Assembly: GCF_000024985.1 (NCBI RefSeq)
Contig: NC_013523.1
Coordinates: 2,666,001 to 2,730,000, forward strand
Reading direction: 5' to 3'
DNA: 64,000 bases
Origin: Sphaerobacter thermophilus DSM 20745
GTDB taxonomy: Bacteria; Chloroflexota; Chloroflexia; Thermomicrobiales; Thermomicrobiaceae
Below are positions 1-64,000 of the stretch, piece by piece (position 1 is the first letter of the stretch; the number at the start of each line of letters is the position of its first letter). Made by a program: the position numbers and the translations under genes. The notes beneath the pieces were generated by a model that worked only from the letters and a program-made list of their open reading frames with translations, searched no databases and was not told where the DNA came from.

Positions 1-1
1 T

Positions 2-802
2 GACGACGGGGCCGAGATCGACCGGCTTATCCGCGAGCGGGTGCTGCGTGGGGAGTCGATCTATGAGCTGGATGTGGAACTGCTGGAGCGGCTGGAGCCG
101 GACCTGATCCTGACCCAGGAGCTGTGCGCTGTCTGCGCCGTCTCCTACGAGGACGTGCAGGCCATTGCTCAGCGGCTGCCCAACCCGCCCCGCGTCGTCT
201 CGATCGAGCCGCGCACGGTCGAGGAGGTGCTGGACTCGATCCTCACCGTCGGCAGCCTCACCCGGCGCACGGTGACGGCCAAAGCGGTGGTCGCGGCGTT
301 GCGGAGCCGGATCGCGTACATCGGCGGACGGGTTGATTCGGGTCAGGCGCCGCGCCGTGTGGTGTGCCTGGAGTGGCTCGACCCGCCGATGGTCGGCGGC
401 CACTGGGTGCCGGAGATGGTGGCGCTGGCCGGCGGGCAGGACGTGCTCGGCCGGGCAGGACAACCGTCGTTCGCGGTGACCTGGGAGCAGATCCGCGACG
501 CCGAGCCGGAGGTGCTGGTGCTGATGCCCTGCGGCTACGACCTGCAAGGGACGATCGCCGAGGCGGAGCGTGTGTCGCGCACGGCCGGCGTGCTGCCGTC
601 CTTCCTCGACGACATCCCGGCTGTGCACGACGGGCAGGTCTACGCGGTGGACGGCTCCGGCTACTTCAACCGGCCGGGCCCGCGGATCGTCGGCGGGATT
701 GAGATCCTGGCCGGGATTCTCCACCCGGAGCGGTTCGCCCGGGGTGGGCCGCCGGGCACCGTGCAGCAGATCCGGCTGGGGGCTGCGGAGCCGGTCCGGT
801 GA
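2..802 (+). CDS. Cobalamin-type ABC substrate-binding protein, 5'-truncated by window edge
   Basis: The reading frame is open from base 2 and ends with TGA at 802, so 266 residues are visible and the N-terminus, including any signal peptide, lies outside the window. The visible part contains the stretch PDLILTQELCAVCAVS, typical of helical-backbone periplasmic binding proteins of the BtuF/FepB class, and ends with the usual VYAVDGSGYFNRPGPRIV region that closes the C-terminal lobe. These proteins bind cobalamin or siderophores outside the membrane and hand them to a transporter. The stop overlaps the start of the next gene (GTGA at 799-802), so the two are translationally coupled. That neighbour is an ECF-type S component rather than a BtuC-type permease, which is unusual. 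Cobalamin or a precursor is the likely ligand by family; the exact substrate is inference. Confidence 0.8.
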   Translation, partial: DDGAEIDRLIRERVLRGESIYELDVELLERLEPDLILTQELCAVCAVSYEDVQAIAQRLPNPPRVVSIEPRTVEEVLDSILTVGSLTRRTVTAKAVVAALRSRIAYIGGRVDSGQAPRRVVCLEWLDPPMVGGHWVPEMVALAGGQDVLGRAGQPSFAVTWEQIRDAEPEVLVLMPCGYDLQGTIAEAERVSRTAGVLPSFLDDIPAVHDGQVYAVDGSGYFNRPGPRIVGGIEILAGILHPERFARGGPPGTVQQIRLGAAEPVR

Positions 803-1644
803 CCGAGCAGGCCGACCTGATGCCCGAAGTAGTGGTGCGGCGGCGTGGCTCACCCGTCATCTGGGCGGCTAGCCTGGTGGGCCTCCTCACCTTCACCTAT
901 CCCTTCTTCCTTCCGGCGTTGGGTCGCCCGGAGCGACTGACCGGCCGTGGCACCGAGGTGGCGCTCCTCTTCGCCGTGCTGTCCGTGGTCTGCCTGGGAA
1001 CCATCCTGCTAGAGGTCCAGGCGGGTGCCACCGCGCGCGGCGCAGCGACGTCGAAGATGGTAGCCTTCCTCGGCGTCCTGGTGGCCGTGAACGCCGCACT
1101 GCGCCTGATTCCGAGCCTGCTCGGTGCCTCGCCGATCTTTCTGCTCATCATCCTGGTGGGGTTTGCCTACGGGGCCGACTTCGGCTTCCTGATGGGCGCA
1201 CTCACCCTGCTCGTCTCGGCCTTCATCACCGGCGGGCTGGGCCCGTGGCTCCCCTTCCAGATGCTGGCTGCGGGCTGGGTCGGGATGAGCGCCGGCTGGT
1301 TGCCGCGTCGAGGGGGACGGCGCGATGTGGTGGTGCTGGCCGTGTTCGGCGCCGTCTGGGGGTTCCTCTTCGGTGCGGTGATGAACCTCTACTTCTGGCC
1401 CTTTGCCGCGCCCGGGCTGGAGCAGCCGGCCGGGTTGTACTGGGTGCCGGGGATGAGCGCTGCCGAAACGCTGCGGACCTACGCTCGCTTCTACCTCGTG
1501 ACCTCGCTCGTCCACGACCTCTTCCGTGCCGCGGCCAACGTGGTGCTGGTGCTGCTGCTGGCCCGTCCGATCCTGGCACTGCTCGATCGCTTCCACGAGC
1601 GCTTCACCTGGCAGCCGTGGGAGGAACTCCCGGCGGAGGGGTGA
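799..1644 (+). CDS. ECF transporter S component-like membrane protein
   Basis: A 281-residue protein with about seven hydrophobic segments (roughly residues 19-41, 53-73, 88-108, 112-130, 132-170, 176-200 and 238-260). The central part, with GFAYGADFGFLMGALTLLVS followed by a glycine-rich turn, resembles the substrate-capture S components of energy-coupling-factor vitamin transporters, which dock onto a shared EcfT/EcfA module. No EcfA ATPase or EcfT is visible here, which fits group II systems where the module is encoded elsewhere. The GTG start overlaps the upstream binding-protein stop by four bases, so the two probably act on the same ligand, plausibly a corrinoid. It could instead be an uncharacterised integral membrane protein; I am fairly sure of the membrane topology and less sure of the substrate. 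Confidence 0.65.
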   Translation: MTEQADLMPEVVVRRRGSPVIWAASLVGLLTFTYPFFLPALGRPERLTGRGTEVALLFAVLSVVCLGTILLEVQAGATARGAATSKMVAFLGVLVAVNAALRLIPSLLGASPIFLLIILVGFAYGADFGFLMGALTLLVSAFITGGLGPWLPFQMLAAGWVGMSAGWLPRRGGRRDVVVLAVFGAVWGFLFGAVMNLYFWPFAAPGLEQPAGLYWVPGMSAAETLRTYARFYLVTSLVHDLFRAAANVVLVLLLARPILALLDRFHERFTWQPWEELPAEG

Positions 1645-1776
1645 TGCGTCACCCGTAGGGCCTGTTGCGTGTTCCGTGTTTCGTGTTCCGTGCGGCTCCC
1701 CTCTCCCCTGGTGGGCTCCGCCCGAGCGGGGTCGGGGGTGAGGGGGACGGGTGACGCATCACGCATGACGCAGGAT
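1645..1776. repeat. Heptad CGT/ACG repeat element A with GC-rich hairpin core
   Basis: The left part carries CGT at 1647, 1654, 1668, 1675, 1682 and 1689, all in the same 7-bp phase. The right part carries ACG at 1747, 1754, 1761 and 1768, again every 7 bp, so the two sides mirror each other. Between them lies the core ctctcccctggtgggctcc and a GGGGTCGGGGGTGAGGGG run shared, in reverse complement, with 12095-12145. No coding sequence is present. Confidence 0.8.
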
Positions 1777-1812
1777 GCGAGACTGGTGGTGCGTAACCCA
1801 CCCGGTCTGGCA

Positions 1813-1818
1813 TAGAAT
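1813..1818 (+). promoter_or_regulatory. Candidate -10 element (TAGAAT) of the histidine kinase gene
   Basis: TAGAAT at 1813-1818 is a good match to a housekeeping -10 box; no convincing -35 lies 17 bp upstream. It would give a leader of about 90 nt. In that leader, 1862-1880 forms the hairpin GTCCGGC-ttttg-GCCGGAC before the ribosome binding site. Confidence 0.35.
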
Positions 1819-1914
1819 GTGCGGCAATCGCGCGGGCGCGAACGAGCTCAGGGGGGAGCCTGTCCGGCTTTTGGCCGGACTACGGATGCGCCCATTTACC
1901 GAGGGGAGAGGATT

Positions 1915-4900
1915 GTGCTGGAGCGTCCGGTCGCGGGGAATGAGCAGCCGGCTCGCGATGCACGTGATGAGCCACTGCGCTTCCTCGCCGAGGCCGGGAT
2001 TGCCCTGGCGCGCACACTCGATTACCGGGAAACCCTCGCCGCCGTCGCACGGCTCGCCGTCCCGGCCCTCGGTGACTGCTGCGCCGTCTATCTGCTCGAC
2101 GACCAGGGTTTTCTCCAACGCGTGGCCATCGCGCACGCCGACCCGCAGAAGCAGGCGCTCGCCGTACGCATGACGGAGCGCTTCGGCGGCCGGCCCGATG
2201 CCCCGCATGGCCCGGTGTACGTCCTCCGCACCCTGCGCACCGCCTTCTACCCCACTATCACGGAGGCGATGCACCGCGCCGTTCTCCAGGACCCCGAGCA
2301 CCTGGACATCGTGCTGAGGTTGGGCTTCCGCTCCAGCATCGTCGTCCCGCTTATCGCCCGCGACCGGACACTCGGGGTGATCTCCTTTATCCTGACCGAG
2401 CCGGGCCGTGAGTACGGCCCGTCGGACATCGCGCTGGCCGAGGAACTTGCCCAGCGCGTCGCCATTGCCGTCGACAATGCCCTGCTGCACAGGGAACTGG
2501 CGCGGGCCGTCGAGCAGCAGGCCGCATCTCTTGCCCTGTTCGACACCCTCTTCGCCAGCGCGCCGGTGGGCCTGGCCCTTCTCGACCGCGACCTCCGCTA
2601 CGTCCGGGTGAACGATGCCATCGCCGCCATGAACGGCCTCCCTCCGGAGGCACATTTGGGCAAGACCGTCCGCGACCTCTTCCCGCACCTGGCGCCCGAG
2701 ATCGAACCCCGGATCCGGCACGTGTTGGAGACGGGGGAGCTGCTGGCCAATACGGAGCTCACGGGGACGCTTTCTGCAGGGGAGAAGGATCCCCGTACCT
2801 GGCTCGTCAGCTACTTCCCTGTCCCCGGTCCGGACGGCCAGGTGAGCGGCGTGGGCGTTGCTGCCGCCGAGATCACCGAAACCAAGCGCGCCGAGCAGGA
2901 GGGGGAGCGGCTGCTGGCCCAGTTGGAGGCTGAGCGGGCGCGCCTGGAGACGGTGCTGCAGCAGATGCCGGCCGGCGTCATCCTCGCCGACGCCCCATCC
3001 GGGCAGCTCATCCTTGCCAATGCGGAGGCGGAGCGCATCTGGCGCCTGCCGCTCCGGCCTGCCGACAGCATGCAGGAGTGGGAGACGATCGGCTACCGGG
3101 CGCTCCATCCGGACGGCACGGCCTACCGGCCGGAGGAGTGGCCGCTCGCACGCGCCATCACCGACGGCACGACCGTCTCTGGCGAGGAACTCGACATCAT
3201 ACGCGGGGACGGATCGCGAGGCAGCATCCGCGTCGACGCGGCGCCCATCCGGGACCGGGATGGGCGGATCGTGGCCGGCGTCGTCTCCTTCGTCGATATC
3301 ACCGAGCGGCGCCGTGCGGAAGAGCGCGAGCGGTACCTGGCCGAAGTGCGGGACGTGCTGACCTCCTCGCTCGACGTCGACACGACCCTGCAGCGCATTG
3401 CCGAGCTTACCGTGCCGAAGCTGGCCGACTGGTGCGCCATCCTCCTCGTCGATGACGATGGTCACGTCGAGCGGCAGGTGATCGCCCACCAGGATCCGGA
3501 AAAGGTCCGGTGGGCACTGGAGATCGAGCGGCGCCACCCGTTTGCTCCCGATGCCCCGCACGGGATTGCCCGCGTGATCCAGACCGGCCAGCCGGAGTTC
3601 TACCCGGAGATCACGGATACGCTGCTGGAAGCGGTCAGCCGGAACCCGGAGCACCTTCGTGCTCTGCAGGAGGCGGGCTTCTGCTCGATGATCGTGGCGC
3701 CGCTCCAGGCGCGTGGGCGCATCGTCGGCGCGATCATGCTGGCCATGGCCGAGTCGGGTCGGCGTTACCTGCCCGACGATCTGACCCTGGCTCGGGAGGT
3801 GGCCCGTCGCATCGGACTCGCCGTCGATCACGCCCGCCTCTATGCCGCCGAGCAGCAGGCACGGCGGGCGGCGGAGCAGACCGCCACCCGCATCGCCCAG
3901 CTCCAGGCGCTAACCGCGGCGCTCGGTGCCGCGCTGACACCGCGCGAGATCGCCGCGGTCACTATCAGCCAGGAGTTCGCCGTACTCGGCATCCGTCGCG
4001 GGATCATCGTCCAGGTGACCGACGATGATGATGTGCTGGAGGTCCTGGCCGCGGTCGGCTGCCCCGAGGAGTGGGGTGAGTACGGGCGCCGCTTCCCGCG
4101 TGAGGTCCTGGCTCCCCTGGCCGACGTCACCCGAACGGGCACGCCGATCTTCCTCGAGTCGCGCGAGGCGATCGCGGATCGCTACCCGGCGTGCATCGCC
4201 GATCCGCACTGCGCGGAGGACGCGGCCCTCGCCGTCCTGCCGCTCACCGTCGACGGCCGCGTGCTCGGGGCAATGGCACTGGCCTTCACCACGCCACAGC
4301 CCTTCGATGAGGAAGACCGTGCATTCCTGCTGGCGCTGGCTCGCCAGAGCGCCCACGCGCTCGACCGCGCCCGCCTCTACCAGGCCGAGCAGGATGCGCG
4401 GGCGGCTGAGGAGGCCGCGCACCGACGCCAGATCTTCCTGGCGCAGGCCAGTTCAGTCCTCAACTCGTCGCTCGACTACCAGCAGACCATGCGCACGATC
4501 GCCGAGATGGCGGTACCCGACTTCGCCGACTGGTGCATCGTCCGCATCTTCGATAAGCGAGACGGGCTCCGGCACGTGGCGATCGCGCATACCGACCCTG
4601 AGCGCCGGGATCAACTCCACGAGGCGTACACGCGCCGTCCACCACACCACGTCCACCCCCATCCGATCGCGGAGGCGCTCGGGAGCGACAAAGCGGTGCT
4701 GCGCCCCGCGCTCGAGGAGGCGGACTGGGTCACGATCGCCAGCAACGAGGAACACCTCTCCATCATCCGACTCGTCGCTCCGCGCTCGATCATCGTCGCG
4801 CCGTTGATCGCGCGCGGGCACCGCATCGGGCTGATCTCCTTTATCTGCTCGGATTCCCGGCGGCACTACGGCCCGGACGACCTCGCGCTGGCAGAGGATC

Positions 4901-6261
4901 TGGCTCAGAGAGCGGCCATCGCCGTCGACAACGCGCTCCTCTTCCGCGCCACCCAGGCGGCGGAGGAGAAGAGTCGCCGGCAGGCCGCCCGCATGACCGC
5001 GCTGGCCGCGGCCTCCCGCGCCTTCGCGGAGGCGAGTCTCGACCTGAACGCTGTCCTGGAGACCGTAGCCGAGCGGGTCGCTGAACTCGTGAGCGACGGT
5101 TGCTTGATCCGGCTCATCCCCGGTGATAAGGAGTCGGAGCCAAGCCTGCGGCCGGGGGCGATCTACCACCCGGACCCCGAGGCGCGAGCGCTGGCGCGCG
5201 ACCTGTTCACCTCAAATGACCGCTCGGCCTTGGAAGACCTGCACCGGGATGCGCTGCAGAGCGGCCAGCCCGTCATCCTGGAGGTGGCGGATCCCGAGTC
5301 GCTCCGCCACACGATCCACCCGGAATATCTCGCGTATCTCGATCGCTTCCCGCTCCGCCGCCTGCTGGCAGTGCCCCTCTCCGTGCGCGGCAACACCCTC
5401 GGCACGCTGGTCGTCTGGCGCGACCTGACGGACCAACCCTTCACCTCAGACGACTCGACCCTGATCCAGGACCTGGCCGACCGGGCCGCATTGGCCATCG
5501 AGAACGCGCAGCTCTACCGGGAGGCCCAGAGCGCGGTGCGTGTGCGCGAGGCGTTCCTGTCCACTGCCTCGCACGAGCTCAAGACGCCGCTCACCACGGT
5601 GAAGGGCTACGGCCAACTGCTCCTTCGCTTCCTGAAGCAGCCAACGCTGGACCGGGAGCACCTGATCAAACTGGCGACGCACCTGCGGGATCAGACCGAT
5701 CGCTTCGAAACGCTCGTCAACGACCTGCTCGATGTCTCCCGCATCCAGCAGGGCCGGCTGGCGCTGCGCCCGCAGCCCACCGAACTGACGGAGCTGGCCC
5801 GGTCGGTGCTGGCCCGCTTCGAGCAGTCGCCCGACCGGACCCCTGCCCACCGCCTGGTGCTCGACGCGCCGGAGCCGATCCACGGCGTGTGGGATCCGGT
5901 GCGGCTCGATCAGGTGCTGACTAACCTCATCTCGAACGCGCTCAAGTACTCGCCGGACGGCGGCGAGGTGCGGCTCAGCGTGCGCCGGCACGGTGACGAG
6001 GCGGAGCTGGCGGTGAGTGACGAGGGGATCGGCATTTCCGCCAGCGAGCAGGCTCAACTGTTCCAGCCCTTCAGTCGCACGGTGCGGGCGCGGCTGGAGA
6101 TGGGCGGGACCGGCCTCGGCCTTTTCATCTCCCGGCAGATCGTGGAGCAGCACGGCGGCACCATCACGCTCGAGAGCACCGAAGGCGTCGGCTCGACCTT
6201 CACCGTTCGGCTCCCCTTGACCCCGCCGGATCTCCAAAGTCACCGGGAGAACGACGCCTAG
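1915..6261 (+). CDS. Multi-GAF/PAS sensor histidine kinase
   Basis: GTG at 1915 is chosen because GAGGGGAGAGG ends a few bases before it; an in-frame GTG at 1819 has no such site. The 1448-residue product is soluble throughout. Domains in order: GAF about 28-190, PAS 207-325, PAS 343-465, GAF 474-642, GAF 648-822, GAF 838-1012, GAF 1027-1199, then a HisKA dimerisation domain with the phospho-accepting His near residue 1220 in SHELKTPLTTV. The HATPase domain shows the N box NLISNALKYSP, the G1 box DEGIGI and the G2 box GTGLGLF. The first, second and fourth GAF units resemble each other (shared VP-LAD/GDWC and HGI/DPE patterns), suggesting internal duplication. It should autophosphorylate in response to small ligands or redox state; no cognate response regulator is adjacent. 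Confidence 0.93.
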   Translation: MLERPVAGNEQPARDARDEPLRFLAEAGIALARTLDYRETLAAVARLAVPALGDCCAVYLLDDQGFLQRVAIAHADPQKQALAVRMTERFGGRPDAPHGPVYVLRTLRTAFYPTITEAMHRAVLQDPEHLDIVLRLGFRSSIVVPLIARDRTLGVISFILTEPGREYGPSDIALAEELAQRVAIAVDNALLHRELARAVEQQAASLALFDTLFASAPVGLALLDRDLRYVRVNDAIAAMNGLPPEAHLGKTVRDLFPHLAPEIEPRIRHVLETGELLANTELTGTLSAGEKDPRTWLVSYFPVPGPDGQVSGVGVAAAEITETKRAEQEGERLLAQLEAERARLETVLQQMPAGVILADAPSGQLILANAEAERIWRLPLRPADSMQEWETIGYRALHPDGTAYRPEEWPLARAITDGTTVSGEELDIIRGDGSRGSIRVDAAPIRDRDGRIVAGVVSFVDITERRRAEERERYLAEVRDVLTSSLDVDTTLQRIAELTVPKLADWCAILLVDDDGHVERQVIAHQDPEKVRWALEIERRHPFAPDAPHGIARVIQTGQPEFYPEITDTLLEAVSRNPEHLRALQEAGFCSMIVAPLQARGRIVGAIMLAMAESGRRYLPDDLTLAREVARRIGLAVDHARLYAAEQQARRAAEQTATRIAQLQALTAALGAALTPREIAAVTISQEFAVLGIRRGIIVQVTDDDDVLEVLAAVGCPEEWGEYGRRFPREVLAPLADVTRTGTPIFLESREAIADRYPACIADPHCAEDAALAVLPLTVDGRVLGAMALAFTTPQPFDEEDRAFLLALARQSAHALDRARLYQAEQDARAAEEAAHRRQIFLAQASSVLNSSLDYQQTMRTIAEMAVPDFADWCIVRIFDKRDGLRHVAIAHTDPERRDQLHEAYTRRPPHHVHPHPIAEALGSDKAVLRPALEEADWVTIASNEEHLSIIRLVAPRSIIVAPLIARGHRIGLISFICSDSRRHYGPDDLALAEDLAQRAAIAVDNALLFRATQAAEEKSRRQAARMTALAAASRAFAEASLDLNAVLETVAERVAELVSDGCLIRLIPGDKESEPSLRPGAIYHPDPEARALARDLFTSNDRSALEDLHRDALQSGQPVILEVADPESLRHTIHPEYLAYLDRFPLRRLLAVPLSVRGNTLGTLVVWRDLTDQPFTSDDSTLIQDLADRAALAIENAQLYREAQSAVRVREAFLSTASHELKTPLTTVKGYGQLLLRFLKQPTLDREHLIKLATHLRDQTDRFETLVNDLLDVSRIQQGRLALRPQPTELTELARSVLARFEQSPDRTPAHRLVLDAPEPIHGVWDPVRLDQVLTNLISNALKYSPDGGEVRLSVRRHGDEAELAVSDEGIGISASEQAQLFQPFSRTVRARLEMGGTGLGLFISRQIVEQHGGTITLESTEGVGSTFTVRLPLTPPDLQSHRENDA

Positions 6262-6324
6262 TCTCAGGTGGCCCGGCGTGCGCTCGCCCGATGAACCGCG
6301 CAGGGGCTGCCGTCCGTGACGATA

Positions 6325-6349
6325 CAGCGCGCCGATCGTCGGCGCGCTG
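6325..6349. terminator. Perfect hairpin after kinase gene
   Basis: CAGCGCGCCGA at 6325-6335 pairs completely with TCGGCGCGCTG at 6339-6349 around a 3-nt loop. It lies 64 bp after the kinase stop and before the convergent lipoprotein gene. No T-run follows, so it would be a non-canonical terminator serving one or both genes. Confidence 0.5.
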
Positions 6350-6434
6350 CCATTCGATGTCCCGACTTTAGTCAACGCGATGTGGTGCCCACCGTGCGGC
6401 CTTGCCGGTGACGGCGAGCACGCCGGACCCGTCC

Positions 6435-7217
6435 CTAGATCGGCGGCTCGATCGTGATGTCTTCGTTGTAGCCGGAGTACTCCACCGTCATCGGCCCCTC
6501 CGGCGTCTCAAAGACCATCCGCCGCGGCAGGTTGTCGTCCGCTCCGACCCAGATGCGCCCGGTCATCGTTCCTGCCTCCTCGTCCGGAATGGTCAGGTCC
6601 CAGACGGTACAGGTGACGCCGTCGATCGTCTCGGTGCCGCTCTGGACCACGGTGACATCGGGCGCGCTGACTTCGTCGATCGGCTCGTCCGGCGACAGCG
6701 CCCCGTACGTGCTGAGATCCTGCGGCCCAGGGAGTTCCGTCCAGGTACCGCCCAGGTTCATGTAGGTCACATCCCCGATGATGATCATCTCGAAGGTGCC
6801 CTCGGCCGTTTCCATGCTCACGCGCATCCGATCGGGGCGGACCATCTCCATCACCATCTGGAGCGTTTCCCCGGAGGCATCGGAGCCTGGCATCGTCATC
6901 TTCATCCGCAGCGACTCGACCTGCTCCCAGGCCGCGAAGGTCGGCGCGAGCACCTCGGCAGCCGCCGTGCCGGTAGCAGGCGCCTCGGTCGGGCTCTCTG
7001 TTGCCTCGGGGGTGCTTTCGGGCGTAGGCGTCTCGGCCGCGGTCGTGGGCTCAGCGGTCGGACTCGCCGCCGCTACGGTCGCCGGCGCGTCGGACGCAGT
7101 CGGTGCAGGGGTTTCCGAGTCAGTAGCCGATCCGCCGCAGGCCGCGAGTGCGAGACTCCCGGCCAGGAGTCCGAAGACGAGGAAGCGCAGGGGTCGATGT
7201 CGTCTGGAACACAACAT
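6435..7217 (-). CDS. Secreted lipoprotein with LppX/LolA-like domain
   Basis: 260 residues beginning with a type II signal peptide: basic start, hydrophobic stretch and lipobox LAAC with Cys27 as the lipidation site. Residues about 30-85 are a low-complexity linker rich in Ala, Thr, Pro and Glu, typical of a tether between membrane and folded domain. The rest (AWEQVESLRMKMTM onward, with repeated RMRVSMET, TYMNLGGTWTELPG and RRMVFETPEGP) has the strand pattern of the LppX/LprG/LolA-like lipid-carrier fold. The start ATG is preceded by GGAGAAGGGTG. It stands alone, convergent with the kinase gene. It probably sits on the outer face of the membrane; a role in carrying lipids or sensing envelope state is inferred from the fold only. 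Confidence 0.8.
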   Translation of the reverse strand: MLCSRRHRPLRFLVFGLLAGSLALAACGGSATDSETPAPTASDAPATVAAASPTAEPTTAAETPTPESTPEATESPTEAPATGTAAAEVLAPTFAAWEQVESLRMKMTMPGSDASGETLQMVMEMVRPDRMRVSMETAEGTFEMIIIGDVTYMNLGGTWTELPGPQDLSTYGALSPDEPIDEVSAPDVTVVQSGTETIDGVTCTVWDLTIPDEEAGTMTGRIWVGADDNLPRRMVFETPEGPMTVEYSGYNEDITIEPPI

Positions 7218-7438
7218 ACGTCACCCTTCTCCAGCAGGAATCCCTGCTGAAAACGCCCGATCCGTACGGGCTCCAACCACGAACATGATCACGGAAAGTA
7301 CAGGACGGTGACCGGTGCTGTCAAACCGTTTCGCATCATCGCGATAGTCGCCCATAGGCTACCGCTCTGGTGCTGGCATGCCGCTGGCGACGGGGTGCCG
7401 GGGGGCGAGCGCACCGTGCAGGATGGGAGTGCAGGGTC

Positions 7439-7765
7439 ATGGCAGCGATCGATCTGGCACGGGAGTACATCTCGCGCGTGAACGGCCGGGACGGCAGCGG
7501 GGCGGCCGCGCTCTTCGCCCAGGACGGCGAGATCATCGCCCCGGTCGGGCGCGTCTATCGCGGCTGGGACGCCATTGCCGCCTTCATCGAGGCTGCGCCG
7601 CCGGCCACGACCGCCCAGATTGCCGAACGGACAATGGGGACCCACCGGGTCGTCCTACACGGTGTCGTGCAAACACCGCGGTTCGCACCCGCTCAGATCG
7701 AGTGGATCTTCGACGTCGACGGCGACCGCATCCGCCGCCTGACGATCAACCACCTGCGGGATTGA
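7439..7765 (+). CDS. SnoaL-like / NTF2-like small protein
   Basis: A 108-residue cytoplasmic protein. ATG at 7439 is preceded by GGATGGGAG; an upstream in-frame start at 7370 would add a low-complexity Arg-rich segment with no support. The layout, a starting helix AREYISRVNGRDG, then AALFAQDGEIIAPVGRVYRGWDAI and the closing strands IEWIFDVDGDRIRRLTIN, matches the cone-shaped SnoaL/NTF2 fold, about the normal size for that family. Members are hydrolases, isomerases or simple binding proteins, and the catalytic role cannot be read from sequence. It is a single gene between a lipoprotein gene and a mobile-element remnant. Confidence 0.75.
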   Translation: MAAIDLAREYISRVNGRDGSGAAALFAQDGEIIAPVGRVYRGWDAIAAFIEAAPPATTAQIAERTMGTHRVVLHGVVQTPRFAPAQIEWIFDVDGDRIRRLTINHLRD

Positions 7766-7903
7766 AGGCGCACGGGCGGCACCTCCCCGGGCCTGGCATG
7801 CCCTGAATACTGACGTGGTATGAGGCCCCCCGCGTTGTGGAGTGTGTCCGGGGCGAGTGGTGCGACGGTTCCCACACCGTGGCGCGCGCCCGGGGGTTAT
7901 GAT

Positions 7904-8034
7904 GTTTCACAACTAATGCGGATCATGCTCGCCGGGGCACATCGGCGCGTGCGGAGCGCTCAGCGCAGCGGTTGCCGTGTCCCGTCGCACGTGGCAGCGT
8001 TCCTCGGAGAGGTTGTCCGACTAAGTTGTGAAAC
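7904..8034. mobile_element. MITE derived from IS630-like element
   Basis: GTTTCACAACTAATGCGGA at 7904 and the inverted end TCCGACTAAGTTGTGAAAC ending at 8034 bound a 131-bp segment with no ORF. The same end sequence, GTTTCACAACTTATTCGGG, begins at 8075 just before the transposase remnant, so the small element appears to be a non-autonomous relative of it. Between 8034 and 8075 the two GTTTCACAAC ends face each other around a GCCCGGGGG-type half palindrome. Confidence 0.65.
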
Positions 8035-8148
8035 TCCATTACCCCCGGGCTCACAAGGGAAGCCCGCTAACGGAGTTTCACAACTTATTCGGGCAGTGGT
8101 AGGCTGGGGCGATGCCCACTGGCCCTGCGGACCGATTGGAGCCATCCC

Positions 8149-8745
8149 ATGCCACGCCGCACCCTCAGCCTGACCGTCGACGAACGCGCCGAACTCGAGC
8201 GAACGCGGGATCGCGATCCCCGCCCCTATCTGCGTGAGGCCACTGCCGCCCTGCGCACGATTGCCGCCGGTCAGAGCCCCCATGCCGTGGCCCGCCATGG
8301 CCTGCACAAGCCGCGCAAACCGGAGACGGTCGAGCGCTGGCTCACCACATTTGAGCAGCATGGCCTGTCTGGCCTGGTGCACCGCCCCCGCGGGCACCGG
8401 GGTTGTTCCCCCGCAGCAGGGCGCTGAGCGGTGCGAGATCGTGCGCCAGGCGCCTGAAGGATGTGGCCTGCCCCGCCCTCGCTGGCGGCTGGCCGACCTG
8501 CGGGCGGTGGTGCCCTGGCTGCGCACCTACCGTCTGTCCGGCATCCGTCAGGCGCTGACCCGACTTGGGGGGCGCCGCACCCGTGGGCGCTTTTCCCTGC
8601 ACAGCCCCGATCCCGACGAGCAACCGAAGCTGGCTGCGATCGACCAGGCGGTGGCCCGGGCCCGCGCGGCCCCCGACCGGGTGCGCGTGCTGTATGCCGA
8701 CGAGCTTACCCTGGTGCGCCGGCCGCCGCCTGAGTGGTGGAGCTC
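8149..8745 (+). pseudogene. IS630-family transposase, frameshifted and truncated
   Basis: From ATG 8149 the frame encodes MPRRTLSLTVDERAELERT and a helix-turn-helix segment (HAVARHGLHKPRKPETVERW) typical of IS630-family transposases. Around 8395 the homology moves to the next frame (GVVPPQQGA, then LPRPRWRLADLRAVVPWL), so at least one frameshift is present. The second part reaches VRVLYADELTLVRRP, which should hold the first catalytic Asp of the DDE domain. It then ends abruptly near 8745, where a GCCCGGGGGT palindrome begins; the remaining catalytic residues are missing. The same protein is found, also broken, at 30425-30806. The element cannot transpose on its own. Confidence 0.8.
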
Positions 8746-8768
8746 TTCTCAGCCGGCTTTGGTTGTGC

Positions 8769-8790
8769 GCCCGGGGGTTTACCCCCGGGC
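8769..8790. repeat. GCCCGGGGGT palindrome (P family)
   Basis: GCCCGGGGGT and ACCCCCGGGC flank a 2-nt centre, preceded by an AGCCGGCT motif at 8752-8759. This is one of at least seven copies in the window and marks the truncated end of the IS630 remnant. Confidence 0.8.
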
Positions 8791-8864
8791 ACGAACCACG
8801 CACATGGCCCCGATGAACAGCGGGCTGGAGCCTGATCGCCGCGGCGCACCCGGCACGCCCGCCG

Positions 8865-9503
8865 CTACTCCTGGCAGGCGGTCTCCAGCAGGGAGGGGAC
8901 GTCGGCGTCGTTGGGAACCTGGTCGATGCTGGCTGACCGGATGCCCATCGGGCGGAAGGGCGGCTCGCCCTGCGCCGCCGGGTTGGCGAGGTGAAGCTGG
9001 TAGCAGCCGACGAAGGTCTGCGTCGTGCCGTCGGTCTGCTCAGCTCCGAGTGCTACCGGGACGGCGTAGTAGAGCTGACCGGCCCCGGCGTCGGACGTCA
9101 CGGTGCCGATCGTCAGGTCCACCGAGACGGTCTGCGCGTATCCCTCCTGGAACTCCTCGAACGGCGGGAGCTCGGATTCGGCAGCTTCCGGCTCCCAGTA
9201 GGAGTAGGCCCGGACGTACTCCTGGCGGTTGATCGCGTTGTAGTACGACTCGATCACTGCCTCGGCCGTGCTGCGGTCATCGCGGTACTCATCGCCCGCT
9301 CCCGGGTTTGGCTCGGCGATCTCCTCCGTGGCCGATCCCTCGCCGGAGGCAGTGGCGGCTGGAGGCGACGGGTCGGCCGGGGCCGAGGGTGCGGCCGCAC
9401 TGCTGTTGCTGCAGGCGACCAAGAGGAAGGCGACGCTCGCGAGGATGAGAACGCCTGCGAAGCGCCGGTACGCGCGGCGTGTCTCGGTGGGGAGATTGAA
9501 CAT
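8865..9503 (-). CDS. Secreted lipoprotein of unknown function
   Basis: 212 residues from ATG 9503, which follows GGAAGG; an upstream in-frame start at 9569 would place 22 residues before the signal peptide and is rejected. The signal peptide ends in the lipobox LVAC, followed by a Ser/Ala/Pro-rich linker to about residue 75. The folded part contains AEAVIESYYNAINRQEYVRAYSYW, a helix pattern seen in NTF2-like domains, and later strands including QLYYAVPVAL and FVGCYQLHLA. Two Cys near the C-terminus could form an extracytoplasmic disulfide. Anchoring to the outer membrane-leaflet surface is well supported; the function is not known. The gene is transcribed alone, divergent from the molybdopterin-binding-domain gene. 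Confidence 0.75.
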   Translation of the reverse strand: MFNLPTETRRAYRRFAGVLILASVAFLLVACSNSSAAAPSAPADPSPPAATASGEGSATEEIAEPNPGAGDEYRDDRSTAEAVIESYYNAINRQEYVRAYSYWEPEAAESELPPFEEFQEGYAQTVSVDLTIGTVTSDAGAGQLYYAVPVALGAEQTDGTTQTFVGCYQLHLANPAAQGEPPFRPMGIRSASIDQVPNDADVPSLLETACQE

Positions 9504-9765
9504 GGGGATCCCTTCCGTGGTGTGCGGCGTCCGCCCCGCAGGGCGAGCGCATCGAGAGAGGTACTCCACTAAGGCAAACGTCGCCGGAAGAGTCCTTGTT
9601 TCATCTGACGGCGTACTCGCACCCGATTTGGTGGAACGCGCACCGGAAGGGTGCGGCGTGGACTATCCTTAGGCATAGAAGTCATGAGGAGCGACGACGC
9701 AGGCTGGGCAGGATCAAGCCGCGGCGCTCGACTCGCCACCACAGCGCGGATGGGAGGAGACCACG

Positions 9766-10836
9766 ATGCAGCGACGAACATTCCGAGTCGGGGATGACCC
9801 GGCGGCCCTCTCCGGTGCGGTTCTCTGCCGCGACCTCACGCTGTCGTCGGTCCGGCCATCGGTGACGATCCGCCGCGGGACGCCGCTGGTAGAGGCGATC
9901 GACCGTCTGCCAGCGGGAGTCGACGGTGTGACCTTCGAGGTCGTCGTCCCGGCGCCGGACGACGTGGCCCAGCCCGACGCATCGCTGGCGCTGGCCAAGG
10001 GCCTGGTCGGGCCGGGGATCGACCTGGAGGGGCCACACCAGGGACAGGTGAACCTCCACGCGGCGGGCTTCGGGCTGCTGCGGGTCGATGCCCGCGCGAT
10101 CGAGCGGGTGAACCGGACCGGCGCCGCGCTGGTGGCGACCGCGCTCGACGGCCGCGTCGTGACTGCCGGGGAGACGGTCGGCATCGTGAAGGCACCGGCT
10201 CTCTACACGCCCGAGCGGGCGATCCAGCGGGCACTGGCGCGCACCCGGCGCGGGCCGCTTGCCCGCGTGGCGCCGTTCGTCGCCGAGCGGGTCGCGATGC
10301 TCGCCGGGACCCGGATCCGCCCAGCGAACCTGCGCGTCGCCGAGCGCCAGATGGCGGCCACGCTGGAGCGCTTCGGCGCCCGGCTGATCGAGGTGCGCCA
10401 CCTGGATGCGGATGAGCCTGCGGGAATCACCGCGGCCTACCGGGAGCTGCTCGCCGCCGGGGCTGAGGTGATCCTGGTCGCCGGGTCGATCGTGCTCGAC
10501 CCCACCGACCCCTTCATCACCGCGCTGCGGGGCGCCGGCGCGCGCCTGGTGCGGCGCGGTGCGCCGGTCGATCCCGGCACGATGTTCTGGGTCGCCTACG
10601 CGGGAGACGTACCGTTCTTCGGCCTTGCCTCGTGTGAGCTATACGGCCGCACCTCGGTGCTGGACCTGCTGCTCCCCTACGCCCTGGCAAAGGAACCGAT
10701 CGACCGGCGGCTGATGGCCGAGATCGGCTACGGCGGCCTGCTGGTCACAACCCAGGTCGCCCGCCGGCCGGACGACTGGGACCGCACGTCAGAACAGGAA
10801 GCCCGGGAAGACGCCCCGACCGCGGCGCACTCGTAG
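9766..10836 (+). CDS. Molybdopterin-binding (MoCF) domain protein
   Basis: 356 residues; the ATG follows GGGAGGAGA. The C-terminal half (about 190-340) has the MoCF/MoeA-MogA pattern: DADEPAGITAAYRELLAAGAEVILVAGSIVLDP, in which the AEVILVAGG-like stretch normally binds the pterin, followed by FITALRGAGARLVRRGAPVDPGTMFWVAYAGDVPFFGLASC. The N-terminal half carries VEAIDRLPAGVD and VGIVKAPALYT, as in standalone MoeA-like relatives that may act in molybdenum cofactor handling or sense it. It lacks the full four-domain architecture of MoeA. MoaC is encoded at 52990-53469, far away in the window. The molybdopterin link rests on the domain; a precise reaction is not assignable. Confidence 0.75.
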   Translation: MQRRTFRVGDDPAALSGAVLCRDLTLSSVRPSVTIRRGTPLVEAIDRLPAGVDGVTFEVVVPAPDDVAQPDASLALAKGLVGPGIDLEGPHQGQVNLHAAGFGLLRVDARAIERVNRTGAALVATALDGRVVTAGETVGIVKAPALYTPERAIQRALARTRRGPLARVAPFVAERVAMLAGTRIRPANLRVAERQMAATLERFGARLIEVRHLDADEPAGITAAYRELLAAGAEVILVAGSIVLDPTDPFITALRGAGARLVRRGAPVDPGTMFWVAYAGDVPFFGLASCELYGRTSVLDLLLPYALAKEPIDRRLMAEIGYGGLLVTTQVARRPDDWDRTSEQEAREDAPTAAHS

Positions 10837-11010
10837 AGGCTGTGGCTCCCCACTCCCAAAGTTGGGCGGGTACCCGCGCGCGGGTGCGGCCAGGGGTGAG
10901 GGCCATACCCTGGGGTGCGACCTCCCTACGTGGTACGCTCAAGGTGGCGGCGTCGCGGCCCGCCGCCCCGTGATCCATCGCCGCCTACGTACTGGAGGTC
11001 CGCACTTTCC
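10837..11010. other. Intergenic region with degenerate repeat and mnmA leader
   Basis: It contains ctcccaaagttggg and caggggtgaggg, remnants of the GGGAGAGGGG-hairpin repeat. Before mnmA the site CTGGAGG at 10991-10997 supports the start at 11011. No gene is apparent. Confidence 0.5.
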
Positions 11011-12072
11011 ATGGCTCGCATCCTCGTTGCACTCTCGGGGGGCGTCGATAGCGCCGTCGCCGCGCTGACGCTCCAGTCCCTCGGCTGGGAGCCGATCGGG
11101 ATTCACCTGCGCCTGTTCGATTCCGATCCCGAGTCGATTGCCGAGGGGGTCTGCTGTGGCGATCAGGCCGCGTTCGACGCGCGCCTCGTCGCCAACTGGC
11201 TCGGTATTCCCTTCTACGTCCGCGACCTGCGGGAGGAGTTCAGCCGCGAGGTGGCGGGCATGACGGTCGAGTCCTATGCCCGCGCCGAGACACCCAACCC
11301 CTGCATCGCCTGCAACCACCGGGTGCGCATCCCCGCCCTGCTGCGCCTGGCGGACAGCCTGGGCATCCCCGCCGTGGCCACGGGCCACTACGTGCGCAAG
11401 GTGCGCGTCGGCGACCGCTGGTACCTGGCGGAGTCGCGCGACGGGCGTCGTGACCAGTCGTACGCCCTCTACCGGCTCACCTCGGAGGATCTGGAGCGGC
11501 TGGAGTTCCCGCTGGGGGAGCTCGACAAGGAGACCGTGCGCCAGCGGGCCCGCGCCGCCGGGCTGCCGGTGGCGGACAAGGCCGCCTCGGTCGACCTCTG
11601 CTTCGCGAAGACGGCCGGCGGGGTGGGGAACCTGGTCGCGGCCGCTCGACCGGAGACGGGGAAGCCCGGACCGCTGCTGGACGAGCACGGCCGGGTGGTC
11701 GGGCGGCACCCGGGCATCGCCTACGTCACGATCGGCCAGCGCAGCGGCCTCCAGTGGGACAAGACGGTCCCCGAGCGCCGCTACGTCGCCTCAATCGACC
11801 CGGCTACACGCACGGTCGCGGTCGCGCCCCGCGCGCGTCTGCTGACACGCAGCGTGACCCTGCGCGACCCGATCTGGCACGGCGAGCCGCCGAAGCGGGC
11901 GCAGGCCAGGATCCGCTATCAGGGGCCGCGCTTCGAGGTTACCTGCGACGGCGAGCGGGTCGAGTTCCTCGATCCCGGGCCACCGCTGGCGCCCGGGCAG
12001 GCGGTCGTGCTCTACGACGGGCCGCGTGTGCTCGGTGGCGGCACCGCCGCGAGCGTGGAGCGTGGTGCCTGA
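11011..12072 (+). CDS. mnmA: tRNA-specific 2-thiouridylase MnmA
   Basis: 353 residues, the normal length. ATG 11011 follows CTGGAGG, and upstream in-frame starts would add an unsupported Arg-rich leader. The ATP pyrophosphatase P-loop SGGVDS is at residues 9-14. The catalytic Cys of the TPNP-xxxCN motif is Cys101, and its partner Cys lies in SVDLCFA (near 192), so the disulfide/persulfide pair needed for sulfur transfer is intact. GHYVRK and the C-terminal strands GQRSGLQWDK and RRYVASIDP match the tRNA-binding part. The enzyme activates U34 of Lys, Glu and Gln tRNAs with ATP and inserts sulfur delivered by an IscS relay. It stands as a single cytoplasmic gene in this window. Confidence 0.95.
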   Translation: MARILVALSGGVDSAVAALTLQSLGWEPIGIHLRLFDSDPESIAEGVCCGDQAAFDARLVANWLGIPFYVRDLREEFSREVAGMTVESYARAETPNPCIACNHRVRIPALLRLADSLGIPAVATGHYVRKVRVGDRWYLAESRDGRRDQSYALYRLTSEDLERLEFPLGELDKETVRQRARAAGLPVADKAASVDLCFAKTAGGVGNLVAAARPETGKPGPLLDEHGRVVGRHPGIAYVTIGQRSGLQWDKTVPERRYVASIDPATRTVAVAPRARLLTRSVTLRDPIWHGEPPKRAQARIRYQGPRFEVTCDGERVEFLDPGPPLAPGQAVVLYDGPRVLGGGTAASVERGA

Positions 12073-12187
12073 TGCGTCATGCGTCACCCGTCCCCCTCAC
12101 CCCCGGCTCCTCTCGGACGGAGCCCACCAGGGGAGAGGGGAGGGATACGCAGTACGCAATGCGCAGTACGGATGACGTATGACGCAG
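12069..12187. repeat. Heptad CGT/ACG repeat element B
   Basis: CGT recurs at 12075, 12082 and 12089; after a core that is the reverse complement of the one at 1697-1745, ACG (or GCG) recurs at 12147, 12154, 12161, 12168, 12175 and 12182, exactly every 7 bp. It fills the gap between the convergent mnmA and the envelope operon, and its hairpin core could terminate both. Confidence 0.8.
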
Positions 12188-12192
12188 AACTC

Positions 12193-12996
12193 CTACTGCG
12201 TCAGACCCTGCTCCTGGGCTGCTTCCTTGGCCGCCTGTTGGGCCGATTCTGCGACCTGCTGAGCCTTGCCCATCGTCTGCTGCGCGGCGTCCTGCGCCTT
12301 CTCCATGACCGTGTCGCGTGCCGGGCCCATCATCTCCCGCTCTCGCTGGGTCCCGGGGATGGCGAGCCCCACCGCGGCGCCCAGGCCCAGAGCGGCAACC
12401 GTGACGGCCAGCGGGTTCTCCTCGATGAGCCGGTCGAGCTGGCTCCGCGCGCCGCGCATCTGGTGCTGCACCTCGCCGGTCCACTCCCCGGTGCGCTCCT
12501 GCACCTGGGAGGCCATCTCTCCGGCTCGCTCCTGCGCCTGGCTCACGGCCTGACCGGCGCCACCGCGCGACTCGGCGCGCTCGTAGTCCTCGTAGGTGCG
12601 GGGAACCGGGCGCCCGTACTGATCGTAGCGGACGTGGCGCGTTCCCGATGACTGCTGGGAAGCGCTCTGCCGGTTCCGCCAGAGCATGCCGATGCCGACT
12701 GCCGCCAGCGCCGCGGGGATCGGGTTCTGCTTGATCGTCTCGATGATGCCGCCGCCGGTCTGACGGGCCGTGACGCCCATGTCGCTCGCCATCTGCTCGG
12801 CCCTCCCGATCGTGGCCTCTCGGACCGACTCCTTCGCCTGGCCCATCAGATGATCCGGGCTGAGGCGTTCCTGGATGGCATCGATCGTCTCGCTCATGTC
12901 GGCCCGTGTGTCTTCGATGTCGTCGCGGATCTCCTCGGGTGTCTGCTCTGCGTCCGGGGGCTGGACGTCGTCCGGGCGATCAAACGGGTCTCTCAT
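12193..12996 (-). CDS. DUF3618-domain membrane-associated protein
   Basis: 267 residues from ATG 12996, which overlaps the preceding stop as ATGA and has AGGAG six bases upstream. Residues about 15-60 (TPEEIRDDIEDTRADMSETIDAIQERLSP) match the DUF3618 signature. Two short glycine/alanine hydrophobic stretches, near GIIETIKQNPIPAALAAVGIGML and ENPLAVTVAALGLGAAVGLAIP, each follow an ENP/QNP turn and may insert in or lie on the membrane. Between and after them are amphipathic repeats of the SQAQERAGEMASQVQERTGE and MEKAQDAAQQTMGKAQQ type, resembling LEA- or apolipoprotein-like helices. It is the last gene of a three-gene operon and probably helps stabilise the envelope under stress, an inference from context. 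Confidence 0.8.
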   Translation of the reverse strand: MRDPFDRPDDVQPPDAEQTPEEIRDDIEDTRADMSETIDAIQERLSPDHLMGQAKESVREATIGRAEQMASDMGVTARQTGGGIIETIKQNPIPAALAAVGIGMLWRNRQSASQQSSGTRHVRYDQYGRPVPRTYEDYERAESRGGAGQAVSQAQERAGEMASQVQERTGEWTGEVQHQMRGARSQLDRLIEENPLAVTVAALGLGAAVGLAIPGTQREREMMGPARDTVMEKAQDAAQQTMGKAQQVAESAQQAAKEAAQEQGLTQ

Positions 12997-13382
12997 GCCT
13001 GCTCCTTCAACCAATCACGGTCCTCCTTGAGCGACTCGACCGTCTGCTCCGGCGCGAGCGGGGTGCGCTGGAGCGCGTCCCGGCCGCGGTCGATCAGGAA
13101 GTACCCGATTGCCGCCACCACGATGCCGACGATGAGTGCCGACAACCACCAGGGCATGAGCTCGGCCAGCAGGATGATGATCGCCGCCAGGATGGCCAAT
13201 GCCCCGGCGTAGACCACCGCGCCGCCAACCGCAAGGATTGCGACGTTCTTGCCGACCTCGCGCGCCGTCTGGCTCATCTCGGTCTTGGCCAGCGCCACTT
13301 CCTGGCGCACCAGCACGCTGGTCTGCCGCGACAGGTCAGAGAACAGCTCGCCGAGCGAGCGCTCGCCTCTGCTCTGCTCCAT
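12993..13382 (-). CDS. Phage holin superfamily 3-6 (holin-X) membrane protein
   Basis: 129 residues. An N-terminal amphipathic part (SLGELFSDLSRQTSVLVRQEVALAKTEM) is followed by two transmembrane segments (about residues 46-72 and 78-97) joined by the ELMPWW turn, and a charged tail. This is the layout of the Phage_holin_3_6 family found in cellular operons of Actinobacteria and Chloroflexota, where it accompanies DUF3618 proteins; it is not evidence of a prophage. It overlaps both neighbours by one to four bases (TGATG at 13382 and ATGA at 12993), so all three are translated from one message. Confidence 0.85.
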   Translation of the reverse strand: MEQSRGERSLGELFSDLSRQTSVLVRQEVALAKTEMSQTAREVGKNVAILAVGGAVVYAGALAILAAIIILLAELMPWWLSALIVGIVVAAIGYFLIDRGRDALQRTPLAPEQTVESLKEDRDWLKEQA

Positions 13383-14029
13383 CAGTCAACTCCTGTACTC
13401 CGCGTCTGCCCGGCACGATAGCCCGGCTCCGAAGACGGGCGATAGCTCGGGCTCTCCTGGACCATCGAGTCGCCGTAGCCGGTCCGGCCGCCCATGCCGC
13501 GTCGGGAGGTTCGACCCGAGGACGGGCTGGAACTCTTGAGGAAGCGGGCCGTCAGCACGCCGAGCGCGAACGCCCCGCCCAGCACCAGAGCCGGCTGGCG
13601 GCGGGCGAAGTCCTCCACGTCGTCCATCAGGTCCCCGACCTCGTGCCGGCGGAGGTAGTCCGACATCTGCCGCACGCGATCCGCGGCCATGTCGGCGACG
13701 TTGGCGATGGTGTCCTGGTGGCTATCGTGCAGCTGACGGCTCATCTGCGTCAGGGCATCCGCCGCGCTCCCCAGCCCCTCCGCCAGCCGGTCCTTTTGCC
13801 CAGCCGCCCGCTCCGCGGCCTGATGCTGGATCTTGCTGACCGCCTGACCGGCCTGCTCCTGAGCCTTGCTGACGGCTTGTCCCGCCTGATCCTGAACCTT
13901 CTCGGTGGTTTCCCCGCCCGGACTCCCGCCGGGCTCGGGCGCACCGTAGCCGGTCGGCTCCGATGCCGCGCGCAGCTCATCGCTGTCGGTCAGATCGTCC
14001 ATCTTCCGCTCGGGGTAGGACTCGTGCAT
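13382..14029 (-). CDS. Amphipathic-helix envelope protein, first gene of the DUF3618 operon
   Basis: 215 residues from ATG 14029, preceded by GGGAGGTGCGGGA; an upstream in-frame start would precede this site. After an acidic, Pro/Gly-rich start, residues about 45-90 carry repeated 11-residue units (VQDQAGQAVSKAQ, EQAGQAVSKIQ), as in apolipoprotein or LEA-type helices. A second part (residues 105-160, MSRQLHDSHQDTIANVADMAADRVRQM and the DLMDDVEDFARRQPAL turn) leads to a single hydrophobic segment, LVLGGAFALGVLTARFL, and a Ser/Gly/Arg-rich tail. The ARRQPAL-hydrophobic-ARF pattern is common in proteins that accompany holin-X and DUF3618. It may be a membrane-peripheral scaffold; biochemical function is unknown. 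Confidence 0.75.
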   Translation of the reverse strand: MHESYPERKMDDLTDSDELRAASEPTGYGAPEPGGSPGGETTEKVQDQAGQAVSKAQEQAGQAVSKIQHQAAERAAGQKDRLAEGLGSAADALTQMSRQLHDSHQDTIANVADMAADRVRQMSDYLRRHEVGDLMDDVEDFARRQPALVLGGAFALGVLTARFLKSSSPSSGRTSRRGMGGRTGYGDSMVQESPSYRPSSEPGYRAGQTRSTGVD

Positions 14030-14381
14030 TCCCGCACCTCCCGGTTCCGGTCCGCTGGCGACCCGGCATCCGCCCGTCTGCATCCTTGCATTAGAATCGG
14101 GTCACACGAATAGTTATGATGAGGCAATGCATGGATGGTGCCAGAGTGTGCCCAGGGGTCACGGGGCGGGGCGCGGCGCGGCCCACGACAGAGAGCGGCG
14201 GACCGGTGATTGTCGTATTATCAGCCGGTCTCGTTCCGGATGCGGCGATGGTGAACCCTGCCAGCCTGACTCATCGGGCACACGATCTGCTAAACAGGGG
14301 AGCGGCCGGGAGGATCCCGGGCCGTAGTATACTTACCGGGGGGACCAAACCCACCTGGAGAGCTAGGGAAGACGAGCCAGC
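14030..14381. other. Divergent intergenic region between envelope operon and histidine kinase
   Basis: This 352-bp region holds TAGAAT at 14091-14096 and TATACT at 14328-14333. The latter is a good -10 candidate for the kinase, giving a leader of about 43 nt, although no clear -35 is seen. GCGGCCGGGAGGATCCCGGGCCGTAG before it can fold into a hairpin. No credible gene is present. Confidence 0.45.
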
Positions 14382-16754
14382 GTGACTATGACGCATCAGT
14401 TGCTCCTTTTGCGCGCGGCGCTCGACCAGTTCGATGAGGCGGTCCTCGTCGCCGACCCGGCCGGCGTCATCCAATACCGGAACCAGGCAGCACAGCACCT
14501 CCTCGGTGGCCCGGAGACGCTTGAGAACGTCGTCCAGCTCGGCGGCCCCGCCGATCTCTGCCAGCGGGTCGCACGGGGAGAAACGGTCTTCGGCATTCCG
14601 TTGCCGGGCCTCGGCCCGGATATCCGGCTGTCGGCGTCACCGGTACGCGACACAGGCGGGGCAACCGTCGGGATGACCGTCGTGCTGCGCCGCGAGCCGG
14701 TGCGAGACAACACCGGCCTCGACGCCTTGCAGTTGGATGCCATCGCCCACGCCATCGCCTCCGGTCGCGACATCGACACGCTTCTCGAGCACACGTTCGG
14801 ATTCCTGCAGCCGCTGATCGGCTGCGACAACATCTCGTTGGCGGTCCCGTCGCCGGAGGACGAGGACGGACGGCTGCGCGTTCTGGCGCTGCGGCCGACG
14901 CCGTTTTCGACCATCTTCTCGACCGGAGAGGTGGCGGAAGCCGTCCAGCGAGTCGCCACGAACGGCGTCCCGGTCGTTGTCGACGACACCTTCTCTGCGG
15001 CCTTTCAGGAGGATGCCCTCCTCCGGAGTCTCGGCATCCGTAGCTACGCGATCTATCCGCTCCGTGGGGAGCACGGGATCCTTGGGACGATCAACCTCAG
15101 TTCCCGCACGCCGGCCGCCTTCTCGGACCGTGTGCTGGCGGTCATCGAGCGCGTAGCCAGCCATGTGGCGCTGGCGGTCGAGAAGATCCTCCTGCTCGAA
15201 TCGACCGAGCGGCACCGCGTCTTCCTGGAGCAGGTGCTGCAGTATGTGCCCGCCGGGGTCATCGTGGTGGGTCCGCCGCCCGACCTGCGCGTGCTGACGG
15301 TGAACAAGCACTACCGCGGCTTCCTGGACGAACCCTACCGCTCAGAGAAGGACCTTGTGGGGTTGCCCCTCCGAACGATCATTCCGAATCTCGACGAGGT
15401 GGGCTTCGGCGCCGCGCTCGCCAAGGTCTTCACCACCGGTGAGACGGTCGAGGTGCGGGATGTCGTCTACGAGGGACTGGAGCGAGGGACCATCCACCTC
15501 GATTCCTGGTACGTCCCGCTGCGCGACCGTCTCGGCCGGGTCGAGGCGGTGATCGGACTGGTGACGGACACGACCGAGCGGGTGCGCTACCAGCGGCGGA
15601 TCGAGGAACTCGCCAAGAGCGCGGCCCAGCAGGCGACCGCGCTCAGCACGATCATCGAATCGATGGTGGAGGGGGTCTACGTCTGCGACGGCACGGGGCG
15701 AGTGGTGCTCGTCAACGAGGCCGGTGCCCGGCTCTTCGGTATCACCACCGAGCAGGCACTCCAGCCGCTCGCAAAGTATGCCGAGTTCAGCCAGGCACGC
15801 TACCCGGACGGCCGGCCGATCCCGACTGAGGAGATGCCCCTGGCACGCGGGCTCCGCGGGGAGACGAGCGCGGACTGGGAGCAGATCGTGCGGCGGGCGG
15901 ACACCGGCGAGGATATCCACCTCCGCTTCGCCTACTCCCCGATCGTGGACGACCGCGGCACCATTGTCGGCGCCGTCGCCGTCGCCAACGACATGACCCG
16001 GACCCGGCAGCTCGAGCGGCAGCGCGAAGAGTTTCTCTCAATCGCCGCCCACGAGCTGAAGACACCGGTGACCAGCGTCAAGCTCTTCACCCAGGGCATG
16101 CTCCGCACCCTGCAGCGGCGCGGCACCCTGGCGCCGGAGCGGGCCGAACGGGATCTTCAGACGATCCTGAGCCAGATCGATCGGCTCACGCGCCTCGTGG
16201 ACGATCTGCTCGACGTGAGCCGCGTGCGGACCGGTCGCCTGGAGTACCACTTCGAGACGGTCGACCTGATCGCGCTGGTCGAGGCGGTTGTCGATCGCTT
16301 CCGGCGGCAGATCGACGAGGACGATCGGTATGAGCTGCGCCTCATCGCGGCGCCGGACCTGCCCGCGACCGTCGTCGACCCCCACAGGATCGATCAGGTG
16401 TTGACCAACCTGCTGTCGAACGCGATCAAGTACTCCCCGACCGGGGGCACGATCAGCGTGCAGGTGGGCCCGGGGGCGGAGTCGGGCTGGATCCGCATCG
16501 AGGTCAGCGACCCGGGAGTCGGGCTCGACCCACCGGAGATCGCCGGGCTGTTCGAGCCGTTCGCCCGTGCTGCCGGTAACACCACCGTGCGCAACATCAG
16601 CGGCATCGGCCTCGGGCTCTACATCAGCCGTGCCATCGTGGAGCGCCACGGCGGGCTCATCTGGGCCGAGAGTGAGGGCCAGGGCTGCGGCTCCACCTTC
16701 ATCGTCGAGCTGCCCGTCCGCCCCGCGTCGCACACCCCCGGCGATGACGACTGA
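14382..16754 (+). CDS. PAS/GAF sensor histidine kinase
   Basis: 790 residues, soluble. GTG 14382 lies downstream of GGGAAG; an ATG two codons later is an alternative. Domains in order: PAS about 10-115 (DQFDEAVLVADPAGVIQYRN), GAF 130-275, PAS 283-405 (LQYVPAGVIVVGPPPDLRVLTVN), PAS 420-545 (IIESMVEGVYVCDGTGRVVLVN), HisKA with the phospho-His near 557 in AAHELKTPVTSV, and HATPase from about 665 with NLLSNAIKYSP, a DPGVGLD box and SGIGLGLYI. The architecture is that of a cytoplasmic sensor reading a ligand or redox cue. The PAS-HisKA part resembles the kinase at 1915-6261, and neither has a neighbouring response regulator. Confidence 0.93.
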   Translation: MTMTHQLLLLRAALDQFDEAVLVADPAGVIQYRNQAAQHLLGGPETLENVVQLGGPADLCQRVARGETVFGIPLPGLGPDIRLSASPVRDTGGATVGMTVVLRREPVRDNTGLDALQLDAIAHAIASGRDIDTLLEHTFGFLQPLIGCDNISLAVPSPEDEDGRLRVLALRPTPFSTIFSTGEVAEAVQRVATNGVPVVVDDTFSAAFQEDALLRSLGIRSYAIYPLRGEHGILGTINLSSRTPAAFSDRVLAVIERVASHVALAVEKILLLESTERHRVFLEQVLQYVPAGVIVVGPPPDLRVLTVNKHYRGFLDEPYRSEKDLVGLPLRTIIPNLDEVGFGAALAKVFTTGETVEVRDVVYEGLERGTIHLDSWYVPLRDRLGRVEAVIGLVTDTTERVRYQRRIEELAKSAAQQATALSTIIESMVEGVYVCDGTGRVVLVNEAGARLFGITTEQALQPLAKYAEFSQARYPDGRPIPTEEMPLARGLRGETSADWEQIVRRADTGEDIHLRFAYSPIVDDRGTIVGAVAVANDMTRTRQLERQREEFLSIAAHELKTPVTSVKLFTQGMLRTLQRRGTLAPERAERDLQTILSQIDRLTRLVDDLLDVSRVRTGRLEYHFETVDLIALVEAVVDRFRRQIDEDDRYELRLIAAPDLPATVVDPHRIDQVLTNLLSNAIKYSPTGGTISVQVGPGAESGWIRIEVSDPGVGLDPPEIAGLFEPFARAAGNTTVRNISGIGLGLYISRAIVERHGGLIWAESEGQGCGSTFIVELPVRPASHTPGDDD

Positions 16755-16783
16755 CCTCGCGTGTCCACGAGCACGCCCCGCAC

Positions 16784-17053
16784 CTACCGGTGCCCGTTCG
16801 CTCGCGTACGTTCGAGCAGCCCGGCCATGCCATTCGGCTGGAATGCCAGCGCCGATGTGCGATGCGCGTCCACCGGGCAGTACGCGCTCGGCAACAGGGA
16901 ACAGCGGCACTGATCACTGTCGATGTGACTGCCGTCCTCCTGGACATAGCACCAGGCGGAGGTCCCATGCTCGGTGCATGGGATGACCCGCGGCCAGGAC
17001 CGCCCGCTCTCCAGCACGGACGGCTGTCGCCGCGACGACTGCGAGTCCCCCAT
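16784..17053 (-). CDS. Small Cys-rich protein of unknown function
   Basis: 89 residues with strong G/C third positions and an excellent ribosome binding site (GGAGGACT just before ATG 17053), better than any competing frame here. It contains five Cys within residues about 26-59 (PCTEHG, WCYVQ, QCRCSLL, AYCPVDAH), a spacing that could bind a metal or form disulfides, but it has no signal peptide. I recognise no family. It is convergent with the kinase gene and follows the WxL cluster on the same strand, 50 bp beyond it. Coding status rests on codon usage and the ribosome binding site only. Confidence 0.5.
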   Translation of the reverse strand: MGDSQSSRRQPSVLESGRSWPRVIPCTEHGTSAWCYVQEDGSHIDSDQCRCSLLPSAYCPVDAHRTSALAFQPNGMAGLLERTRANGHR

Positions 17054-17103
17054 AGTCCTCCATCCTCCTCAACCCTCGTTGGTCGAGTCACCGCCCCGCA
17101 CGG

Positions 17104-17670
17104 TTATGGCCCGCTCACAATCGACAGGGTGATCGTCGTTGTGTAGTGGCCGGCATAGGCGTTCGCCGGGATGGCGATCTCCACCGTCGGCGACACGGTG
17201 AAAGCGCCCATGCCGGTGCCGGGCGCGTCGGTGAAGAATGGCACCGGCGGCACTGCCGGGCCTGTAGGCACGGTCAACGGGTAGGCAATCGTGTTCACCG
17301 GATCCGTGCAGGTCCCCGCTGCGCAGGATGTGACCACGCCGGTGATCGTCATCGCGTCGGCCGGCAGCGCGCGGGAGGTCGGGCCGCCAGTGGTGAACGG
17401 CGTCGCGCTGATCCCCAGGCTCCAACCGGCGCCGGACCCGGTGGCGTCGCTGACATCGAGTGTGAAGGACGACGTCACGCGGCGGTCCGTCCCATCGAGC
17501 TGGCTTGCCACGCTCGGACCACTCCGGGCGGACATCGTGAGTGGCCCTCCAGTGACGACCGCCTCTCCGGCCACCGTCTCCTCCGCCAGCACGGAGGGCG
17601 CACCACCCAGTGCGAGCAGGGCAGCCAGACCGAGGCAGATCCGGATCAGTCGCGAGGTCAGCGTCACCAT
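17104..17670 (-). CDS. WxL-domain cell-surface protein
   Basis: 188 residues with a Sec signal peptide (LIRICLGLAALLALGGAPSVLA) and no membrane anchor. The mature part shows the WxL-type pattern: SFTLDVSDATGSGAGWSLGISATPF contains the W-S-L motif, and the C-terminus GTGMGAFTVSPTVEIAIPANAYAGHYTTTITLSIV carries the closing strands. The second W-x-L motif usual near the C-terminus of Firmicutes WxL domains is replaced by TLSI. Such domains bind peptidoglycan non-covalently or through partner proteins. It is the last gene of a WxL-DUF916-WxL cluster, 14 bp after the DUF916 stop, so it is probably co-transcribed. Two Cys (CAAGTC) could form a small disulfide loop. Confidence 0.8.
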   Translation of the reverse strand: MVTLTSRLIRICLGLAALLALGGAPSVLAEETVAGEAVVTGGPLTMSARSGPSVASQLDGTDRRVTSSFTLDVSDATGSGAGWSLGISATPFTTGGPTSRALPADAMTITGVVTSCAAGTCTDPVNTIAYPLTVPTGPAVPPVPFFTDAPGTGMGAFTVSPTVEIAIPANAYAGHYTTTITLSIVSGP

Positions 17671-17684
17671 TGCGTCTCGCCTGC

Positions 17685-18821
17685 CTAGTCGTCACCGTTA
17701 GGCTGTTGCGTCCGGGCCGTGCTCACACGGGACGCGGGAACGAACGGCCGGATCGTGCTCATGCCGCTGCCCTGCCCTGCTGCAGGCGCCTCCGATCGGC
17801 GCACCGCCGCGCGGCGTCGCCAGATCAGCAGCCCGCCGCCAGCCAACAGGAGACCGGCGAATAGCCCCGCGCCGGCGACGGCGACGATCATCCAGATCGA
17901 CAACCCCTGTTCCGCCGGGGCCGTCACCGTCGCCGACTGCTCACCCGGCGTCGCCCCGTCCACCTGCGCCGCCTGCGCCTCGGGGATGGTGAAGGCTCCC
18001 TCGTAGCGGGCCGCGCCCTGCGCGCCGTACTGCAGGTCCACCACCACCCGGTAGTCCCCGGCCGCGAGCGCCTCACCGGGGATCATCAGCGGGTACTCGA
18101 TCGCCGTGTCGGGGAGGAACGTGTGCACCTGCAGCGGGATGCTGTGCAGCTCGCGCCCCTCGCCGTCGGCAATGGTGACCGTGCCCTGCGGCTTCACCAT
18201 CTGGTTCCCATCGTTGCGCAGGGCGAGCAGGAGCGTCTGCTTCGATCCCTGCACAGAGGGGGTCACTCCGTCGATCGTCACGTGCTCGACCGCCGGCCCC
18301 GGCAGATTGACCTGCACCGCGGTCACGACGCGGGTCTGCACGTTGACCTGGAATTGCCCGCTGCCCTCGTTCACCGCGGTGCCCTGCGCGGCGATGCCGC
18401 CGACGTGGTGGCCGGCACGCAGCTCACGCGGCACGGTCACGGTGAAGCCGACGGTGCGCGACTCGCCCGGGCCGAGCGTCACCTCCGTCTCGTCGAGCTG
18501 CACCCAGGCGCCGACCTGCGAGCGAGGGGCGTCGGCGTCGGGAAACACGATCCCACCGGTCGGACCGGTCATACCGTCCAACGCATAGAGACGGGCCGTG
18601 CCCGGCGCATCGCCGGTGTTGGTGACCAGGACCTCGTCGTGAATCACCTGACCCAGTTCGGCGTCGTAGACGAAGTACGCCGCGTTCGTCGATTGCGTGG
18701 AAGCGGGCTGCACGCTGAAACTCGCCTCCTCGGCGGCCTGCGCCGCGCCCGCGGTTGTGAGCGCAAGCAGGAGCAGGAGCACGGCGGGCACGACCCGCAG
18801 TGCATTGGACAAGAACCGCAT
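17685..18821 (-). CDS. WxL-interacting protein (DUF916-like) with C-terminal membrane anchor
   Basis: 378 residues. ATG 18821 is chosen because GAGGAGG lies nine bases upstream; an in-frame ATG at 18857 has no site. After a signal peptide (VVPAVLLLLLALTTAGAAQA) the mature protein has a first beta-sandwich (residues about 35-170; DEVLVTNTGDAPGTARLYALDG, LGPGESRTVGFTVTVPRELRAGHHVGGI) resembling the DUF916 peptidoglycan-binding domain of WxL-interacting proteins. A second sandwich follows (ALRNDGNQMVKPQGTVTI, YPLMIPGEALAAGDYRVVVDLQYG). A transmembrane helix near 310-335 ends in IWRRRAAVRR, giving an outside-facing anchored protein. With WxL genes on both sides it should form the anchor of a surface complex. 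Confidence 0.85.
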   Translation of the reverse strand: MRFLSNALRVVPAVLLLLLALTTAGAAQAAEEASFSVQPASTQSTNAAYFVYDAELGQVIHDEVLVTNTGDAPGTARLYALDGMTGPTGGIVFPDADAPRSQVGAWVQLDETEVTLGPGESRTVGFTVTVPRELRAGHHVGGIAAQGTAVNEGSGQFQVNVQTRVVTAVQVNLPGPAVEHVTIDGVTPSVQGSKQTLLLALRNDGNQMVKPQGTVTIADGEGRELHSIPLQVHTFLPDTAIEYPLMIPGEALAAGDYRVVVDLQYGAQGAARYEGAFTIPEAQAAQVDGATPGEQSATVTAPAEQGLSIWMIVAVAGAGLFAGLLLAGGGLLIWRRRAAVRRSEAPAAGQGSGMSTIRPFVPASRVSTARTQQPNGDD

Positions 18822-18930
18822 CGTAGATGGCCTCCTCGAGGCGAGCGATCGCTTCATGAGATGCTGCAGACAACCAGTTCGCCGGGTGGGCGCGGCCGGG
18901 AGAGGTCCGGCCGCGCCGCTCGGCCGATCG

Positions 18931-19500
18931 CTACGGCGTCACCGCGAGCGTGAACGTCACCGTGCTCTCGTAGGTCCCGGCGTAGGCATCAAACGGGATA
19001 TCCAACGAGAACGTCGGGTTGACCTCGAACTTGCCCATCCCCGTGCCCTCGGCTGCGGACAGGATCACCGCGGGCGTGCTGGTCAGCGTTGCCTGCGTCG
19101 TGGTGGCCGGCAGCTCGCTCTCTTCGCCGGTCACGCCTGCCACTGGCGACTCGTTGATAGTCAGCGCATCCGCCGGCAACTGGTGATTGCCGTCTCCAGT
19201 GGAGAACTGGGTCGCGCTGGCCGACAGGCTCCAGCCGGCACCGGAACCGGTTGCGTCCGTGATGGTGATCGTTGACGCACCCGGGGCGGTGGTAAGCGTC
19301 TGGTTCTCCCCGTTGAGCGTGCCGCTAAAGATCACCGGGCCAGTCGCATCGAGGTCCAGCGGTCCCGCGTTCAGACTGGCAGTCCCATCCAATGTCGCCG
19401 AATCCGCCGCCAGCGTGGGCATCACCGCGCCGACGGCCAGCGCTGCGGCCAGACCCATGCTGGCGAGCACGCGCGTCAGTCGAGACTTCCGTGTATCCAT
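18931..19500 (-). CDS. WxL-domain cell-surface protein
   Basis: 189 residues from ATG 19500, preceded by GGAGTGGAGGAAC; the frame is open further upstream but without a ribosome binding site. A signal peptide (LASMGLAAALAVGAVMPTLA) leads to a secreted all-beta protein rich in Thr, Ala and Gly. ITDATGSGAGWSLSASATQF holds the W-S-L motif, and the C-terminus GTGMGKFEVNPTFSLDIPFDAYAGTYESTVTFTLAV parallels the sister gene at 17104-17670. As there, the second W-x-L is changed (TFTL). It lacks Cys. It is the first gene of the cluster; 109 bp separate it from the DUF916 gene. It probably decorates the cell wall through the neighbouring anchor protein. Confidence 0.8.
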   Translation of the reverse strand: MDTRKSRLTRVLASMGLAAALAVGAVMPTLAADSATLDGTASLNAGPLDLDATGPVIFSGTLNGENQTLTTAPGASTITITDATGSGAGWSLSASATQFSTGDGNHQLPADALTINESPVAGVTGEESELPATTTQATLTSTPAVILSAAEGTGMGKFEVNPTFSLDIPFDAYAGTYESTVTFTLAVTP

Positions 19501-19531
19501 GTTCCTCCACTCCTGTAGTAGGTGACGTCTG

Positions 19532-19552
19532 CCCGGGAGCTTCCCTCCCGGG
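19532..19552 (-). promoter_or_regulatory. Hairpin in 5' leader of the WxL gene
   Basis: CCCGGGAG pairs perfectly with CTCCCGGG around a 5-nt loop, 32 bp upstream of the WxL start codon. It could shape translation or act as an early terminator. Confidence 0.4.
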
Positions 19553-19989
19553 ATGGACGCTATGCATGACGTTCGCAGGTGTATGAGCGGATCTGCTGCC
19601 GATGGCCTCCCTCCAGCGTAAGTTCGAGGTGAGGGCCGACCGGCTTGCGGGAGCAGAGCGGGACGAAGCGTCGCTTGACTGTCCTGCCTGACCGAGGCCG
19701 GGTACGCCACTCGCTCGCCCGGTGGCACGGCGTCCATGCTCACCACAGGGGTCATCACGTCCGCAGGTCAGGCGGCTCCTCGTTAGTTATCGTGCGCCGA
19801 ATTGTTCCGGTGCTGATGCGAGTCTACAGCGGATGCTCAGCCGCAAGAATCCCCCAGACGTCATAGCGCCGGCCTATCCATCCGTATCGGGGTAGGTGTC
19901 GGAAGGTATCGTCGCCGCCCGTGCGAATGGATAAGTGGGCCTACCCCGAGGGGCAGGTCTGCCCTACGCGATCCCTCCTCAGCACGCGT

Positions 19990-20010
19990 CTTTGTGCATC
20001 GCGCACAAAG
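19990..20010 (+). promoter_or_regulatory. Inverted repeat upstream of glnA
   Basis: CTTTGTGC (19990-19997) and GCACAAAG (20003-20010) form an 8-bp dyad with a 5-nt centre in a relatively AT-rich stretch. Both a repressor operator and an RNA hairpin are possible. Confidence 0.4.
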
Positions 20011-20142
20011 AATTGGGTCCAGATTGGGGTTGAAGAACGTAGTTTGGCCCCGCCCTCGGCCGTAGGCTAACGACTGTGATGGGGAGGACGGCTCCCCACC
20101 GATCCACAAAGCGCGGCCCGCCAGGGCGAAGGAGGTAAAGCC

Positions 20143-21516
20143 GTGGTCCTCGAGATGGTGCCGACGATCCGGTCCGCCATAACACCCACCGCGGAGGAGG
20201 TCTTGAGCCGCGCGGAGGAAGCGGGCGTCGAGTTCGTCAACCTACAGTTCACCGACGTGATGGGGATCGTAAAGAGCGTGTCGATCCCCATCGACGTTTT
20301 TCCGGACGTCATTCAGAACGGGCAGTGGTTTGACGGCTCGTCGATTGCCGGGTTCGCCCGCATCGCCGAGAGCGATATGTTCCTGATGCCGGATCTGGCC
20401 ACCTTCGCGGTGATTCCCTGGGAGCAGGGGCGCAACGCTACCGCTCGCGTCATCTGCTGGGTGCACAACCCGAACGGCGATCTCTTTCCCGGAGACCCGC
20501 GCGCGGTCCTGCTCCGGCAGTTGGAGCGCCTCGCCCAGATAGGCTATCGCTACCACACCGGGCCGGAACTGGAGTTCTTCCTGTTCCGCAAGGACAACGG
20601 CAGCGTCCGGCCGCTGCCCCACGACCAGGGGGGCTACTTCGACCTGACCACCGACCTGGCTGCCGAGGTGCGCAAGGACATGATCCAGGCGCTGAAGGCC
20701 TTCGGCATTAAGGTGGAGGCGGGCCATCACGAGGTCGCCATCGGCCAGCACGAGATCGACTTCGAGTACAGCGATGCGCTGACGACGGCCGATCATGCGG
20801 TCACGATGAAGTACACGCTGAAGGCGATCGCCCAGCAGCACGGGCTGCATGCCACCTTCATGCCCAAGCCGATTGAGGGCGTCAACGGCTCCGGCATGCA
20901 CACGCACCAGAGCCTGGCCTTCCTGGAGTCGGGCGAGAACGCCTTTGTCGATACCTCCGACGACTACGGGCTGTCGAAGCTGGCACGCCACTTTATCGCC
21001 GGGCAGCTCGCCCACGCCCGGGGCATGGCGGCGGTGCTGGCACCGCTGGTCAACTCCTATCGACGGCTCGTCCCTGGCTTTGAGGCGCCGGTGTACGTGA
21101 GCTGGGCACGGCAGAACCGCTCGGCCCTCATCCGCGTGCCGGCCATCCGCGCTGGGCGCACCGCGGCCACTCGCATCGAGCTGCGTTGTCCGGATCCGGC
21201 GGCCAACCCGTACCTCGCCTACGCGGTGATGCTGGCTGCCGGCCTCGACGGGATCGAGCGCGAGCTGCCGCTGCCGGAGCCGATCGAGGAGAACCTGTAC
21301 CACTTCACCGAGGACGACCTGCGCCGCCGCAACGTCGCCACACTGCCCGCCACCCTGGGCGAGGCGATGGCCGAGCTTGAGCGGGACGAGGTCGTGCGCG
21401 AGGCGCTCGGCGAGCACGTCGTCGAGAAGCTGCTGGAGGCCCAGAAGCAGGAGTGGGACAGCTTCCGGCGCCACGTCAGCACCTGGGAGCTCGAGCGGTA
21501 CCTCGAGATCTATTGA
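20143..21516 (+). CDS. glnA: Glutamine synthetase type I
   Basis: 457 residues. GTG 20143 follows GAAGGAGG with good spacing; ATG 20155 is an alternative. The enzyme joins ammonia and glutamate using ATP. Seen motifs: the latch DGSSIAGFA, the metal-binding GPELEFFLF, HHEVAIGQHEIDF, the ATP-binding NGSGMHTHQSL, the glutamate-binding region ending in SWARQNRSALIRVP, and RCPDPAANPYLA. The length and absence of the ~25-residue insertion place it in the GSI-alpha group, usually regulated by feedback and transcription rather than adenylylation, although an NLYHF stretch is present at the equivalent loop. It is monocistronic in a cytoplasmic setting, with a long structured leader upstream and hairpin 21532-21557 downstream. 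Confidence 0.95.
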   Translation: MVLEMVPTIRSAITPTAEEVLSRAEEAGVEFVNLQFTDVMGIVKSVSIPIDVFPDVIQNGQWFDGSSIAGFARIAESDMFLMPDLATFAVIPWEQGRNATARVICWVHNPNGDLFPGDPRAVLLRQLERLAQIGYRYHTGPELEFFLFRKDNGSVRPLPHDQGGYFDLTTDLAAEVRKDMIQALKAFGIKVEAGHHEVAIGQHEIDFEYSDALTTADHAVTMKYTLKAIAQQHGLHATFMPKPIEGVNGSGMHTHQSLAFLESGENAFVDTSDDYGLSKLARHFIAGQLAHARGMAAVLAPLVNSYRRLVPGFEAPVYVSWARQNRSALIRVPAIRAGRTAATRIELRCPDPAANPYLAYAVMLAAGLDGIERELPLPEPIEENLYHFTEDDLRRRNVATLPATLGEAMAELERDEVVREALGEHVVEKLLEAQKQEWDSFRRHVSTWELERYLEIY

Positions 21517-21531
21517 TGGGAGCCGGCCCCG

Positions 21532-21557
21532 GGTGCCCCACGCCGCCGTGGGGCACC
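21532..21557 (+). terminator. Hairpin terminator candidate of glnA
   Basis: GGTGCCCCAC pairs with GTGGGGCACC around a 6-nt loop, 15 bp after the glnA stop. It lacks a clear T-run. Confidence 0.6.
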
Positions 21558-21839
21558 TCTCGGGCCGACCCAGACGCCGAAGTGCTCCGTCCACCACGCC
21601 GGGCGCGTGGGGACGGAGTCACCCACCGGCACCATAACCCAGCCGTTTCTTCTTCCCCGCCCTTCCCCGGGCCGTGGTCGAGCGCACCCCCCGCATAACG
21701 GTGCGCCCGGCCACGGTACCGGGGCGGAGTCAACCCCGAGGTCAGCACCCCAAACACCGACATCGAAGACATCGCGGGCATGGATAACTGCCCGCACGCC
21801 CCTCACCGCGGCGGTCCGCCGTCAGTGATGCAACATGTA
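21558..21839. other. Gene-free interval
   Basis: A very GC-rich stretch after the glnA hairpin. Several frames are open but none has a ribosome binding site or recognisable protein. I see no further structure. Confidence 0.4.
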
Positions 21840-22118
21840 CTAGTCCGAGGTGGAAGTTTCGGCCGCCGCCTGGCGCGCCAACCGCTGGCGGAACTCCTTG
21901 ATCTCCTGCTCGAACCCCTGGTTCGCGATCGTCAGGCGAACTTGATTGTTCGACGCAGGCCGGATCGTCAACTCGACGAACCCACCATCCCCCTCGAAAC
22001 GGAGATGGCCCGGCTCATCGACAGTGAGGTCCAGTCCCTGGTGCTGGGGGCCGAAGAACTTGCGCGCCTGCCGGTCCACCTCCCCCTGCCACAGCCGGAT
22101 CGGAATGGTCTGCGTCAT
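21840..22118 (-). CDS. Conserved-looking small protein of unknown function
   Basis: 92 residues from ATG 22118, preceded by GAGGAGCG; the frame extends upstream but that start lacks a site. No signal peptide or membrane segment. The protein (TIPIRLWQGEVDRQARKFFGPQHQGLDL, then VELTIRPASNNQVRLTIANQGFEQEIKEFRQRLARQ) predicts an alpha/beta start, three beta strands and a long charged C-terminal helix. Codon use is like its neighbours. I recognise no family. It lies alone between glnA and a repeat cluster, and there is no contextual clue to function. Confidence 0.6.
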   Translation of the reverse strand: MTQTIPIRLWQGEVDRQARKFFGPQHQGLDLTVDEPGHLRFEGDGGFVELTIRPASNNQVRLTIANQGFEQEIKEFRQRLARQAAAETSTSD

Positions 22119-22237
22119 CGCGCGCTCCTCGCGGTCGTCCAATCGGGTTATCCCCCTGCGCACCGCCATACCGCCAGCCCCGTGCCACGTGGGCCGCAGG
22201 GCTGCAGGGCGGTCTGCGAGCGGTACATGCGCCCGGC

Positions 22238-22264
22238 GCCCCGGGCTGACAAGGAAAGCCGGCT
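22238..22264. repeat. Half P-family palindrome with AGCCGGCT
   Basis: GCCCCGGGC (22238-22246), then TGACAAGGAA and AGCCGGCT (22257-22264), immediately followed by GGAGTTTGACGAAT, the end of the 213-bp element at 22271. Confidence 0.6.
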
Positions 22265-22270
22265 GATGGA

Positions 22271-22483
22271 GTTTGACGAATGAACGTGGTGTACCCGCCA
22301 GCCACCCGCTCCCGCGCGCCTGTCATCCTGAGCGCAGCGAAGGATCTCGCGTCAGACCGGCCACGCACCGGGGAGATCCTTCGGCTCGGACGGAGTCGCC
22401 GGGCGCGGCTGGCCGCGGCCCCCGGCACCGCTCAGGATGACAGCATCCGGGCGGCTCCGGTGTAGCACGGTAATTCATCAAAC
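22271..22483. mobile_element. 213-bp MITE-like repeat, copy 1
   Basis: The ends are imperfect inverted repeats: GTTTGACGAATGAACGTGGT at the left, and ACGGTAATTCATCAAAC closing at 22483. Inside is a palindrome-like unit: GTCATCCTGAGCGCAGCGAA with GGATCTCGC, then GAGATCCTTCGG and CTCAGGATGACAG. A second copy in opposite orientation lies at 56152-56361, and the two have nearly equal length. No ORF is present. Confidence 0.75.
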
Positions 22484-22523
22484 TTCATAAGCCGGCTTGG
22501 AAAGGTTCGGCCGGTTACGTTCG

Positions 22524-23183
22524 TCAGGGCGAGAGGCGCTCGATGCGCCAGGTGCCGTCCGGTTGGCGGGTGTAGCGCAGGCGGTCGTGGAGACGGCTCC
22601 TGCGGCTCTGCCAGAACTCGATTGCGGTGGGGCTGACCCGGTAGCCGCCCCAGAAGGGGGGGAGCGGCACCTCTTCGGGGAAGCGCTGCTCGATCTCCCG
22701 CAGGCGCTCCTCCAGCGTCGCCCGGTCGGGGATCACCGCGCTCTGCTCGGAGGCCCAGGCGCTGAGCTGGCTGCCGCGCGGGCGAGTGTGGAAGTACGCC
22801 TCGGACTCCTCACGGCTGACGCGAGAAACCTCCCCGGTGATCCGCACCTGCCGCCCCAGAGCCGGCCAGTGGAAGACCAGCGCAGCGCGCGGGTTTTCGG
22901 CCAGCTCCCGGCCCTTTTGGCTCTCGTAGTTGGTGAAGAAGACGAAACCGCGCTCATCGAAGCCACGCAGCAGTACGACGCGCGCCGAAGGGACGCCATC
23001 GCCGGTGGCCGTCGCCAGCGTCATCGCGTTCGGCTCGGGGACGTCGCGCGCAAGCGCCTCGGACAGCCAGCGGTTGAACTGTGTGAAGGGGTCGTCCGCC
23101 AGGTCCGCCTCGTTCAGCCCGACCTCAACGTCTTCCTTCCGCAGCGTCCGCAGGGACCGGTTCGTCTCGACGAAGTCACTCAT
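22524..23183 (-). CDS. pdxH: Pyridoxamine 5'-phosphate oxidase
   Basis: 219 residues, normal length. The enzyme uses FMN and oxygen to oxidise pyridoxamine or pyridoxine phosphate to pyridoxal phosphate. Seen features: the N-terminal [22 protein letters not shown] helix, the FMN-binding [41 protein letters not shown] region, [30 protein letters not shown] and the C-terminal [27 protein letters not shown] motif ending in RIERLSP, all matching PdxH rather than a generic flavin reductase. It is on the minus strand after the HAD phosphatase, 62 bp apart, so it may be the last gene of a run beginning at 25459. Confidence 0.95.
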
Positions 23184-23245
23184 ACCTCGATCTCACACGC
23201 TCCCACGACCCGGCAGCCGTCGCCTGGCGCCGGTCCGCCCACATC

Positions 23246-23980
23246 TTACCGCGCTACCCTGACCATGGCATGGATCGCCGCGGTCGCCGCCTCCACGTCG
23301 CTCAGGTTGGGCAGCACCGCGTCGGGTGCGTGCGCGGCCAGATCGTCCACGCCGTAGCGGCCGGTTGCGACCGCCAGGACGCGGGCGCCGGCTGCCCGCG
23401 CCGCCTCGATGTCGCGCGGCGTATCGCCGACCAGGATGGTGCGCGGGCCGTCGAACGACGCGCGGTAGTGCTCCCACGCCTCCCGCTGCCCCGCTTCCAC
23501 CAGATGCCCGCGCTCGCGGGCGGAGTCGCCGTACGCGCCGATCGGGAAGAGGTGGGCGACCCCGGCGGCCTCGAGTTTCGCCCGGGCGACGGCCCGCGCG
23601 TTGCCGGTCAGCACACCCAGCGCAAAGCCCTCGTCGCGCAGCCGCTCCGCCACCGCGACGACGCCCGGCAACAGGTACTCGACTCGGCTGTCGCGAGCCA
23701 CCGCCGCTGCGTAGTGCTCGCCCATGCGCGCGACCATCTCGGCCAGGCGCGCGTCGATCTCGGCCGTGGAGAGCCCATGCCGCTCTAGGGCCAGCCGCGC
23801 GATCTGGCTGTCGAGCATGCCCGCCAGCGGCACACCATCGAGCGTCGCCTGGACGCCGTAGACCTCCTGCATGGCCCGGACGAAGGCCGCCTGGTGGGCG
23901 CGATCGCCCGCGCGCAGCAGCGTGCCGTCGATATCGAACAGGACCAGCCCGCGCCAGGCGCGGTGTTCGTTATGCGTCAT
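23246..23980 (-). CDS. HAD-superfamily phosphatase, phosphoglycolate phosphatase-like
   Basis: 244 residues. Motif I is FDIDGTLL near residue 15, with the nucleophile Asp and the general acid Asp. The cap follows (LDGVPLAGMLDSQIARLALERHG). Motif II is LGVLTGN, motif III the conserved Lys in ARAKLEAAG, and motif IV is ILVGDTPRDIEAARAAGARVLAVATG. The alpha-helical cap suits beta-phosphoglucomutase/phosphoglycolate phosphatase-type enzymes acting on small phosphate esters. The start codon ATG 23980 and the first residues (MTHNEH) fall inside heptad repeat element C, with no ribosome binding site visible, so this N-terminus may have been created by the repeat. The substrate is not determinable. 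Confidence 0.85.
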   Translation of the reverse strand: MTHNEHRAWRGLVLFDIDGTLLRAGDRAHQAAFVRAMQEVYGVQATLDGVPLAGMLDSQIARLALERHGLSTAEIDARLAEMVARMGEHYAAAVARDSRVEYLLPGVVAVAERLRDEGFALGVLTGNARAVARAKLEAAGVAHLFPIGAYGDSARERGHLVEAGQREAWEHYRASFDGPRTILVGDTPRDIEAARAAGARVLAVATGRYGVDDLAAHAPDAVLPNLSDVEAATAAIHAMVRVAR

Positions 23981-24100
23981 GCGTCATCCGTCACTCGTCG
24001 TGCGTGTCGCGTGTTCCGTGATCCGTGTTCTATTCGTCCTCCCCTCTCCCACAAGGGGAGAGGGGTCGGGGGTGAGGGAATCCCTCACTCACCACCGATC
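23966..24100. repeat. Heptad CGT repeat element C with hairpin core
   Basis: CGT occurs at 23968, 23975, 23982, 23989, 23996, 24003, 24010, 24017 and 24024: nine consecutive units with exact 7-bp phase and otherwise varied bases. Then CCCCTCTCCcacaaGGGGAGAGGGG forms a hairpin followed by TCGGGGGTGAGGG. It fills the gap between the thioesterase and HAD genes and provides the HAD start codon. Confidence 0.85.
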
Positions 24101-24530
24101 ACGCTTTCCTTGGATACAGGATGAGCTGGGTGCAACGGAAGAGCGCCAGGAGTTTGCCGCTCGCGGCGTCGGTGACACGCGCGTCCCAGACCTGGGTGGT
24201 CCGCCCACCGTGGACAAGTGTCGCCTCGCAGGTGATCTCTCCCTCAGTGACGGTGCTGATGAAGTTGGTCTTCAATTCGATCGTCGTGAAATTCTCCGCC
24301 CCCTCGGGGAGGGAAGCCAGGCAGCCGACCCCGCAGCTACTATCGGCAAGCGCCACCACCGACGCCGCGTGGAGGTACCCGTTGGGCGCGAGCAGTTCCC
24401 GTCGCACCGTCAGCGACGTCCGCACCCGGCCCTCGCCCACCTCGTGGTAGGTGATCCCGATGAGGTCGAGCAGTGTCCCGGCCTTGCGCTTCTCGACCTG
24501 CTCAAGCGTGATCCGGTTCCCCTGTCCCAT
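24099..24530 (-). CDS. PaaI-type hotdog thioesterase
   Basis: 143 residues; ATG 24530 follows GGAGGGGAC. The hotdog fold is visible: central helix HAASVVALADSSCGVGCLASLPEG followed by strands FTTIELKTNFISTVTEGEITCEATLVHGGRTTQVWDARVTD. The sequence LLAPNGYLHAASVVALAD corresponds to the HGG-type catalytic loop of PaaI/YbdB thioesterases. It probably hydrolyses aromatic or short acyl-CoA thioesters in the cytoplasm. It begins 8 bp after the EamA stop on the same strand, so the two form an operon, perhaps pairing product release with export; that link is inference. Confidence 0.85.
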   Translation of the reverse strand: MGQGNRITLEQVEKRKAGTLLDLIGITYHEVGEGRVRTSLTVRRELLAPNGYLHAASVVALADSSCGVGCLASLPEGAENFTTIELKTNFISTVTEGEITCEATLVHGGRTTQVWDARVTDAASGKLLALFRCTQLILYPRKA

Positions 24531-24538
24531 GTCCCCTC

Positions 24539-25459
24539 CTACGATCCGTGCCCGCCGTCGCCGGTCGCGTCGAGTGCCGGCCGCGCCGGGGCGTCAGCGA
24601 CCGGGAGGCGCAGCAGCACCACCGCGGTCAGGATCGCGAGCCCGCCCAGCGCGCGCATCAGGCCGATGTCCTCCCGCAGGACCACCGCGGCCAGGGCAAC
24701 CGCCATCACCGGCTCCAGCGTAGCGATGATCGACGCCCGCGCCGGGCCCAGCCGCATCACGCCCGCGAGGAACGCCAGGACGGCAACCACCGTGCTGGCT
24801 ACCACCATCGTGGCCAGCACCAGCCAACCGCGGGGCTGGAAGCTCAGATCCAGCGAGCCGCTGAGCAGGGCGAAGGCGGCGAACATCAACGCCATACCGC
24901 TCATGATCCAGGTGCTGGCCCGCACGACCGACAGGCCCCGGACAACCCGGCTGCTGACCACGATATGCCCTGCATAGAAGCAAGCCGAGGCGAAGGCCAG
25001 CAGCATGCCGCGCCCGTCAGCGCCCTCAAAGTCGAAGCCCAGGGTCAGCAGGCAGCCGATCATGGCCAGCGCGAGCGCGATCGCGCGCACCAGGGTCAAC
25101 CGCTCACCGAGCCAGAGGACCGCCAGCAACGTCACGATCGCGGGGTAACTATAGAAGATGGCGGCCACGGTGGAGGCCGGCGCGTAGCGGATGGCGAGAA
25201 AGAACGTGCTGGTGTTGGCGACGAACAGGGCACCGGCGAGCGCAAGGCCACCCAGGTGCGACCGGGGAAGGCCCGCCTCGCGCCGCAGCAGCAAGAACGG
25301 CCAGGCGAGGAGCGCCGCCGCCCCGAAACGCAGCGTGAGTGTCGTTGGGACGTTGATCCCGGCCTCGTACGCCAGCGCCGCGAGTGTGGGCGTTCCGGCG
25401 TAGCCAATCGCTGAGAGGACGACCAGCCCGATGCCAATCGCCTGCCCCCGCCGCTCCAT
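24539..25459 (-). CDS. EamA/DMT-family transporter
   Basis: 306 residues from ATG 25459 after GGGGGAAG; an upstream in-frame start adds a soluble Gly-rich leader and is less likely. It has ten hydrophobic segments in two repeats of five, the DMT layout: GLVVLSAIGYAGTPTLAALA opens the first repeat, IRYAPASTVAAIFYSYPAIVTLLAVLWLGERL closes it, and the second ends in PARASIIATLEPVMAVALAAVVLREDIG. These two matching stretches are the signature helix pairs of EamA domains. It sits in the cytoplasmic membrane and probably exports small metabolites such as amino acids. It is upstream of and nearly touching the thioesterase gene. Confidence 0.9.
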   Translation of the reverse strand: MERRGQAIGIGLVVLSAIGYAGTPTLAALAYEAGINVPTTLTLRFGAAALLAWPFLLLRREAGLPRSHLGGLALAGALFVANTSTFFLAIRYAPASTVAAIFYSYPAIVTLLAVLWLGERLTLVRAIALALAMIGCLLTLGFDFEGADGRGMLLAFASACFYAGHIVVSSRVVRGLSVVRASTWIMSGMALMFAAFALLSGSLDLSFQPRGWLVLATMVVASTVVAVLAFLAGVMRLGPARASIIATLEPVMAVALAAVVLREDIGLMRALGGLAILTAVVLLRLPVADAPARPALDATGDGGHGS

Positions 25460-25884
25460 CTTCCCCCTGCCGCCGCCCGCTCCTTGTGTTGTGTCCACCC
25501 AGCCCGCCGAATCGTACGGGCTGGTGCCCGAGCCGGTCAAATGTGAGGCGAACCCCCAAAAAGTACTAGGGATTTAACCCATGCGGGTCATGCGAACTGG
25601 GCGGTTCGGCTCTATCCTCAGAAGTAGTGATGCTGCAATAGCAGCGGACGCGAGAGACAACTCACCTGCCTACTAACCGCTCCACTGATGGACGCCGGCC
25701 GTCCCACCGGTGTCCACCCAAACCCTTGAGGGCCGGCTCTCCCCGGCCCTCCCCCCTTTAATAACCCTGCTTGCCCCGATACACCGCCGACCGGTCGTGA
25801 TACGCTCTGCCTATCGCGTTCCAGAGGATGGCACGAGCGTTGCTCTCGCGTGCGCGGGTTGCTGGGGGAGAGAGGAGGAGACGG
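25460..25884. other. Divergent region and leader of mgtC-like gene
   Basis: This 425-bp region contains hairpin GAGGGCCGG-ctctcc-CCGGCCCTC (25728-25751), followed by CCCCCTTTAATAA, which could work as an attenuator before the MgtC gene. Upstream is an AT-richer patch (caaaaagtactagggattta) that may hold promoters for both directions. No gene is apparent. Confidence 0.45.
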
Positions 25885-26361
25885 GTGAGCGAATTCGAGG
25901 CCCTGTTCCGCGTCGGCGTGGCGACGGTGCTGGGTGCGTTGCTCGGCCTGGAGCGGGAAATGACGGGCAAGCCGGCCGGGCTCCGCACGCACATGTTGGT
26001 GGCCGAGGGGGCCGCCCTCTTCATGGTCGTGTCGATCCTGCTCACAGAGCAGTTCGGCGTGTTCGACGCGGCCAATGTACGGGTGGACGTCACCCGCATC
26101 GGCTCCACCATCGTGACCGGAGTCGGGTTCCTGGGCGCCGGGATGATTCTGCAGTCGCGGGACCGTGTGTATGGGCTGACGACGGCAGCCGGCATCTGGG
26201 TCGCAGCCGCGATCGGCACCGTGGCCGGCTCGGGATACTACGTCGTTTCGGTGTTTGGGACGGTTCTCGGCCTGCTGACGCTGGTCGCACTGCGGGTCGT
26301 CGAGCGCCGCCTCGGTCCCGAGGAGTCCACCCATAGCCTCGAGGACATGGAAGACGACTAG
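25885..26361 (+). CDS. MgtC/SapB-family membrane protein
   Basis: 158 residues. GTG 25885 is chosen because GAGGAGGAG lies just before it; an ATG 19 codons upstream lacks a site. The family core is clear: FRVGVATVLGALLGLEREMTGKPAGLRTHMLVAEGAALFMVVS, then DVTRIGSTIVTGVGFLGAGMILQSRDRVYGLTTAAGIWVAAAIGTVAGSGYY. Four or five transmembrane helices and the short C-terminal tail make this the compact SapB form, lacking the ACT-like domain of Salmonella MgtC. Members link magnesium starvation, membrane ATPase control and phosphate balance. A structured leader precedes it. Confidence 0.9.
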   Translation: MSEFEALFRVGVATVLGALLGLEREMTGKPAGLRTHMLVAEGAALFMVVSILLTEQFGVFDAANVRVDVTRIGSTIVTGVGFLGAGMILQSRDRVYGLTTAAGIWVAAAIGTVAGSGYYVVSVFGTVLGLLTLVALRVVERRLGPEESTHSLEDMEDD

Positions 26362-26397
26362 AGTTCGGGGCTGTTGGAGTGTACGCGGTCGGCACGT

Positions 26398-26448
26398 GCC
26401 CGGGGGTGAACCCCCGGGCTGACGAGGAAAAGCCGGCTTTAGCCGGCT
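26398..26448. repeat. P-family palindrome plus AGCCGGCT pair
   Basis: GCCCGGGGGT-ga-ACCCCCGGGC (26398-26419), spacer TGACGAGGAAA, then AGCCGGCTTTAGCCGGCT (26431-26448). This is the fullest form of the two-part repeat. Confidence 0.85.
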
Positions 26449-26531
26449 GGGGGAATTGAGGCTCACCCCTCGGTGACACGGTGTTCATCATCCAGATGTG
26501 TGCCCAAGGGTCAATCCCCGGCTAGGAAGCG

Positions 26532-26623
26532 AAGCCCACTGAAGGGGCTGGGGACGCGGCGCCTGGTGGCAGGCCGAACCGAATACGCCTGCATGGAGGC
26601 ACCACAGCCCCTTCAGTGGGCTT
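26532..26623. repeat. 92-bp inverted-end repeat, copy 1
   Basis: AAGCCCACTGAAGGGGCTG (26532-26550) is perfectly inverted at 26605-26623. The interior, including GGCAGG and GCCGAACCG, matches the reverse complement of the second copy at 46312-46403, which is also 92 bp long. There is no ORF, so it may be a small non-autonomous element or a folded RNA. Confidence 0.8.
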
Positions 26624-26678
26624 TCCCTTGACCGACCGCGTCAACCCGGGGGTGGATACGAGCAGGGATGGGGGGAGG

Positions 26679-27299
26679 CTACTCCAGCACCCGGCGCTCG
26701 CGCTGGAGCCAGCGCACGAGCCGAGCCTGACGCTCCTCGGCAGAGAGCTTCGGCCGGTCGTAGGCGCCGACCGCGCGCCGCTGGCGCAGTGCCTCGTAGA
26801 GCGACACCGCGCAGGCGACGGAGATATTCAGGCTCTGGACCATACCCATCATCGGGATGACGACCGAGCCGTCCGCATTCGCCACGGCCTCGTCCGAGAC
26901 GCCCCGGTGCTCGTTGCCGAACACCAGCGCGACCGGCCCCGTGAGGTCCAGGTCGTAGAGATCCCGGCTGGCGGCCGACAGGTGCGTGGCGTAGATGGTG
27001 AACCCCTGGGCGCGCAGCGCCTGGTAGCACGCCTCGATGCTCTCGTGCCGCACGATGTCGAGCCACTTCACCGCGCTCGCCGACGACACGCGGCTCAGCT
27101 CCGGCCACTCCTCGATGGTGTACACGAGATGCACCGTCAGCAGCCCCACTGCATCGCAGGAGCGGAGGACGGCGCTGATGTTGTGGGGATCGTGCACGTT
27201 CTCGATGACAACCGTCAGGTCCGGCTGGCGGCGCGCCAGGACGTCGACCATTCGGCGACGGCGCCGCTCGGTAATCGGGCGGGCATCCTGCGTCTCCAT
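26679..27299 (-). CDS. TrmH-type SPOUT RNA 2'-O-methyltransferase
   Basis: 206 residues. SPOUT motif 1 is VIENVHDPHNISAVLRSCDA, with the catalytic Asn-Arg region; motif 2 is VALVFGNEHRGVS and motif 3 is IPMMGMVQSLNISVACAVSLYEA, forming the knot that binds S-adenosylmethionine. A basic start (ITERRRRRMVDVLARRQ) and a charged C-terminal helix fit tRNA (Gm18) methyltransferase TrmH. The absence of an L30e-like N-terminal domain argues against the RlmB group. TAGAAT ends six bases before the ATG, with no ribosome binding site, which suggests a leaderless message. The gene is divergent from the methyltransferase at 27378. Confidence 0.9.
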   Translation of the reverse strand: METQDARPITERRRRRMVDVLARRQPDLTVVIENVHDPHNISAVLRSCDAVGLLTVHLVYTIEEWPELSRVSSASAVKWLDIVRHESIEACYQALRAQGFTIYATHLSAASRDLYDLDLTGPVALVFGNEHRGVSDEAVANADGSVVIPMMGMVQSLNISVACAVSLYEALRQRRAVGAYDRPKLSAEERQARLVRWLQRERRVLE

Positions 27300-27305
27300 G
27301 CCTCG

Positions 27306-27311
27306 ATTCTA
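27306..27311 (-). promoter_or_regulatory. -10 box of a leaderless message
   Basis: On the minus strand TAGAAT is followed by CGAGGC and then the TrmH ATG. Transcription would begin at or next to the start codon. Confidence 0.5.
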
Positions 27312-27365
27312 CGGGCCGCCCGCGGGTAGCGACAACTCACGGCGGGCGGCACCCGGGTTGCAGGG

Positions 27366-27371
27366 TAGAAT
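27366..27371 (+). promoter_or_regulatory. -10 box of a leaderless message
   Basis: TAGAAT, then CCCAGC, then ATG 27378: the same six-base spacing as for the divergent TrmH gene and for the EamA gene at 50698. No ribosome binding site is present. Confidence 0.5.
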
Positions 27372-27377
27372 CCCAGC

Positions 27378-28505
27378 ATGAGCGAGCAGGGCGCCGGCGG
27401 GCGCGGGTACTGGGACGAGAGCAACGAGGCGCTGGTCGCGATCATCCGTGACCGGATCGCCGACGAGGGACGCATCACCTTCGCCGCGTTCATGGAGCTG
27501 GCCCTCTACCATCCCCAGTACGGCTACTACCGGACCGATGCAGTGCGCGCCGGGAGGGCGGGCGACTTCATCACCGCGCCTGAGGCGCACGCGATCTTCG
27601 GCCACGCCATCGCCCGCCGCCTCGCCGCGATGTGGCGCCAACTCGATCGGCCCGAGCCGTTCACGCTGCGGGAGTACGGGGCCGGGGCGGGCACGCTCGC
27701 GCTGGCAATCCTCGATGGGCTCCGCACCGATGGCGACGACCTCCTCACCGCCCTCCGCTACGAGCCGGTCGAGATCAACCCGGTGCGAGAGGCGGAGCTG
27801 GCCGAGCGCCTGGACGCAGCCGGGTTCGCCGACGTCCTGCACCAGCCGGTGCCCGGCGAGCAGATCACCGGCTGCGTGCTGGCGAACGAGTTCGTCGACG
27901 CCTTCCCGGTGCACCGGGTGGAGATGCACGGCGGGGAACTGCGGGAGATCTACGTCGTCTGGCGCGACGGCTGGTTCGCCGACGAGCCAGGGCCGCTCTC
28001 CACCCCGGAGATTTCGGACCGGCTGGCGCGCGAGGGCATCACGTTGGCCGAGGGCCAACGTGCGGAGATCGCGCTCGGCCCAACGGGCTGGATCGCCGAG
28101 GTAGCGGCCGCGCTGGAGCGCGGCTACGTGCTGGTGATCGACTATGGTTACCCGGCCGCCGAGCTGTACGGGCCGGAGCGGCGCGACGGCACGCTCAAGG
28201 CCTACACGCGGCACACCGTCCACGACGACCCGTACCGCGCCGTCGGCGAGCAAGACCTGACCGCGCACGTGGACTTCACCGCCCTTATGGACGCGGCGCG
28301 GGACCACGGGTTGACTGTGCTCGACCTGACCACCCAGGCCGACTTCCTGGCCGACGCCGGCATCGGCGAGATCCTGGTCGCGATGCAGCGGCGCCCGGGG
28401 ATCACCGCCGAGGACTACCTCGCCGCCCGCGCCGCCGTCATGCACTTGATCGACCCGGGCGGCATGGGCCGCTTCCGGGTGCTGACTCTGGGGCGTGAGG
28501 AGTAA
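27378..28505 (+). CDS. MidA-family SAM-dependent methyltransferase
   Basis: 375 residues. Start-region motif ITFAAFMELALYHPQYGYYRTD and GRAGDFITAPEAHAIFGHAIAR are hallmarks of the MidA/NDUFAF7 family (DUF185). REYGAGAGTLALAILDGL is the S-adenosylmethionine-binding glycine loop. LRYEPVEINPVR, VLANEFVDAFPVHRV, YVLVIDYGYPAAELYGP and the C-terminal TTQADFLADAGIG also match. Mitochondrial relatives methylate an Arg in complex I; bacterial targets are largely unknown, so the substrate here is inferred. It appears to be translated from a leaderless message and is followed by heptad element D. Confidence 0.9.
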   Translation: MSEQGAGGRGYWDESNEALVAIIRDRIADEGRITFAAFMELALYHPQYGYYRTDAVRAGRAGDFITAPEAHAIFGHAIARRLAAMWRQLDRPEPFTLREYGAGAGTLALAILDGLRTDGDDLLTALRYEPVEINPVREAELAERLDAAGFADVLHQPVPGEQITGCVLANEFVDAFPVHRVEMHGGELREIYVVWRDGWFADEPGPLSTPEISDRLAREGITLAEGQRAEIALGPTGWIAEVAAALERGYVLVIDYGYPAAELYGPERRDGTLKAYTRHTVHDDPYRAVGEQDLTAHVDFTALMDAARDHGLTVLDLTTQADFLADAGIGEILVAMQRRPGITAEDYLAARAAVMHLIDPGGMGRFRVLTLGREE

Positions 28506-28628
28506 TGCGTATTGCGTGTTGCGTGTTCCGTGCTCCGTGTTGAGCGATTAGCCGGGAGAAGCGACGGGCGCTAGGCAGGACACGTAGGACGCCGTACGCA
28601 CCATCTACTACGCACTACGCACTACGAA
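28506..28628. repeat. Heptad CGT/ACG repeat element D
   Basis: CGT at 28508, 28515, 28522, 28529 and 28536, then ACG at 28582, 28589, 28596, 28610, 28617 and 28624, all in 7-bp phase on each side. The core lacks the GGGAGAGGGG hairpin seen in other copies. Confidence 0.85.
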
Positions 28629-28638
28629 AGGAGCCCCC

Positions 28639-29127
28639 ATGACGACCACCGACACCAAGCGGCACGCAATCCCCGGTCGTGGGGACCAGATCGACTACTT
28701 CACCGCCACCGGCTCGGACGGCGAGACAATACGGACGCGCGACTACTACATGCGGCGCAACCTGGCCCTGGTCTTCAGCCACGGGCCGGACTGCGCCGCG
28801 TGCCGCGATCTGCTGCGCGGGCTTGCCCGGCAGTACGCCGCCGCGCGGGCGGAAGACGGCCAGGTGATCGCGGTCGTTGCGGGAGAACCTGCCGCGGCGG
28901 AGGCGCTGCGCCATGACCTCGACCTCCCCTTCCCCGTCGTGGCCGACGCCGACCTGGCGGTACATGCGCGCTTCGGTCTGGTGGAGGATGGCGCCCCGCT
29001 GGCCGCAATCTTCGTCACCGACCGCTACGGCACGATCTACGACGCCTCGGTCGCCGACGCGACGCACCAGATGATGGCACCCGAGGAGGTGCCCGGCTGG
29101 CTCGAGTTTGTCGCGTGTGAGTGCTGA
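28639..29127 (+). CDS. Thioredoxin-fold redoxin (peroxiredoxin-like)
   Basis: 162 residues; ATG follows AAAGGAGC. The fold resembles AhpC/TSA-type redoxins: RNLALVFSHGPDCAACRDLLRGLARQYAAARAEDGQVIAVVAGE carries a CxxC in CAAC near residues 54-57, then DLPFPVVADADLAVHARFGL and a later strand AAIFVTDRYGTIYD. The C-terminus ends with a further Cys pair, CEC. The position of the first Cys suits a resolving or peroxidatic Cys. It is cytoplasmic (no signal peptide). Unlike the protein at 49405-49965, its redox motif uses two Cys. A thiol peroxidase or disulfide reductase role is likely but not proven. Confidence 0.8.
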   Translation: MTTTDTKRHAIPGRGDQIDYFTATGSDGETIRTRDYYMRRNLALVFSHGPDCAACRDLLRGLARQYAAARAEDGQVIAVVAGEPAAAEALRHDLDLPFPVVADADLAVHARFGLVEDGAPLAAIFVTDRYGTIYDASVADATHQMMAPEEVPGWLEFVACEC

Positions 29128-29250
29128 TCCGGATCTGCGATACCGCGCGCCATCCCCGGGAGCGCCGGCAAGCCACGTGGTTCACCGTGTGGCGCGTGTC
29201 CGGGGCCAATGGAGTTTGACGAATTCGTCGGGTGTATGCGGTCGGCATGG

Positions 29251-29300
29251 ACCCGGGGGTGAACCCCCGGGCTGACGAGGGAAGCCAGCTATAGCCGGCT
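29251..29300. repeat. P-family palindrome plus AGCCGGCT pair
   Basis: ACCCGGGGGT-ga-ACCCCCGGGC (29251-29272), then AGCCAGCTATAGCCGGCT (29283-29300). It is preceded by GGAGTTTGACGAATTCGTC, resembling the end of the ~210-bp element. Confidence 0.8.
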
Positions 29301-29366
29301 GGGGATGGGGCATGGCTCACAGCCCGGTGACACGGTATTCACCGACTGGTCCGTGCCCGGGGCTGA

Positions 29367-30424
29367 AACGCTTGGTGTGAGTTAGCCGAGGGCGTGTCGT
29401 GCCCCCTTGACAGCGAAAGGTGTCCACCGCCATACCAGCGTGTTCTCCCGTCGCTGCCACGAGCGGAGCTCCCGATGACGGTGGACACCTTCCTGACCCC
29501 AGTCTCCGTCCTGGTCAACACCTGCTGCCAGACCGAGCTGGAGCCCGAGACGCACCCCGGTCCCGCGCCCGCGCTGAGCCGCAGTGAGGTGCTGACCCTG
29601 GCCATCTTTGGGCAGTGGATGAGGTTCTCCCGTGAGCAGGACTGCTCTCGCTCTGCCGAGCGCCACCTGCGCCCCTACTTCCCGACGCTCCCCCATCGCA
29701 GCCAGTACAACCGCCTGCTGCGGCGGCATCAGGCCGCTCTGGCCCAGTTCGCGCTGTATCTGGCCGAGCAGCTCGGACGGGGTCCCGTCGCCTGTGACGT
29801 CCTCGATGTGGCCCCGGCCCCGGTGCGCACTACCAAGCGGCGGGGGCGAGGCTGGTTGGCCGGTGAGGCCAACATCGGCTTCAGCTTGCGCCTGGGCTGG
29901 TTCGCCGGCTTGGCAGTGCTGACCACCGTCAGCCTGGAGGGGGCGATCACCGGCTGGGGCGTGGCCCCGGCCAGCACCAACGAGCGCCCCCTGGCCGAGA
30001 CCCTGATCGCTGCCCGCGCCCACCCCGATCCCCGCCTGCCCAGTGTCGGCAGCCCGGTCGGGATCGAGCTGGCCGACAGTGGCTTTGGCGGCGAGGACGA
30101 CGAGGCGCACCTGGTGGCCACCTATGGCGTGCGGCTGGTGGCCACCCCGCAGCGAGGCAGTCGGCGGCGCTGGCCCACGGCGGTCCGCCGCTGGGTGGCC
30201 CGCCATCGCCAGATCGTGGAGACGGTCATCGGGCGGCTGCGGCACACCTTCGGGCTGGCACGCGAACGGCCGCACACCCTGGCAGGTTTCCAGGCGCGGC
30301 TGGCGGCCCGGGTGGCGCTGCACAATCTCTGCTGCTGGCTGAATCGGCAGCGGGGACGGCCGCTGCTGGCCGTGGCCAACCTGATCACCTGGTAGCCGCG
30401 GCGCCCTAACTCACACCAGGCGTT
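29367..30424 (+). mobile_element. IS982-like insertion sequence, copy 1 (about 1.06 kb)
   Basis: AACGCTTGGTGTGAGTTAG at 29367-29385 and CTAACTCACACCAGGCGTT at 30406-30424 are 19-bp inverted ends with one mismatch. The element holds one intact transposase gene. Its left flank is the half palindrome GTGCCCGGGGCTGA; its right flank is inside an IS630 transposase remnant. The flanks therefore do not match, and no target duplication is seen. Confidence 0.85.
29475..30395 (+). CDS. IS982-family-like transposase
   Basis: 306 residues from ATG 29475 (GAGCGGAGC upstream). Features: LSRSEVLTLAIFGQWMRFS near the N-terminus, YFPTLPHRSQYNRLLRRHQ, then an RNase H-like core with the catalytic candidates Asp in VACDVLDVAPAPVR and ADSGFGGEDDEAH, and the Glu in RQIVETVIGRLRHTFGL. 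The end GFQARLAARVALHNLCCWLN is typical of IS982-type enzymes. The copy at 45254-46177 is nearly the same length and strongly similar, though not identical. The reading frame is intact, so it may be active. Confidence 0.85.
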   Translation: MTVDTFLTPVSVLVNTCCQTELEPETHPGPAPALSRSEVLTLAIFGQWMRFSREQDCSRSAERHLRPYFPTLPHRSQYNRLLRRHQAALAQFALYLAEQLGRGPVACDVLDVAPAPVRTTKRRGRGWLAGEANIGFSLRLGWFAGLAVLTTVSLEGAITGWGVAPASTNERPLAETLIAARAHPDPRLPSVGSPVGIELADSGFGGEDDEAHLVATYGVRLVATPQRGSRRRWPTAVRRWVARHRQIVETVIGRLRHTFGLARERPHTLAGFQARLAARVALHNLCCWLNRQRGRPLLAVANLITW

Positions 30425-30806
30425 GTAGCCCGCGAAGGCGGGACAGACTGCCCGCAGGTCAGCCAGGCGCCAGCGGGGCTGCGGCAGCCCGGAGGCCGCC
30501 GGAGGGCGGTGCAGCGTCTCGATGAGCGCCTGTCCGTCCGGAGGGGGAACAACCCCGGTGCCCCCGGGCCGTTGCCGCAGTCCCGCGAGGCCATGCGCCC
30601 GCTCGGTGACCAGCCAGCGGCAGACCGCCTCCGGCTTGCACGGTGTGTACAGCCCGTGGCGCGCCACCTGGCGGGCCGACTGCCCGTCGGCGATCTGAAG
30701 CATGGCGCTGGCGCGCTCGCGCAGGGAGGGGCCGGGGATCGCGGTCGCGTGTCCGTTCCAGGGCGACGCGCTCGGCGGGGGGCAACTCCAGGGTATGCCG
30801 GCGCAT
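30425..30806 (-). pseudogene. IS630-family transposase fragment interrupted by IS982 copy 1
   Basis: On the minus strand MRRHTLELPPAERVALERT starts at 30806. A frameshift near 30735 follows, then the helix-turn-helix segment QVARHGLYTPCKPEAVCRWL, GGTGVVPPPDGQ and LPQPRWRLADLRAVCPAFAGYN, which stops where the IS982 end begins. The rest of the gene is not found on the other side of the IS, so the remainder has been lost. The homologous copy at 8149-8745 is also broken. Confidence 0.8.
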
Positions 30807-31114
30807 CCGGTGGCTCCGTTCGCTCCTGTCCCCCAGCACCGCCCAGTATAGCCCGACCAAGTTCTGAAAGATCATAAGCCGGCTTTCCTTGTGAGCCCTG
30901 GGGTTTACCCCCGGGCCTTCAGCACCGCACGGAGATCCCCGCACCGCCCGCCTTCGCGGCTGGGCATGGGACCGAAGTTGTGAAATAATGTTCAGGTTGG
31001 GGTGAACTTCCGAGACGGCCGGGCCGTGCAATGACCGCCATGGGGGACGATGTGGAGGCCGGCCGGCTCACTGAGGAGGCGCGAGGTGCACCTCGCGATG
31101 GAGGAATGACGACG
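30807..31114. other. Repeat-bearing intergenic region
   Basis: It contains AGCCGGCT (30877-30884), the palindrome GCCCTGGGGT-tt-ACCCCCGGGC (30895-30916), TTGTGAAATAATGTTC at 30980, similar to the IS630-type end, and GCGAGGTGCACCTCGC (31081-31096), a perfect dyad just before the ribosome binding site of the next gene. Confidence 0.55.
31081..31096 (+). promoter_or_regulatory. Dyad upstream of small Cys-rich gene
   Basis: GCGAGGTG and CACCTCGC form a continuous 16-bp palindrome four bases before GGAGG. It could be a dimeric repressor site or occlude the ribosome binding site. Confidence 0.35.
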
Positions 31115-31411
31115 ATGTCGGATAGTCCGCTAACCTGTTCCTGTAGCCCGGAACAGGGTGTCCGTTGTCCCGAGGGGCAGCGGCTATACGACAGCGCGCG
31201 AGAGCTCCACTTCCGTGCGTTACGCGATCCGCTAAGTCTCAGAGCCTACCGCGAGGCGTGGGCTGCGTATCTGGCGCACGTCTCCGCCCGGCGTGCGCAG
31301 TCGGAGCCGGAACCGGATCCATCCCTCTCTCCCAAGGCCGTAGCCTGGCTCCGCTTCCATCGCTGGCTCTACCAGCGCGGGTACTACGCCGACGACGCCA
31401 GCGCCGCTTGA
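31115..31411 (+). CDS. Small Cys-containing protein of unknown function
   Basis: 98 residues from ATG 31115, nine bases after GGAGGA; another ATG at 31106 is too close to that site. The N-terminus LTCSCSPEQGVRCPEGQRLYD has three Cys in a C-x-C-x7-C arrangement and may bind zinc. The rest is mostly helical and aromatic (LSPKAVAWLRFHRWLYQRGYY). No signal peptide or membrane segment. I do not recognise a named family. It is followed by the convergent ABC permease gene, with no operon partner. Confidence 0.65.
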   Translation: MSDSPLTCSCSPEQGVRCPEGQRLYDSARELHFRALRDPLSLRAYREAWAAYLAHVSARRAQSEPEPDPSLSPKAVAWLRFHRWLYQRGYYADDASAA

Positions 31412-31552
31412 CCGGCGTGCTTCAACCCGCGTAAGCGCGTGATCGTTGCGCTGGGCACCGCAGCGGGTGTTGTCCCGGTCACACGAGTAGGTGCTCCTGG
31501 CAGCGCCCACCCAGCGCAGGCGCAGATGCCGCGCGGCAGAACAACAGGTGCG

Positions 31553-32428
31553 CTAGCGACGACGCGAGGAGGGGTCGAGGAAATCCCGGATGCCGTCGCC
31601 GAGGAAGTTCGATGCCAGCGCGACCGACAGAATCGCGAGACCCGGTCCCGCGGCGACCCACCAATGGTAGAAGCGGGCCGCACCTTCGCGGATCATCGCG
31701 CCCCATTCGGGCTCCGGCGGCACCGCCCCCAGGCCGATGAAGCTCAACGACGCGGCCAGCAGCACGACCTGCCCAAAGTCCATCGTCGCATTGACCAGGA
31801 CTGATGACATCGAGAGTGGCAAGATGTGGCGCGCCATCAACCGCCTGGGGGACGCGCCCATCGCGACCGCGGCCAGCACGTGATCCTGTTCGCGCACCAC
31901 CAGGATCTGGCCCCGGAGGAGCCGTGCGTAGACCGGCCACCAGACGATGATCATGGCGATCATGGCATTGCCGATACCCGGGCCGAGTGCCGCCGTGATC
32001 GCCATTGCCAGCACGATCGGGGGAAATGCCAGGGTGATGTCTGAGATGCGCATGAGGACCTCATCGACCCATCCCCGGAAGAACCCGGCGATGGCACCGA
32101 CGAGGCAGCCCAGCCCGGCCGAGGCCGCGATCACGATCACGGCAATCCGTAGCGATATCTTTGCCCCGTAGAGCGTCCGGGTGAAGACATCGCGGCCGAG
32201 CGCATCGGTTCCGAATGGGTGCTTGAGGCTGGGGCCGCTCAGCCGGGTGCTCGTCGGGTCGAGCGGCCCGAACGGTGCCCACCACTGAACGGTGAGCGCG
32301 ACCACGACCCACAACGCCAGTACCGCTGTACCCACCAGCACCGGGACGGGCACACGCCGCGAACGAAGACGCAGCGCGGGGAACCAGTGCCGTGAATGCT
32401 CCTCAGCGAGCGTCGTGTCAACCGTCAT
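31553..32428 (-). CDS. Peptide/nickel-type ABC transporter permease, DppC-like
   Basis: 291 residues. The N-terminal transmembrane helix (VPVLVGTAVLALWVVVALTVQW) is followed by HPFGTDALGRDVFTRTLYGAKISL, a signature of DppC/OppC. Five more helices include the EAA-like coupling loop VREQDHVLAAVAMGASPRRLMARHILPL, which contacts the ATPase. The C-terminal part GLGAVPPEPEWGAMIREG also fits. It pairs with the DppB-like permease 99 bp upstream and the binding protein beyond it. No ATP-binding subunits follow, so these must be supplied from elsewhere. The transporter would import short peptides, nickel chelates or related solutes. Confidence 0.9.
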   Translation of the reverse strand: MTVDTTLAEEHSRHWFPALRLRSRRVPVPVLVGTAVLALWVVVALTVQWWAPFGPLDPTSTRLSGPSLKHPFGTDALGRDVFTRTLYGAKISLRIAVIVIAASAGLGCLVGAIAGFFRGWVDEVLMRISDITLAFPPIVLAMAITAALGPGIGNAMIAMIIVWWPVYARLLRGQILVVREQDHVLAAVAMGASPRRLMARHILPLSMSSVLVNATMDFGQVVLLAASLSFIGLGAVPPEPEWGAMIREGAARFYHWWVAAGPGLAILSVALASNFLGDGIRDFLDPSSRRR

Positions 32429-32527
32429 TCATCCCACCCTGGTGCTTCGTTCCGCCTGGTAGGCGGGACTCTGGTGCGTTCCGTTCCATGACCCGCCGGG
32501 TGAGGCCGCAGCAGCCGAGTCGCGTGA

Positions 32528-33541
32528 TCACGAGAGGCGAACACGTGGGTCGACCAGCGCATAGGCCACGTCGGTCACGAGATTCGTGACAATGTACGCC
32601 GCGCCGACGAAGATCGACACGCCCATGATCGCCGGGAAGTCGAGCGTCCGCGCAGCCTCCACGGCGTACGATCCGATCCCCGGCCAGGCGAAGATCGACT
32701 CGGTGAGGACCGCACCCGCGATCAGCGAGGCGAACGAAAGCCCGATGATGGTCAGAACCGGGATCAGCGCGCCACGCAGTGCGTGCGTCACGATGACGCG
32801 CGTCTCCGTCAGTCCTTTCGCCCGCGCGGTCCGCACATAGTCCTGGCTGAGCACCTCGATGAGGCTCGCCCGGACCAGGCGCGAGATGATCCCGAGCACG
32901 AGCCAGCCCAGGACGACACCCGGCAGCACGAGATGTCTCAGCGCATCCCAGAACAACGGGAAGTCGAGCGCGACGAGGGCGTCGATCGTGTAGAGCCCGG
33001 TCAACTCCGGGGGCGGGTTTCGCTGCGGGTCCAGGCGACCGGGGCCGGGGAGGATCCCGAGCTTGCCGTAGAAGATGAAGAGGGCGATCAGTCCCGCCCA
33101 GAACACCGGGATCGATGATCCGATCAGTGCGACGAGCCGGGCGACGTGGTCGACCCAGGAATCGCGCTTCAGTGCCGCGACCATCCCGAGCACGACGCCC
33201 ACCGACACCGCGAACAGCATGGCTGCCAGCGTCAGCTCCAGCGTGGCCGGGAGCCGGCGCAGGAGATCATCTGCCACTGGCGACTTGGTACGGAAGGAAG
33301 TCCCCAGGTCTCCGCGCAGCAGGTTCGTCACATAGATCACGTACTGCTCAGGAAGGCTCTTATCCAGCCCCCAGCGCGCTTTGGCCGCTGCCACCACCTG
33401 CTCGTTGTGCAGCTGCCGTTCCCCCACGATCGAGGCAAGCGGGTCCGCCGGCACGGTACGCGAGACGACGAACGTCAGGGTGACGATGCCAAGTAGGAGC
33501 ACCGGCATGAGGAGTAGCCGGCGCATGACAAACCGCGTCAC
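32528..33541 (-). CDS. Peptide/nickel-type ABC transporter permease, DppB-like
   Basis: 337 residues from GTG 33541 (GGAGAGTGAGGCGGA before it); ATG 33526 is an alternative. The DppB/OppB start VMRRLLLMPVLLLGIVTLTFVVSRTVPADP, the periplasmic domain (AKARWGLDKSLPEQYVIYVTNLLRGDLGTS), and the coupling loop LSQDYVRTARAKGLTETRVIVTHALRGALIPVLT are clear. The C-terminus carries GAVLTESIFAWPGIGSYAVEAARTLDFPAIMG. It forms the channel together with DppC. It follows the binding-protein gene by 67 bp on the same strand, supporting one operon. Confidence 0.92.
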   Translation of the reverse strand: MTRFVMRRLLLMPVLLLGIVTLTFVVSRTVPADPLASIVGERQLHNEQVVAAAKARWGLDKSLPEQYVIYVTNLLRGDLGTSFRTKSPVADDLLRRLPATLELTLAAMLFAVSVGVVLGMVAALKRDSWVDHVARLVALIGSSIPVFWAGLIALFIFYGKLGILPGPGRLDPQRNPPPELTGLYTIDALVALDFPLFWDALRHLVLPGVVLGWLVLGIISRLVRASLIEVLSQDYVRTARAKGLTETRVIVTHALRGALIPVLTIIGLSFASLIAGAVLTESIFAWPGIGSYAVEAARTLDFPAIMGVSIFVGAAYIVTNLVTDVAYALVDPRVRLS

Positions 33542-33608
33542 TCCGCCTCACTCTCCGCCAGCCAAGGCGGCGCCAGGCCACGGACAACGCGTGGCCTGGC
33601 GCTCGGGG

Positions 33609-35276
33609 CTACTTCCAACTCAGCTTGGCGATCTCCAGGTTGCAGCACCCGCTGTAGTGCATCCCCTGGACGTCCGAACGGTAGGCCAGCACCAGATCAG
33701 GGTTCATCAGGGCGATGATGTAGGCTTCCTCGATCATCTCGCGGCCGATCTGTTCGTAGAGCTCGGCCCGGGTTGCCTCATCGCTCGCCGCGAGCGCCTG
33801 CGCGTAGAGCTCGACAACCGTGTCGTTGACCACATCTCCCGCGTCGGGGCCGCCGACGCGACCAGCCCACGCGCCGCCCGGGATCATCGCGAAGTACTCG
33901 ATGTACTGCGACGGATCGGTATGGTCGGGCGCGTAGTAGCCGGCGGAGACCGGGATGCCCGGATCCACCCGCTCCTCAAGCCAGACCGCGAACTCGATCG
34001 GCTGGAGGTTCAGCTCGATGCCGATCTCCTTCAGGTCGGTCTGGATCTTCTGCATCATGATGTTGAAGTCGACCCCGTAGACGTTCATGTTCGGGTAGCG
34101 AGCATCGATGGTGAACCCGTCCGGGTAGCCGCCCTCTGCCATCAGTTGCCGCGCCCGATCGAGGTCCCGCTCCGGCAGCGGGAGGTTTTCCGTGCCGAGG
34201 AAGCCGTTGGGGATCGCCGTAGCCTGCTTCCGGCCAGCCCCACCCAGCGTCACATCGATCAACCCCTCGTAGTCGATGGCGTAGCGGATCGCCTGGCGGA
34301 CCTTCTCATTCAACTCATCGCCCAGGCCCCGCGCGCCTGGCGACAGCACCAGGTAGAGGAAGTTGAAGGAGGGGACGTTCTCGATGATGATATCGCCCCC
34401 AGACTGCATGTCCGCGGCGACGTCCGGGCTGATCTGCATCGCGATGCTGACGTCACCGCCCTCCAGCAACTGCCGCTGCGCAACAGCGTCCATCACCTCG
34501 CGGATGGTCACGTCCTTGATCGCCGGGGGATCGCCCCAGAAGTTCTCGTTCGCGGTCAGCACGATCTCGTCCCGCTCTCGATAGCTGACCAGGACGTACG
34601 GACCGCTCCCGGCCGAGTTCGACATGAACCAGGCTTCGGCGGTATCCGTGGTATCTGCGTCGGGGTCCGCCGTCGCGCCATTCTCCATGGCCAGGTCGCT
34701 GTTGACGATTGCGGCGTAAGGCGACGCCATCTTGGCCAGGAAGGCGGAATCCGGCTTGGCGAGGTTGATCACGACGGTTCGGTCGTCCGGTGTCTCGATG
34801 CTCTCCAGGCCATCCATGAAGAAGGAGGGCGACCCCTTCAGGTTATGCAACCGTTCGAGCGACCACTTGACGTCCTTCGCCTCCACTGGAGAGCCGTCCG
34901 CGAAGGTCGCGCGCTCGTCCAGCTTGAACGTGTACTGCGTGAGGTCCTCATTCGAGGACCACTCGGTCGCAAGCTGGGGGATCAGCGTCCGGTTATCCGA
35001 CAGATCCAGGCCCACGAGGCGCTGGTAGGTCGCCGTGATGACGATCTGGCAGGTGTCGCAGAACGCTCGGTGCGGGTCGAGCGAGTTGATATCGGTGTGG
35101 CGAGCGATGACGAGACGCTTGCCCGACTGTTCGCCATTGCTCGGCGCGTCCGTCGGCGCCTCTGTCGCATCTCCGCTTTCCTGCGGGGCCGAGCTGCCTG
35201 ATCCACAGGCCACCGGGAAGATCAGGAGCAGGAACACTAACACCAGATACGGCCAGCGACGTGACGTGCCGAGCAT
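33609..35276 (-). CDS. Peptide/nickel-type ABC transporter substrate-binding lipoprotein, DppA-like
   Basis: 555 residues from ATG 35276, preceded by GGAGGAGG; the frame is open further upstream without a site. Signal peptide and lipobox PVAC with lipidated Cys, then a short acidic linker. Family landmarks: RLVIARHTDINSLDPHRAFCD at the start of the mature fold, LATEWSSNEDLTQYTFKLDERATFADGSPVEAKDVKWSLERL, QAIRYAIDYEGLIDVTLGG and RQLMAEGGYPDGFTIDARYP. It would sit on the outer face of the membrane and deliver solute to the downstream permeases. It is the first gene of the operon. The ligand cannot be told from sequence. Confidence 0.92.
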   Translation of the reverse strand: MLGTSRRWPYLVLVFLLLIFPVACGSGSSAPQESGDATEAPTDAPSNGEQSGKRLVIARHTDINSLDPHRAFCDTCQIVITATYQRLVGLDLSDNRTLIPQLATEWSSNEDLTQYTFKLDERATFADGSPVEAKDVKWSLERLHNLKGSPSFFMDGLESIETPDDRTVVINLAKPDSAFLAKMASPYAAIVNSDLAMENGATADPDADTTDTAEAWFMSNSAGSGPYVLVSYRERDEIVLTANENFWGDPPAIKDVTIREVMDAVAQRQLLEGGDVSIAMQISPDVAADMQSGGDIIIENVPSFNFLYLVLSPGARGLGDELNEKVRQAIRYAIDYEGLIDVTLGGAGRKQATAIPNGFLGTENLPLPERDLDRARQLMAEGGYPDGFTIDARYPNMNVYGVDFNIMMQKIQTDLKEIGIELNLQPIEFAVWLEERVDPGIPVSAGYYAPDHTDPSQYIEYFAMIPGGAWAGRVGGPDAGDVVNDTVVELYAQALAASDEATRAELYEQIGREMIEEAYIIALMNPDLVLAYRSDVQGMHYSGCCNLEIAKLSWK

Positions 35277-35619
35277 GCCCACCTCCTCCACTCCCCGGCG
35301 ACTCTCACCAGGGGATGAGCCAATCCCTGCCCCCACGAAATGGGTGCCCCGCGAGCGAATCGTCGCCGAACGGCCGGCCGGTGCCGGTGTGAACCGACGG
35401 ATCACGGCCGGGGTAGCCGGCGAGCCTTCACGCACTGCTAAGGGCCGCGGCGCTCTGAGCTGCTTTCTTCTCACGCACCGCGCGTTCTATTGCCGATTGA
35501 CGCCTTAGACAGGAGTATGCCTCCCGAGAGCTGTCAACCCTGTTAATCAGCATCCGGGCATCATCCAGCGCGTCTCGAGCACGCGCGAGTGGGTGCATGT
35601 CGGGGGGAGGGTATGGATC
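35277..35619. other. Divergent region between ABC operon and oxidase gene
   Basis: 343 bp with no credible gene. A minus-strand TTGACA at about 35534-35539 could be a -35 for the ABC operon, but a matching -10 at 17 bp is not seen. GGGGGGAGGG at 35601-35610 is the ribosome binding site of the oxidase. Confidence 0.4.
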
Positions 35620-36840
35620 GTGTCGCGGACGGTGTCCTGGTCCAACTGGTCCGGCGGAGTCTCGTGCACCCCGCAACGGGTCGAGGTGCCCGAATCCGAG
35701 GCGCACGTTATCGACCTCGTGCGCGCCGCGGAGGAGAGCGACGCAGTCGTCCGGGTCGCGGGAAGCGGCCACTCCTTCGTGCCGCTCTGTGCGACCGACG
35801 GCGTGGTGCTCTCGCTCGACAACCTCCAGGGCGTGATCGACACCGATCCAGATCGCCAGCAGGCCGTGGTCTGGGCCGGGACCAAACTCCACCAGCTCGG
35901 CGAGCCGTTGTGGCGGGCAGGCCTCGCCCTGGAGAACCAGGGCGACATCGACCGTCAGTCACTCGCCGGGGCCATCAGCACCGGCACGCACGGCACCGGC
36001 GTGCGTCTGGGCAACCTGGCGACCCAGGTCGCCGGCGTGCGCCTCGTGCTTGCCTCCGGCGACATCCTCGACTGTTCCGCGACCACAGAGCCGGACGTGT
36101 TCCACGTCGCACGCCTCTCGCTGGGCGCGCTCGGCGTGATCACCCAGTTCACGCTTCGCCTGGTCCCGGCCTATCGTCTCCGTGAGCGGACCTGGGCCGC
36201 CTCCGTGGACGAGTGCCTGGAACAGCTACCCACGCTGATGCAGGCGACGCGGCACTTCGAGTTCTTCTGGTGTCCCAACACGGATACCTGCGCGATGAAG
36301 GCCCTGGACCCCACCGATGACGAGCCAACCCCGCCTCACGAGTGGCCGTACGCGCCACCGGGGCATGTGGACCGCTACGTCGGCCCGGAGCGCGTCGATT
36401 GGAGCTACCGGATCTTCCCATCGGAACGGTCCGACCGCTTCAACGAGATCGAGTTCGCCGTCCCGGCATCACTTGGCCCGGATTGCTTCATTGAGATTCG
36501 GCGCCTCGTGCAGGAGCGCTACTCCGACGTCACCTGGCCGATCGAGTACCGGAGCGTAGCCGCGGACGACATTCCGCTCAGCCCGGCCTATGGGCGGGAG
36601 ACCGTGACGATCTCTGTGCACCAGGGGGCATCGCTGCCGTACGAGGACTTCTTCCGCGATGTCGAGGCGATCTTCCGCGCCTTCCAGGGTAGACCCCACT
36701 GGGGCAAGATCCACTGGCTCACGGCGCGCGATCTCCGAGACCTGTATCCGGAATGGGATCGGTTCCAGGCCGTCCGCGAGCGACTCGACCCCAACGGCCG
36801 CTTCCTCAGTCCCTACCTGCGCGAGCTGCTCATCGACTGA
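35620..36840 (+). CDS. FAD-linked sugar-lactone / alditol oxidase
   Basis: 406 residues. GTG 35620 is placed nine bases after GGGGGGAGGG; a GTG at 35593 precedes it. The start SWSNWSGGVSCTPQRVEVP is typical of the aldonolactone oxidase family. The FAD-binding PCMH domain shows VVRVAGSGHSFVPLCATDGVVLSLDNLQGV and GAISTGTHGTGVRLGNLATQVAGVRLVLASGD; the C-terminal ALO domain ends with GRPHWGKIHWLTARDLRDLYP and DPNGRFLSPYLRELL. HSF in place of a HSW/HAH variant leaves the flavin attachment mode uncertain. The enzyme oxidises polyols or lactones using oxygen and FAD. It lies close upstream of the pentose phosphate cluster but is not part of it. Confidence 0.88.
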   Translation: MSRTVSWSNWSGGVSCTPQRVEVPESEAHVIDLVRAAEESDAVVRVAGSGHSFVPLCATDGVVLSLDNLQGVIDTDPDRQQAVVWAGTKLHQLGEPLWRAGLALENQGDIDRQSLAGAISTGTHGTGVRLGNLATQVAGVRLVLASGDILDCSATTEPDVFHVARLSLGALGVITQFTLRLVPAYRLRERTWAASVDECLEQLPTLMQATRHFEFFWCPNTDTCAMKALDPTDDEPTPPHEWPYAPPGHVDRYVGPERVDWSYRIFPSERSDRFNEIEFAVPASLGPDCFIEIRRLVQERYSDVTWPIEYRSVAADDIPLSPAYGRETVTISVHQGASLPYEDFFRDVEAIFRAFQGRPHWGKIHWLTARDLRDLYPEWDRFQAVRERLDPNGRFLSPYLRELLID

Positions 36841-37224
36841 GGTCTGGAGCGGGCGGCCAGGACGTCATCTAGCGGCAAGAGCACCAATCGGCAGGAACTC
36901 AGCCACCGGCGCGATCACCCCAGGCGCCGGTGGCAATGCCTGCTTCCAGGGGGCTTCTCATTGGCGCCCTGCTTACTGCTCCCATTCCCTGGAACCGTGG
37001 GACGCTACCGTGAGGCCTTTCCTCACCTGGCAGTGTTTCTGCTAGGCGTATACTGTACGGTGGAGCATGGGCCGGCGGGATGCGCGATGCTGGCGGGCTG
37101 CTCCGGCGGGCGTTGGCAGCGTCTCTGCCCGGCCGGGTACTGGCCCCCTCCGCGACCGTCCGGTCCACACCGGACCGGTGGCGACCCCACCACCGGGAAC
37201 CATTCACGACGGGAGGGACCCCAC
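36841..37224. other. Intergenic region before tal-pgi
   Basis: 384 bp. Hairpin CCACCGGCGC/GCGCCGGTGG (36903-36912 with 36924-36933) is a terminator candidate for the oxidase. TATACT at 37049-37054 is a possible -10 for tal-pgi, leaving a leader of about 165 nt. GGGAGGGACC at 37211-37220 is the ribosome binding site. Confidence 0.5.
36903..36933 (+). terminator. Hairpin after the oxidase gene
   Basis: A 10-bp perfect stem with an 11-nt loop, 62 bp after the stop codon, without a T-run. Confidence 0.5.
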
Positions 37225-40053
37225 GTGGCCAATCCACTGCAGCGCCTCGCCGACTTCGGACAGAGCTTCTGGCTTGACAATCTGAGCCGGGTCCTCATCA
37301 CCACCGGTGAACTGGCCCGGCTGATCGAGCAGGACGGCCTGCGCGGCATCACATCGAACCCCACCATCTTCGAGAAGGCGCTCGCCAGTACGCACGAGTA
37401 CGACCAGGACATCGAGCGCCTGGCGGCGGAGGGCAAGAGCGATGAGGAGATCTTCGAGGCCCTGGCCATCGAGGATATCCGCATGGCGGCCGATCTGCTG
37501 CGCCCGGTCTACGATGCAGCCGGGGGCGGTGACGGGTTCGTCTCGCTGGAGCTGCCGCCATACCTCGCCACCGACACCGAGCGCTCGGTGGCTGAGGCCA
37601 AGCGCCTGTTCGCAACTATCGACCGGCCCAATGTGATGATCAAGGTGCCGGGCACACCGGAGGGGATCCCCGCCATCGAGCAGCTCATCGCCGACGGGGT
37701 CAATGTCAACATCACCCTCCTCTTCTCGCTCGACAACTACCGGCAGGTGATCGAGGCCTACCTGCGCGGGCTGGAGCGCCGGGCCGCGGCCGGGCAGCCG
37801 CTGGACCACGTCAACTCGGTCGCCAGCTTCTTCGTCAGCCGGGTTGACACCGAGGTGGACCGCCGGGTGGAGCAGATGCTGGAGGAGACGAGCGACCCGG
37901 CACGGCGGGAGCTGCTCCAGTCGCTCCTCGGGAAGGTGGCGGTGGCCAACGCCAAGCTCGCCTACCAGGAGTTCCGGAAGGCATTCCTCGAGGGCGAACG
38001 CTTCCGGGCGCTCCAGCAGCAGGGCGCGCGGATGCAGCGGCCGCTCTGGGCCAGCACCAGCACCAAGAACCCGGCGTACAGCGACGTGGCCTACATCGAG
38101 CCGCTGATCGGCCCGCACACGGTCCAGACGATGGCCCCGGTCTCGGTGGAGGCGTTCCGCGACCATGGCGTGGTGGCGGAGACGGTCGAGCAGGGGGTGG
38201 AGGAGGCCCGGCAGACGCTGGAGCGACTGGCCGAGGCGGGCATCGACTACGACGAGGTCACGACGCTGCTCCAGGAGCAGGGCGTGGCGGCCTTCGCCAA
38301 GTCGTACGACAACCTGCTCAAGGGGATCGCCGAGAGGCGGGCGCTGCTGACCGGCCCGACCGGGGGGAGGTCGGCCAACCTCGGCCCTTTTGATGATGCG
38401 GTCCGCTCCGCCCTCGACCGGCTGACGCGCGACCGCTTCGTCGAGCGAATCTGGCAGCGTGACCCGAGCCTGTGGAGCGATGACTCGGCGGTGCAGGCGG
38501 CGATTGCCAACCGGCTTGGCTGGCTCGATGTGCCCGCGGCGATGCTGGGCGAGATCGAGACCTTTACCGCGCTACAGGAGGACATCCGCGGCGCCCAGTT
38601 CGAGCGGGCGCTGCTGCTCGGCATGGGCGGCAGCAGCCTCGCGCCGGAGGTGTTCCAGCACACGTTCGGAAACCAGATCGGCTTCCCCGAGCTGGTGGTG
38701 GTCGACACGACCGATCCGGACGCGATCGCACGGATCACCCAGGAGCTGGACCTCGAGCGCACGCTCTTCATCGTCAGCTCGAAGTCGGGCACGACCGTTG
38801 AGACGCTGTCGCTTTACCGCTACTTCCACAAACTGATGGTGGATCGACTCGGCGCGGCGGAGGCAGGGCGCCATTTCATCGCCATCACCGACCCCGGGAC
38901 GCCGCTGGCTGCGATTGCGGCGGAGCAGGGCTTCCGTCACACGTTCCTCAACCCGCCCGAGATCGGCGGGCGCTACTCGGCGCTCTCCTACTTCGGGTTG
39001 GTGCCGGCCGCGGTGATCGGGCTCGATGTGCGTGAGCTGCTGGAGCGAGTCGGGCCAATGGCGGACCGGCTACGGCAGCCGGGCGCTGATAACCCGGGCC
39101 TCTGGCTTGGTGCGGCGCTCGGTGGGCTGGCGCTGGCGGGCCACGACAAGCTGACCTTCGTTTTCGAGCCGGCTCTGGAGCGCCTCGCTGACTGGCTGGA
39201 GCAGTTGATCGCCGAGAGCACCGGTAAGGAAGGCACCGGGATCATCCCGGTTGCCCACGAGCCGCTGGCCAGCGCCGGGGACTACGGGGCGGACCGGGTC
39301 TTCGTCGGGCTGGACCTGGTGCCCCAGCCGCACCCGCAGACCGACGCGGTGCTGGAGGCGCTGGAGACGGCTGGCCAGCCGGTGATCCGCCTGCGGATGC
39401 GGGACCAGTGGGACCTCGGCGCCGAGTTCCTGCGCTGGGAGTTCGCGACCGCCGTGGCCGGGGCCGTGCTGGGGATCAATCCCTTCGACGAGCCGAACGT
39501 GCAGGAGAGCAAGGACAACACCAAGCGGCTGTTGGAGGAGTTCCGCAAGCGCGGCGGCCTGCCCGAGCCGCCCCCCGAGGCGTCGGAAGATGGTGTGTCG
39601 GTCGTCGGAACCCCGGCGGCAACGGTGGGCGAGGCGGTGACCCGCTTCGTCGACCAGGTGCGCGTGGGCGACTATGTGGCGATCATGGTCTTCCTCGACC
39701 CGACGCCGGAGGTGGAGGTACCGCTGCGGGAGATCCGCGACCTGCTGCGCGACCGGCTGGGAGTGGCGACCACGCTCGGCTACGGCCCGCGCTTCCTGCA
39801 CTCGACCGGCCAGCTCTACAAGGGCGGACCGTCGAACGGGGCGTTCCTCCAGATTGTCGCTGCGCCACAGCACGATCTGCCGATTCCCGAGGAAGGGTAC
39901 ACGTTCGGGACGCTCTTCCGGGCGCAGGCGCTGGGCGACTTCGAGGCGCTCCGGCGGCGTGGGCGGCCGCTGCTGCGGCTGGAGCTGCATGGCGATCCGG
40001 TCCACGGGCTGAAGCGGGTCCTCCAGATGCTGGCGCCGGCCGCGCTGCGCTGA
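37225..40053 (+). CDS. Bifunctional transaldolase / glucose-6-phosphate isomerase
   Basis: 942 residues from GTG 37225 (GGGAGGGACC upstream). Residues about 5-365 are a complete transaldolase: DGLRGITSNPTIFEKAL, the Schiff-base Lys140 in PNVMIKVPGTPEG, and VNSVASFFVSRVDTEVDRRV. About 385-942 is a phosphoglucose isomerase: GMGGSSLAPEVFQHTFG near 465, VSSKSGTTVETLSLYRYFH near 516, and EFLRWEFATAVAGAVLGINPFDEPNVQESK. The fusion joins the reversible sedoheptulose/erythrose transfer to the fructose/glucose 6-phosphate step, so pentose-phosphate carbon can be returned to G6P. It starts a cluster with gnd, zwf, opcA and pgl. Such fusions are known from a few bacterial lineages; both active sites look intact. 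Confidence 0.95.
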   Translation: MANPLQRLADFGQSFWLDNLSRVLITTGELARLIEQDGLRGITSNPTIFEKALASTHEYDQDIERLAAEGKSDEEIFEALAIEDIRMAADLLRPVYDAAGGGDGFVSLELPPYLATDTERSVAEAKRLFATIDRPNVMIKVPGTPEGIPAIEQLIADGVNVNITLLFSLDNYRQVIEAYLRGLERRAAAGQPLDHVNSVASFFVSRVDTEVDRRVEQMLEETSDPARRELLQSLLGKVAVANAKLAYQEFRKAFLEGERFRALQQQGARMQRPLWASTSTKNPAYSDVAYIEPLIGPHTVQTMAPVSVEAFRDHGVVAETVEQGVEEARQTLERLAEAGIDYDEVTTLLQEQGVAAFAKSYDNLLKGIAERRALLTGPTGGRSANLGPFDDAVRSALDRLTRDRFVERIWQRDPSLWSDDSAVQAAIANRLGWLDVPAAMLGEIETFTALQEDIRGAQFERALLLGMGGSSLAPEVFQHTFGNQIGFPELVVVDTTDPDAIARITQELDLERTLFIVSSKSGTTVETLSLYRYFHKLMVDRLGAAEAGRHFIAITDPGTPLAAIAAEQGFRHTFLNPPEIGGRYSALSYFGLVPAAVIGLDVRELLERVGPMADRLRQPGADNPGLWLGAALGGLALAGHDKLTFVFEPALERLADWLEQLIAESTGKEGTGIIPVAHEPLASAGDYGADRVFVGLDLVPQPHPQTDAVLEALETAGQPVIRLRMRDQWDLGAEFLRWEFATAVAGAVLGINPFDEPNVQESKDNTKRLLEEFRKRGGLPEPPPEASEDGVSVVGTPAATVGEAVTRFVDQVRVGDYVAIMVFLDPTPEVEVPLREIRDLLRDRLGVATTLGYGPRFLHSTGQLYKGGPSNGAFLQIVAAPQHDLPIPEEGYTFGTLFRAQALGDFEALRRRGRPLLRLELHGDPVHGLKRVLQMLAPAALR

Positions 40054-40308
40054 TCGGGGTTGATGGGACGGGCACGACGGGCAGGGTGCTGCGTTTCGCC
40101 CTGATGATGACAGGAGAACGGGCGCGCGGGCGTTGCACGGCGCCTTGCGCGGCCCTCAGTTCCCGCCGGGCGGACAGGATCAGGAGCGCGCCCGGCCCTT
40201 GGACCTGGTTGGAATGTAGGCGGGGACGCCAGCCACAGGACGGGAGGGCGTGATGCCCTCCCTGACCGCTTTGGCGCCGGAGGACCGTACCGTCGAAGGA
40301 GTGAGTGC
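40054..40308. other. Spacer with hairpin between tal-pgi and gnd
   Basis: GGGAGGGC-gtgat-GCCCTCCC (40242-40262) is a strong hairpin 46 bp before gnd. It may uncouple or attenuate transcription between the genes. No ORF of note. Confidence 0.5.
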
Positions 40309-41214
40309 ATGGATCTCGCGATCATCGGACTGGGCCGCATGGGCTCGAACATGGCGCGGCGGCTGATGCGTGACGGCCACCGGGTGGTGGTCCACAACCG
40401 GAGCCCGGAGCCGATCAAGGAGATGGAGCAGGAGGGCGCCGTCGGGGCGTACACCCCGGCGTCGGTGGTGGACCGGCTGGCGCCGCCGCGGGTGATCTGG
40501 ATGATGATCCCGGCGGGCGACCCGGTCGATGACATGATCAACAAGCTGCTCCCGCTGCTGTCACCGGGCGATGTGTTGATCGATGGGGGTAACTCGAACT
40601 GGAAGGACTCCGTGCGGCGCGCGGCCGCGGTCTCGGAGCGGGGTATCCACTACCTCGATGTGGGTACCAGCGGCGGTATCTGGGGTCTCGAAGTGGGCTA
40701 CTGCCTGATGATCGGGGGCGAGGAGGCGGCCTTCCGCATTGTCGAGCCGGCCTTTAAGAGCCTGGCGCCCCCGGATGGGTACCGGCTGCTGGGGCCGAGC
40801 GGCGCGGGGCACTTTGCCAAGATGATCCACAACGGGATCGAGTACGGCATGCTCCAGGCCTACGCCGAGGGGTTCGAGATCCTGGAGTCGTCACCCTTCG
40901 AGTACGACCTGGCAGGACTGGCCGCCCTCTGGAACCGAGGAAGCGTGGTACGGTCCTGGCTCTTGGAATTGGCCGAGCGGGCCTTCAAGGAGGATCCGCA
41001 TCTGGAGTCGATCCGCGGCTACGTCGAGGACTCCGGTGAGGGGCGGTGGACCGTATTCCAGGCGATCGACCAGGACGTACCGGCACCGGTGCTGACACTG
41101 TCGCTGATGACCCGCTTCCGCTCCCGGCAGCCGGACTCGTTCGCGGCCAAGGTCGTCGCCGCGCTGCGCCGCCAGTTCGGAGGCCATGCGGTGCAGCCGA
41201 GTGGCGGCGAGTGA
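40309..41214 (+). CDS. gnd: 6-phosphogluconate dehydrogenase, short (decarboxylating) form
   Basis: 301 residues; ATG follows GAAGGAGTGA. Motifs: the Rossmann loop GLGRMGSNMARRL, VVVHNRSPEPI, the substrate loop DGGNSNWKDS, GTSGGIWGLEVGYCLMIGG, and the catalytic Lys-containing GAGHFAKMIHNGIEYGMLQAYAEGFEIL. This is the ~300-residue short type, missing the long C-terminal domain of the ~470-residue enzymes. The NRS after the second strand hints at NADP binding, but short forms often use NAD, so the cofactor is uncertain. It oxidises 6-phosphogluconate to ribulose 5-phosphate and CO2. It sits between tal-pgi and zwf, as expected for the oxidative branch. Confidence 0.93.
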   Translation: MDLAIIGLGRMGSNMARRLMRDGHRVVVHNRSPEPIKEMEQEGAVGAYTPASVVDRLAPPRVIWMMIPAGDPVDDMINKLLPLLSPGDVLIDGGNSNWKDSVRRAAAVSERGIHYLDVGTSGGIWGLEVGYCLMIGGEEAAFRIVEPAFKSLAPPDGYRLLGPSGAGHFAKMIHNGIEYGMLQAYAEGFEILESSPFEYDLAGLAALWNRGSVVRSWLLELAERAFKEDPHLESIRGYVEDSGEGRWTVFQAIDQDVPAPVLTLSLMTRFRSRQPDSFAAKVVAALRRQFGGHAVQPSGGE

Positions 41215-41365
41215 GTACTTGGCTCTCATCCCCTGCCCCCCTCTCCCGATCGTAGGGATAGGGAGATGAGGCGAGAAGCATCTCCCCTCTCCCAACCTTG
41301 GGAGAGGGGCCGGGGGTGAGGGCCGACGCAACACGCAACACGAACTACGCAGGGAAGAGGCATCG
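41215..41365. repeat. Heptad ACG repeat element E with hairpin core
   Basis: CCCCTCTCCCaaccttGGGAGAGGGG (41283-41309) forms a strong hairpin, followed by CCGGGGGTGAGGG and ACG at 41326, 41333, 41340 and 41347 in 7-bp phase. Upstream is a diverged CTCTCCC/GGGAGATGAGG copy. It separates gnd from zwf. Confidence 0.8.
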
Positions 41366-42910
41366 ATGCAGAGCGCCACAGTTGCGAACCCGCTGCGGGA
41401 GGGTCTGCCGCAGGAGCGGACCCCCGCTCCCTGCGCCATGGTGATCTTCGGTGCATCGGGTGACCTGACCCGCCGCAAGTTGATGCCGGCGCTCTATAAC
41501 CTGGCGTTGGAAGGGCTCCTGCCGCCCGGCTTCAGCGTGGTCGGCTATGCCCGGCGTGATCTGGAGCACGGCACGTTCCGCGACCAGATGCGCGAGGGTG
41601 TCAACCAGTTCTCACGCCGCCGGCCGGTCGACCCCGATATGTGGGAGGTGTTCGAGCAGGGGATCTCCTACGTCCAGGGGACCTTCGAAGATCCGGGCGA
41701 CTACGAGCGGCTCGGCCAGGAACTGCGCCGCCTCGACCGCGAACGCGGCACGCAGGGCAACCGCATCTACTACCTGGCGACGCCCCCCGACCAGTACGAG
41801 ACGATCGTTGACAACCTCGGTCGCGCCGGATTGAACAAGCCGGGCGAGGCGGGGGGCTGGACGCGCCTGATCGTCGAGAAGCCATTCGGACGGGATCTCC
41901 AGAGCGCGATGGTGCTCAACGACCGCGTGCTCCGCATCTTCGAGGAGGAGCAGGTCTTCCGGATCGACCACTACCTGGGCAAGGAGACGGTCCAGAACAT
42001 CCTCGCCTTCCGCTTCGCCAACGGGATCTTCGAGCCGATCTGGAACCGCAACTACATCGACAACGTGCAGATCACGGTGGCCGAGAGCATCGGGATCGAA
42101 GGCCGGGGCGCCTACTACGACCAGTCCGGCGCGCTGCGCGACATGGTGCAGAACCATATGCTGCAGCTCCTCAGCGTCATCGCCATGGAGCCGCCGATCG
42201 CCTTCGAGGCGGACGCCGTGCGGGACGAGAAGGTCAAGGCGCTGCGCGCCATCCGGCAGGTCGACCCGGCACGCGTGGATGAGATCACCGTGCGCGGGCA
42301 GTACAGCGCCGGCTGGGTCGGCGGCCAGCCTGTACCAGGCTACCGCGAGGAGCCGAACGTCGATCCCAACTCGATGACTGAGACCTTCGTGGCCCTCAAG
42401 CTCTTCATCGACAACTGGCGCTGGGCCGGGGTTCCCTTCTACCTGCGCACCGGCAAGCGGATGCCGCGCCGGGTAACGGAGATCGCAATCCAGTTCAAGC
42501 GCGTGCCCCACCCACTCTTCCGCGGCGCGGCTGCCGAATCGCTGGAACCAAACGTGCTAGCCATCCGAATTCAGCCGGACGAGGGCATCTCGCTGAAGAT
42601 CGCCGCCAAGGTGCCGGGGCCGCAGATTCGCCTGCGCTCGGTCAACATGGGGTTCCTGTACGGCACCTCGTTCCTGGTTGAGTCGCCCGACGCGTACGAG
42701 CGGCTGCTGCTCGACTGCATGCTCGGCGACTCGACGCTCTTCACGCGCCGGGACGAAACCGAGGCAGCCTGGCGGCCGATCACGGCGATCCTGGAGGGCT
42801 GGGCCGAGGCGCCGCCGCCGTTGTTCCCCAACTACGAGGCGGGGACGTGGGGGCCGCCCGAGGCTGACGAGTTCCTGGCCCGAGACGGCCGCGAGTGGCG
42901 CCGTCCCTAG
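41366..42910 (+). CDS. zwf: Glucose-6-phosphate 1-dehydrogenase
   Basis: 514 residues, the usual length; GGGAAGAGG precedes ATG. NADP-binding GASGDLTRRKLMPALYNL, the substrate-binding and catalytic RIDHYLGKETVQNILAFRFAN, and RNYIDNVQITVAESIGIEGRGAYYDQSGALRDMVQNHMLQLL are present and intact. The enzyme oxidises G6P to 6-phosphogluconolactone, the first step of the oxidative pathway. OpcA follows at 43044, as in actinobacteria and cyanobacteria where OpcA is needed for activity, and the lactonase follows that. It shares a pathway and probably a transcription unit with the downstream genes. Confidence 0.96.
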   Translation: MQSATVANPLREGLPQERTPAPCAMVIFGASGDLTRRKLMPALYNLALEGLLPPGFSVVGYARRDLEHGTFRDQMREGVNQFSRRRPVDPDMWEVFEQGISYVQGTFEDPGDYERLGQELRRLDRERGTQGNRIYYLATPPDQYETIVDNLGRAGLNKPGEAGGWTRLIVEKPFGRDLQSAMVLNDRVLRIFEEEQVFRIDHYLGKETVQNILAFRFANGIFEPIWNRNYIDNVQITVAESIGIEGRGAYYDQSGALRDMVQNHMLQLLSVIAMEPPIAFEADAVRDEKVKALRAIRQVDPARVDEITVRGQYSAGWVGGQPVPGYREEPNVDPNSMTETFVALKLFIDNWRWAGVPFYLRTGKRMPRRVTEIAIQFKRVPHPLFRGAAAESLEPNVLAIRIQPDEGISLKIAAKVPGPQIRLRSVNMGFLYGTSFLVESPDAYERLLLDCMLGDSTLFTRRDETEAAWRPITAILEGWAEAPPPLFPNYEAGTWGPPEADEFLARDGREWRRP

Positions 42911-43043
42911 GACACCGGCCGGGATCACCAGGATCGTCGGCATCTCGCCGGCTCTTCATGGATATGCGGCGAGACGGGAGCCGGCCAGAGTCCAGCGCTC
43001 CATATCAGCGTAGTAGCCGCGCAGGGTGCACGGGGGAGGGTAC

Positions 43044-44234
43044 ATGGCCGAGGTCGATATCAGCCGGGACGTCATCGGGTTCCCTGGACCCGCCGTCGAT
43101 GTCGAGGCGATCGAGCGAGAGCTGTCGAACCTGTGGAAAGCGCCGGACCTGGTCGCACTGACGCAGATGGACGTCGTGCCGACCCGGACGAGCGTCCTCA
43201 ATCTGGTGCTCGTCGCCCCCGACCGGGTGGCGGCCGTCCGGCTCGCGCGCATGATGGGCCAGCTCTCGGTGCACCATCCGTCGCGCGTCGTCATCTTCGT
43301 GACCGCCTCGGACGCTGCTGACCCGAGCCGCGCGCTTGAGGCTCAGGTCACGACCCAGTGCTCCGCCATCCCCGATGCGCACATCGCGCCCTGCTTCGAG
43401 CAGATCATCGTCCCGGTCCCGCCCCGCGCCTCGCACGTCATTGCCAGCGTGATCCCCGCGCTCGTGTTGCCGGACCTGAGGACGTTCCTCTGGTGGCCGG
43501 GGTTGCCGCCGCTGCGCGATCCTGGGATGGTCCGGGTCGCCCGCGCGGTCGATCGTCTGGTGATCGACTCGCTCGACTTCACCCACTGCCTGGTCAACCT
43601 GACCCGACTCTATGACCTATGCCGACACCTGGACCAGGGGTGCGCCATCAGCGACCTGAACTGGGCCCGCATGATGACCTGGCGCGAGGTGATGGCCCAG
43701 TTCTTCGACGCGCCCGATCACCAATGGGCGCTCGATGCCGTGTCGCGGATGACGCTGCGCTACGGGCACGCACGTGGCGCGGCTGACAACCCCGCGCAGG
43801 CGCTGTTGTTTGCCGCCTGGATCGCGAGTCGATTGGGCTGGCAGGTGCGTGGCGCCGAGCGCTGGGGGAAGGAAGCCATGGTCTTCACCGCGCGCCGCCC
43901 CGACGGGCGGGATCTGACGGTCGTGGTGGAGCGCGCACCGGTGCCGCGCCGCTTCAACGGGCTGCTGCTGGCAGCCACGCTCACGGCGGACGACGGCCGC
44001 CGCAGCAGCGAGTTCCGCGCCGCCCGGGTCGACGAAGACCTCGGCACCATTCGGGTCAGCACGCTGGTCGACGGCGCGCCGCGGCTCGAGTACGCTACCC
44101 GCTGCACGCCCTCGGACGTCGGGGAGCTGCTGGTGCACGACCTGCGGCGACCCGGGCACGATACCCTGTACGAGGACGCGCTCGACGCAGCGCGGGGCTT
44201 CGTCAGTGCGCTGCGGAAGCGGGAGGAATTATGA
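43044..44234 (+). CDS. opcA: Glucose-6-phosphate dehydrogenase assembly protein OpcA
   Basis: 396 residues. ATG 43044 is preceded by GGGGGAGGG; an ATG 6 codons earlier has no site. The sequence VDVEAIERELSNLWK, TSVLNLVLVAPD, SRVVIFVTASDAADPSRALEAQVTTQC, DLRTFLWWPGLPPLRDP and RLVIDSLDF follow the OpcA family well. It is a soluble partner that assembles or redox-activates G6PDH. Its stop overlaps the next gene (ATGA at 44231-44234). Its presence supports an organism with OpcA-dependent G6PDH, as in cyanobacteria and actinobacteria. Confidence 0.9.
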   Translation: MAEVDISRDVIGFPGPAVDVEAIERELSNLWKAPDLVALTQMDVVPTRTSVLNLVLVAPDRVAAVRLARMMGQLSVHHPSRVVIFVTASDAADPSRALEAQVTTQCSAIPDAHIAPCFEQIIVPVPPRASHVIASVIPALVLPDLRTFLWWPGLPPLRDPGMVRVARAVDRLVIDSLDFTHCLVNLTRLYDLCRHLDQGCAISDLNWARMMTWREVMAQFFDAPDHQWALDAVSRMTLRYGHARGAADNPAQALLFAAWIASRLGWQVRGAERWGKEAMVFTARRPDGRDLTVVVERAPVPRRFNGLLLAATLTADDGRRSSEFRAARVDEDLGTIRVSTLVDGAPRLEYATRCTPSDVGELLVHDLRRPGHDTLYEDALDAARGFVSALRKREEL

Positions 44235-44989
44235 GAGAGCAAACGGTCGTCGTCGTGCCCGACGCGGAGGCGCTGGCCGAGGCCGCGGCGCGCCGCTTCG
44301 TCGCCATCGCGCGCGAGCAGATCGCCCAGCGCGAGCGATTCACCGTCGCACTCTCCGGCGGCTCGACACCGCGGGCGCTCTACCGCCTGCTGGCCGAGCC
44401 GCCCCAGGCGGACGCGATCGACTGGTCGCGCGTGCACGTCTTCTGGAGTGACGAGCGGTGCGTGCCACCGGACCACGAGCAGAGCAACTATCGGATGGCG
44501 CGCGAGACGCTGCTGGACCACGTACCGATCCCCCACGATCAGATCCACCGGATCGAAGCCGAGCGCGAGCCCTCCGATGCCGCTGCGCACTACGCGGCGA
44601 CGCTCACGCGCGTCTTCGGACTGGGAGTCGGTGAGATGCCCGACTTCGGGCTGATCCTGCTCGGCATCGGGGCCGATGGGCACACGGCGTCCCTCTTCCC
44701 CGGGACGCGGGCGCTGACGGTCCGGGGCGTCCCGGTGGTGGAGAACGTCGTGCCGCAACTCGACACCATGCGGATCACCCTGACCGTGCCGGTCATCACC
44801 GAGGCGGCCAACATCATGGTGCTCGCGGCCGGAGAGGATAAGGCACCGGCGGTGCACCGGGCGCTCGAGGCCCCCTACGCACCGGAGCAGACCCCGGCGC
44901 AGTTCATCCGCACCGCCTCCGGCACCGTCATCTGGCTGCTCGACGAAGCTGCCGCCAGCCAGCTCACCGGCCGCGGCCCGGCGGGGTAG
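44231..44989 (+). CDS. pgl: 6-phosphogluconolactonase
   Basis: 252 residues, the SOL/DevB form. FTVALSGGSTPRALYRLL binds the phosphate, VHVFWSDERCVPPDHEQSNYRMARETLL and LILLGIGADGHTASLFPGTRAL are the family fingerprints, and ITEAANIMVLAAGEDKAPAVHRAL closes the fold. It hydrolyses the lactone produced by Zwf. The gene starts inside the opcA stop codon, showing translational coupling, and completes the oxidative branch in the order tal-pgi, gnd, zwf, opcA, pgl. Confidence 0.95.
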   Translation: MREQTVVVVPDAEALAEAAARRFVAIAREQIAQRERFTVALSGGSTPRALYRLLAEPPQADAIDWSRVHVFWSDERCVPPDHEQSNYRMARETLLDHVPIPHDQIHRIEAEREPSDAAAHYAATLTRVFGLGVGEMPDFGLILLGIGADGHTASLFPGTRALTVRGVPVVENVVPQLDTMRITLTVPVITEAANIMVLAAGEDKAPAVHRALEAPYAPEQTPAQFIRTASGTVIWLLDEAAASQLTGRGPAG

Positions 44990-45039
44990 GGGCATACGCG
45001 CCCAACTCCCGATGATACGGTGTCTACCATCCGGCGGGT

Positions 45040-45144
45040 GCCCGGGGGTTCACCCTGGTCTGACAACGAAAGCCGGCTGAAGCCGGCTGTGGAATGCGGC
45101 GACCCGAGCCGCCGCTTTCGTATGGCGCGGCATCAGGCCGCGCC
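45040..45144. repeat. P-family palindrome and CTTTCGTATGGCGCGGC module, left copy
   Basis: GCCCGGGGGT (45040-45049) with a decayed right arm, AGCCGGCTGAAGCCGGCT (45071-45088), then a module (45091-45144) containing GCCGCCGCTTTCGTATGGCG. The same module occurs reverse-complemented at 46584-46636, so the two flank the IS982 copy as an inverted pair. Confidence 0.75.
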
Positions 45145-45224
45145 AGGGTAGGGTTCGTACCGTGGTCGGAACGGGGGATAGACGGCGTGCGGATCCCCGC
45201 GCCGTGGCGCGTGCCCGGGGCTAA

Positions 45225-46286
45225 AACGCTTGGTGTGAGTTAGGGCGCCGTGGCTACCAGGTGATCAGGTTCGCCACGGCCAGCAGCGGCCGCCCCTGCT
45301 GCCGATTCAGCCAGCAACAGAGGTTGTGCAGCGCCACCTTGGCCGCCAGTCGCGCCTGGAAGCCCGCCAGGGTGTGCGGGCGCTCCCGCTCGAGGCCGAA
45401 GGTGTGCAGCAGTCGTCCAACGACCGTCTCCACGATCTGGCGATGGCGGGCCACCCAGCGGCGGACCGCCTTGGGCCAGCGCCGCCGACTGCCCCGCTGC
45501 GGGGTGGCCACCAGCGTCACGCCATAGGTGGCCGCCAGGTGCGCCTTGTAGTCCTCGCCGGCAAAGCCACTATCCGCCAGATAGGTCGCCACCGGCGTGC
45601 CGACACTGGGCAGGCGGGGATCGGGGTGGGCCCGACAGGCAATCAGGGTCTCGGCGAGGGACCGCTCATTGGTGCTGGCCGGGGCCACGCCCCAGCCGGT
45701 GATCGCCCCCTCCAGGCTGACGGCGGTCAGCACGCGGAAGCCGGCAAACCAGCCCAGGCGCAAGCTGAAGCCGATGTTGGCCTCGCCGGCCAGCCAGCCC
45801 CGCCCGCGGCGCTTGGCGTTGCGCACCGGAGCCGGCGCCACATCGAGCACATCCACCGCCACTGGCCCCCGGCCAAGTTGGTCTGCCAGGTAGAGGGCGA
45901 ACTGGGCCAGGGCGACCTGATGCCGCCGCAGCAGCCGGTTGTATTGGCTGCGGTGGGGCAGGGTCGGGAAGTAGGGGCGCAGGTGGCGCTCGGCGTAGCG
46001 GTAGAAGTCCTGCTCACTGGAGAACCTCATCCACTGCCCGAAGATGGCCAGGGTCAAGACCTCGCTGCGGCTCAGGGCCGGCGCGGGGCCGGGGCGGTGG
46101 GGCTCCGGGGGCAGGTGGGTCTGGCAGAAGGTGTCGACCAGGACATAGACTGTAATCAGGAAGGTGTCCACATCCATCGGGTGCTCCTTTCGTGGGAGAC
46201 GGATACGAGCTATCTCCCGTATGGAAGTGGGCACCTTCCTGTGTCAAGAGGGCACAGCATGCCCCGGCTAACTCACACCAAGCGTT
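45225..46286 (-). mobile_element. IS982-like insertion sequence, copy 2 (1062 bp)
   Basis: AACGCTTGGTGTGAGTTAG (45225-45243) and CTAACTCACACCAAGCGTT (46268-46286) are perfect 19-bp inverted ends. The left flank GTGCCCGGGGCTAA and right flank AAAGCCGCCGGGCT resemble halves of the GCCCGGGG palindrome, so the element seems to sit inside such a repeat. Confidence 0.88.
45254..46177 (-). CDS. IS982-family-like transposase
   Basis: 307 residues from ATG 46177 (AAAGGAGC upstream). The protein matches that of copy 1 over its whole length with scattered substitutions, mainly in the linker and near residue 220 (GTPVATYLADSGFAGEDYK here). Candidate DDE residues: Asp in VAVDVLDVAPAPV, Asp in YLADSGFAG, Glu in RQIVETVVGRLLHTFGL. 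The frame is intact. The amount of difference between the copies suggests two separate arrivals or an older duplication rather than a recent jump. Confidence 0.87.
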   Translation of the reverse strand: MDVDTFLITVYVLVDTFCQTHLPPEPHRPGPAPALSRSEVLTLAIFGQWMRFSSEQDFYRYAERHLRPYFPTLPHRSQYNRLLRRHQVALAQFALYLADQLGRGPVAVDVLDVAPAPVRNAKRRGRGWLAGEANIGFSLRLGWFAGFRVLTAVSLEGAITGWGVAPASTNERSLAETLIACRAHPDPRLPSVGTPVATYLADSGFAGEDYKAHLAATYGVTLVATPQRGSRRRWPKAVRRWVARHRQIVETVVGRLLHTFGLERERPHTLAGFQARLAAKVALHNLCCWLNRQQGRPLLAVANLITW

Positions 46287-46657
46287 AAAGCCGCCGGGCT
46301 GAATAATGGGTAAGCCCACTGAAGGGGCTGTGATGGCCACACCCAGACGTAACCGGTTCGGCCACCTGCCAAGTCCAGCATCCCCAGCCCCTTCAGTGGG
46401 CTTCGCTTTGTCAGCCCGGGGGTTTACCCCCGGGCACTAACCGGCGGTGGGAACGTAACGCCGAGACGTGCCACCGCGGCTCTCAGCCGGCTTTTCGTTG
46501 TGAGCCCGGGGGTTCACCCCCGGGCACGTGCCACAGCGCGGGACCTATCCCGTGTCCCGACGCCGGTGCGACACCGACCCCGGGGCGCGGCATCAGCCGC
46601 GCCATACGAAAGCGGCGGCTCAGGCCGCCGCACTCCAAGGTGCCCGGGGGTGTGGCA
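46287..46657. repeat. Repeat island after IS982 copy 2
   Basis: In order: the 92-bp inverted-end element (46312-46403), P palindrome (46414-46435), AGCCGGCT (46485-46492) with P palindrome (46504-46525), and the right copy of the CTTTCGTATGGCGCGGC module (46584-46636). No gene is present. Confidence 0.8.
46312..46403. repeat. 92-bp inverted-end repeat, copy 2
   Basis: AAGCCCACTGAAGGGGCTG (46312-46330) is perfectly inverted at 46385-46403. Interior GCCGAACCGGTTACG on the reverse strand matches copy 1 at 26532-26623. Both are exactly 92 bp. Confidence 0.8.
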
Positions 46658-48712
46658 CTACGCAACTGTTACCCCGAGCTGGTCGCAGACGAAGGTCCAG
46701 ATGTCGGTCTGCTCGGCGATCTGCTTGCCGAGCGGCTTGCCTGCGCCGTGGCCCGCGGCGGTCTCGACTCGCAGCAGCACCGGGAGATCGGAGCCGGTCG
46801 CAGCCTGCAGGCGCGCGGCCATCTTGCGCGCGTGCAGCGGAGCGACCCGCGTGTCCGAGGTGGCTGTCGTCAGGAGCACGGCCGGGTAGGGCGTGCCGTC
46901 CTCCACCCGGTGATAGGGCGAGTAGGCGTACAGGTAGGCGAACTGCTCCGGGTCGTCGGCCGAGCCGTACTCCGGGATCCAGAGGCGGGCGATCAGGAAC
47001 CGGTGGTAGCGCAGCATGTCGAGCAGCGGCACCTGGCAGACGACGGCGCGGAAGAGGTCCGGCCGCTGGGTCATGGCCGCGCCGACCAGCAGCCCACCGT
47101 TGCTGCCGCCGAGGATCGCCAGGCGCTCGGGGCGGGTGTAACCCTCGGCGATCAGGTACTCCGCCGCAGCGATAAAGTCGTCGAAGACGTTCTGCTTGCG
47201 CTCGCGCATCCCGGCGCGGTGCCACTCCTCGCCATACTCGCCGCCGCCGCGCAGGTTGGGCAGCGCGTAGACGCCGCCCTGCTCCAGCCAAAAGAACATG
47301 CGACGGTCGAAGAGTGGCGTGCGGCTGATGTTGAAACCGCCGTAGCCGGTGAGGAGCGCCGGGGCGCTGCCGTCGCGCGGCGTCCCTGCCCGAGCCACGA
47401 TGAACATGGAAACGAGGGTGCCGTCGGCCGAGCGGTACCAGACCTGCTCGGTGGTATACGCGGCCGGGTCGATCGGCGCCTCGACCGCGGCCCACTCGGT
47501 GATCCGACCGCTGGCAGTGTCGCACTGGAAGACCGTGGGTGGTACCGTGAACGACTCGAAGCGGAAGAAGGCGCGATCGCCCTCCGACTCGGCATTCAGG
47601 CCGGAGACGGTCCCTAACCCTGGCAGGTCGAGGGTGCTCACCGGGCGGCCGTCCAGGTCATGCAGCGTCAGGCGAGAGGTCGCCCGCACCAGCGTCTGCA
47701 CCACCAGCCGGTCACCTACCGGGACGACTTGCTCGATGCGTGCTTCCTCCGGCTCGGCGATGATCTCCCGCCAGTGCTGGCGCTCCGGGCGCTCCGGGTC
47801 GACCGCCAGCAGCCGGTAGCGTGGCGCATCGAGGTTCGTCAGCAGGTAGAGCTGCCCGCGGTGGACGAACCCCTCGACCAGCGCTTCCTCCTCCACGAAG
47901 ACGGGGATGAACCCGGCTTCGGGACGGGTGCGGTCGTGGAGGTAGAGGTCGGCCCGCGCCCAGCCGTGGCTCACGGTGACGATCAGCCAGCGACCGTCGC
48001 GCGACAGGCGGACGTGCGGCTGGGCTTCCGCCGGGAGCCCGTCGCCGAAGACGAGCGGATCAGCCGCCGGGTCGTCTCCGAGCCGGTGGAAGAAGACCTT
48101 GCGGTGGTAGCGCTCCTCACCCGGTGGGACCTCGCCGGGCTGGGGATAGCGCGTGTAGTAGAAGCCGGATGCGTCGGGGAGCCAGGCAAGGCTGCAGAAG
48201 CGGGTCCGGTCGATGCGCTCGGCGAGCAGCGTGTCCCGCGCGACGTCGAGGACCTGGAGCACGCTCTCCTCGTCGCCGTCCTGGGAGTAGCCGAACGCGA
48301 CGAGCGTGCCGTCGGGCGAGGGGTACCACCAGTCGAGAGCCGTCGTCCCCTCGGCGCTCTCCTGGTTCGGGTCGAGCAACACCCGCTCGCTGTCCCCCTC
48401 GCGCAGGTACAGCTTCGGCTGGTTCTCATATCCCTCCCGGCGGAGGAAGAAGGCGCGCTCGCCCCGCATTACCGGCGCCGAGATGTCACCGATCGAGAGC
48501 AGCGTCTCCAGCCGGGCGCGGATGCGCGCGTGGGAGGGGGAGGCGTCGAGTACGCGGCGGGTGTACGCATTCTGAGCGTCGACCCAGGCGCGCGTCTCCG
48601 GTGACTCGTCGTCCTCCAGCCAGCGGTACGGGTCTACGATGGTGTGCCCGTGCAGCACCTCGGTTACGGGTTCGACTCTCGTGGCAGGCGGCGACGTCAA
48701 CCGTTCGGTCAT
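46658..48712 (-). CDS. Prolyl oligopeptidase family serine peptidase
   Basis: 684 residues from ATG 48712, preceded by GGAGGAAAGGG; the frame stays open far upstream but without coding character. The N-terminus VEPVTEVLHGHTIVDPYRWLEDDESPETRAWVDAQN is the hallmark of the S9A family, followed by a seven-bladed propeller region (ALDWWYPSPDGTLVAFGYSQDGDEES and similar) and a C-terminal alpha/beta-hydrolase. Catalytic residues: Ser537 in GGSNGG, Asp in TSDTRVAP, His in TAAGHGAGK. PNLRGGGEYGEEWHRAG forms the oxyanion region. No signal peptide is seen, so it acts in the cytoplasm on short proline-containing peptides. It is monocistronic. Confidence 0.94.
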   Translation of the reverse strand: MTERLTSPPATRVEPVTEVLHGHTIVDPYRWLEDDESPETRAWVDAQNAYTRRVLDASPSHARIRARLETLLSIGDISAPVMRGERAFFLRREGYENQPKLYLREGDSERVLLDPNQESAEGTTALDWWYPSPDGTLVAFGYSQDGDEESVLQVLDVARDTLLAERIDRTRFCSLAWLPDASGFYYTRYPQPGEVPPGEERYHRKVFFHRLGDDPAADPLVFGDGLPAEAQPHVRLSRDGRWLIVTVSHGWARADLYLHDRTRPEAGFIPVFVEEEALVEGFVHRGQLYLLTNLDAPRYRLLAVDPERPERQHWREIIAEPEEARIEQVVPVGDRLVVQTLVRATSRLTLHDLDGRPVSTLDLPGLGTVSGLNAESEGDRAFFRFESFTVPPTVFQCDTASGRITEWAAVEAPIDPAAYTTEQVWYRSADGTLVSMFIVARAGTPRDGSAPALLTGYGGFNISRTPLFDRRMFFWLEQGGVYALPNLRGGGEYGEEWHRAGMRERKQNVFDDFIAAAEYLIAEGYTRPERLAILGGSNGGLLVGAAMTQRPDLFRAVVCQVPLLDMLRYHRFLIARLWIPEYGSADDPEQFAYLYAYSPYHRVEDGTPYPAVLLTTATSDTRVAPLHARKMAARLQAATGSDLPVLLRVETAAGHGAGKPLGKQIAEQTDIWTFVCDQLGVTVA

Positions 48713-48973
48713 GAGGTCCCTTTCCTCCCTGCATCCTCGACCGAGTGTCTGCCTGCCGATTATTCCATGGGCACGCCGTCGGTGTCTGGATTGCGTACCG
48801 ACCAATCCATGCTGATGAAGCATCACGGCATGCCCCTTGCGACCAGCTGCTACCCGGAGGGGTATGCCGCGTCCTAAACGCGCGGCCCGTGTGCTTGCGC
48901 CTATGCGGCAGGATTGGGTGTCAGGGAACGCGCAATACGCAGCATTATCCGAGTGATCTAGTGAGACGAGGGA
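48713..48973. other. Divergent intergenic region
   Basis: Between the peptidase and response regulator genes. It includes ACG at 48928 and 48937 in a short ACGCGCAATACGCAG run that resembles a decayed heptad repeat. No gene. Confidence 0.35.
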
Positions 48974-49357
48974 ATGGCGCCAGCGGCCGCTTCGATCCTT
49001 GTCGTTGACGACGATCCCGCGATCGTCGATATCATCACGCAGGTGCTGGCGGCCGAGGGCTACGTCACGCGTGCGTGCCGGAACGGGTTGGAGGCGCTCG
49101 ATGTGCTCAACGAGTGGCGCCCCGATCTGATCCTGCTTGATCTCTGGATGCCGAAGATGGACGGCTGGGAGTTCCGGCGCCGCCAGTTGACGCTCGACGT
49201 GGCGCGCGACGTGCCGGTGGTGCTGCTGTCGGCCGGGGGACGGTTGGAGGAGCACGCCCAGACGCTCGATGCCGCGGCCGCCATTCCCAAGCCGTTCGAC
49301 CTCACCGACCTCCTCTCCGTCGTCGACGCCGTCTTGACCCATCCCAACCCGCGGTAG
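48974..49357 (+). CDS. Single-domain response regulator
   Basis: 127 residues, a receiver domain only. ILVVDDDPAIVDIITQVLAAEGY carries the acidic pair, DLILLDLWMPKMDGWEF holds the phospho-acceptor Asp (near residue 57), VVLLSAGG supplies the Ser/Thr switch and IPKPFDLTDLL the conserved Lys. No DNA-binding or enzymatic output is attached, so it must act through protein contacts, like CheY or Spo0F-type carriers. Neither large histidine kinase in the window adjoins it. Pairing with them is possible but not shown. Confidence 0.92.
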   Translation: MAPAAASILVVDDDPAIVDIITQVLAAEGYVTRACRNGLEALDVLNEWRPDLILLDLWMPKMDGWEFRRRQLTLDVARDVPVVLLSAGGRLEEHAQTLDAAAAIPKPFDLTDLLSVVDAVLTHPNPR

Positions 49358-49404
49358 GGGCAGGTTGCTGCCCGCCGAGCACGCGGGCAGAGCCTGACGC
49401 ACCC

Positions 49405-49965
49405 CTACGGCACGCGCGCGGCCCAGATGGAGTCGGGGAAGCGCGCGCGCAGGATGTCCCAGACCTTGTACATCTCCGGGTCCGAGCGGGTCTTGAGATA
49501 GACGGCGATGCCCAGGCGATAGAGCACCTCGGGTGCGAGCGCGCCGTCGGGGTCCCGCTCGTAGGCGCCGCGCAGCAACTCGATAGCGTGGTCGGTGCGC
49601 GACCAGTGCAGGTCCACCCAGGCCTCGCCCAGGTCGAGCAGGGTGAGGAACAGATCGGGGGGCAGGAAGTTCAGACTGCGGTAGTGGACCGTGCCGCGCC
49701 GGTCGGCGAAGAGGATCGTCGGCGTCCAGATCACGTTGAGCGGCCGCACGACCTCCCGCGGGTCGCGGAAGAGGTCGAGCCTGAGCGGCACGAAGCGGCT
49801 GGTGACCGCGGCCACGACACGGGCGTCTGGATACGTCACGGCATCCAGTTTGGCGCAGCCGCGTCAGGGGTCTTTCATGACGTCGATCAGGAGCGGCTTG
49901 CGCTCGCGAGCGGCGCGCTCCGCGGCGTGCGCGAAGTCCCGTTCCCACTCGATGGTGGTTGTCAT
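49405..49965 (-). CDS. Probable selenoprotein: thioredoxin-fold UxxC protein with TPR-like tail
   Basis: The gene starts at ATG 49965 after AGAGGAGG (nine-base spacing) and runs 186 codons to 49405, with one in-frame TGA at codon 34 (49866-49864). The N-terminal part reads ERKPLLIDVMKDP, then TGA, then RGCAKLDAV. In thioredoxin-like proteins this position is the first Cys of CxxC, so the motif here would be U-x-x-C. The cis-Pro loop WTPTILF and the following strand are intact, and residues about 115-180 look like two TPR-type helix pairs. Downstream homology and codon use continue undisturbed after the TGA. If read as selenocysteine, this is a cytoplasmic thiol/selenol oxidoreductase. The alternative is a pseudogene by nonsense mutation, or a short protein restarting at GTG 49839. 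The hairpin at 49827-49848 favours selenocysteine. Confidence 0.72.
49827..49848 (-). promoter_or_regulatory. Bacterial SECIS-like hairpin
   Basis: Read on the minus strand, CTGGAT (49848-49843) pairs perfectly with ATCCAG (49832-49827) around a 10-nt loop, GCCGTGACGT. The loop begins with G, and 21 nt separate it from the TGA at 49866-49864. Known bacterial SECIS elements place a stem of this kind with G in the first two loop bases 16-37 nt after the UGA. It lies wholly inside the coding sequence, as expected in bacteria. Confidence 0.65.
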
Positions 49966-50102
49966 GACTCGGGGCCTCCTCTGGCGTAAGGAGCGCGGGC
50001 GTCCTCCCCGTGGGAACGGCTCTCACCCCCGACCCCTTTCCCAATGTTGGGAGAGGAGAGTCTCTTCGCGGGGGACGGGCGAGACGCCTGCGCTCCCGTT
50101 GC
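49966..50102. repeat. Partial GGGAGAGGGG-hairpin repeat
   Basis: CTCACCCCCGACCCCTTTCCC and TGTTGGGAGAGGAG at about 50022-50056 form a diverged hairpin like that of elements C and E. No heptad array is seen here. It lies upstream of the selenoprotein gene on the minus strand. Confidence 0.6.
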
Positions 50103-50597
50103 TCACCCGAGGCGCAGACGCCATTCCCCCACTTGCGCCGCGTGCTCGTCGACGTGCTCGACCATCTCCTCGATCAGGCGGTGCAGCCGGCCGACCTCTC
50201 CCCAGGGGAAGGGGCCGATCGCGCCGAGTTGCTCGGGCGTCAGCCGGTCGAGGAAGGCGAGGGCGCGGTCGCGCGCGGCCTCGAGGTCGGCCGCGACCTG
50301 CTCCCAGGGCTCGGTGCCCCGTACGGCGGCGGACATGGTGTTGAAGCTCTGCGTGTGCTTGATCGGATGGTGTCGCGGCTTCGGTCCGCCCAGGATGTGC
50401 TCAGCGGCGTCCAGCATCTCCCGATGCCAGTCGGCCAGGTGCCCCGTCACGTCCCGCACGGACCAGGAACCCACCGCAGGGTTTGTCTCCAGAACGACTG
50501 GGTCGATCCCGGCCACCAGGGCCGTGAACCGATCGTGCGCGCGGACCACCTCCGCGCGCAGCCGTTGGACCTCGCTCCCTTCAACGCGCTCGCCCAT
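50103..50597 (-). CDS. DinB-like four-helix protein
   Basis: 164 residues from ATG 50597, with GGAGTCGAGGAG just before; two upstream in-frame starts are weaker. The helix pattern EVQRLRAEVVRAHDRFTALVAGID, then VGSWSVRDVTGHLADWHREMLDAAEHIL, and the C-terminal RLHRLIEEMVEHVDEHAAQVGEWRLR match the DinB/YfiT metal-binding superfamily: His residues in HLADWH and HVDEHAAQ should bind a divalent metal. Relatives are thiol transferases dependent on bacillithiol or mycothiol, or damage-induced proteins. The substrate here is unknown. Confidence 0.85.
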   Translation of the reverse strand: MGERVEGSEVQRLRAEVVRAHDRFTALVAGIDPVVLETNPAVGSWSVRDVTGHLADWHREMLDAAEHILGGPKPRHHPIKHTQSFNTMSAAVRGTEPWEQVAADLEAARDRALAFLDRLTPEQLGAIGPFPWGEVGRLHRLIEEMVEHVDEHAAQVGEWRLRLG

Positions 50598-50685
50598 CGT
50601 CTCCTCGACTCCACTCTGCATCGCCTGCTGCCGTCCGCTAATCGTAGCAGCTTGCGGACGGGTCCGGGGCCGGCGCGGGCGGTGG

Positions 50686-50691
50686 TATGAT
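50686..50691 (+). promoter_or_regulatory. -10 box of a leaderless message
   Basis: TATGAT, then GGGCGT, then ATG 50698. The six-base spacing equals that of the two genes at 27299 and 27378; there is no ribosome binding site. Confidence 0.45.
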
Positions 50692-50697
50692 GGGCGT

Positions 50698-51585
50698 ATG
50701 GGAATCCTCGCGACGGTACTGGTCCTGAGTTCGGCCAGCCTGCACGCTAGTTGGAATCTGCTCGTCAAACGCAGCCAGGACACGCTCGCGTTTCTCTTCC
50801 TGGCGAACCTGGCAACGCTCGTGATCTACGCACTGCCCTTTGCAGGCTTCCTGCGCGCCCACCCAATCCCTGCCGATGGCTGGCCCTTCGTAGCGGCCAC
50901 GTCGACGATCCACGTTGCCTACTACCTCTGCCTCTCCGCCGCCTACAGCCACGGCGCGCTCTCGCTCGCCTATCCGATTGCTCGCGGCACTGGAGTGGCG
51001 CTCGTGCCGCTCTTGGCCCTGCCGCTCTTGCACGAGCGCATCTCGCTCGCCGGCGGGGTCGGAATCGCGCTCGTCGTCGCGGGTATCCTGGTGATGCACC
51101 AGGAACCGCTCCGGGCGCTGGTCCGCCAGCCGCTCGGCATCGCGGCCGGTCAACGGAGCGGTGTCAACCTCGGCACTTTCTTCGCGCTGCTGACCGGGCT
51201 GGCGATCTGTGCCTACTCACTGGTCGACAAGGCGGGGGTAGCCCGGGTCCACCCGGTCGTCTACGGCTACCTGCTCATGGCGGGGATGACCCTCGGCCTG
51301 TCGCCCTACATCCTGACCCGCCGCCGGGCCGGGCTACGCCGCGAGTGGGACGAGAACCGCGTTCCGATCCTCGTGGTTGGCCTACTGGTACTGGGGACCT
51401 ATCTGATCATCCTCACAGCGATGCGGCTCACGGCGGTCAGCTACATCGTGGCCCTGCGTGAGGTGAGCATCGTCATCGGCGCAGTCCTCGGCGTGTGGGT
51501 GCTGGGTGAGGGCGGCGGCCGGGAGCGTATCCCTGGCGCCGTCCTGATCCTGGCCGGGGTGCTCGCCATCGCGGTGATGGGGTAG
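50698..51585 (+). CDS. EamA/DMT-family transporter
   Basis: 295 residues with ten hydrophobic helices. The first repeat begins ATVLVLSSASLHASWNLLVKRS and includes AYSHGALSLAYPIARGTGVALVPLLALPLLHERIS; the second contains YSLVDKAGVARVHPVVYGYLL and ends in RLTAVSYIVALREVSIVIGAVLGVWVLGEGGG, the usual EamA signature. The ATG follows a TATGAT box by six bases with no ribosome binding site, which suggests a leaderless message. A cytoplasmic-membrane exporter of small metabolites is likely. The MFS gene follows 28 bp downstream, so the two may be co-transcribed. Confidence 0.88.
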   Translation: MGILATVLVLSSASLHASWNLLVKRSQDTLAFLFLANLATLVIYALPFAGFLRAHPIPADGWPFVAATSTIHVAYYLCLSAAYSHGALSLAYPIARGTGVALVPLLALPLLHERISLAGGVGIALVVAGILVMHQEPLRALVRQPLGIAAGQRSGVNLGTFFALLTGLAICAYSLVDKAGVARVHPVVYGYLLMAGMTLGLSPYILTRRRAGLRREWDENRVPILVVGLLVLGTYLIILTAMRLTAVSYIVALREVSIVIGAVLGVWVLGEGGGRERIPGAVLILAGVLAIAVMG

Positions 51586-51613
51586 CCGGCGCCACAAGCG
51601 GGAGGCGACGGAG

Positions 51614-52960
51614 ATGATGCGGGAGCAGAGCCGGGAACAGGTGGGACAGCAAGCAACCGGCGGCGCTGGAGGCGTCCCGGCGAGCAGCCGTCTGAGCCGG
51701 TCTCTCGCGCGGACGTTTGCCTCATTCTCAAACCGCAACTACCGGCTCTTCTGGTTCGGCCAGCTCCTGTCGGTGACCGGCACCTGGGTCCAGCGGGTGG
51801 CTCAGGCATGGCTGGTGTTGAACCTTACCGACTCCTCCTTCGCCCTCGGGATGGTCACCACGCTGCAGTTCCTGCCGATGACGCTCTTCTCACTCTTCGG
51901 TGGCGTCTTCGCCGACCGGCTACCAAAGCGGCAGGTGCTGCTGGTCACCCAGTTCGTCATGGGGATCCAGGCGCTCATCCTGGGGTTGCTGATCTCCTGG
52001 GATGTGGTGGAGATCTGGCACATCTACATCCTGGCCGCCGTGCTCGGGCTGGCGACCGCCTTCGACAACCCGACGCGGCAGGCATTCGTGGTCGAGATGG
52101 TCGGGCCGAAGAACGTGCCCAACGCGGTGGCGCTCAACTCCAGCCTGTTCAATACGGCCCGCATTGTCGGCCCGTCCATCGGCGGTGCGATGATTGCCGC
52201 CTTCGGCATCGCTGTCCCCTTCTATGCCAACGCGGTGAGCTTCGTGGCGGTCATCGTCGGGCTGTTGATGATGCGCCCGGAGGAGTTCTACGATGTGCCG
52301 CCGCCGGTGCGGGGACCGGTGCTGGCGCGGCTACGCGAGGGGATCGCCTACTCCGTGCGCACGCCCGCGGTGGCGTTGGTGCTGATTCTGATGGCCTTCC
52401 TGGGCACCTTCGGCTACCAGTTCACCGTCATCCTGCCGCTCATTGCCCGCTACGTCCTCGACACCGGCGCGCTGGGCTTCGGTGGCCTGCTGACGGCCAT
52501 GGGGATCGGCTCACTGGTCGCTGCGCTCGGGGTGGCCTATGTGAGCAGCCCCACCGAGCGGCTGCTGCTGATGGGGGCGGGCAGCTTCACCGTGCTGCTC
52601 GGGCTGCTGGCGCTCTCGACGTCAGCGCCGCTCACGGTGGGGATCCTGGTCTTGCTCGGTGCGGGCAGCATCGTCTTCACCGCCACCGCCAACTCGCGGC
52701 TGCAGATCCTGGCGCCCGGGGAGCTGCGTGGGCGGGTGATGAGCCTGTACATCTTCCTCTTCATGGGCACGGCCCCGGTCGGCTCCCTCTCACTCGGCTA
52801 CCTCGCTGAGACGCTGAGCGTGCGGATCGCGGTCGGGATCATGGCCCTCCTCTGCGCAGTCGGCTTCGTTCTCGGCTGGCTCTACCGCGCCCGCCATCCG
52901 GAGCACGGCCCTCGGACCGCTACGCGACGCCCGGTGCAGGAGTCGTCGGTGTCCGATTGA
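51614..52960 (+). CDS. MFS transporter, EntS-like
   Basis: 448 residues; GGGAGGCGACGGAG precedes ATG. Twelve membrane helices. The start of the fold, SNRNYRLFWFGQLLSVTGTWVQRVAQAWLVLNLT, and GGVFADRLPKRQVLLVTQ, the MFS loop 2-3 motif, match the MFS_3/EntS group of exporters; ATANSRLQILAPGELRGRVMSLYIFLFMGTAPVGSL in the second half is also characteristic. Members export siderophores or drugs. A short soluble N-terminal tail (about 35 residues) and a charged C-terminus are unremarkable. The ligand is not determinable. Confidence 0.9.
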   Translation: MMREQSREQVGQQATGGAGGVPASSRLSRSLARTFASFSNRNYRLFWFGQLLSVTGTWVQRVAQAWLVLNLTDSSFALGMVTTLQFLPMTLFSLFGGVFADRLPKRQVLLVTQFVMGIQALILGLLISWDVVEIWHIYILAAVLGLATAFDNPTRQAFVVEMVGPKNVPNAVALNSSLFNTARIVGPSIGGAMIAAFGIAVPFYANAVSFVAVIVGLLMMRPEEFYDVPPPVRGPVLARLREGIAYSVRTPAVALVLILMAFLGTFGYQFTVILPLIARYVLDTGALGFGGLLTAMGIGSLVAALGVAYVSSPTERLLLMGAGSFTVLLGLLALSTSAPLTVGILVLLGAGSIVFTATANSRLQILAPGELRGRVMSLYIFLFMGTAPVGSLSLGYLAETLSVRIAVGIMALLCAVGFVLGWLYRARHPEHGPRTATRRPVQESSVSD

Positions 52961-52989
52961 AGGAGCGCCGGCGCTTCCTAGAAGACCGC

Positions 52990-53469
52990 TTACCCTTCGC
53001 GGCGCCAGGTACCGGAGCGGCCGCCGCGCTTCTCCTCCAGGCGGATCTGATCGATGACCATGCCCCGGTCGACCGCCTTGACCATGTCGTAGATCGTTAG
53101 CGCCGCGACGCTCACCGCCGTCAGGGCTTCCATCTCGACCCCAGTCTGGCCGCGGGTTTCGACCCGCGCCTCGATCACAACCGCCCCGCGCTCCTCGTCG
53201 GGCGTGAAGTCGACGGTGATCGCGGTCAGCATTAGCGGGTGACAGAGCGGGATCAGCTCGTGAGTCTTCTTGGCGGCCATGATCCCGGCGATCCGGGCCA
53301 CGCCGAACACGTCACCCTTGGCGGCGCGCTGCTCGACGATCATCCGCAGCGTGTCCGGCTGCATCCGGATCTCGCCCCGGGCGATGGCGACGCGGTGCGT
53401 CTCCGCCTTGTCCCCGACGTCAACCATGCGCGCCTGACCGCGCTCGTCGAAGTGCGTCAACTCACTCAT
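52990..53469 (-). CDS. moaC: Cyclic pyranopterin monophosphate synthase MoaC
   Basis: 159 residues from ATG 53469, with GGAGGAGGGC before it; the ATG overlaps the preceding stop (ATGA). Motifs: [22 protein letters not shown], the active-site region [24 protein letters not shown], and [29 protein letters not shown], ending in [14 protein letters not shown]. MoaC converts the cyclic intermediate made by MoaA to cPMP in molybdenum cofactor biosynthesis. The overlap with the EamA transporter is unexpected, and no moaA is near. A MoCF-domain gene lies at 9766-10836. Confidence 0.95.
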
Positions 53470-54491
53470 CGTGCCCTCCTCCGGGCGCGCTCGCCGTGCT
53501 CGACCGGGCCGCGGCGCGCCGTGTTGGTCAAGATCACACCGAGCAGGATCAAGGTTCCGCCGAGCAGCAGGTAGATGGTGATGTGCTCTCCCAGCAGAAG
53601 CCAGGCCCCGAGCGTGCCGAAGACTGGCACCAGGTAGATATAGACGGCGATCTGCGTCGGGCTGAGCACCCGTAGGCCACGGTACCAGAGCGCATAGGCC
53701 AGCACCAGGGCGAAGACGACCATGGTCAGCACCGCCAGCCACTCCGCCGGGCCGAACCGAAGGGCTTCGCGCACCACTCCGGGACGGGTGGCGAACAGCG
53801 GCAAGAGCGGGAGAGTACCGAGGATCGTGACGGTCCCCGCGAACTGCACCGGCTCATAGCGCACGAGCAGCGGCTTGCTGAGCACGGTGTAGAAGGCCCA
53901 GGCCAGCGGCCCCAGCAGCGTGATGAGGATGCCGAGGGCGTTGCGCACGCTGAACTGCGCCTCCGGCCCGCCGTAGAAGAGCACGACCAGGAAGCCGGTG
54001 AACGCGACGGCGATCCCGCCGAGCTTGCGCGGGGTGAGCCGCTCCTGGCCCAGGGCGCGTGCAATGAGCGCGGTGAAGACCGGGTTGCCGGTCACGATCA
54101 GGCTCGCGACCGCCGCGGGAATCATCTGGACGCCGTAGGCCACCGCGCCGGTGTTGATCGTCACGCCGAGCAGGGCCATGAGCGCGGCTTTGCGCCAGTC
54201 GGCGCGGGAGAAGCGGGCGAAGCCGCGGCCGGAGAGGAGCAGAAACCCGGCGTAGCAGAGGCTGGCCAGCGTCAGCCGGATCATCAGCACCTCGGTTGCG
54301 TCGACGCGGCGCAGCAGGTACTTGATCGAGACGAAGTTCGAACCCCAGGAGACGGCCACGAACAGGAGCGAGAGGTGGACGAGCAGCAGCGCGCGGGTCG
54401 AGAGCGCACGCTGTCCACCTCGCCCGGCCTGCGGTTCCTCCGACGCCCGCTCGCTTGCCGCGCCGGTGTCGAGCGCTGTGTCCCGTTCCAT
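53466..54491 (-). CDS. EamA/DMT-family transporter
   Basis: 341 residues from ATG 54491. A soluble N-terminal tail of about 40 residues precedes ten hydrophobic helices. The first repeat has [42 protein letters not shown] and [34 protein letters not shown]; the second ends in [35 protein letters not shown]. The pattern is clear EamA. It overlaps moaC by four bases, implying coupled translation. Export of a small metabolite in the membrane is likely, with no substrate clue beyond the moaC link. Confidence 0.87.
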
Positions 54492-54523
54492 CCCTCGCCG
54501 TCCTGTTGCTGCTCGGACGCGAC

Positions 54524-54552
54524 GGGCCCGGATGCGCGACGCATCCGGGCCC
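54524..54552 (-). terminator. Strong hairpin between aminotransferase and EamA genes
   Basis: GGGCCCGGATGCG and CGCATCCGGGCCC form a perfect 13-bp stem with a 3-nt loop, 68 bp beyond the aminotransferase stop. No T-run follows on the minus strand, but it is the most stable hairpin in the window. Confidence 0.6.
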
Positions 54553-54619
54553 CGCCATTCCCGGTATCGCTTCCATCTCCACCGGTCGCCCCGCACGCCG
54601 GTGGGTGACGTCTCGGCGG

Positions 54620-55990
54620 TTAGCCGAGCACCTCGGTCAGCGAATCGGCAATCGCCTCAACGACAGTGCTCGCCTCCTCCTTGGTCAGGATCAGCGGCGG
54701 CGCGATAGCGATGGAGTCGGGGTTGCAGCGCACGATGATGCCGCGCTTGCGCGTGGCGGCCTGCAAGCGCCCGCCGAGGTTCTGCGCCGGGTCGAACTTG
54801 GCCTTCGTCTCCTTGTCGGCCACCAGCTCGACCAGCATCATCAGCCCCTTGCCGCGGACGTTGCCGACGTACGGGCGCTCCAGCAACTTCGACAGCTCGC
54901 CGATCATGTAGGCACCGACTTCCCCGGCGTTCGCCGCCAGGTTCTCCTCCTCGATGATCTGGATGTTGCGGAGAGCGACGGCGCAGGCCACCGGGTGGCC
55001 GGAGTAGGTGAAGCCGTGCATAAAGACGCGGTCCGGCTCGGCCAGCACGTCGAAAATCTTGCTGCTGACGCCGACGCCGCCGAGCGGCACGTAGCCGGAG
55101 GTCACCCCCTTGGCGAAGGAGACGATGTCGGGCGTGATGCCGTACTGCTGCATGCCGAACAAGGTGCCGGTGCGGCCGAAGCCGGTGATCACCTCATCGA
55201 GGATGAGGAGGATATCGTGCCGCCGCAGCACCTCGGCGATGGCCGGCCAGTAGCGATCTGGCGGCACCACGACCCCGCCCGCGCCCTGGATCGGCTCGCC
55301 GATGAACGCGGCGATGGTGTCGGCACCCTCTCGCTGGATCGTCTCCTCTAGCTCCCGCACGAGCGAGTCAACGAACTCGTCCTCGGTCATGCCCTCACCG
55401 TGCCGGTAGTAGTAGGGCGGGGTGAGATGGATGAAGCCGGCAGGGCGCGGGCCGAAGTCCTGCCAGTAAGCCGGAATACCAGTGGCCGACAGCGCGCCCA
55501 TGGCGATGCCATGGTACGCCATCATGCGGGAGAGGACTTTCACCTTGTCCGGCTTGCCGCGCAGCGCCCAGTAGTAGCGCGCGATCTTGATGGCCGTCTC
55601 GTTGGACTCAGCCCCGCCGGAGGTGAAGTTGAAGTAGTTCAGGTCGCCGGGGAAGAGGCTGGCCAGTTTGGCCGCCAGCTCAATAGTCGGCGGGGTAGCG
55701 AGGCCGAAGAAGGTGGGGCTGAAGGCGAGGCGCTCCCCCTGCTCCCGCATCGCATCTGCTAACTCGCGGCGGCCGTGACCGACGTTGACGTTCCACAGCC
55801 CGGCGAAGGCGTCGATGTAGCGCTTGCCGTCGGTATCCCAGAGATAGACCCCCTCACCGCGGGCCATGACGAGGGGCCCGTACTCTTGAAGCTGGCGCAG
55901 GTTGGACACCGGGTGGAGCATGTGCGCCTTGTCCTTGCGGACGAGATCGGCAGTGTTCCAGGTCTCCTGCGCCGCGCCAGTCTGGTTCAT
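54620..55990 (-). CDS. Class III aminotransferase (omega-amino acid:pyruvate type)
   Basis: 456 residues. The sequence [85 protein letters not shown] (Asp265, which holds the pyridine nitrogen) and [21 protein letters not shown] (Lys294, the PLP Schiff base) identify a PLP-dependent class III aminotransferase. The group includes beta-alanine, taurine and GABA:pyruvate transaminases; the exact amine is not fixed by motifs. ATG 55990 has a weak AAAGGGATAG site. A strong hairpin lies downstream. PLP would be supplied by PdxH encoded at 22524-23183. Confidence 0.92.
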
Positions 55991-56151
55991 GCCACACTAT
56001 CCCTTTCGTCGTGTCCACGTCCGCTGACCGCCAGCCTATTGTCGCCCAGCCCGCGGTGCGCGTCCACTGAAGCATACCGTCCCCAGCACACCCACGCGGA
56101 CATCGCGCCGGTGCATCCGCTCGTGGGTGAGACTTTCGGTCTTGATGAGGC
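55991..56151. other. Upstream region of aminotransferase gene
   Basis: 161 bp between the aminotransferase start and the repeat element at 56152. No gene and no clear regulatory signal seen. Confidence 0.3.
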
Positions 56152-56361
56152 TTGACGACTTATGGTGTTGCAGTGGGGCCGTGGCTCGGTCGCTGTCAAC
56201 CTGAGCGGAGCCGGCCGGAGAGCCCGTGCCGGGCGGCGGCTCCGTCCGAGCCGAAGGATCTCGGAATGGCGTGGCCGCTCCCGCGTGAGATCCTTCGCTT
56301 CGCTCGGGATGACACAAGGGGAGCGGACTGTTGGCGGGTATACCACGGTAATTCGTCAAAG
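56152..56361. mobile_element. 210-bp MITE-like repeat, copy 2
   Basis: The right end ACCACGGTAATTCGTCAAAG matches the ends of copy 1 (22271-22483), and the left end TTGACGACTTATGGTGTTGC is its degenerate inverted partner. Inside, CCTGAGCGGAGCC, CCGAAGGATCTCGG and GAGATCCTTCGCTTCGCTC repeat the interior of copy 1 in reverse orientation. The neighbouring gene begins 133 bp downstream. Confidence 0.75.
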
Positions 56362-56494
56362 TTCATGAATGATGCGACGGCGCGCTCAACACACGGCACC
56401 GCGACAGGTCCGTCTGGTGGTAGCATCGGGCTGCGGAGTGCGTACAGACGCATCCCGCAGCCGGACCATTCGCAACGAGTCGGAGGAGAGAAGG

Positions 56495-56818
56495 GTGATC
56501 CTGACGACAACCACAACGATCGAGGGGCAGCCGGTCCGCGAGTACATCGGCATTGTCCATGGCGAGGCGATCCTGGGTGCCAATCTCTTCCGCGACCTGT
56601 TCGCGAGCATCCGCGACATCGTCGGTGGGCGCTCCGGCGCCTATGAAGAGGAGTTGCGACGGGCGCGGGAGATCGCCCTGGAGGAGATGGCCCAGGAGGC
56701 GCGGGACCGCGGCGCGAACGCCGTCATCGCGGTGGACGTCGACTATGAGGCGATCCAGATCGGCTCCGGCGGCGCGATGCTGATGGTCACCGCATCGGGG
56801 ACGGCCGTCCGGGTCTAG
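56495..56818 (+). CDS. YbjQ-family (DUF74) protein
   Basis: 107 residues. GTG 56495 follows GGAGGAGAGAAGG; longer in-frame versions lack a site. [62 protein letters not shown] is the family core, followed by [18 protein letters not shown] and a final strand. The family forms compact pentameric rings; a heavy-metal-binding role has been suggested by name only. Cytoplasmic, single gene, followed by a terminator hairpin. Confidence 0.9.
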
Positions 56819-56861
56819 GTGCTGCCCCGGGGTCAGCGCGTGCGAACGAGCCCGCGAAGGA

Positions 56862-56890
56862 AGGAGCGCCGGCAAGTGGCCGGCGCTCCT
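56862..56890 (+). terminator. Terminator hairpin after the YbjQ gene
   Basis: AGGAGCGCCGGC and GCCGGCGCTCCT form a perfect 12-bp stem around AAGTG, followed by CTTCG. It lies 44 bp after the stop. Confidence 0.65.
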
Positions 56891-56991
56891 CTTCGATGGC
56901 GCAGGACGTTGCTCGCGGGGGCCCCATGACGTACCCTGTCAGCCCGGGGGGTGCCCGTGCGACCCCGTCGCAACCCAGCCTGGGAGGAGCC

Positions 56992-57633
56992 ATGACACCA
57001 CAAGAGCCTACCGCCGATGAGTACTACGTTGACTCTCCCGTCGTGCGCGAGTTCATCGCCGCTGTGCAGGCCGCCCGCGCCGCAGAGCCGGACCCGGCGC
57101 GGCTCGTCGAGCAGCTACGCCCGGCTTTCAGCCGCCTGCTGCAGACCGACGGCTGGCTGCCGGACGAGTTCGCACGGCCCTACGAAGCGAGCGGCATGGG
57201 AGGCGGGATCGGCCAGTATTTGCTCTACCGCTCGGCCGATCGGTCGCTGAGCCTTTTCTCCCTGGTAGTCCCGGCCGGGTCGACGACCCCGGTGCACGAC
57301 CACCTGGCGTGGGGGCTGGTCGGGCTCTACCGCGGCGAGCAACTCGAGCGGGTCTATGCTCCCATCGCCACCGACTACGACGCTGGGCAGGCGAATCTGG
57401 AGTTGATCGAGGAGCGAACGGTGCGGGCGGGTGAGTTCTACACCCTGCTGCCCCCGACCGACGACATCCACAGCGTGACGACCACGTCGAGCGAGGCGTC
57501 GATCTCGATCCACCTGCTGGGCAACGACACCGGCTGCGTGGTGCGCCATCGCTTCGACCCGGAGACCGCGTCGGTTACGCCGTTCCGTTCGGGCTACAGC
57601 AACGTGCCCTGCGAGGACCAAGCGAGGAGCTGA
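56992..57633 (+). CDS. Cupin-fold metal-dependent enzyme, cysteine-dioxygenase-like
   Basis: 213 residues from ATG 56992 (CTGGGAGGAG upstream); earlier in-frame starts lack a site. After a helical N-terminal part, the beta-barrel shows LFSLVVPAGSTTPVHDHLAWGLVGLYRGEQLERVYAPI, with the HxH of a cupin motif, and later DDIHSVTTTSSEASISIHLLG, with a third His. These residues would hold a mononuclear iron centre, as in the CDO and 3-mercaptopropionate dioxygenase branch. The exact thiol substrate is unknown. A single soluble gene, close upstream of the cation exchanger. Confidence 0.8.
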   Translation: MTPQEPTADEYYVDSPVVREFIAAVQAARAAEPDPARLVEQLRPAFSRLLQTDGWLPDEFARPYEASGMGGGIGQYLLYRSADRSLSLFSLVVPAGSTTPVHDHLAWGLVGLYRGEQLERVYAPIATDYDAGQANLELIEERTVRAGEFYTLLPPTDDIHSVTTTSSEASISIHLLGNDTGCVVRHRFDPETASVTPFRSGYSNVPCEDQARS

Positions 57634-57761
57634 GGAGCTCGCCCGCCTCAACGCGGGGAGTAACGAGGAAGACGTTGTTGCACGCAGCATGCGGAGTGTA
57701 GGCTGTCTCGGCGTGCGCGCCGCGCGGGCGGCCGAGAGCACTCCAGGAGGGAAAGCCTCGC

Positions 57762-58934
57762 ATGCAGAGATGGTATCCGCTCATTCTCGCCATACTCGCG
57801 CTGGTGCCGGGCATCGCGCTGGAGCTGGGGGTCTACCACGTCTCCCCGCCGGTCGCAGCGCTCATACTCGGTATCGCCATCGTCGGCGCTGCGTTCCTGC
57901 TCTCCTGGGCCGCCGAGGTGATTCAGCTCGACATCTCGCAGGGACTGGCCCTGGCGCTGCTTGCCCTGATCGCGATCCTGCCCGAGTACATCGTGGACGC
58001 CACCTTTGCCTGGCTGGCGGCGAAGGACCCCGCGTACTCCCACTACGCGATCGCCAACATGACCGGCGCCAACCGGCTCCTCGTCGGCGTCGCCTGGCCG
58101 CTGGTGATCGTGCTCGTCTGGCTCCGGACGCGGAAGACCCGGGTGTCGCTCGAGCCGGCGCACGGACTGGAGCTGATCGCGCTACTGGCGGCGACGATCT
58201 ACGCCTTTGTGCTCCCGATCAAGGGGACGCTGTCCCTCTTCGACTGCGCGATCCTGGTCGGGATCTTCGTCGTCTACGTGTTGCGGCTGGCGCGGATGCC
58301 GGCCGAGGAGCCGCACCTGGTCGGGCCGGCGGCGACCATCGGAGCACTCCCGACCCGGCCACGCCGGTTGATGGTCGCAGGGCTGGGGCTGCTCGCGGCT
58401 GTTGCGATCCTCCTGGTGGCCGAGCCGTTCGCGCACGCGCTGATCGAAACCGGTACCCAGATCGGTGTGGACGAGTTCCTCCTGGTGCAGTGGTTGGCGC
58501 CGCTGGCCTCCGAGGCGCCGGAGTTCGTGGTGGTGAGCATCTTCGCCTGGCGCGGCGCGGCCAGTGCCGCCCTCGGGGCGCTTGTCTCGTCGAAGGTCAA
58601 CCAGTGGACGCTGCTGGTCGCCATGCTACCGCTGATCTACTCGATCGGCCTGGGGCATCCCGGCGCGCTGCCGCTCGACGGGCGCCAGCAGCACGAGATC
58701 CTGCTCACGGCGGCGCAGTCCCTCTTCGCCGTCCTGCTGCTGCTGGATCTCCGGCTGTCGCTGATCGGCGCCGGATTCCTCTTCGGGATGTTCGCAACTC
58801 AGTTCGTCTTCGCCGACATCCGGGTCGAGATGTCGATCGCCTACCTCGTGGCCGGGGCCATCGTGATCTTCATCAGCCGCGCCCACCTCGGAGCGGCGTT
58901 CCGCGGCGCTCGCTCGGCCGGGCAGAAACACTGA
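57762..58934 (+). CDS. CaCA-family cation/proton exchanger
   Basis: 390 residues; GGAGGG lies about eleven bases before ATG. Eleven hydrophobic helices in two halves. Each half holds an alpha-repeat with an acidic residue in the ion path: ALLALIAILPEYIVDATFAWLA in the first and WLAPLASEAPEFVVVSIFAWRGAAS in the second, with the matching GANRLLVG and SSKVNQWTLLV partners. A charged interhelical loop (residues about 175-200) separates the halves. It should extrude calcium or sodium against protons in the membrane. Close downstream is the DsbA-like gene. Confidence 0.88.
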   Translation: MQRWYPLILAILALVPGIALELGVYHVSPPVAALILGIAIVGAAFLLSWAAEVIQLDISQGLALALLALIAILPEYIVDATFAWLAAKDPAYSHYAIANMTGANRLLVGVAWPLVIVLVWLRTRKTRVSLEPAHGLELIALLAATIYAFVLPIKGTLSLFDCAILVGIFVVYVLRLARMPAEEPHLVGPAATIGALPTRPRRLMVAGLGLLAAVAILLVAEPFAHALIETGTQIGVDEFLLVQWLAPLASEAPEFVVVSIFAWRGAASAALGALVSSKVNQWTLLVAMLPLIYSIGLGHPGALPLDGRQQHEILLTAAQSLFAVLLLLDLRLSLIGAGFLFGMFATQFVFADIRVEMSIAYLVAGAIVIFISRAHLGAAFRGARSAGQKH

Positions 58935-58968
58935 CCCGGCCGGATTCCCGGGAGGAGGTGTGCCCACC

Positions 58969-59661
58969 GTGGCCGAGCCGGTCCAGGTCGCGCTCTACGC
59001 CGACCTCTCCTGCCCCTACGCCTTCGTCACCGCGTTCCGGCTGCGCCGGCTGCGCGACGAGTACCGCGGGCGCATCGCCATCGTGCACAAGAGCCTGGCG
59101 CTGGAGTACGTCAACCGGGAGCCGACACCCAAGAAGGTGCTCGACAACGAGCTGCCGCTGCTGGCCCTGGAGGAGCCCGACCTGCCCTACCAGCCGTGGC
59201 ACCGGCCGGCCAGTGAGTGGCCGGTCACCTTCTGGCCGGCATTCGAGGCCGTCAAGTGCGCCGAGCGGCAGGGCCTGGACAAGGCCGACGACATGGCCTG
59301 GGCCATCCGCGTCGCCTTCTTCCGCGACAGCGCCTGCGTCTCGATGCGCCACGTGCTGATCGACCTGGCCGAGCAGGCCGAGCTCGACCTGGACCGCTTC
59401 GTGGCCGACTTCGACGCTGGCGTCGGCAAGGCGCAGGTGATTGAAGAGGCGCGCGAGGGCTGGGAACGGCTGCGCGTCCCCGGCAGCCCGACCTTCGTCC
59501 TGCCGTCGGGCAAGCAGTACAGCGGGCTCGGCCTTCCGGAGATCGACCTCGACGTCGAGCAGCATCATCGTGTGATCGGCATGACGCCCGCACCGTGTCG
59601 GGGCGATGCCTGCCTCGACCTCTACCGCCGGATGTTCGACGAGGCAGTGCAGTCGTCCTGA
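58969..59661 (+). CDS. DsbA-like / FrnE-type thioredoxin-fold protein
   Basis: 230 residues. GTG 58969 fits the GGAGGAGG site; GTG 58960 is too close to it. The start VALYADLSCPYAFVTAFRLRRL is a DsbA/2-hydroxychromene isomerase fold with the redox loop S-C-P-Y, so only one Cys is kept where CxxC is expected. A long helical insert (PTPKKVLDNELPLLALEEPDLPYQPW) and AFFRDSACVSMRHVLIDLAEQAELD follow, with the cis-Pro loop VPGSPTFVLPSGKQY intact. The fold suits a glutathione-dependent isomerase or a single-Cys disulfide exchanger. It lacks a signal peptide, so it is cytoplasmic. Confidence 0.83.
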   Translation: MAEPVQVALYADLSCPYAFVTAFRLRRLRDEYRGRIAIVHKSLALEYVNREPTPKKVLDNELPLLALEEPDLPYQPWHRPASEWPVTFWPAFEAVKCAERQGLDKADDMAWAIRVAFFRDSACVSMRHVLIDLAEQAELDLDRFVADFDAGVGKAQVIEEAREGWERLRVPGSPTFVLPSGKQYSGLGLPEIDLDVEQHHRVIGMTPAPCRGDACLDLYRRMFDEAVQSS

Positions 59662-59680
59662 GCGGCAGCGGGGCGCAGGG

Positions 59681-62600
59681 TCACCACCGGCCCCAGGGCC
59701 AGATCCACCCCAGCCGACCCGTGCGGAGCGCGACGGCGTAGGGTGCCGGATCATCGTCGACCGTGAACCAGAGCGTGTGGGTGCCGGGCGGCAGGCCCCA
59801 GGTAGACACCATTGCCAGATACTCCCCGCCCTGCCGCTGCCGCCCGACGTAGACGAGCCGTACCAGTGGCCGGGGATGCGCCGCGCCGTCCTCCGTGGTC
59901 AGCCCGGTGACGCGCAGGCGATGCGCCGCTGCAGAGTGGTTCACCCCATCGGCATCCACGAGCCGCAACCGCACCCAGACCAACGGCCCAAGCCCGAGCT
60001 GACCGGTCTGCTCGACCCCGTAGCGGACCTGGTACGTCACGGCCTGGCTGGCGGTATTGCCGGCGGCGTCGCGCGCGTCCACTCGGAAGGTGTGGCTGCC
60101 CACCCGGCTCGTGTCGATCGGCGCGCCGGCCGGCACCGGGCCTTGGCAGCTTGCGACGCCCGAACCTCCGTCGGCGCACGCGTACTCGGCCGTGACCTTC
60201 TGGTTGAGCAGGTAGGTCCCCGCCGGAGCGACGATCTGGATCTCCGGCGCCGCCGTGTCGACCGGGAGGCTGACCGGCCCGGCGACGGTGCAGTTCCCTG
60301 CCACATCGCAGACCGTGCGTGTCCTGTCCCCGGCGGTGCTTGCCACCTGCATACCCTGCGGGATCGGCGTCAGGGTGAACTGCGCATCCTCGGGGTCGCG
60401 CAGCCCGGAGACCGTGTCGACGGCCGTGCAGGCGACGGTGGCCCCCTCATGCCAGCCGTCCGGCTCCTCGCAGGAGACAACCGGCGGGGACAGGTCGATC
60501 CGGACCTCGATGGTCTGCGCCGTCTCGATGTTCCCCGCGACATCGCTGCTCCAGACGGTGAGCCGGATGGTGCCCTCAGTGTCGATCGCCAACGGCTGCT
60601 GGTAGAACTCCGGCGCGCCGCCGTCGATCTGGTACTGAGTACCCGCCACCCCGGACCCGGCGTCGGTCGCGGTCAGGGTCACCGTGGCTGTCCCCCGGTA
60701 CCAGCCCGCGTCGCCCGGCGGTCCGGCGACCGCCGCGGTCGTCACCGGCGCCGTCCGGTCGATGTTGATCCCGTCCACGACCCGGCTCGCCTGATTCCCA
60801 ACCCGATCGACGCAGGTGCCGGTCACCGACTGGCCGCCGCCGTCGTCCTCGAGCGTCGCCGGCGCGGGCGGGCTCCCGGTCGCGAGCCCGGCTCCCTCAT
60901 CGACACAGGTGAACGCGACCGTCACCGGTTGGCTCACCCACGTGCCCGGCGTGTAGGGCGCACCTCCCACGGTGGCCGTCGCGGTAATTTCCGGCGCCTT
61001 CCGGTCCACGCCGAACGTGTACGGTCCAGCCTGCTTGCAGTGGCCGACGAGGTCGCAGACCTGGCGGGTATCGGTCGGCGCGGCCACGCGCTCCTCGCCA
61101 GCCGGCACATCCGTCCGGAGGGTGAAGCTCGCGTCCTCCGGGTTGGCCAGCCCCGCCCCATCGTCACGCGCCGTGCAGGTCACGGTGCGGTTGTCGTTGG
61201 ACCACTCCTGGTCCGGCAGCTCGCAATCGATCGAGGGCGGGGTGAGGTCGACATGGACCGGCCTGACCGTAATCTCAGTGCGCTTCCCGGCCTCGTCGAC
61301 GGCCACACCGGTCACGACATGGTCCGCCCCCTCGCCGAGCGTCACATCCGGTCCGCAGGTCACGATCATCCCCGTCCCGCCGCTGCAGATGAACCTGACG
61401 GTGACGGGCCGGTCGTACCAGCCGGAAGGGCTCTCCGGCAGCGGCTGGCCGGCGGCATCGACCAGCGCGTAGGTGATGCTCGGCGCCGGCCCGGCCACGT
61501 TGATGCCGTCGATCTCGACCGGCGTCTGGTTCCCGGCATGGTCCTCCGCAACGTCGTGCACGCGCTGCCCCACCCCGGCGCCGAGCGTGCGGTTCGCCGG
61601 GCAGGCGCGGACCCCGGAGCCCTCATCGGAGCAGGTGAAGACGATGCGCAGCGGCTCGGGGTACCAGCCGTCCCTCGGCTCGACCGGCTGGCCGTCCATA
61701 TCCTGGAAGGCGAACGTGACGGTCGGCGGCACGGTGTCGACGTTGATGTCCTCCACCACCGCGCGGGCCGTGTTCCCCGCACGGTCGGTCGCTATTCCCT
61801 CCACGCGTTGCCCGGCGCCGTCGGTGAGCACCGTCGACTCGGAGCACTCATGCACGCCCGACAGCGCATCGGCGCAGGTGAACACCATCGTGACCGGCTG
61901 CGAGAACCACCCTGCCGCGTTCGGCTCGATCGGCGCACCATCCGGCCCCTGCAGCGCGGCCGCGATCGTAGGCGGCGTGCGGTCGATATTGATCCCGTCG
62001 ACCGTCACCTCGGCCCGGTTCCCAGCCCGGTCGACTACCTCTCCCCGGGCAGACTGGTCGCGCCCCTCTTCCGAGAGCGTGACCGGCGACGGGCAGGCGT
62101 CCTCATCGAGACCCGACGTATCGTCGTCGCACGTGAAGACGATGTCGACAGGCTCTCGATACCACCCGTTCGCATTCGGCGGCCGATCGGGCGCGCCGTC
62201 GATCCGGGGCGGCGTACCGTCGATCCGCACCTCACGGAGCTGGGGCTGCTCGGCGTTGCCGGCAGTGTCGGTGGCGAAGAATTCCAGCTCGTGAACACCG
62301 TCGTCCTCGATGGCGAAGGGCTCAACGTAGTCCTGCCATTCGTCACCATCGATCCGGAAGTGGATGCCCTGCACCTCGGACTGTTCGTCCCGAGCCCTGA
62401 GCGTGACGGTCACCGGTCCGGTGAACCAGTCATTCGTCCCCACCGGGCCATCCAACTCAGCCGTCGTGACCGGCGGCGTGCGGTCTCCCACCGGCACGGT
62501 GACGAAGCGCTCGGTGGAAGAGACCGTGCTCGTGTTGTACCCACCCACGGCGTAGATGACCCCCGCCGGGGTGATGGTCACCCCCATCGCGTAGCGGGCT

Positions 62601-63439
62601 TGTTTGAGAGGCGCACCGGCCTCCCAGATGCCACCGCGAGGATCGAGCATCAGGACAGTGTTGGTCGCATTTCCGTCATAACCGCCGATGACGTAGATCC
62701 GTCCGTCGGCTCCGGTGACCGCGCCCATCTCCCGCCGCCCACTGGGAAGTGCGGGTCCCTGTTTCCACTCGTCGGTTGCTGGATCGTAGATGTCAACGAA
62801 CGAGATCGGCTTGTTGGAGGCATCCGCTCCGCCGATCACATAGATCCGCCCATCGGGCGCCATCGCTGCTGCCGCACCCCAGCGGGCTCGCGGCATCGGC
62901 TCGATAGACTCCCAGGTTCGACCGACCGGATCGAACACCTCGGCGGTGGCAACGGGAGTCCCAGCACTCCGCCCTCCGAAGACGTAGATTCGCCCGTCCT
63001 TCCCGGTCGCTACGGCGGCGTTTGCCCGCGCGGTGGACATCGTGGTCGTCAGCAGGGTCCAGGTGTTCTCTGTCGGATCGTAGACCTCGACCGAATCCAG
63101 CTCCGTTGAGGAGTAGCCCCCGATGACGTAGATCTGGCCGTCCCCACCCCGCGCCGCGACCGGGCTCCGCCGGGCAACGTTCAACGAGGCGATCGTGCTC
63201 CAGGAATTTGTCTCCGGATCATAACGCTGGACCGTATCGAGGTTGGAACCGGCATAACCCCCGATGACATAGATCCGGCCGTCGCTATCGCTCACAGCAG
63301 CCAGATACCGGCGCCCGGACGATGGCAGATTCGCGACCGACTCCCACCCCGACTCCGCCGCCACCGGCAGCCCCGCCAGCTCCACGCCCAGCAGCCACGC
63401 GACCAGCAGGCAACGGAGCACCCCTCCCCGACCCCTCAT
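59681..63439 (-). CDS. Secreted kelch-propeller and Ig-like repeat surface protein
   Basis: 1252 residues from ATG 63439 (GGGGGAAGGG upstream). A signal peptide (LRCLLVAWLLGVELAGLPVAA) leads to six kelch blades with recurrent DGRIYVIGGY and YDPETNSW-like motifs (residues about 35-325), forming a complete propeller. Then come about ten Ig-like/OmpL47-type units, each ending in a linker of the DRTPPxIxxxL form, with repeated WYxxPVTVTFTC and DEGSGVxxC patterns (about 330-1120). Paired Cys inside most units suggest disulfides. A final beta domain ends RTGRLGWIWPWGRW, with no membrane anchor or sorting signal. It probably acts outside the cell in adhesion or carbohydrate binding. The promoter is at 63568-63596. 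Confidence 0.85.
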   Translation of the reverse strand: MRGRGGVLRCLLVAWLLGVELAGLPVAAESGWESVANLPSSGRRYLAAVSDSDGRIYVIGGYAGSNLDTVQRYDPETNSWSTIASLNVARRSPVAARGGDGQIYVIGGYSSTELDSVEVYDPTENTWTLLTTTMSTARANAAVATGKDGRIYVFGGRSAGTPVATAEVFDPVGRTWESIEPMPRARWGAAAAMAPDGRIYVIGGADASNKPISFVDIYDPATDEWKQGPALPSGRREMGAVTGADGRIYVIGGYDGNATNTVLMLDPRGGIWEAGAPLKQARYAMGVTITPAGVIYAVGGYNTSTVSSTERFVTVPVGDRTPPVTTAELDGPVGTNDWFTGPVTVTLRARDEQSEVQGIHFRIDGDEWQDYVEPFAIEDDGVHELEFFATDTAGNAEQPQLREVRIDGTPPRIDGAPDRPPNANGWYREPVDIVFTCDDDTSGLDEDACPSPVTLSEEGRDQSARGEVVDRAGNRAEVTVDGINIDRTPPTIAAALQGPDGAPIEPNAAGWFSQPVTMVFTCADALSGVHECSESTVLTDGAGQRVEGIATDRAGNTARAVVEDINVDTVPPTVTFAFQDMDGQPVEPRDGWYPEPLRIVFTCSDEGSGVRACPANRTLGAGVGQRVHDVAEDHAGNQTPVEIDGINVAGPAPSITYALVDAAGQPLPESPSGWYDRPVTVRFICSGGTGMIVTCGPDVTLGEGADHVVTGVAVDEAGKRTEITVRPVHVDLTPPSIDCELPDQEWSNDNRTVTCTARDDGAGLANPEDASFTLRTDVPAGEERVAAPTDTRQVCDLVGHCKQAGPYTFGVDRKAPEITATATVGGAPYTPGTWVSQPVTVAFTCVDEGAGLATGSPPAPATLEDDGGGQSVTGTCVDRVGNQASRVVDGINIDRTAPVTTAAVAGPPGDAGWYRGTATVTLTATDAGSGVAGTQYQIDGGAPEFYQQPLAIDTEGTIRLTVWSSDVAGNIETAQTIEVRIDLSPPVVSCEEPDGWHEGATVACTAVDTVSGLRDPEDAQFTLTPIPQGMQVASTAGDRTRTVCDVAGNCTVAGPVSLPVDTAAPEIQIVAPAGTYLLNQKVTAEYACADGGSGVASCQGPVPAGAPIDTSRVGSHTFRVDARDAAGNTASQAVTYQVRYGVEQTGQLGLGPLVWVRLRLVDADGVNHSAAAHRLRVTGLTTEDGAAHPRPLVRLVYVGRQRQGGEYLAMVSTWGLPPGTHTLWFTVDDDPAPYAVALRTGRLGWIWPWGRW

Positions 63440-63919
63440 GGCCCTTCCCCCATCAACGGCAATGCCGGACCCACCCGGCGGCCGCGGCCCGGCACAAGCA
63501 CCGGCCCCCACGACTCACCAGGGGCCCATCTCCACAGTACTGTTGTAGGAGAAACGTACTGGTCCTCAGTATAGATGAATAAGACTTGCTTGTAAAGAGG
63601 GGTTTGAGGTCGAGGGGTGTAAAGTGTGCGTGTAAGAGTAGAGATAGCGTACGTACACATGACGAATAGTGGCTGATGGGATGAGGACGTGAAGCGGGCA
63701 AGGAGCGCATTCTCGGTCATGGCACGGAGGGAACCTGGGATCACTGCCCCCCTCGCCGTGCGCTGCCTTGGGAAGGCGACTGGGGCCCACGATCGCGCGG
63801 CCAGATGGTGAGCGGGACGGAGTGTGAAGGGTGGGGTGGTTGGCGTTGGGTGTGCTCTGCGGTGGGGTGGATGGGTAGAATCGTGCTGGTGACGCCGGGG
63901 GGCGTGGGTAGGAGGGTAT
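63440..63919. other. AT-richer divergent promoter region
   Basis: 480 bp between the kelch protein gene and the final gene. It is markedly less GC-rich between about 63540 and 63665 than the rest of the window and holds the palindromic GCGTACGTAC near 63650. TAGAAT at 63876-63881 is a -10 candidate for the rightmost gene, leaving a leader of about 32 nt. No gene seen. Confidence 0.55.
63568..63596 (-). promoter_or_regulatory. Sigma-70-type promoter of the kelch protein gene
   Basis: On the minus strand TTTACA (63596-63591) and TATACT (63573-63568) are separated by exactly 17 bp. This is the best promoter match found in the window and lies about 130 bp upstream of the start codon. Confidence 0.7.
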
Positions 63920-64000
63920 GTGACTGAGCCGGACCGTGAGCGAAGTGTGACCGCGGCGGAGCGGACGGGGTCGCTGCTGGAGCGGCTACCGCCGCAGATG
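63920..64000 (+). CDS. Start of an unidentified gene, truncated by window edge
   Basis: GTG 63920 follows GTAGGAGGGTAT, a strong ribosome binding site, and the frame is open to the end of the window. The 27 visible residues (TEPDRERSVTAAERTGSLLE and onward) are too few to identify a family. The upstream TAGAAT at 63876 could serve as its promoter. Confidence 0.6.
   Translation, partial: MTEPDRERSVTAAERTGSLLERLPPQM

Follow-up and report, generated by a model that had tools for sequence, protein, structure and literature searches.

An open reading frame with one internal TGA

The window analysed here is a stretch of 64,000 nt from Sphaerobacter thermophilus DSM 20745, and it carries a putative selenoprotein gene at 49405..49965; this gene and all the features of the window described below lie on the minus strand. 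The frame opens with an ATG at 49965, closes with a TAG (49407-49405) and specifies a protein of 186 residues (P0001), provided that the in-frame TGA at 49864..49866 is read as selenocysteine (Sec) at residue 34. A Shine-Dalgarno sequence, AGAGGAGG (49975..49982), is found 9 nt upstream of the start codon, and several homologues are likewise preceded by GGAGG-like sites. The original prediction was correct in its account of the ribosome binding site, the ATG, the 33 sense codons and the TGA at 49866-49864, all of which were re-read in the sequence. It was also right that the same frame runs on to a stop codon (TAG), but its tally of RGC plus 152 further codons was too high, as the 152 codons after the TGA already include RGC. 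The TGA was said to replace the first Cys of a CxxC motif, and the reading agrees with this: the active site is U34-R-G-C37, within DPURGC, with Sec in the first position of UxxC, and both the second Cys (residue 37) and the cis-Pro loop WTPT (residues 80-83) are present. A gene finder that halts at TGA would cut this protein.

Selenocysteine and cysteine forms in the Chloroflexota

The search for homologues with P0001 covered 158 genomes from the class and 400 from the phylum Chloroflexota. The homologues align over nearly their full length, and the 45 aligned sequences are collinear, with the second Cys of UxxC, Trp80 and cis-Pro82 invariant. The original prediction had anticipated Cys or TGA at codon 34 of any homologue, and this codon is TGA in 37 loci (the Sphaerobacter gene included), Cys in nine and nothing else, a count that excludes two distant Cys proteins (L061 and L062). 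The TGA persists in homologues down to about 31% identity and is never replaced by TAA or TAG. Among the named genomes scanned with P0001, five close relatives were found, the nearest being Sphaerobacter MAGs, with a maximum of 97% protein identity. Comparison with three relatives gave dN/dS values of 0-0.29 before the TGA and 0.13-0.18 after it, and third codon positions take most of the substitutions on both sides; judged by these substitution patterns, coding constraint is continued beyond the TGA. A lone stop in an otherwise intact frame does have the look of a recent nonsense mutation, but the idea that codon 34 marks a pseudogene or a sequencing error, with a dead frame behind it, has next to no chance of being correct and is refuted by conservation, given the TGA at the same codon in all 37 loci and the third-position bias and low dN/dS that persist after it.

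In the maximum-likelihood tree, the distribution of Sec and Cys requires three changes, which are forced by the starred branches, and Cys forms are nested within Sec clades at three places: L017, a clade of seven genomes, and L056. The first of these belongs to a genus (g3, genome G107) in which its sister, L016, has TGA; L017 itself has Cys and no hairpin of the kind described below, and SelA and SelB are still encoded in the genome. We read it as a case in which Sec was exchanged for Cys recently, inside a single genus. In the seven-genome clade, SelA and SelB are not detectable. L056 (family f9) is a Cys form on a long branch and is the less sure case. Sec therefore appears, from the tree, to be the older state within the family, with Cys having replaced it about three times; the tree was rooted at its midpoint, and the thioredoxin superfamily at large has Cys. 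We also read the hairpin as having been lost at each of these replacements. The family thus offers natural before-and-after pairs, in which the same enzyme has either Sec together with a hairpin or Cys without one (one such pair lies within a genus), and two questions become directly testable: the benefit of Sec to a thioredoxin-fold enzyme, and the mobility of a SECIS within coding sequence.

The SECIS-like hairpin and the selenium-insertion machinery

Hairpins behind codon 34 were scanned for loops of 3-14 nt with a G in the first two loop bases and a loop start 15-37 nt past the TGA, limits of distance and loop size that we take to be close to those of the bSECIS model. The best hairpin of the Sphaerobacter gene, CUGGAUGC-CGUGAC-GUAUCCAG, occupies 49827..49848 (read from 49848 to 49827), with a stem of 8 bp and a 6 nt loop (CGUGAC, 49840-49835) that starts 23 nt past the TGA and has G as its second base. 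A hairpin behind the TGA had been predicted and is indeed there, but its stem does not start 21 nt away: only 15 nt lie between it and the TGA (stem start at nt +16), and the figure of 21 nt applies to the loop in the earlier version, with a 6 bp stem and a 10 nt loop, the best-scoring form being that with 8 bp and 6 nt.

Several lines of evidence tie this hairpin to the TGA. The mean energy of the best hairpin is -8.4 kcal/mol in the 37 TGA genes versus -1.8 in 11 Cys genes (p 6e-7). When synonymous codons were drawn, the hairpin was significant (p < 0.05) in 22 of the 37 TGA genes and in none of the Cys genes, although the single-gene tests are modest (p 0.018 for the Sphaerobacter gene alone). 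The core of the usual form is found in 29/37 TGA genes and 0/9 Cys genes, and its inner stem pairs are retained through compensatory changes from A-U to G-C and from G-C to C-G. Pairing is 88% in register, compared with 20–48% when the partners are slid, while the two outer pairs are optional and often unformed. Alternative stems occur in one genus (L026-L029; CGCGGCU-GGA-AGCCGCG or CACGGCU-GGA-AGCCGUG, itself a compensated change) and in one family (L015, L020 and L024; AUCGGC-UGGAU-GCCGAU). These are built from different bases and keep a small loop containing G, indicating that in two lineages the stem has shifted upstream by a few bases. Residues 40-47, which read LDAVTYPD or nearly so in TGA genes, are LxxETFxD-like in most Cys genes, and this suggests that the amino acids here are constrained by the RNA hairpin. 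With the TGA kept in 37 loci and a hairpin that tells TGA genes apart from Cys genes, the combination is well beyond chance.

The original prediction had also pointed to GTG 49839 as a possible start of the sole product, and a frame of 144 aa is indeed open from this codon, so that the UGA could be a real stop with a functional protein made from the internal start. At the sequence level, the GTG is found to lie inside the SECIS loop and to be unconserved, with GAT, GCG or GTC in its place in six of the 37 TGA genes and other codons in eight of the nine Cys genes. No Shine-Dalgarno sequence precedes it, its product would be without both active-site residues and without the first strand and helix of the fold, and codons 4-33, upstream of the TGA, are conserved too. 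We rejected the internal start, as an extremely improbable reading, on its poor conservation, its missing Shine-Dalgarno sequence and the lost active site.

The Sphaerobacter genome (3,993,764 bases in two contigs) was checked for the four genes, selA, selB, selC and selD, on which the prediction had been made to depend, and all are present. SelA (7e-130), SelB and SelD (8e-114) score above their family cut-offs, and the gene for tRNA-Sec (SelC) was found at 74 bits, with the anticodon TCA (UCA). SelD (G000:C1:928852-929787, L042) is itself a selenoprotein, with one in-frame TGA in LASCAG-U-ASKMGPE. Within the class, SelA and/or SelB is encoded in 29/29 genomes with the TGA form versus 2/9 with the Cys form (Fisher p 2.9e-6, a value that overstates independence because all seven Cys genomes that lack sel genes belong to a single clade). 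Those TGA genomes of the class without one of the two proteins are incomplete assemblies. Seven of the nine Cys genomes have no SelB and, one marginal match aside, no SelA. Elsewhere in the phylum, SelB was found in all seven further TGA genomes.

Near-cognate tRNAs allow low-level readthrough of UGA in bacteria, and the codon might accordingly be read, through such leakiness or through reassignment to tryptophan, as another amino acid with no selenium involved. We consider this very improbable and rejected it, as the UGA aligns with Cys only, the hairpin vanishes together with the TGA, and no TGA genome that was checked is without both SelA and SelB. Many family genes moreover terminate in UGA, so these organisms do use the codon as a stop at other sites. 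By comparison across these genomes, we regard the recoding of UGA, the SECIS, the family, the exchange of Sec and Cys and the class of fold as established, and we hold with high confidence that the Sphaerobacter gene is a true selenoprotein gene with Sec at residue 34. What is apparently a gene broken by a stop codon is thus very probably an intact gene for a selenium redox protein.

Fold, related families and proposed function

The N-terminal part of P0001 is a Thioredoxin_7 domain (residues ~6-119; 49609..49950), which matches PF13899 with 40.9 bits against a gathering score of 27; all 45 family members match this profile (E < 0.001). PF13098 is also passed, though less well (29.8 versus 27). 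The AlphaFold model (pLDDT 97.4, pTM 0.92) displays a thioredoxin fold up to about residue 120, and the structural matches to this domain include DsbD-gamma and DsbH; in profile searches too, the N-terminal part resembles DsbD-gamma-like domains. A TPR-like C-terminal tail (residues ~123-186; 49408..49599) had been proposed, and is borne out by profile matches to YbgF/CpoB and to consensus TPR, by three helices in the model (residues 124-137, 144-159 and 162-175) and by the presence of TPR_6 in 7/45 family members. VIA-align says little about the tail alone because its list is filled with matches to the thioredoxin domain. No signal peptide was evident by eye in the N-terminus, MTTTIEWERDF.

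The original prediction did not recognise a described selenoprotein family, and none was matched here, either at the NCBIfam cut-offs or in an inventory of 119 selenoprotein families (PMC13188914, published in 2026). P0001 reaches no cut-off of the NCBIfam selenoprotein models, and scans of the 45 members list nothing else of note. It scores 22.4 bits against NF041199 (Trx7/PDZ; cut-off 300), 45.2 against NF045694 (TsoB, a rhodanese/DsbD fusion; cut-off 805), where it matches at the thioredoxin end only, and 23.5 against NF041383 (VPGUxxT type 2; cut-off 275), with DPURGC instead of VPGUxxT as its motif. The inventory has no PF13899 entry by accession and no UxxC Thioredoxin_7 entry, and in the literature that joins selenoproteins, Chloroflexota and thioredoxin, we found nothing on a UxGC Thioredoxin_7 family.

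The only Thioredoxin_7 family in the inventories is the Trx7/PDZ selenoprotein (NF041199), which is listed under pfam13899 in PMC9312934 and shares this domain with P0001, but has an attached PDZ domain and carries Sec in the second position (CxxU, not UxxC). The entry nearest to P0001 is the PF13098 UxxC thiol:disulfide interchange selenoprotein (PMC13188914; representative WP_011366075.1), known from Syntrophus and Geobacter (PMC1794560). By description, it too has Sec as the leading residue of CxxC within a thioredoxin-like domain, but it is listed under PF13098, and P0001 fits PF13899 better. The thioredoxin domains nearest to P0001 by sequence and structure are those of DsbD-gamma and the TsoB selenoprotein. 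Those domains belong to larger proteins, either membrane proteins or fusions, whereas P0001 is a free-standing protein of 186 aa with a TPR-like tail. As far as these sources go, the proteins found here in Sphaerobacter and many other Chloroflexota form a new and seemingly unlisted selenoprotein family of a well-known kind, set apart from the PF13098 UxxC family by description.

The protein is probably a cytosolic thiol-disulfide reductase, and we infer its catalysis, the direction of the reaction, its location and the role of its tail. SelB, carrying Sec-tRNA(Sec), would bind the hairpin right behind the UGA at 49866, and Sec would be inserted at residue 34. The product would be a soluble, probably cytosolic, thiol-disulfide oxidoreductase of the thioredoxin fold, in which the Sec34 selenolate may attack a disulfide or another oxidised-sulfur substrate, Cys37 would resolve the resulting selenenyl-sulfide, and the TPR-like helices may contact the substrate or a partner. 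We consider this mechanism, in its details, to be reasonably likely.

An alternative accepts the selenoprotein and competes solely with the simple-reductase part of this explanation: the main work of the protein could be that of a chaperedoxin like CnoX/YbbN, holding oxidised clients and handing them to folding factors. CnoX is described in PMC8129009 as a holdase that also has a protective redox function. Foldseek ranks Escherichia coli YbbN/CnoX first among the matches to P0001, and in both proteins a thioredoxin domain is followed by TPR-like helices. Against this, the match has an rmsd of 11.8 over 189 columns (TM 0.42, 14% identity) and the relative placement of the two domains is very different, the Sphaerobacter tail is shorter, and CnoX belongs to another thioredoxin subfamily, the DsbD-gamma/DsbH type fitting P0001 better by sequence. 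We view the chaperedoxin role as unlikely, and grade in the same way the fuller proposal of an undescribed, Chloroflexota-wide family, with Sec as the older state and a sliding SECIS, that would act as a Sec-dependent chaperedoxin with a client-binding TPR tail; the thiol-disulfide reductase is the reading we prefer.

No gene neighbour recurs across the family, and because the gene context is not conserved beyond close relatives, the substrate is not readable from it. A DinB-like ORF lies upstream of the selenoprotein gene on the same strand (50103-50783), an arrangement seen in Sphaerobacter and one other genus only. In the latter (L085), the DinB-like gene is directly upstream, at a distance of 6 nt, and is possibly co-transcribed with the selenoprotein gene. 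Further downstream in the window is a transposase-like ORF of 326 aa (45254-46234, minus strand), which appears by eye to be of the DDE type.
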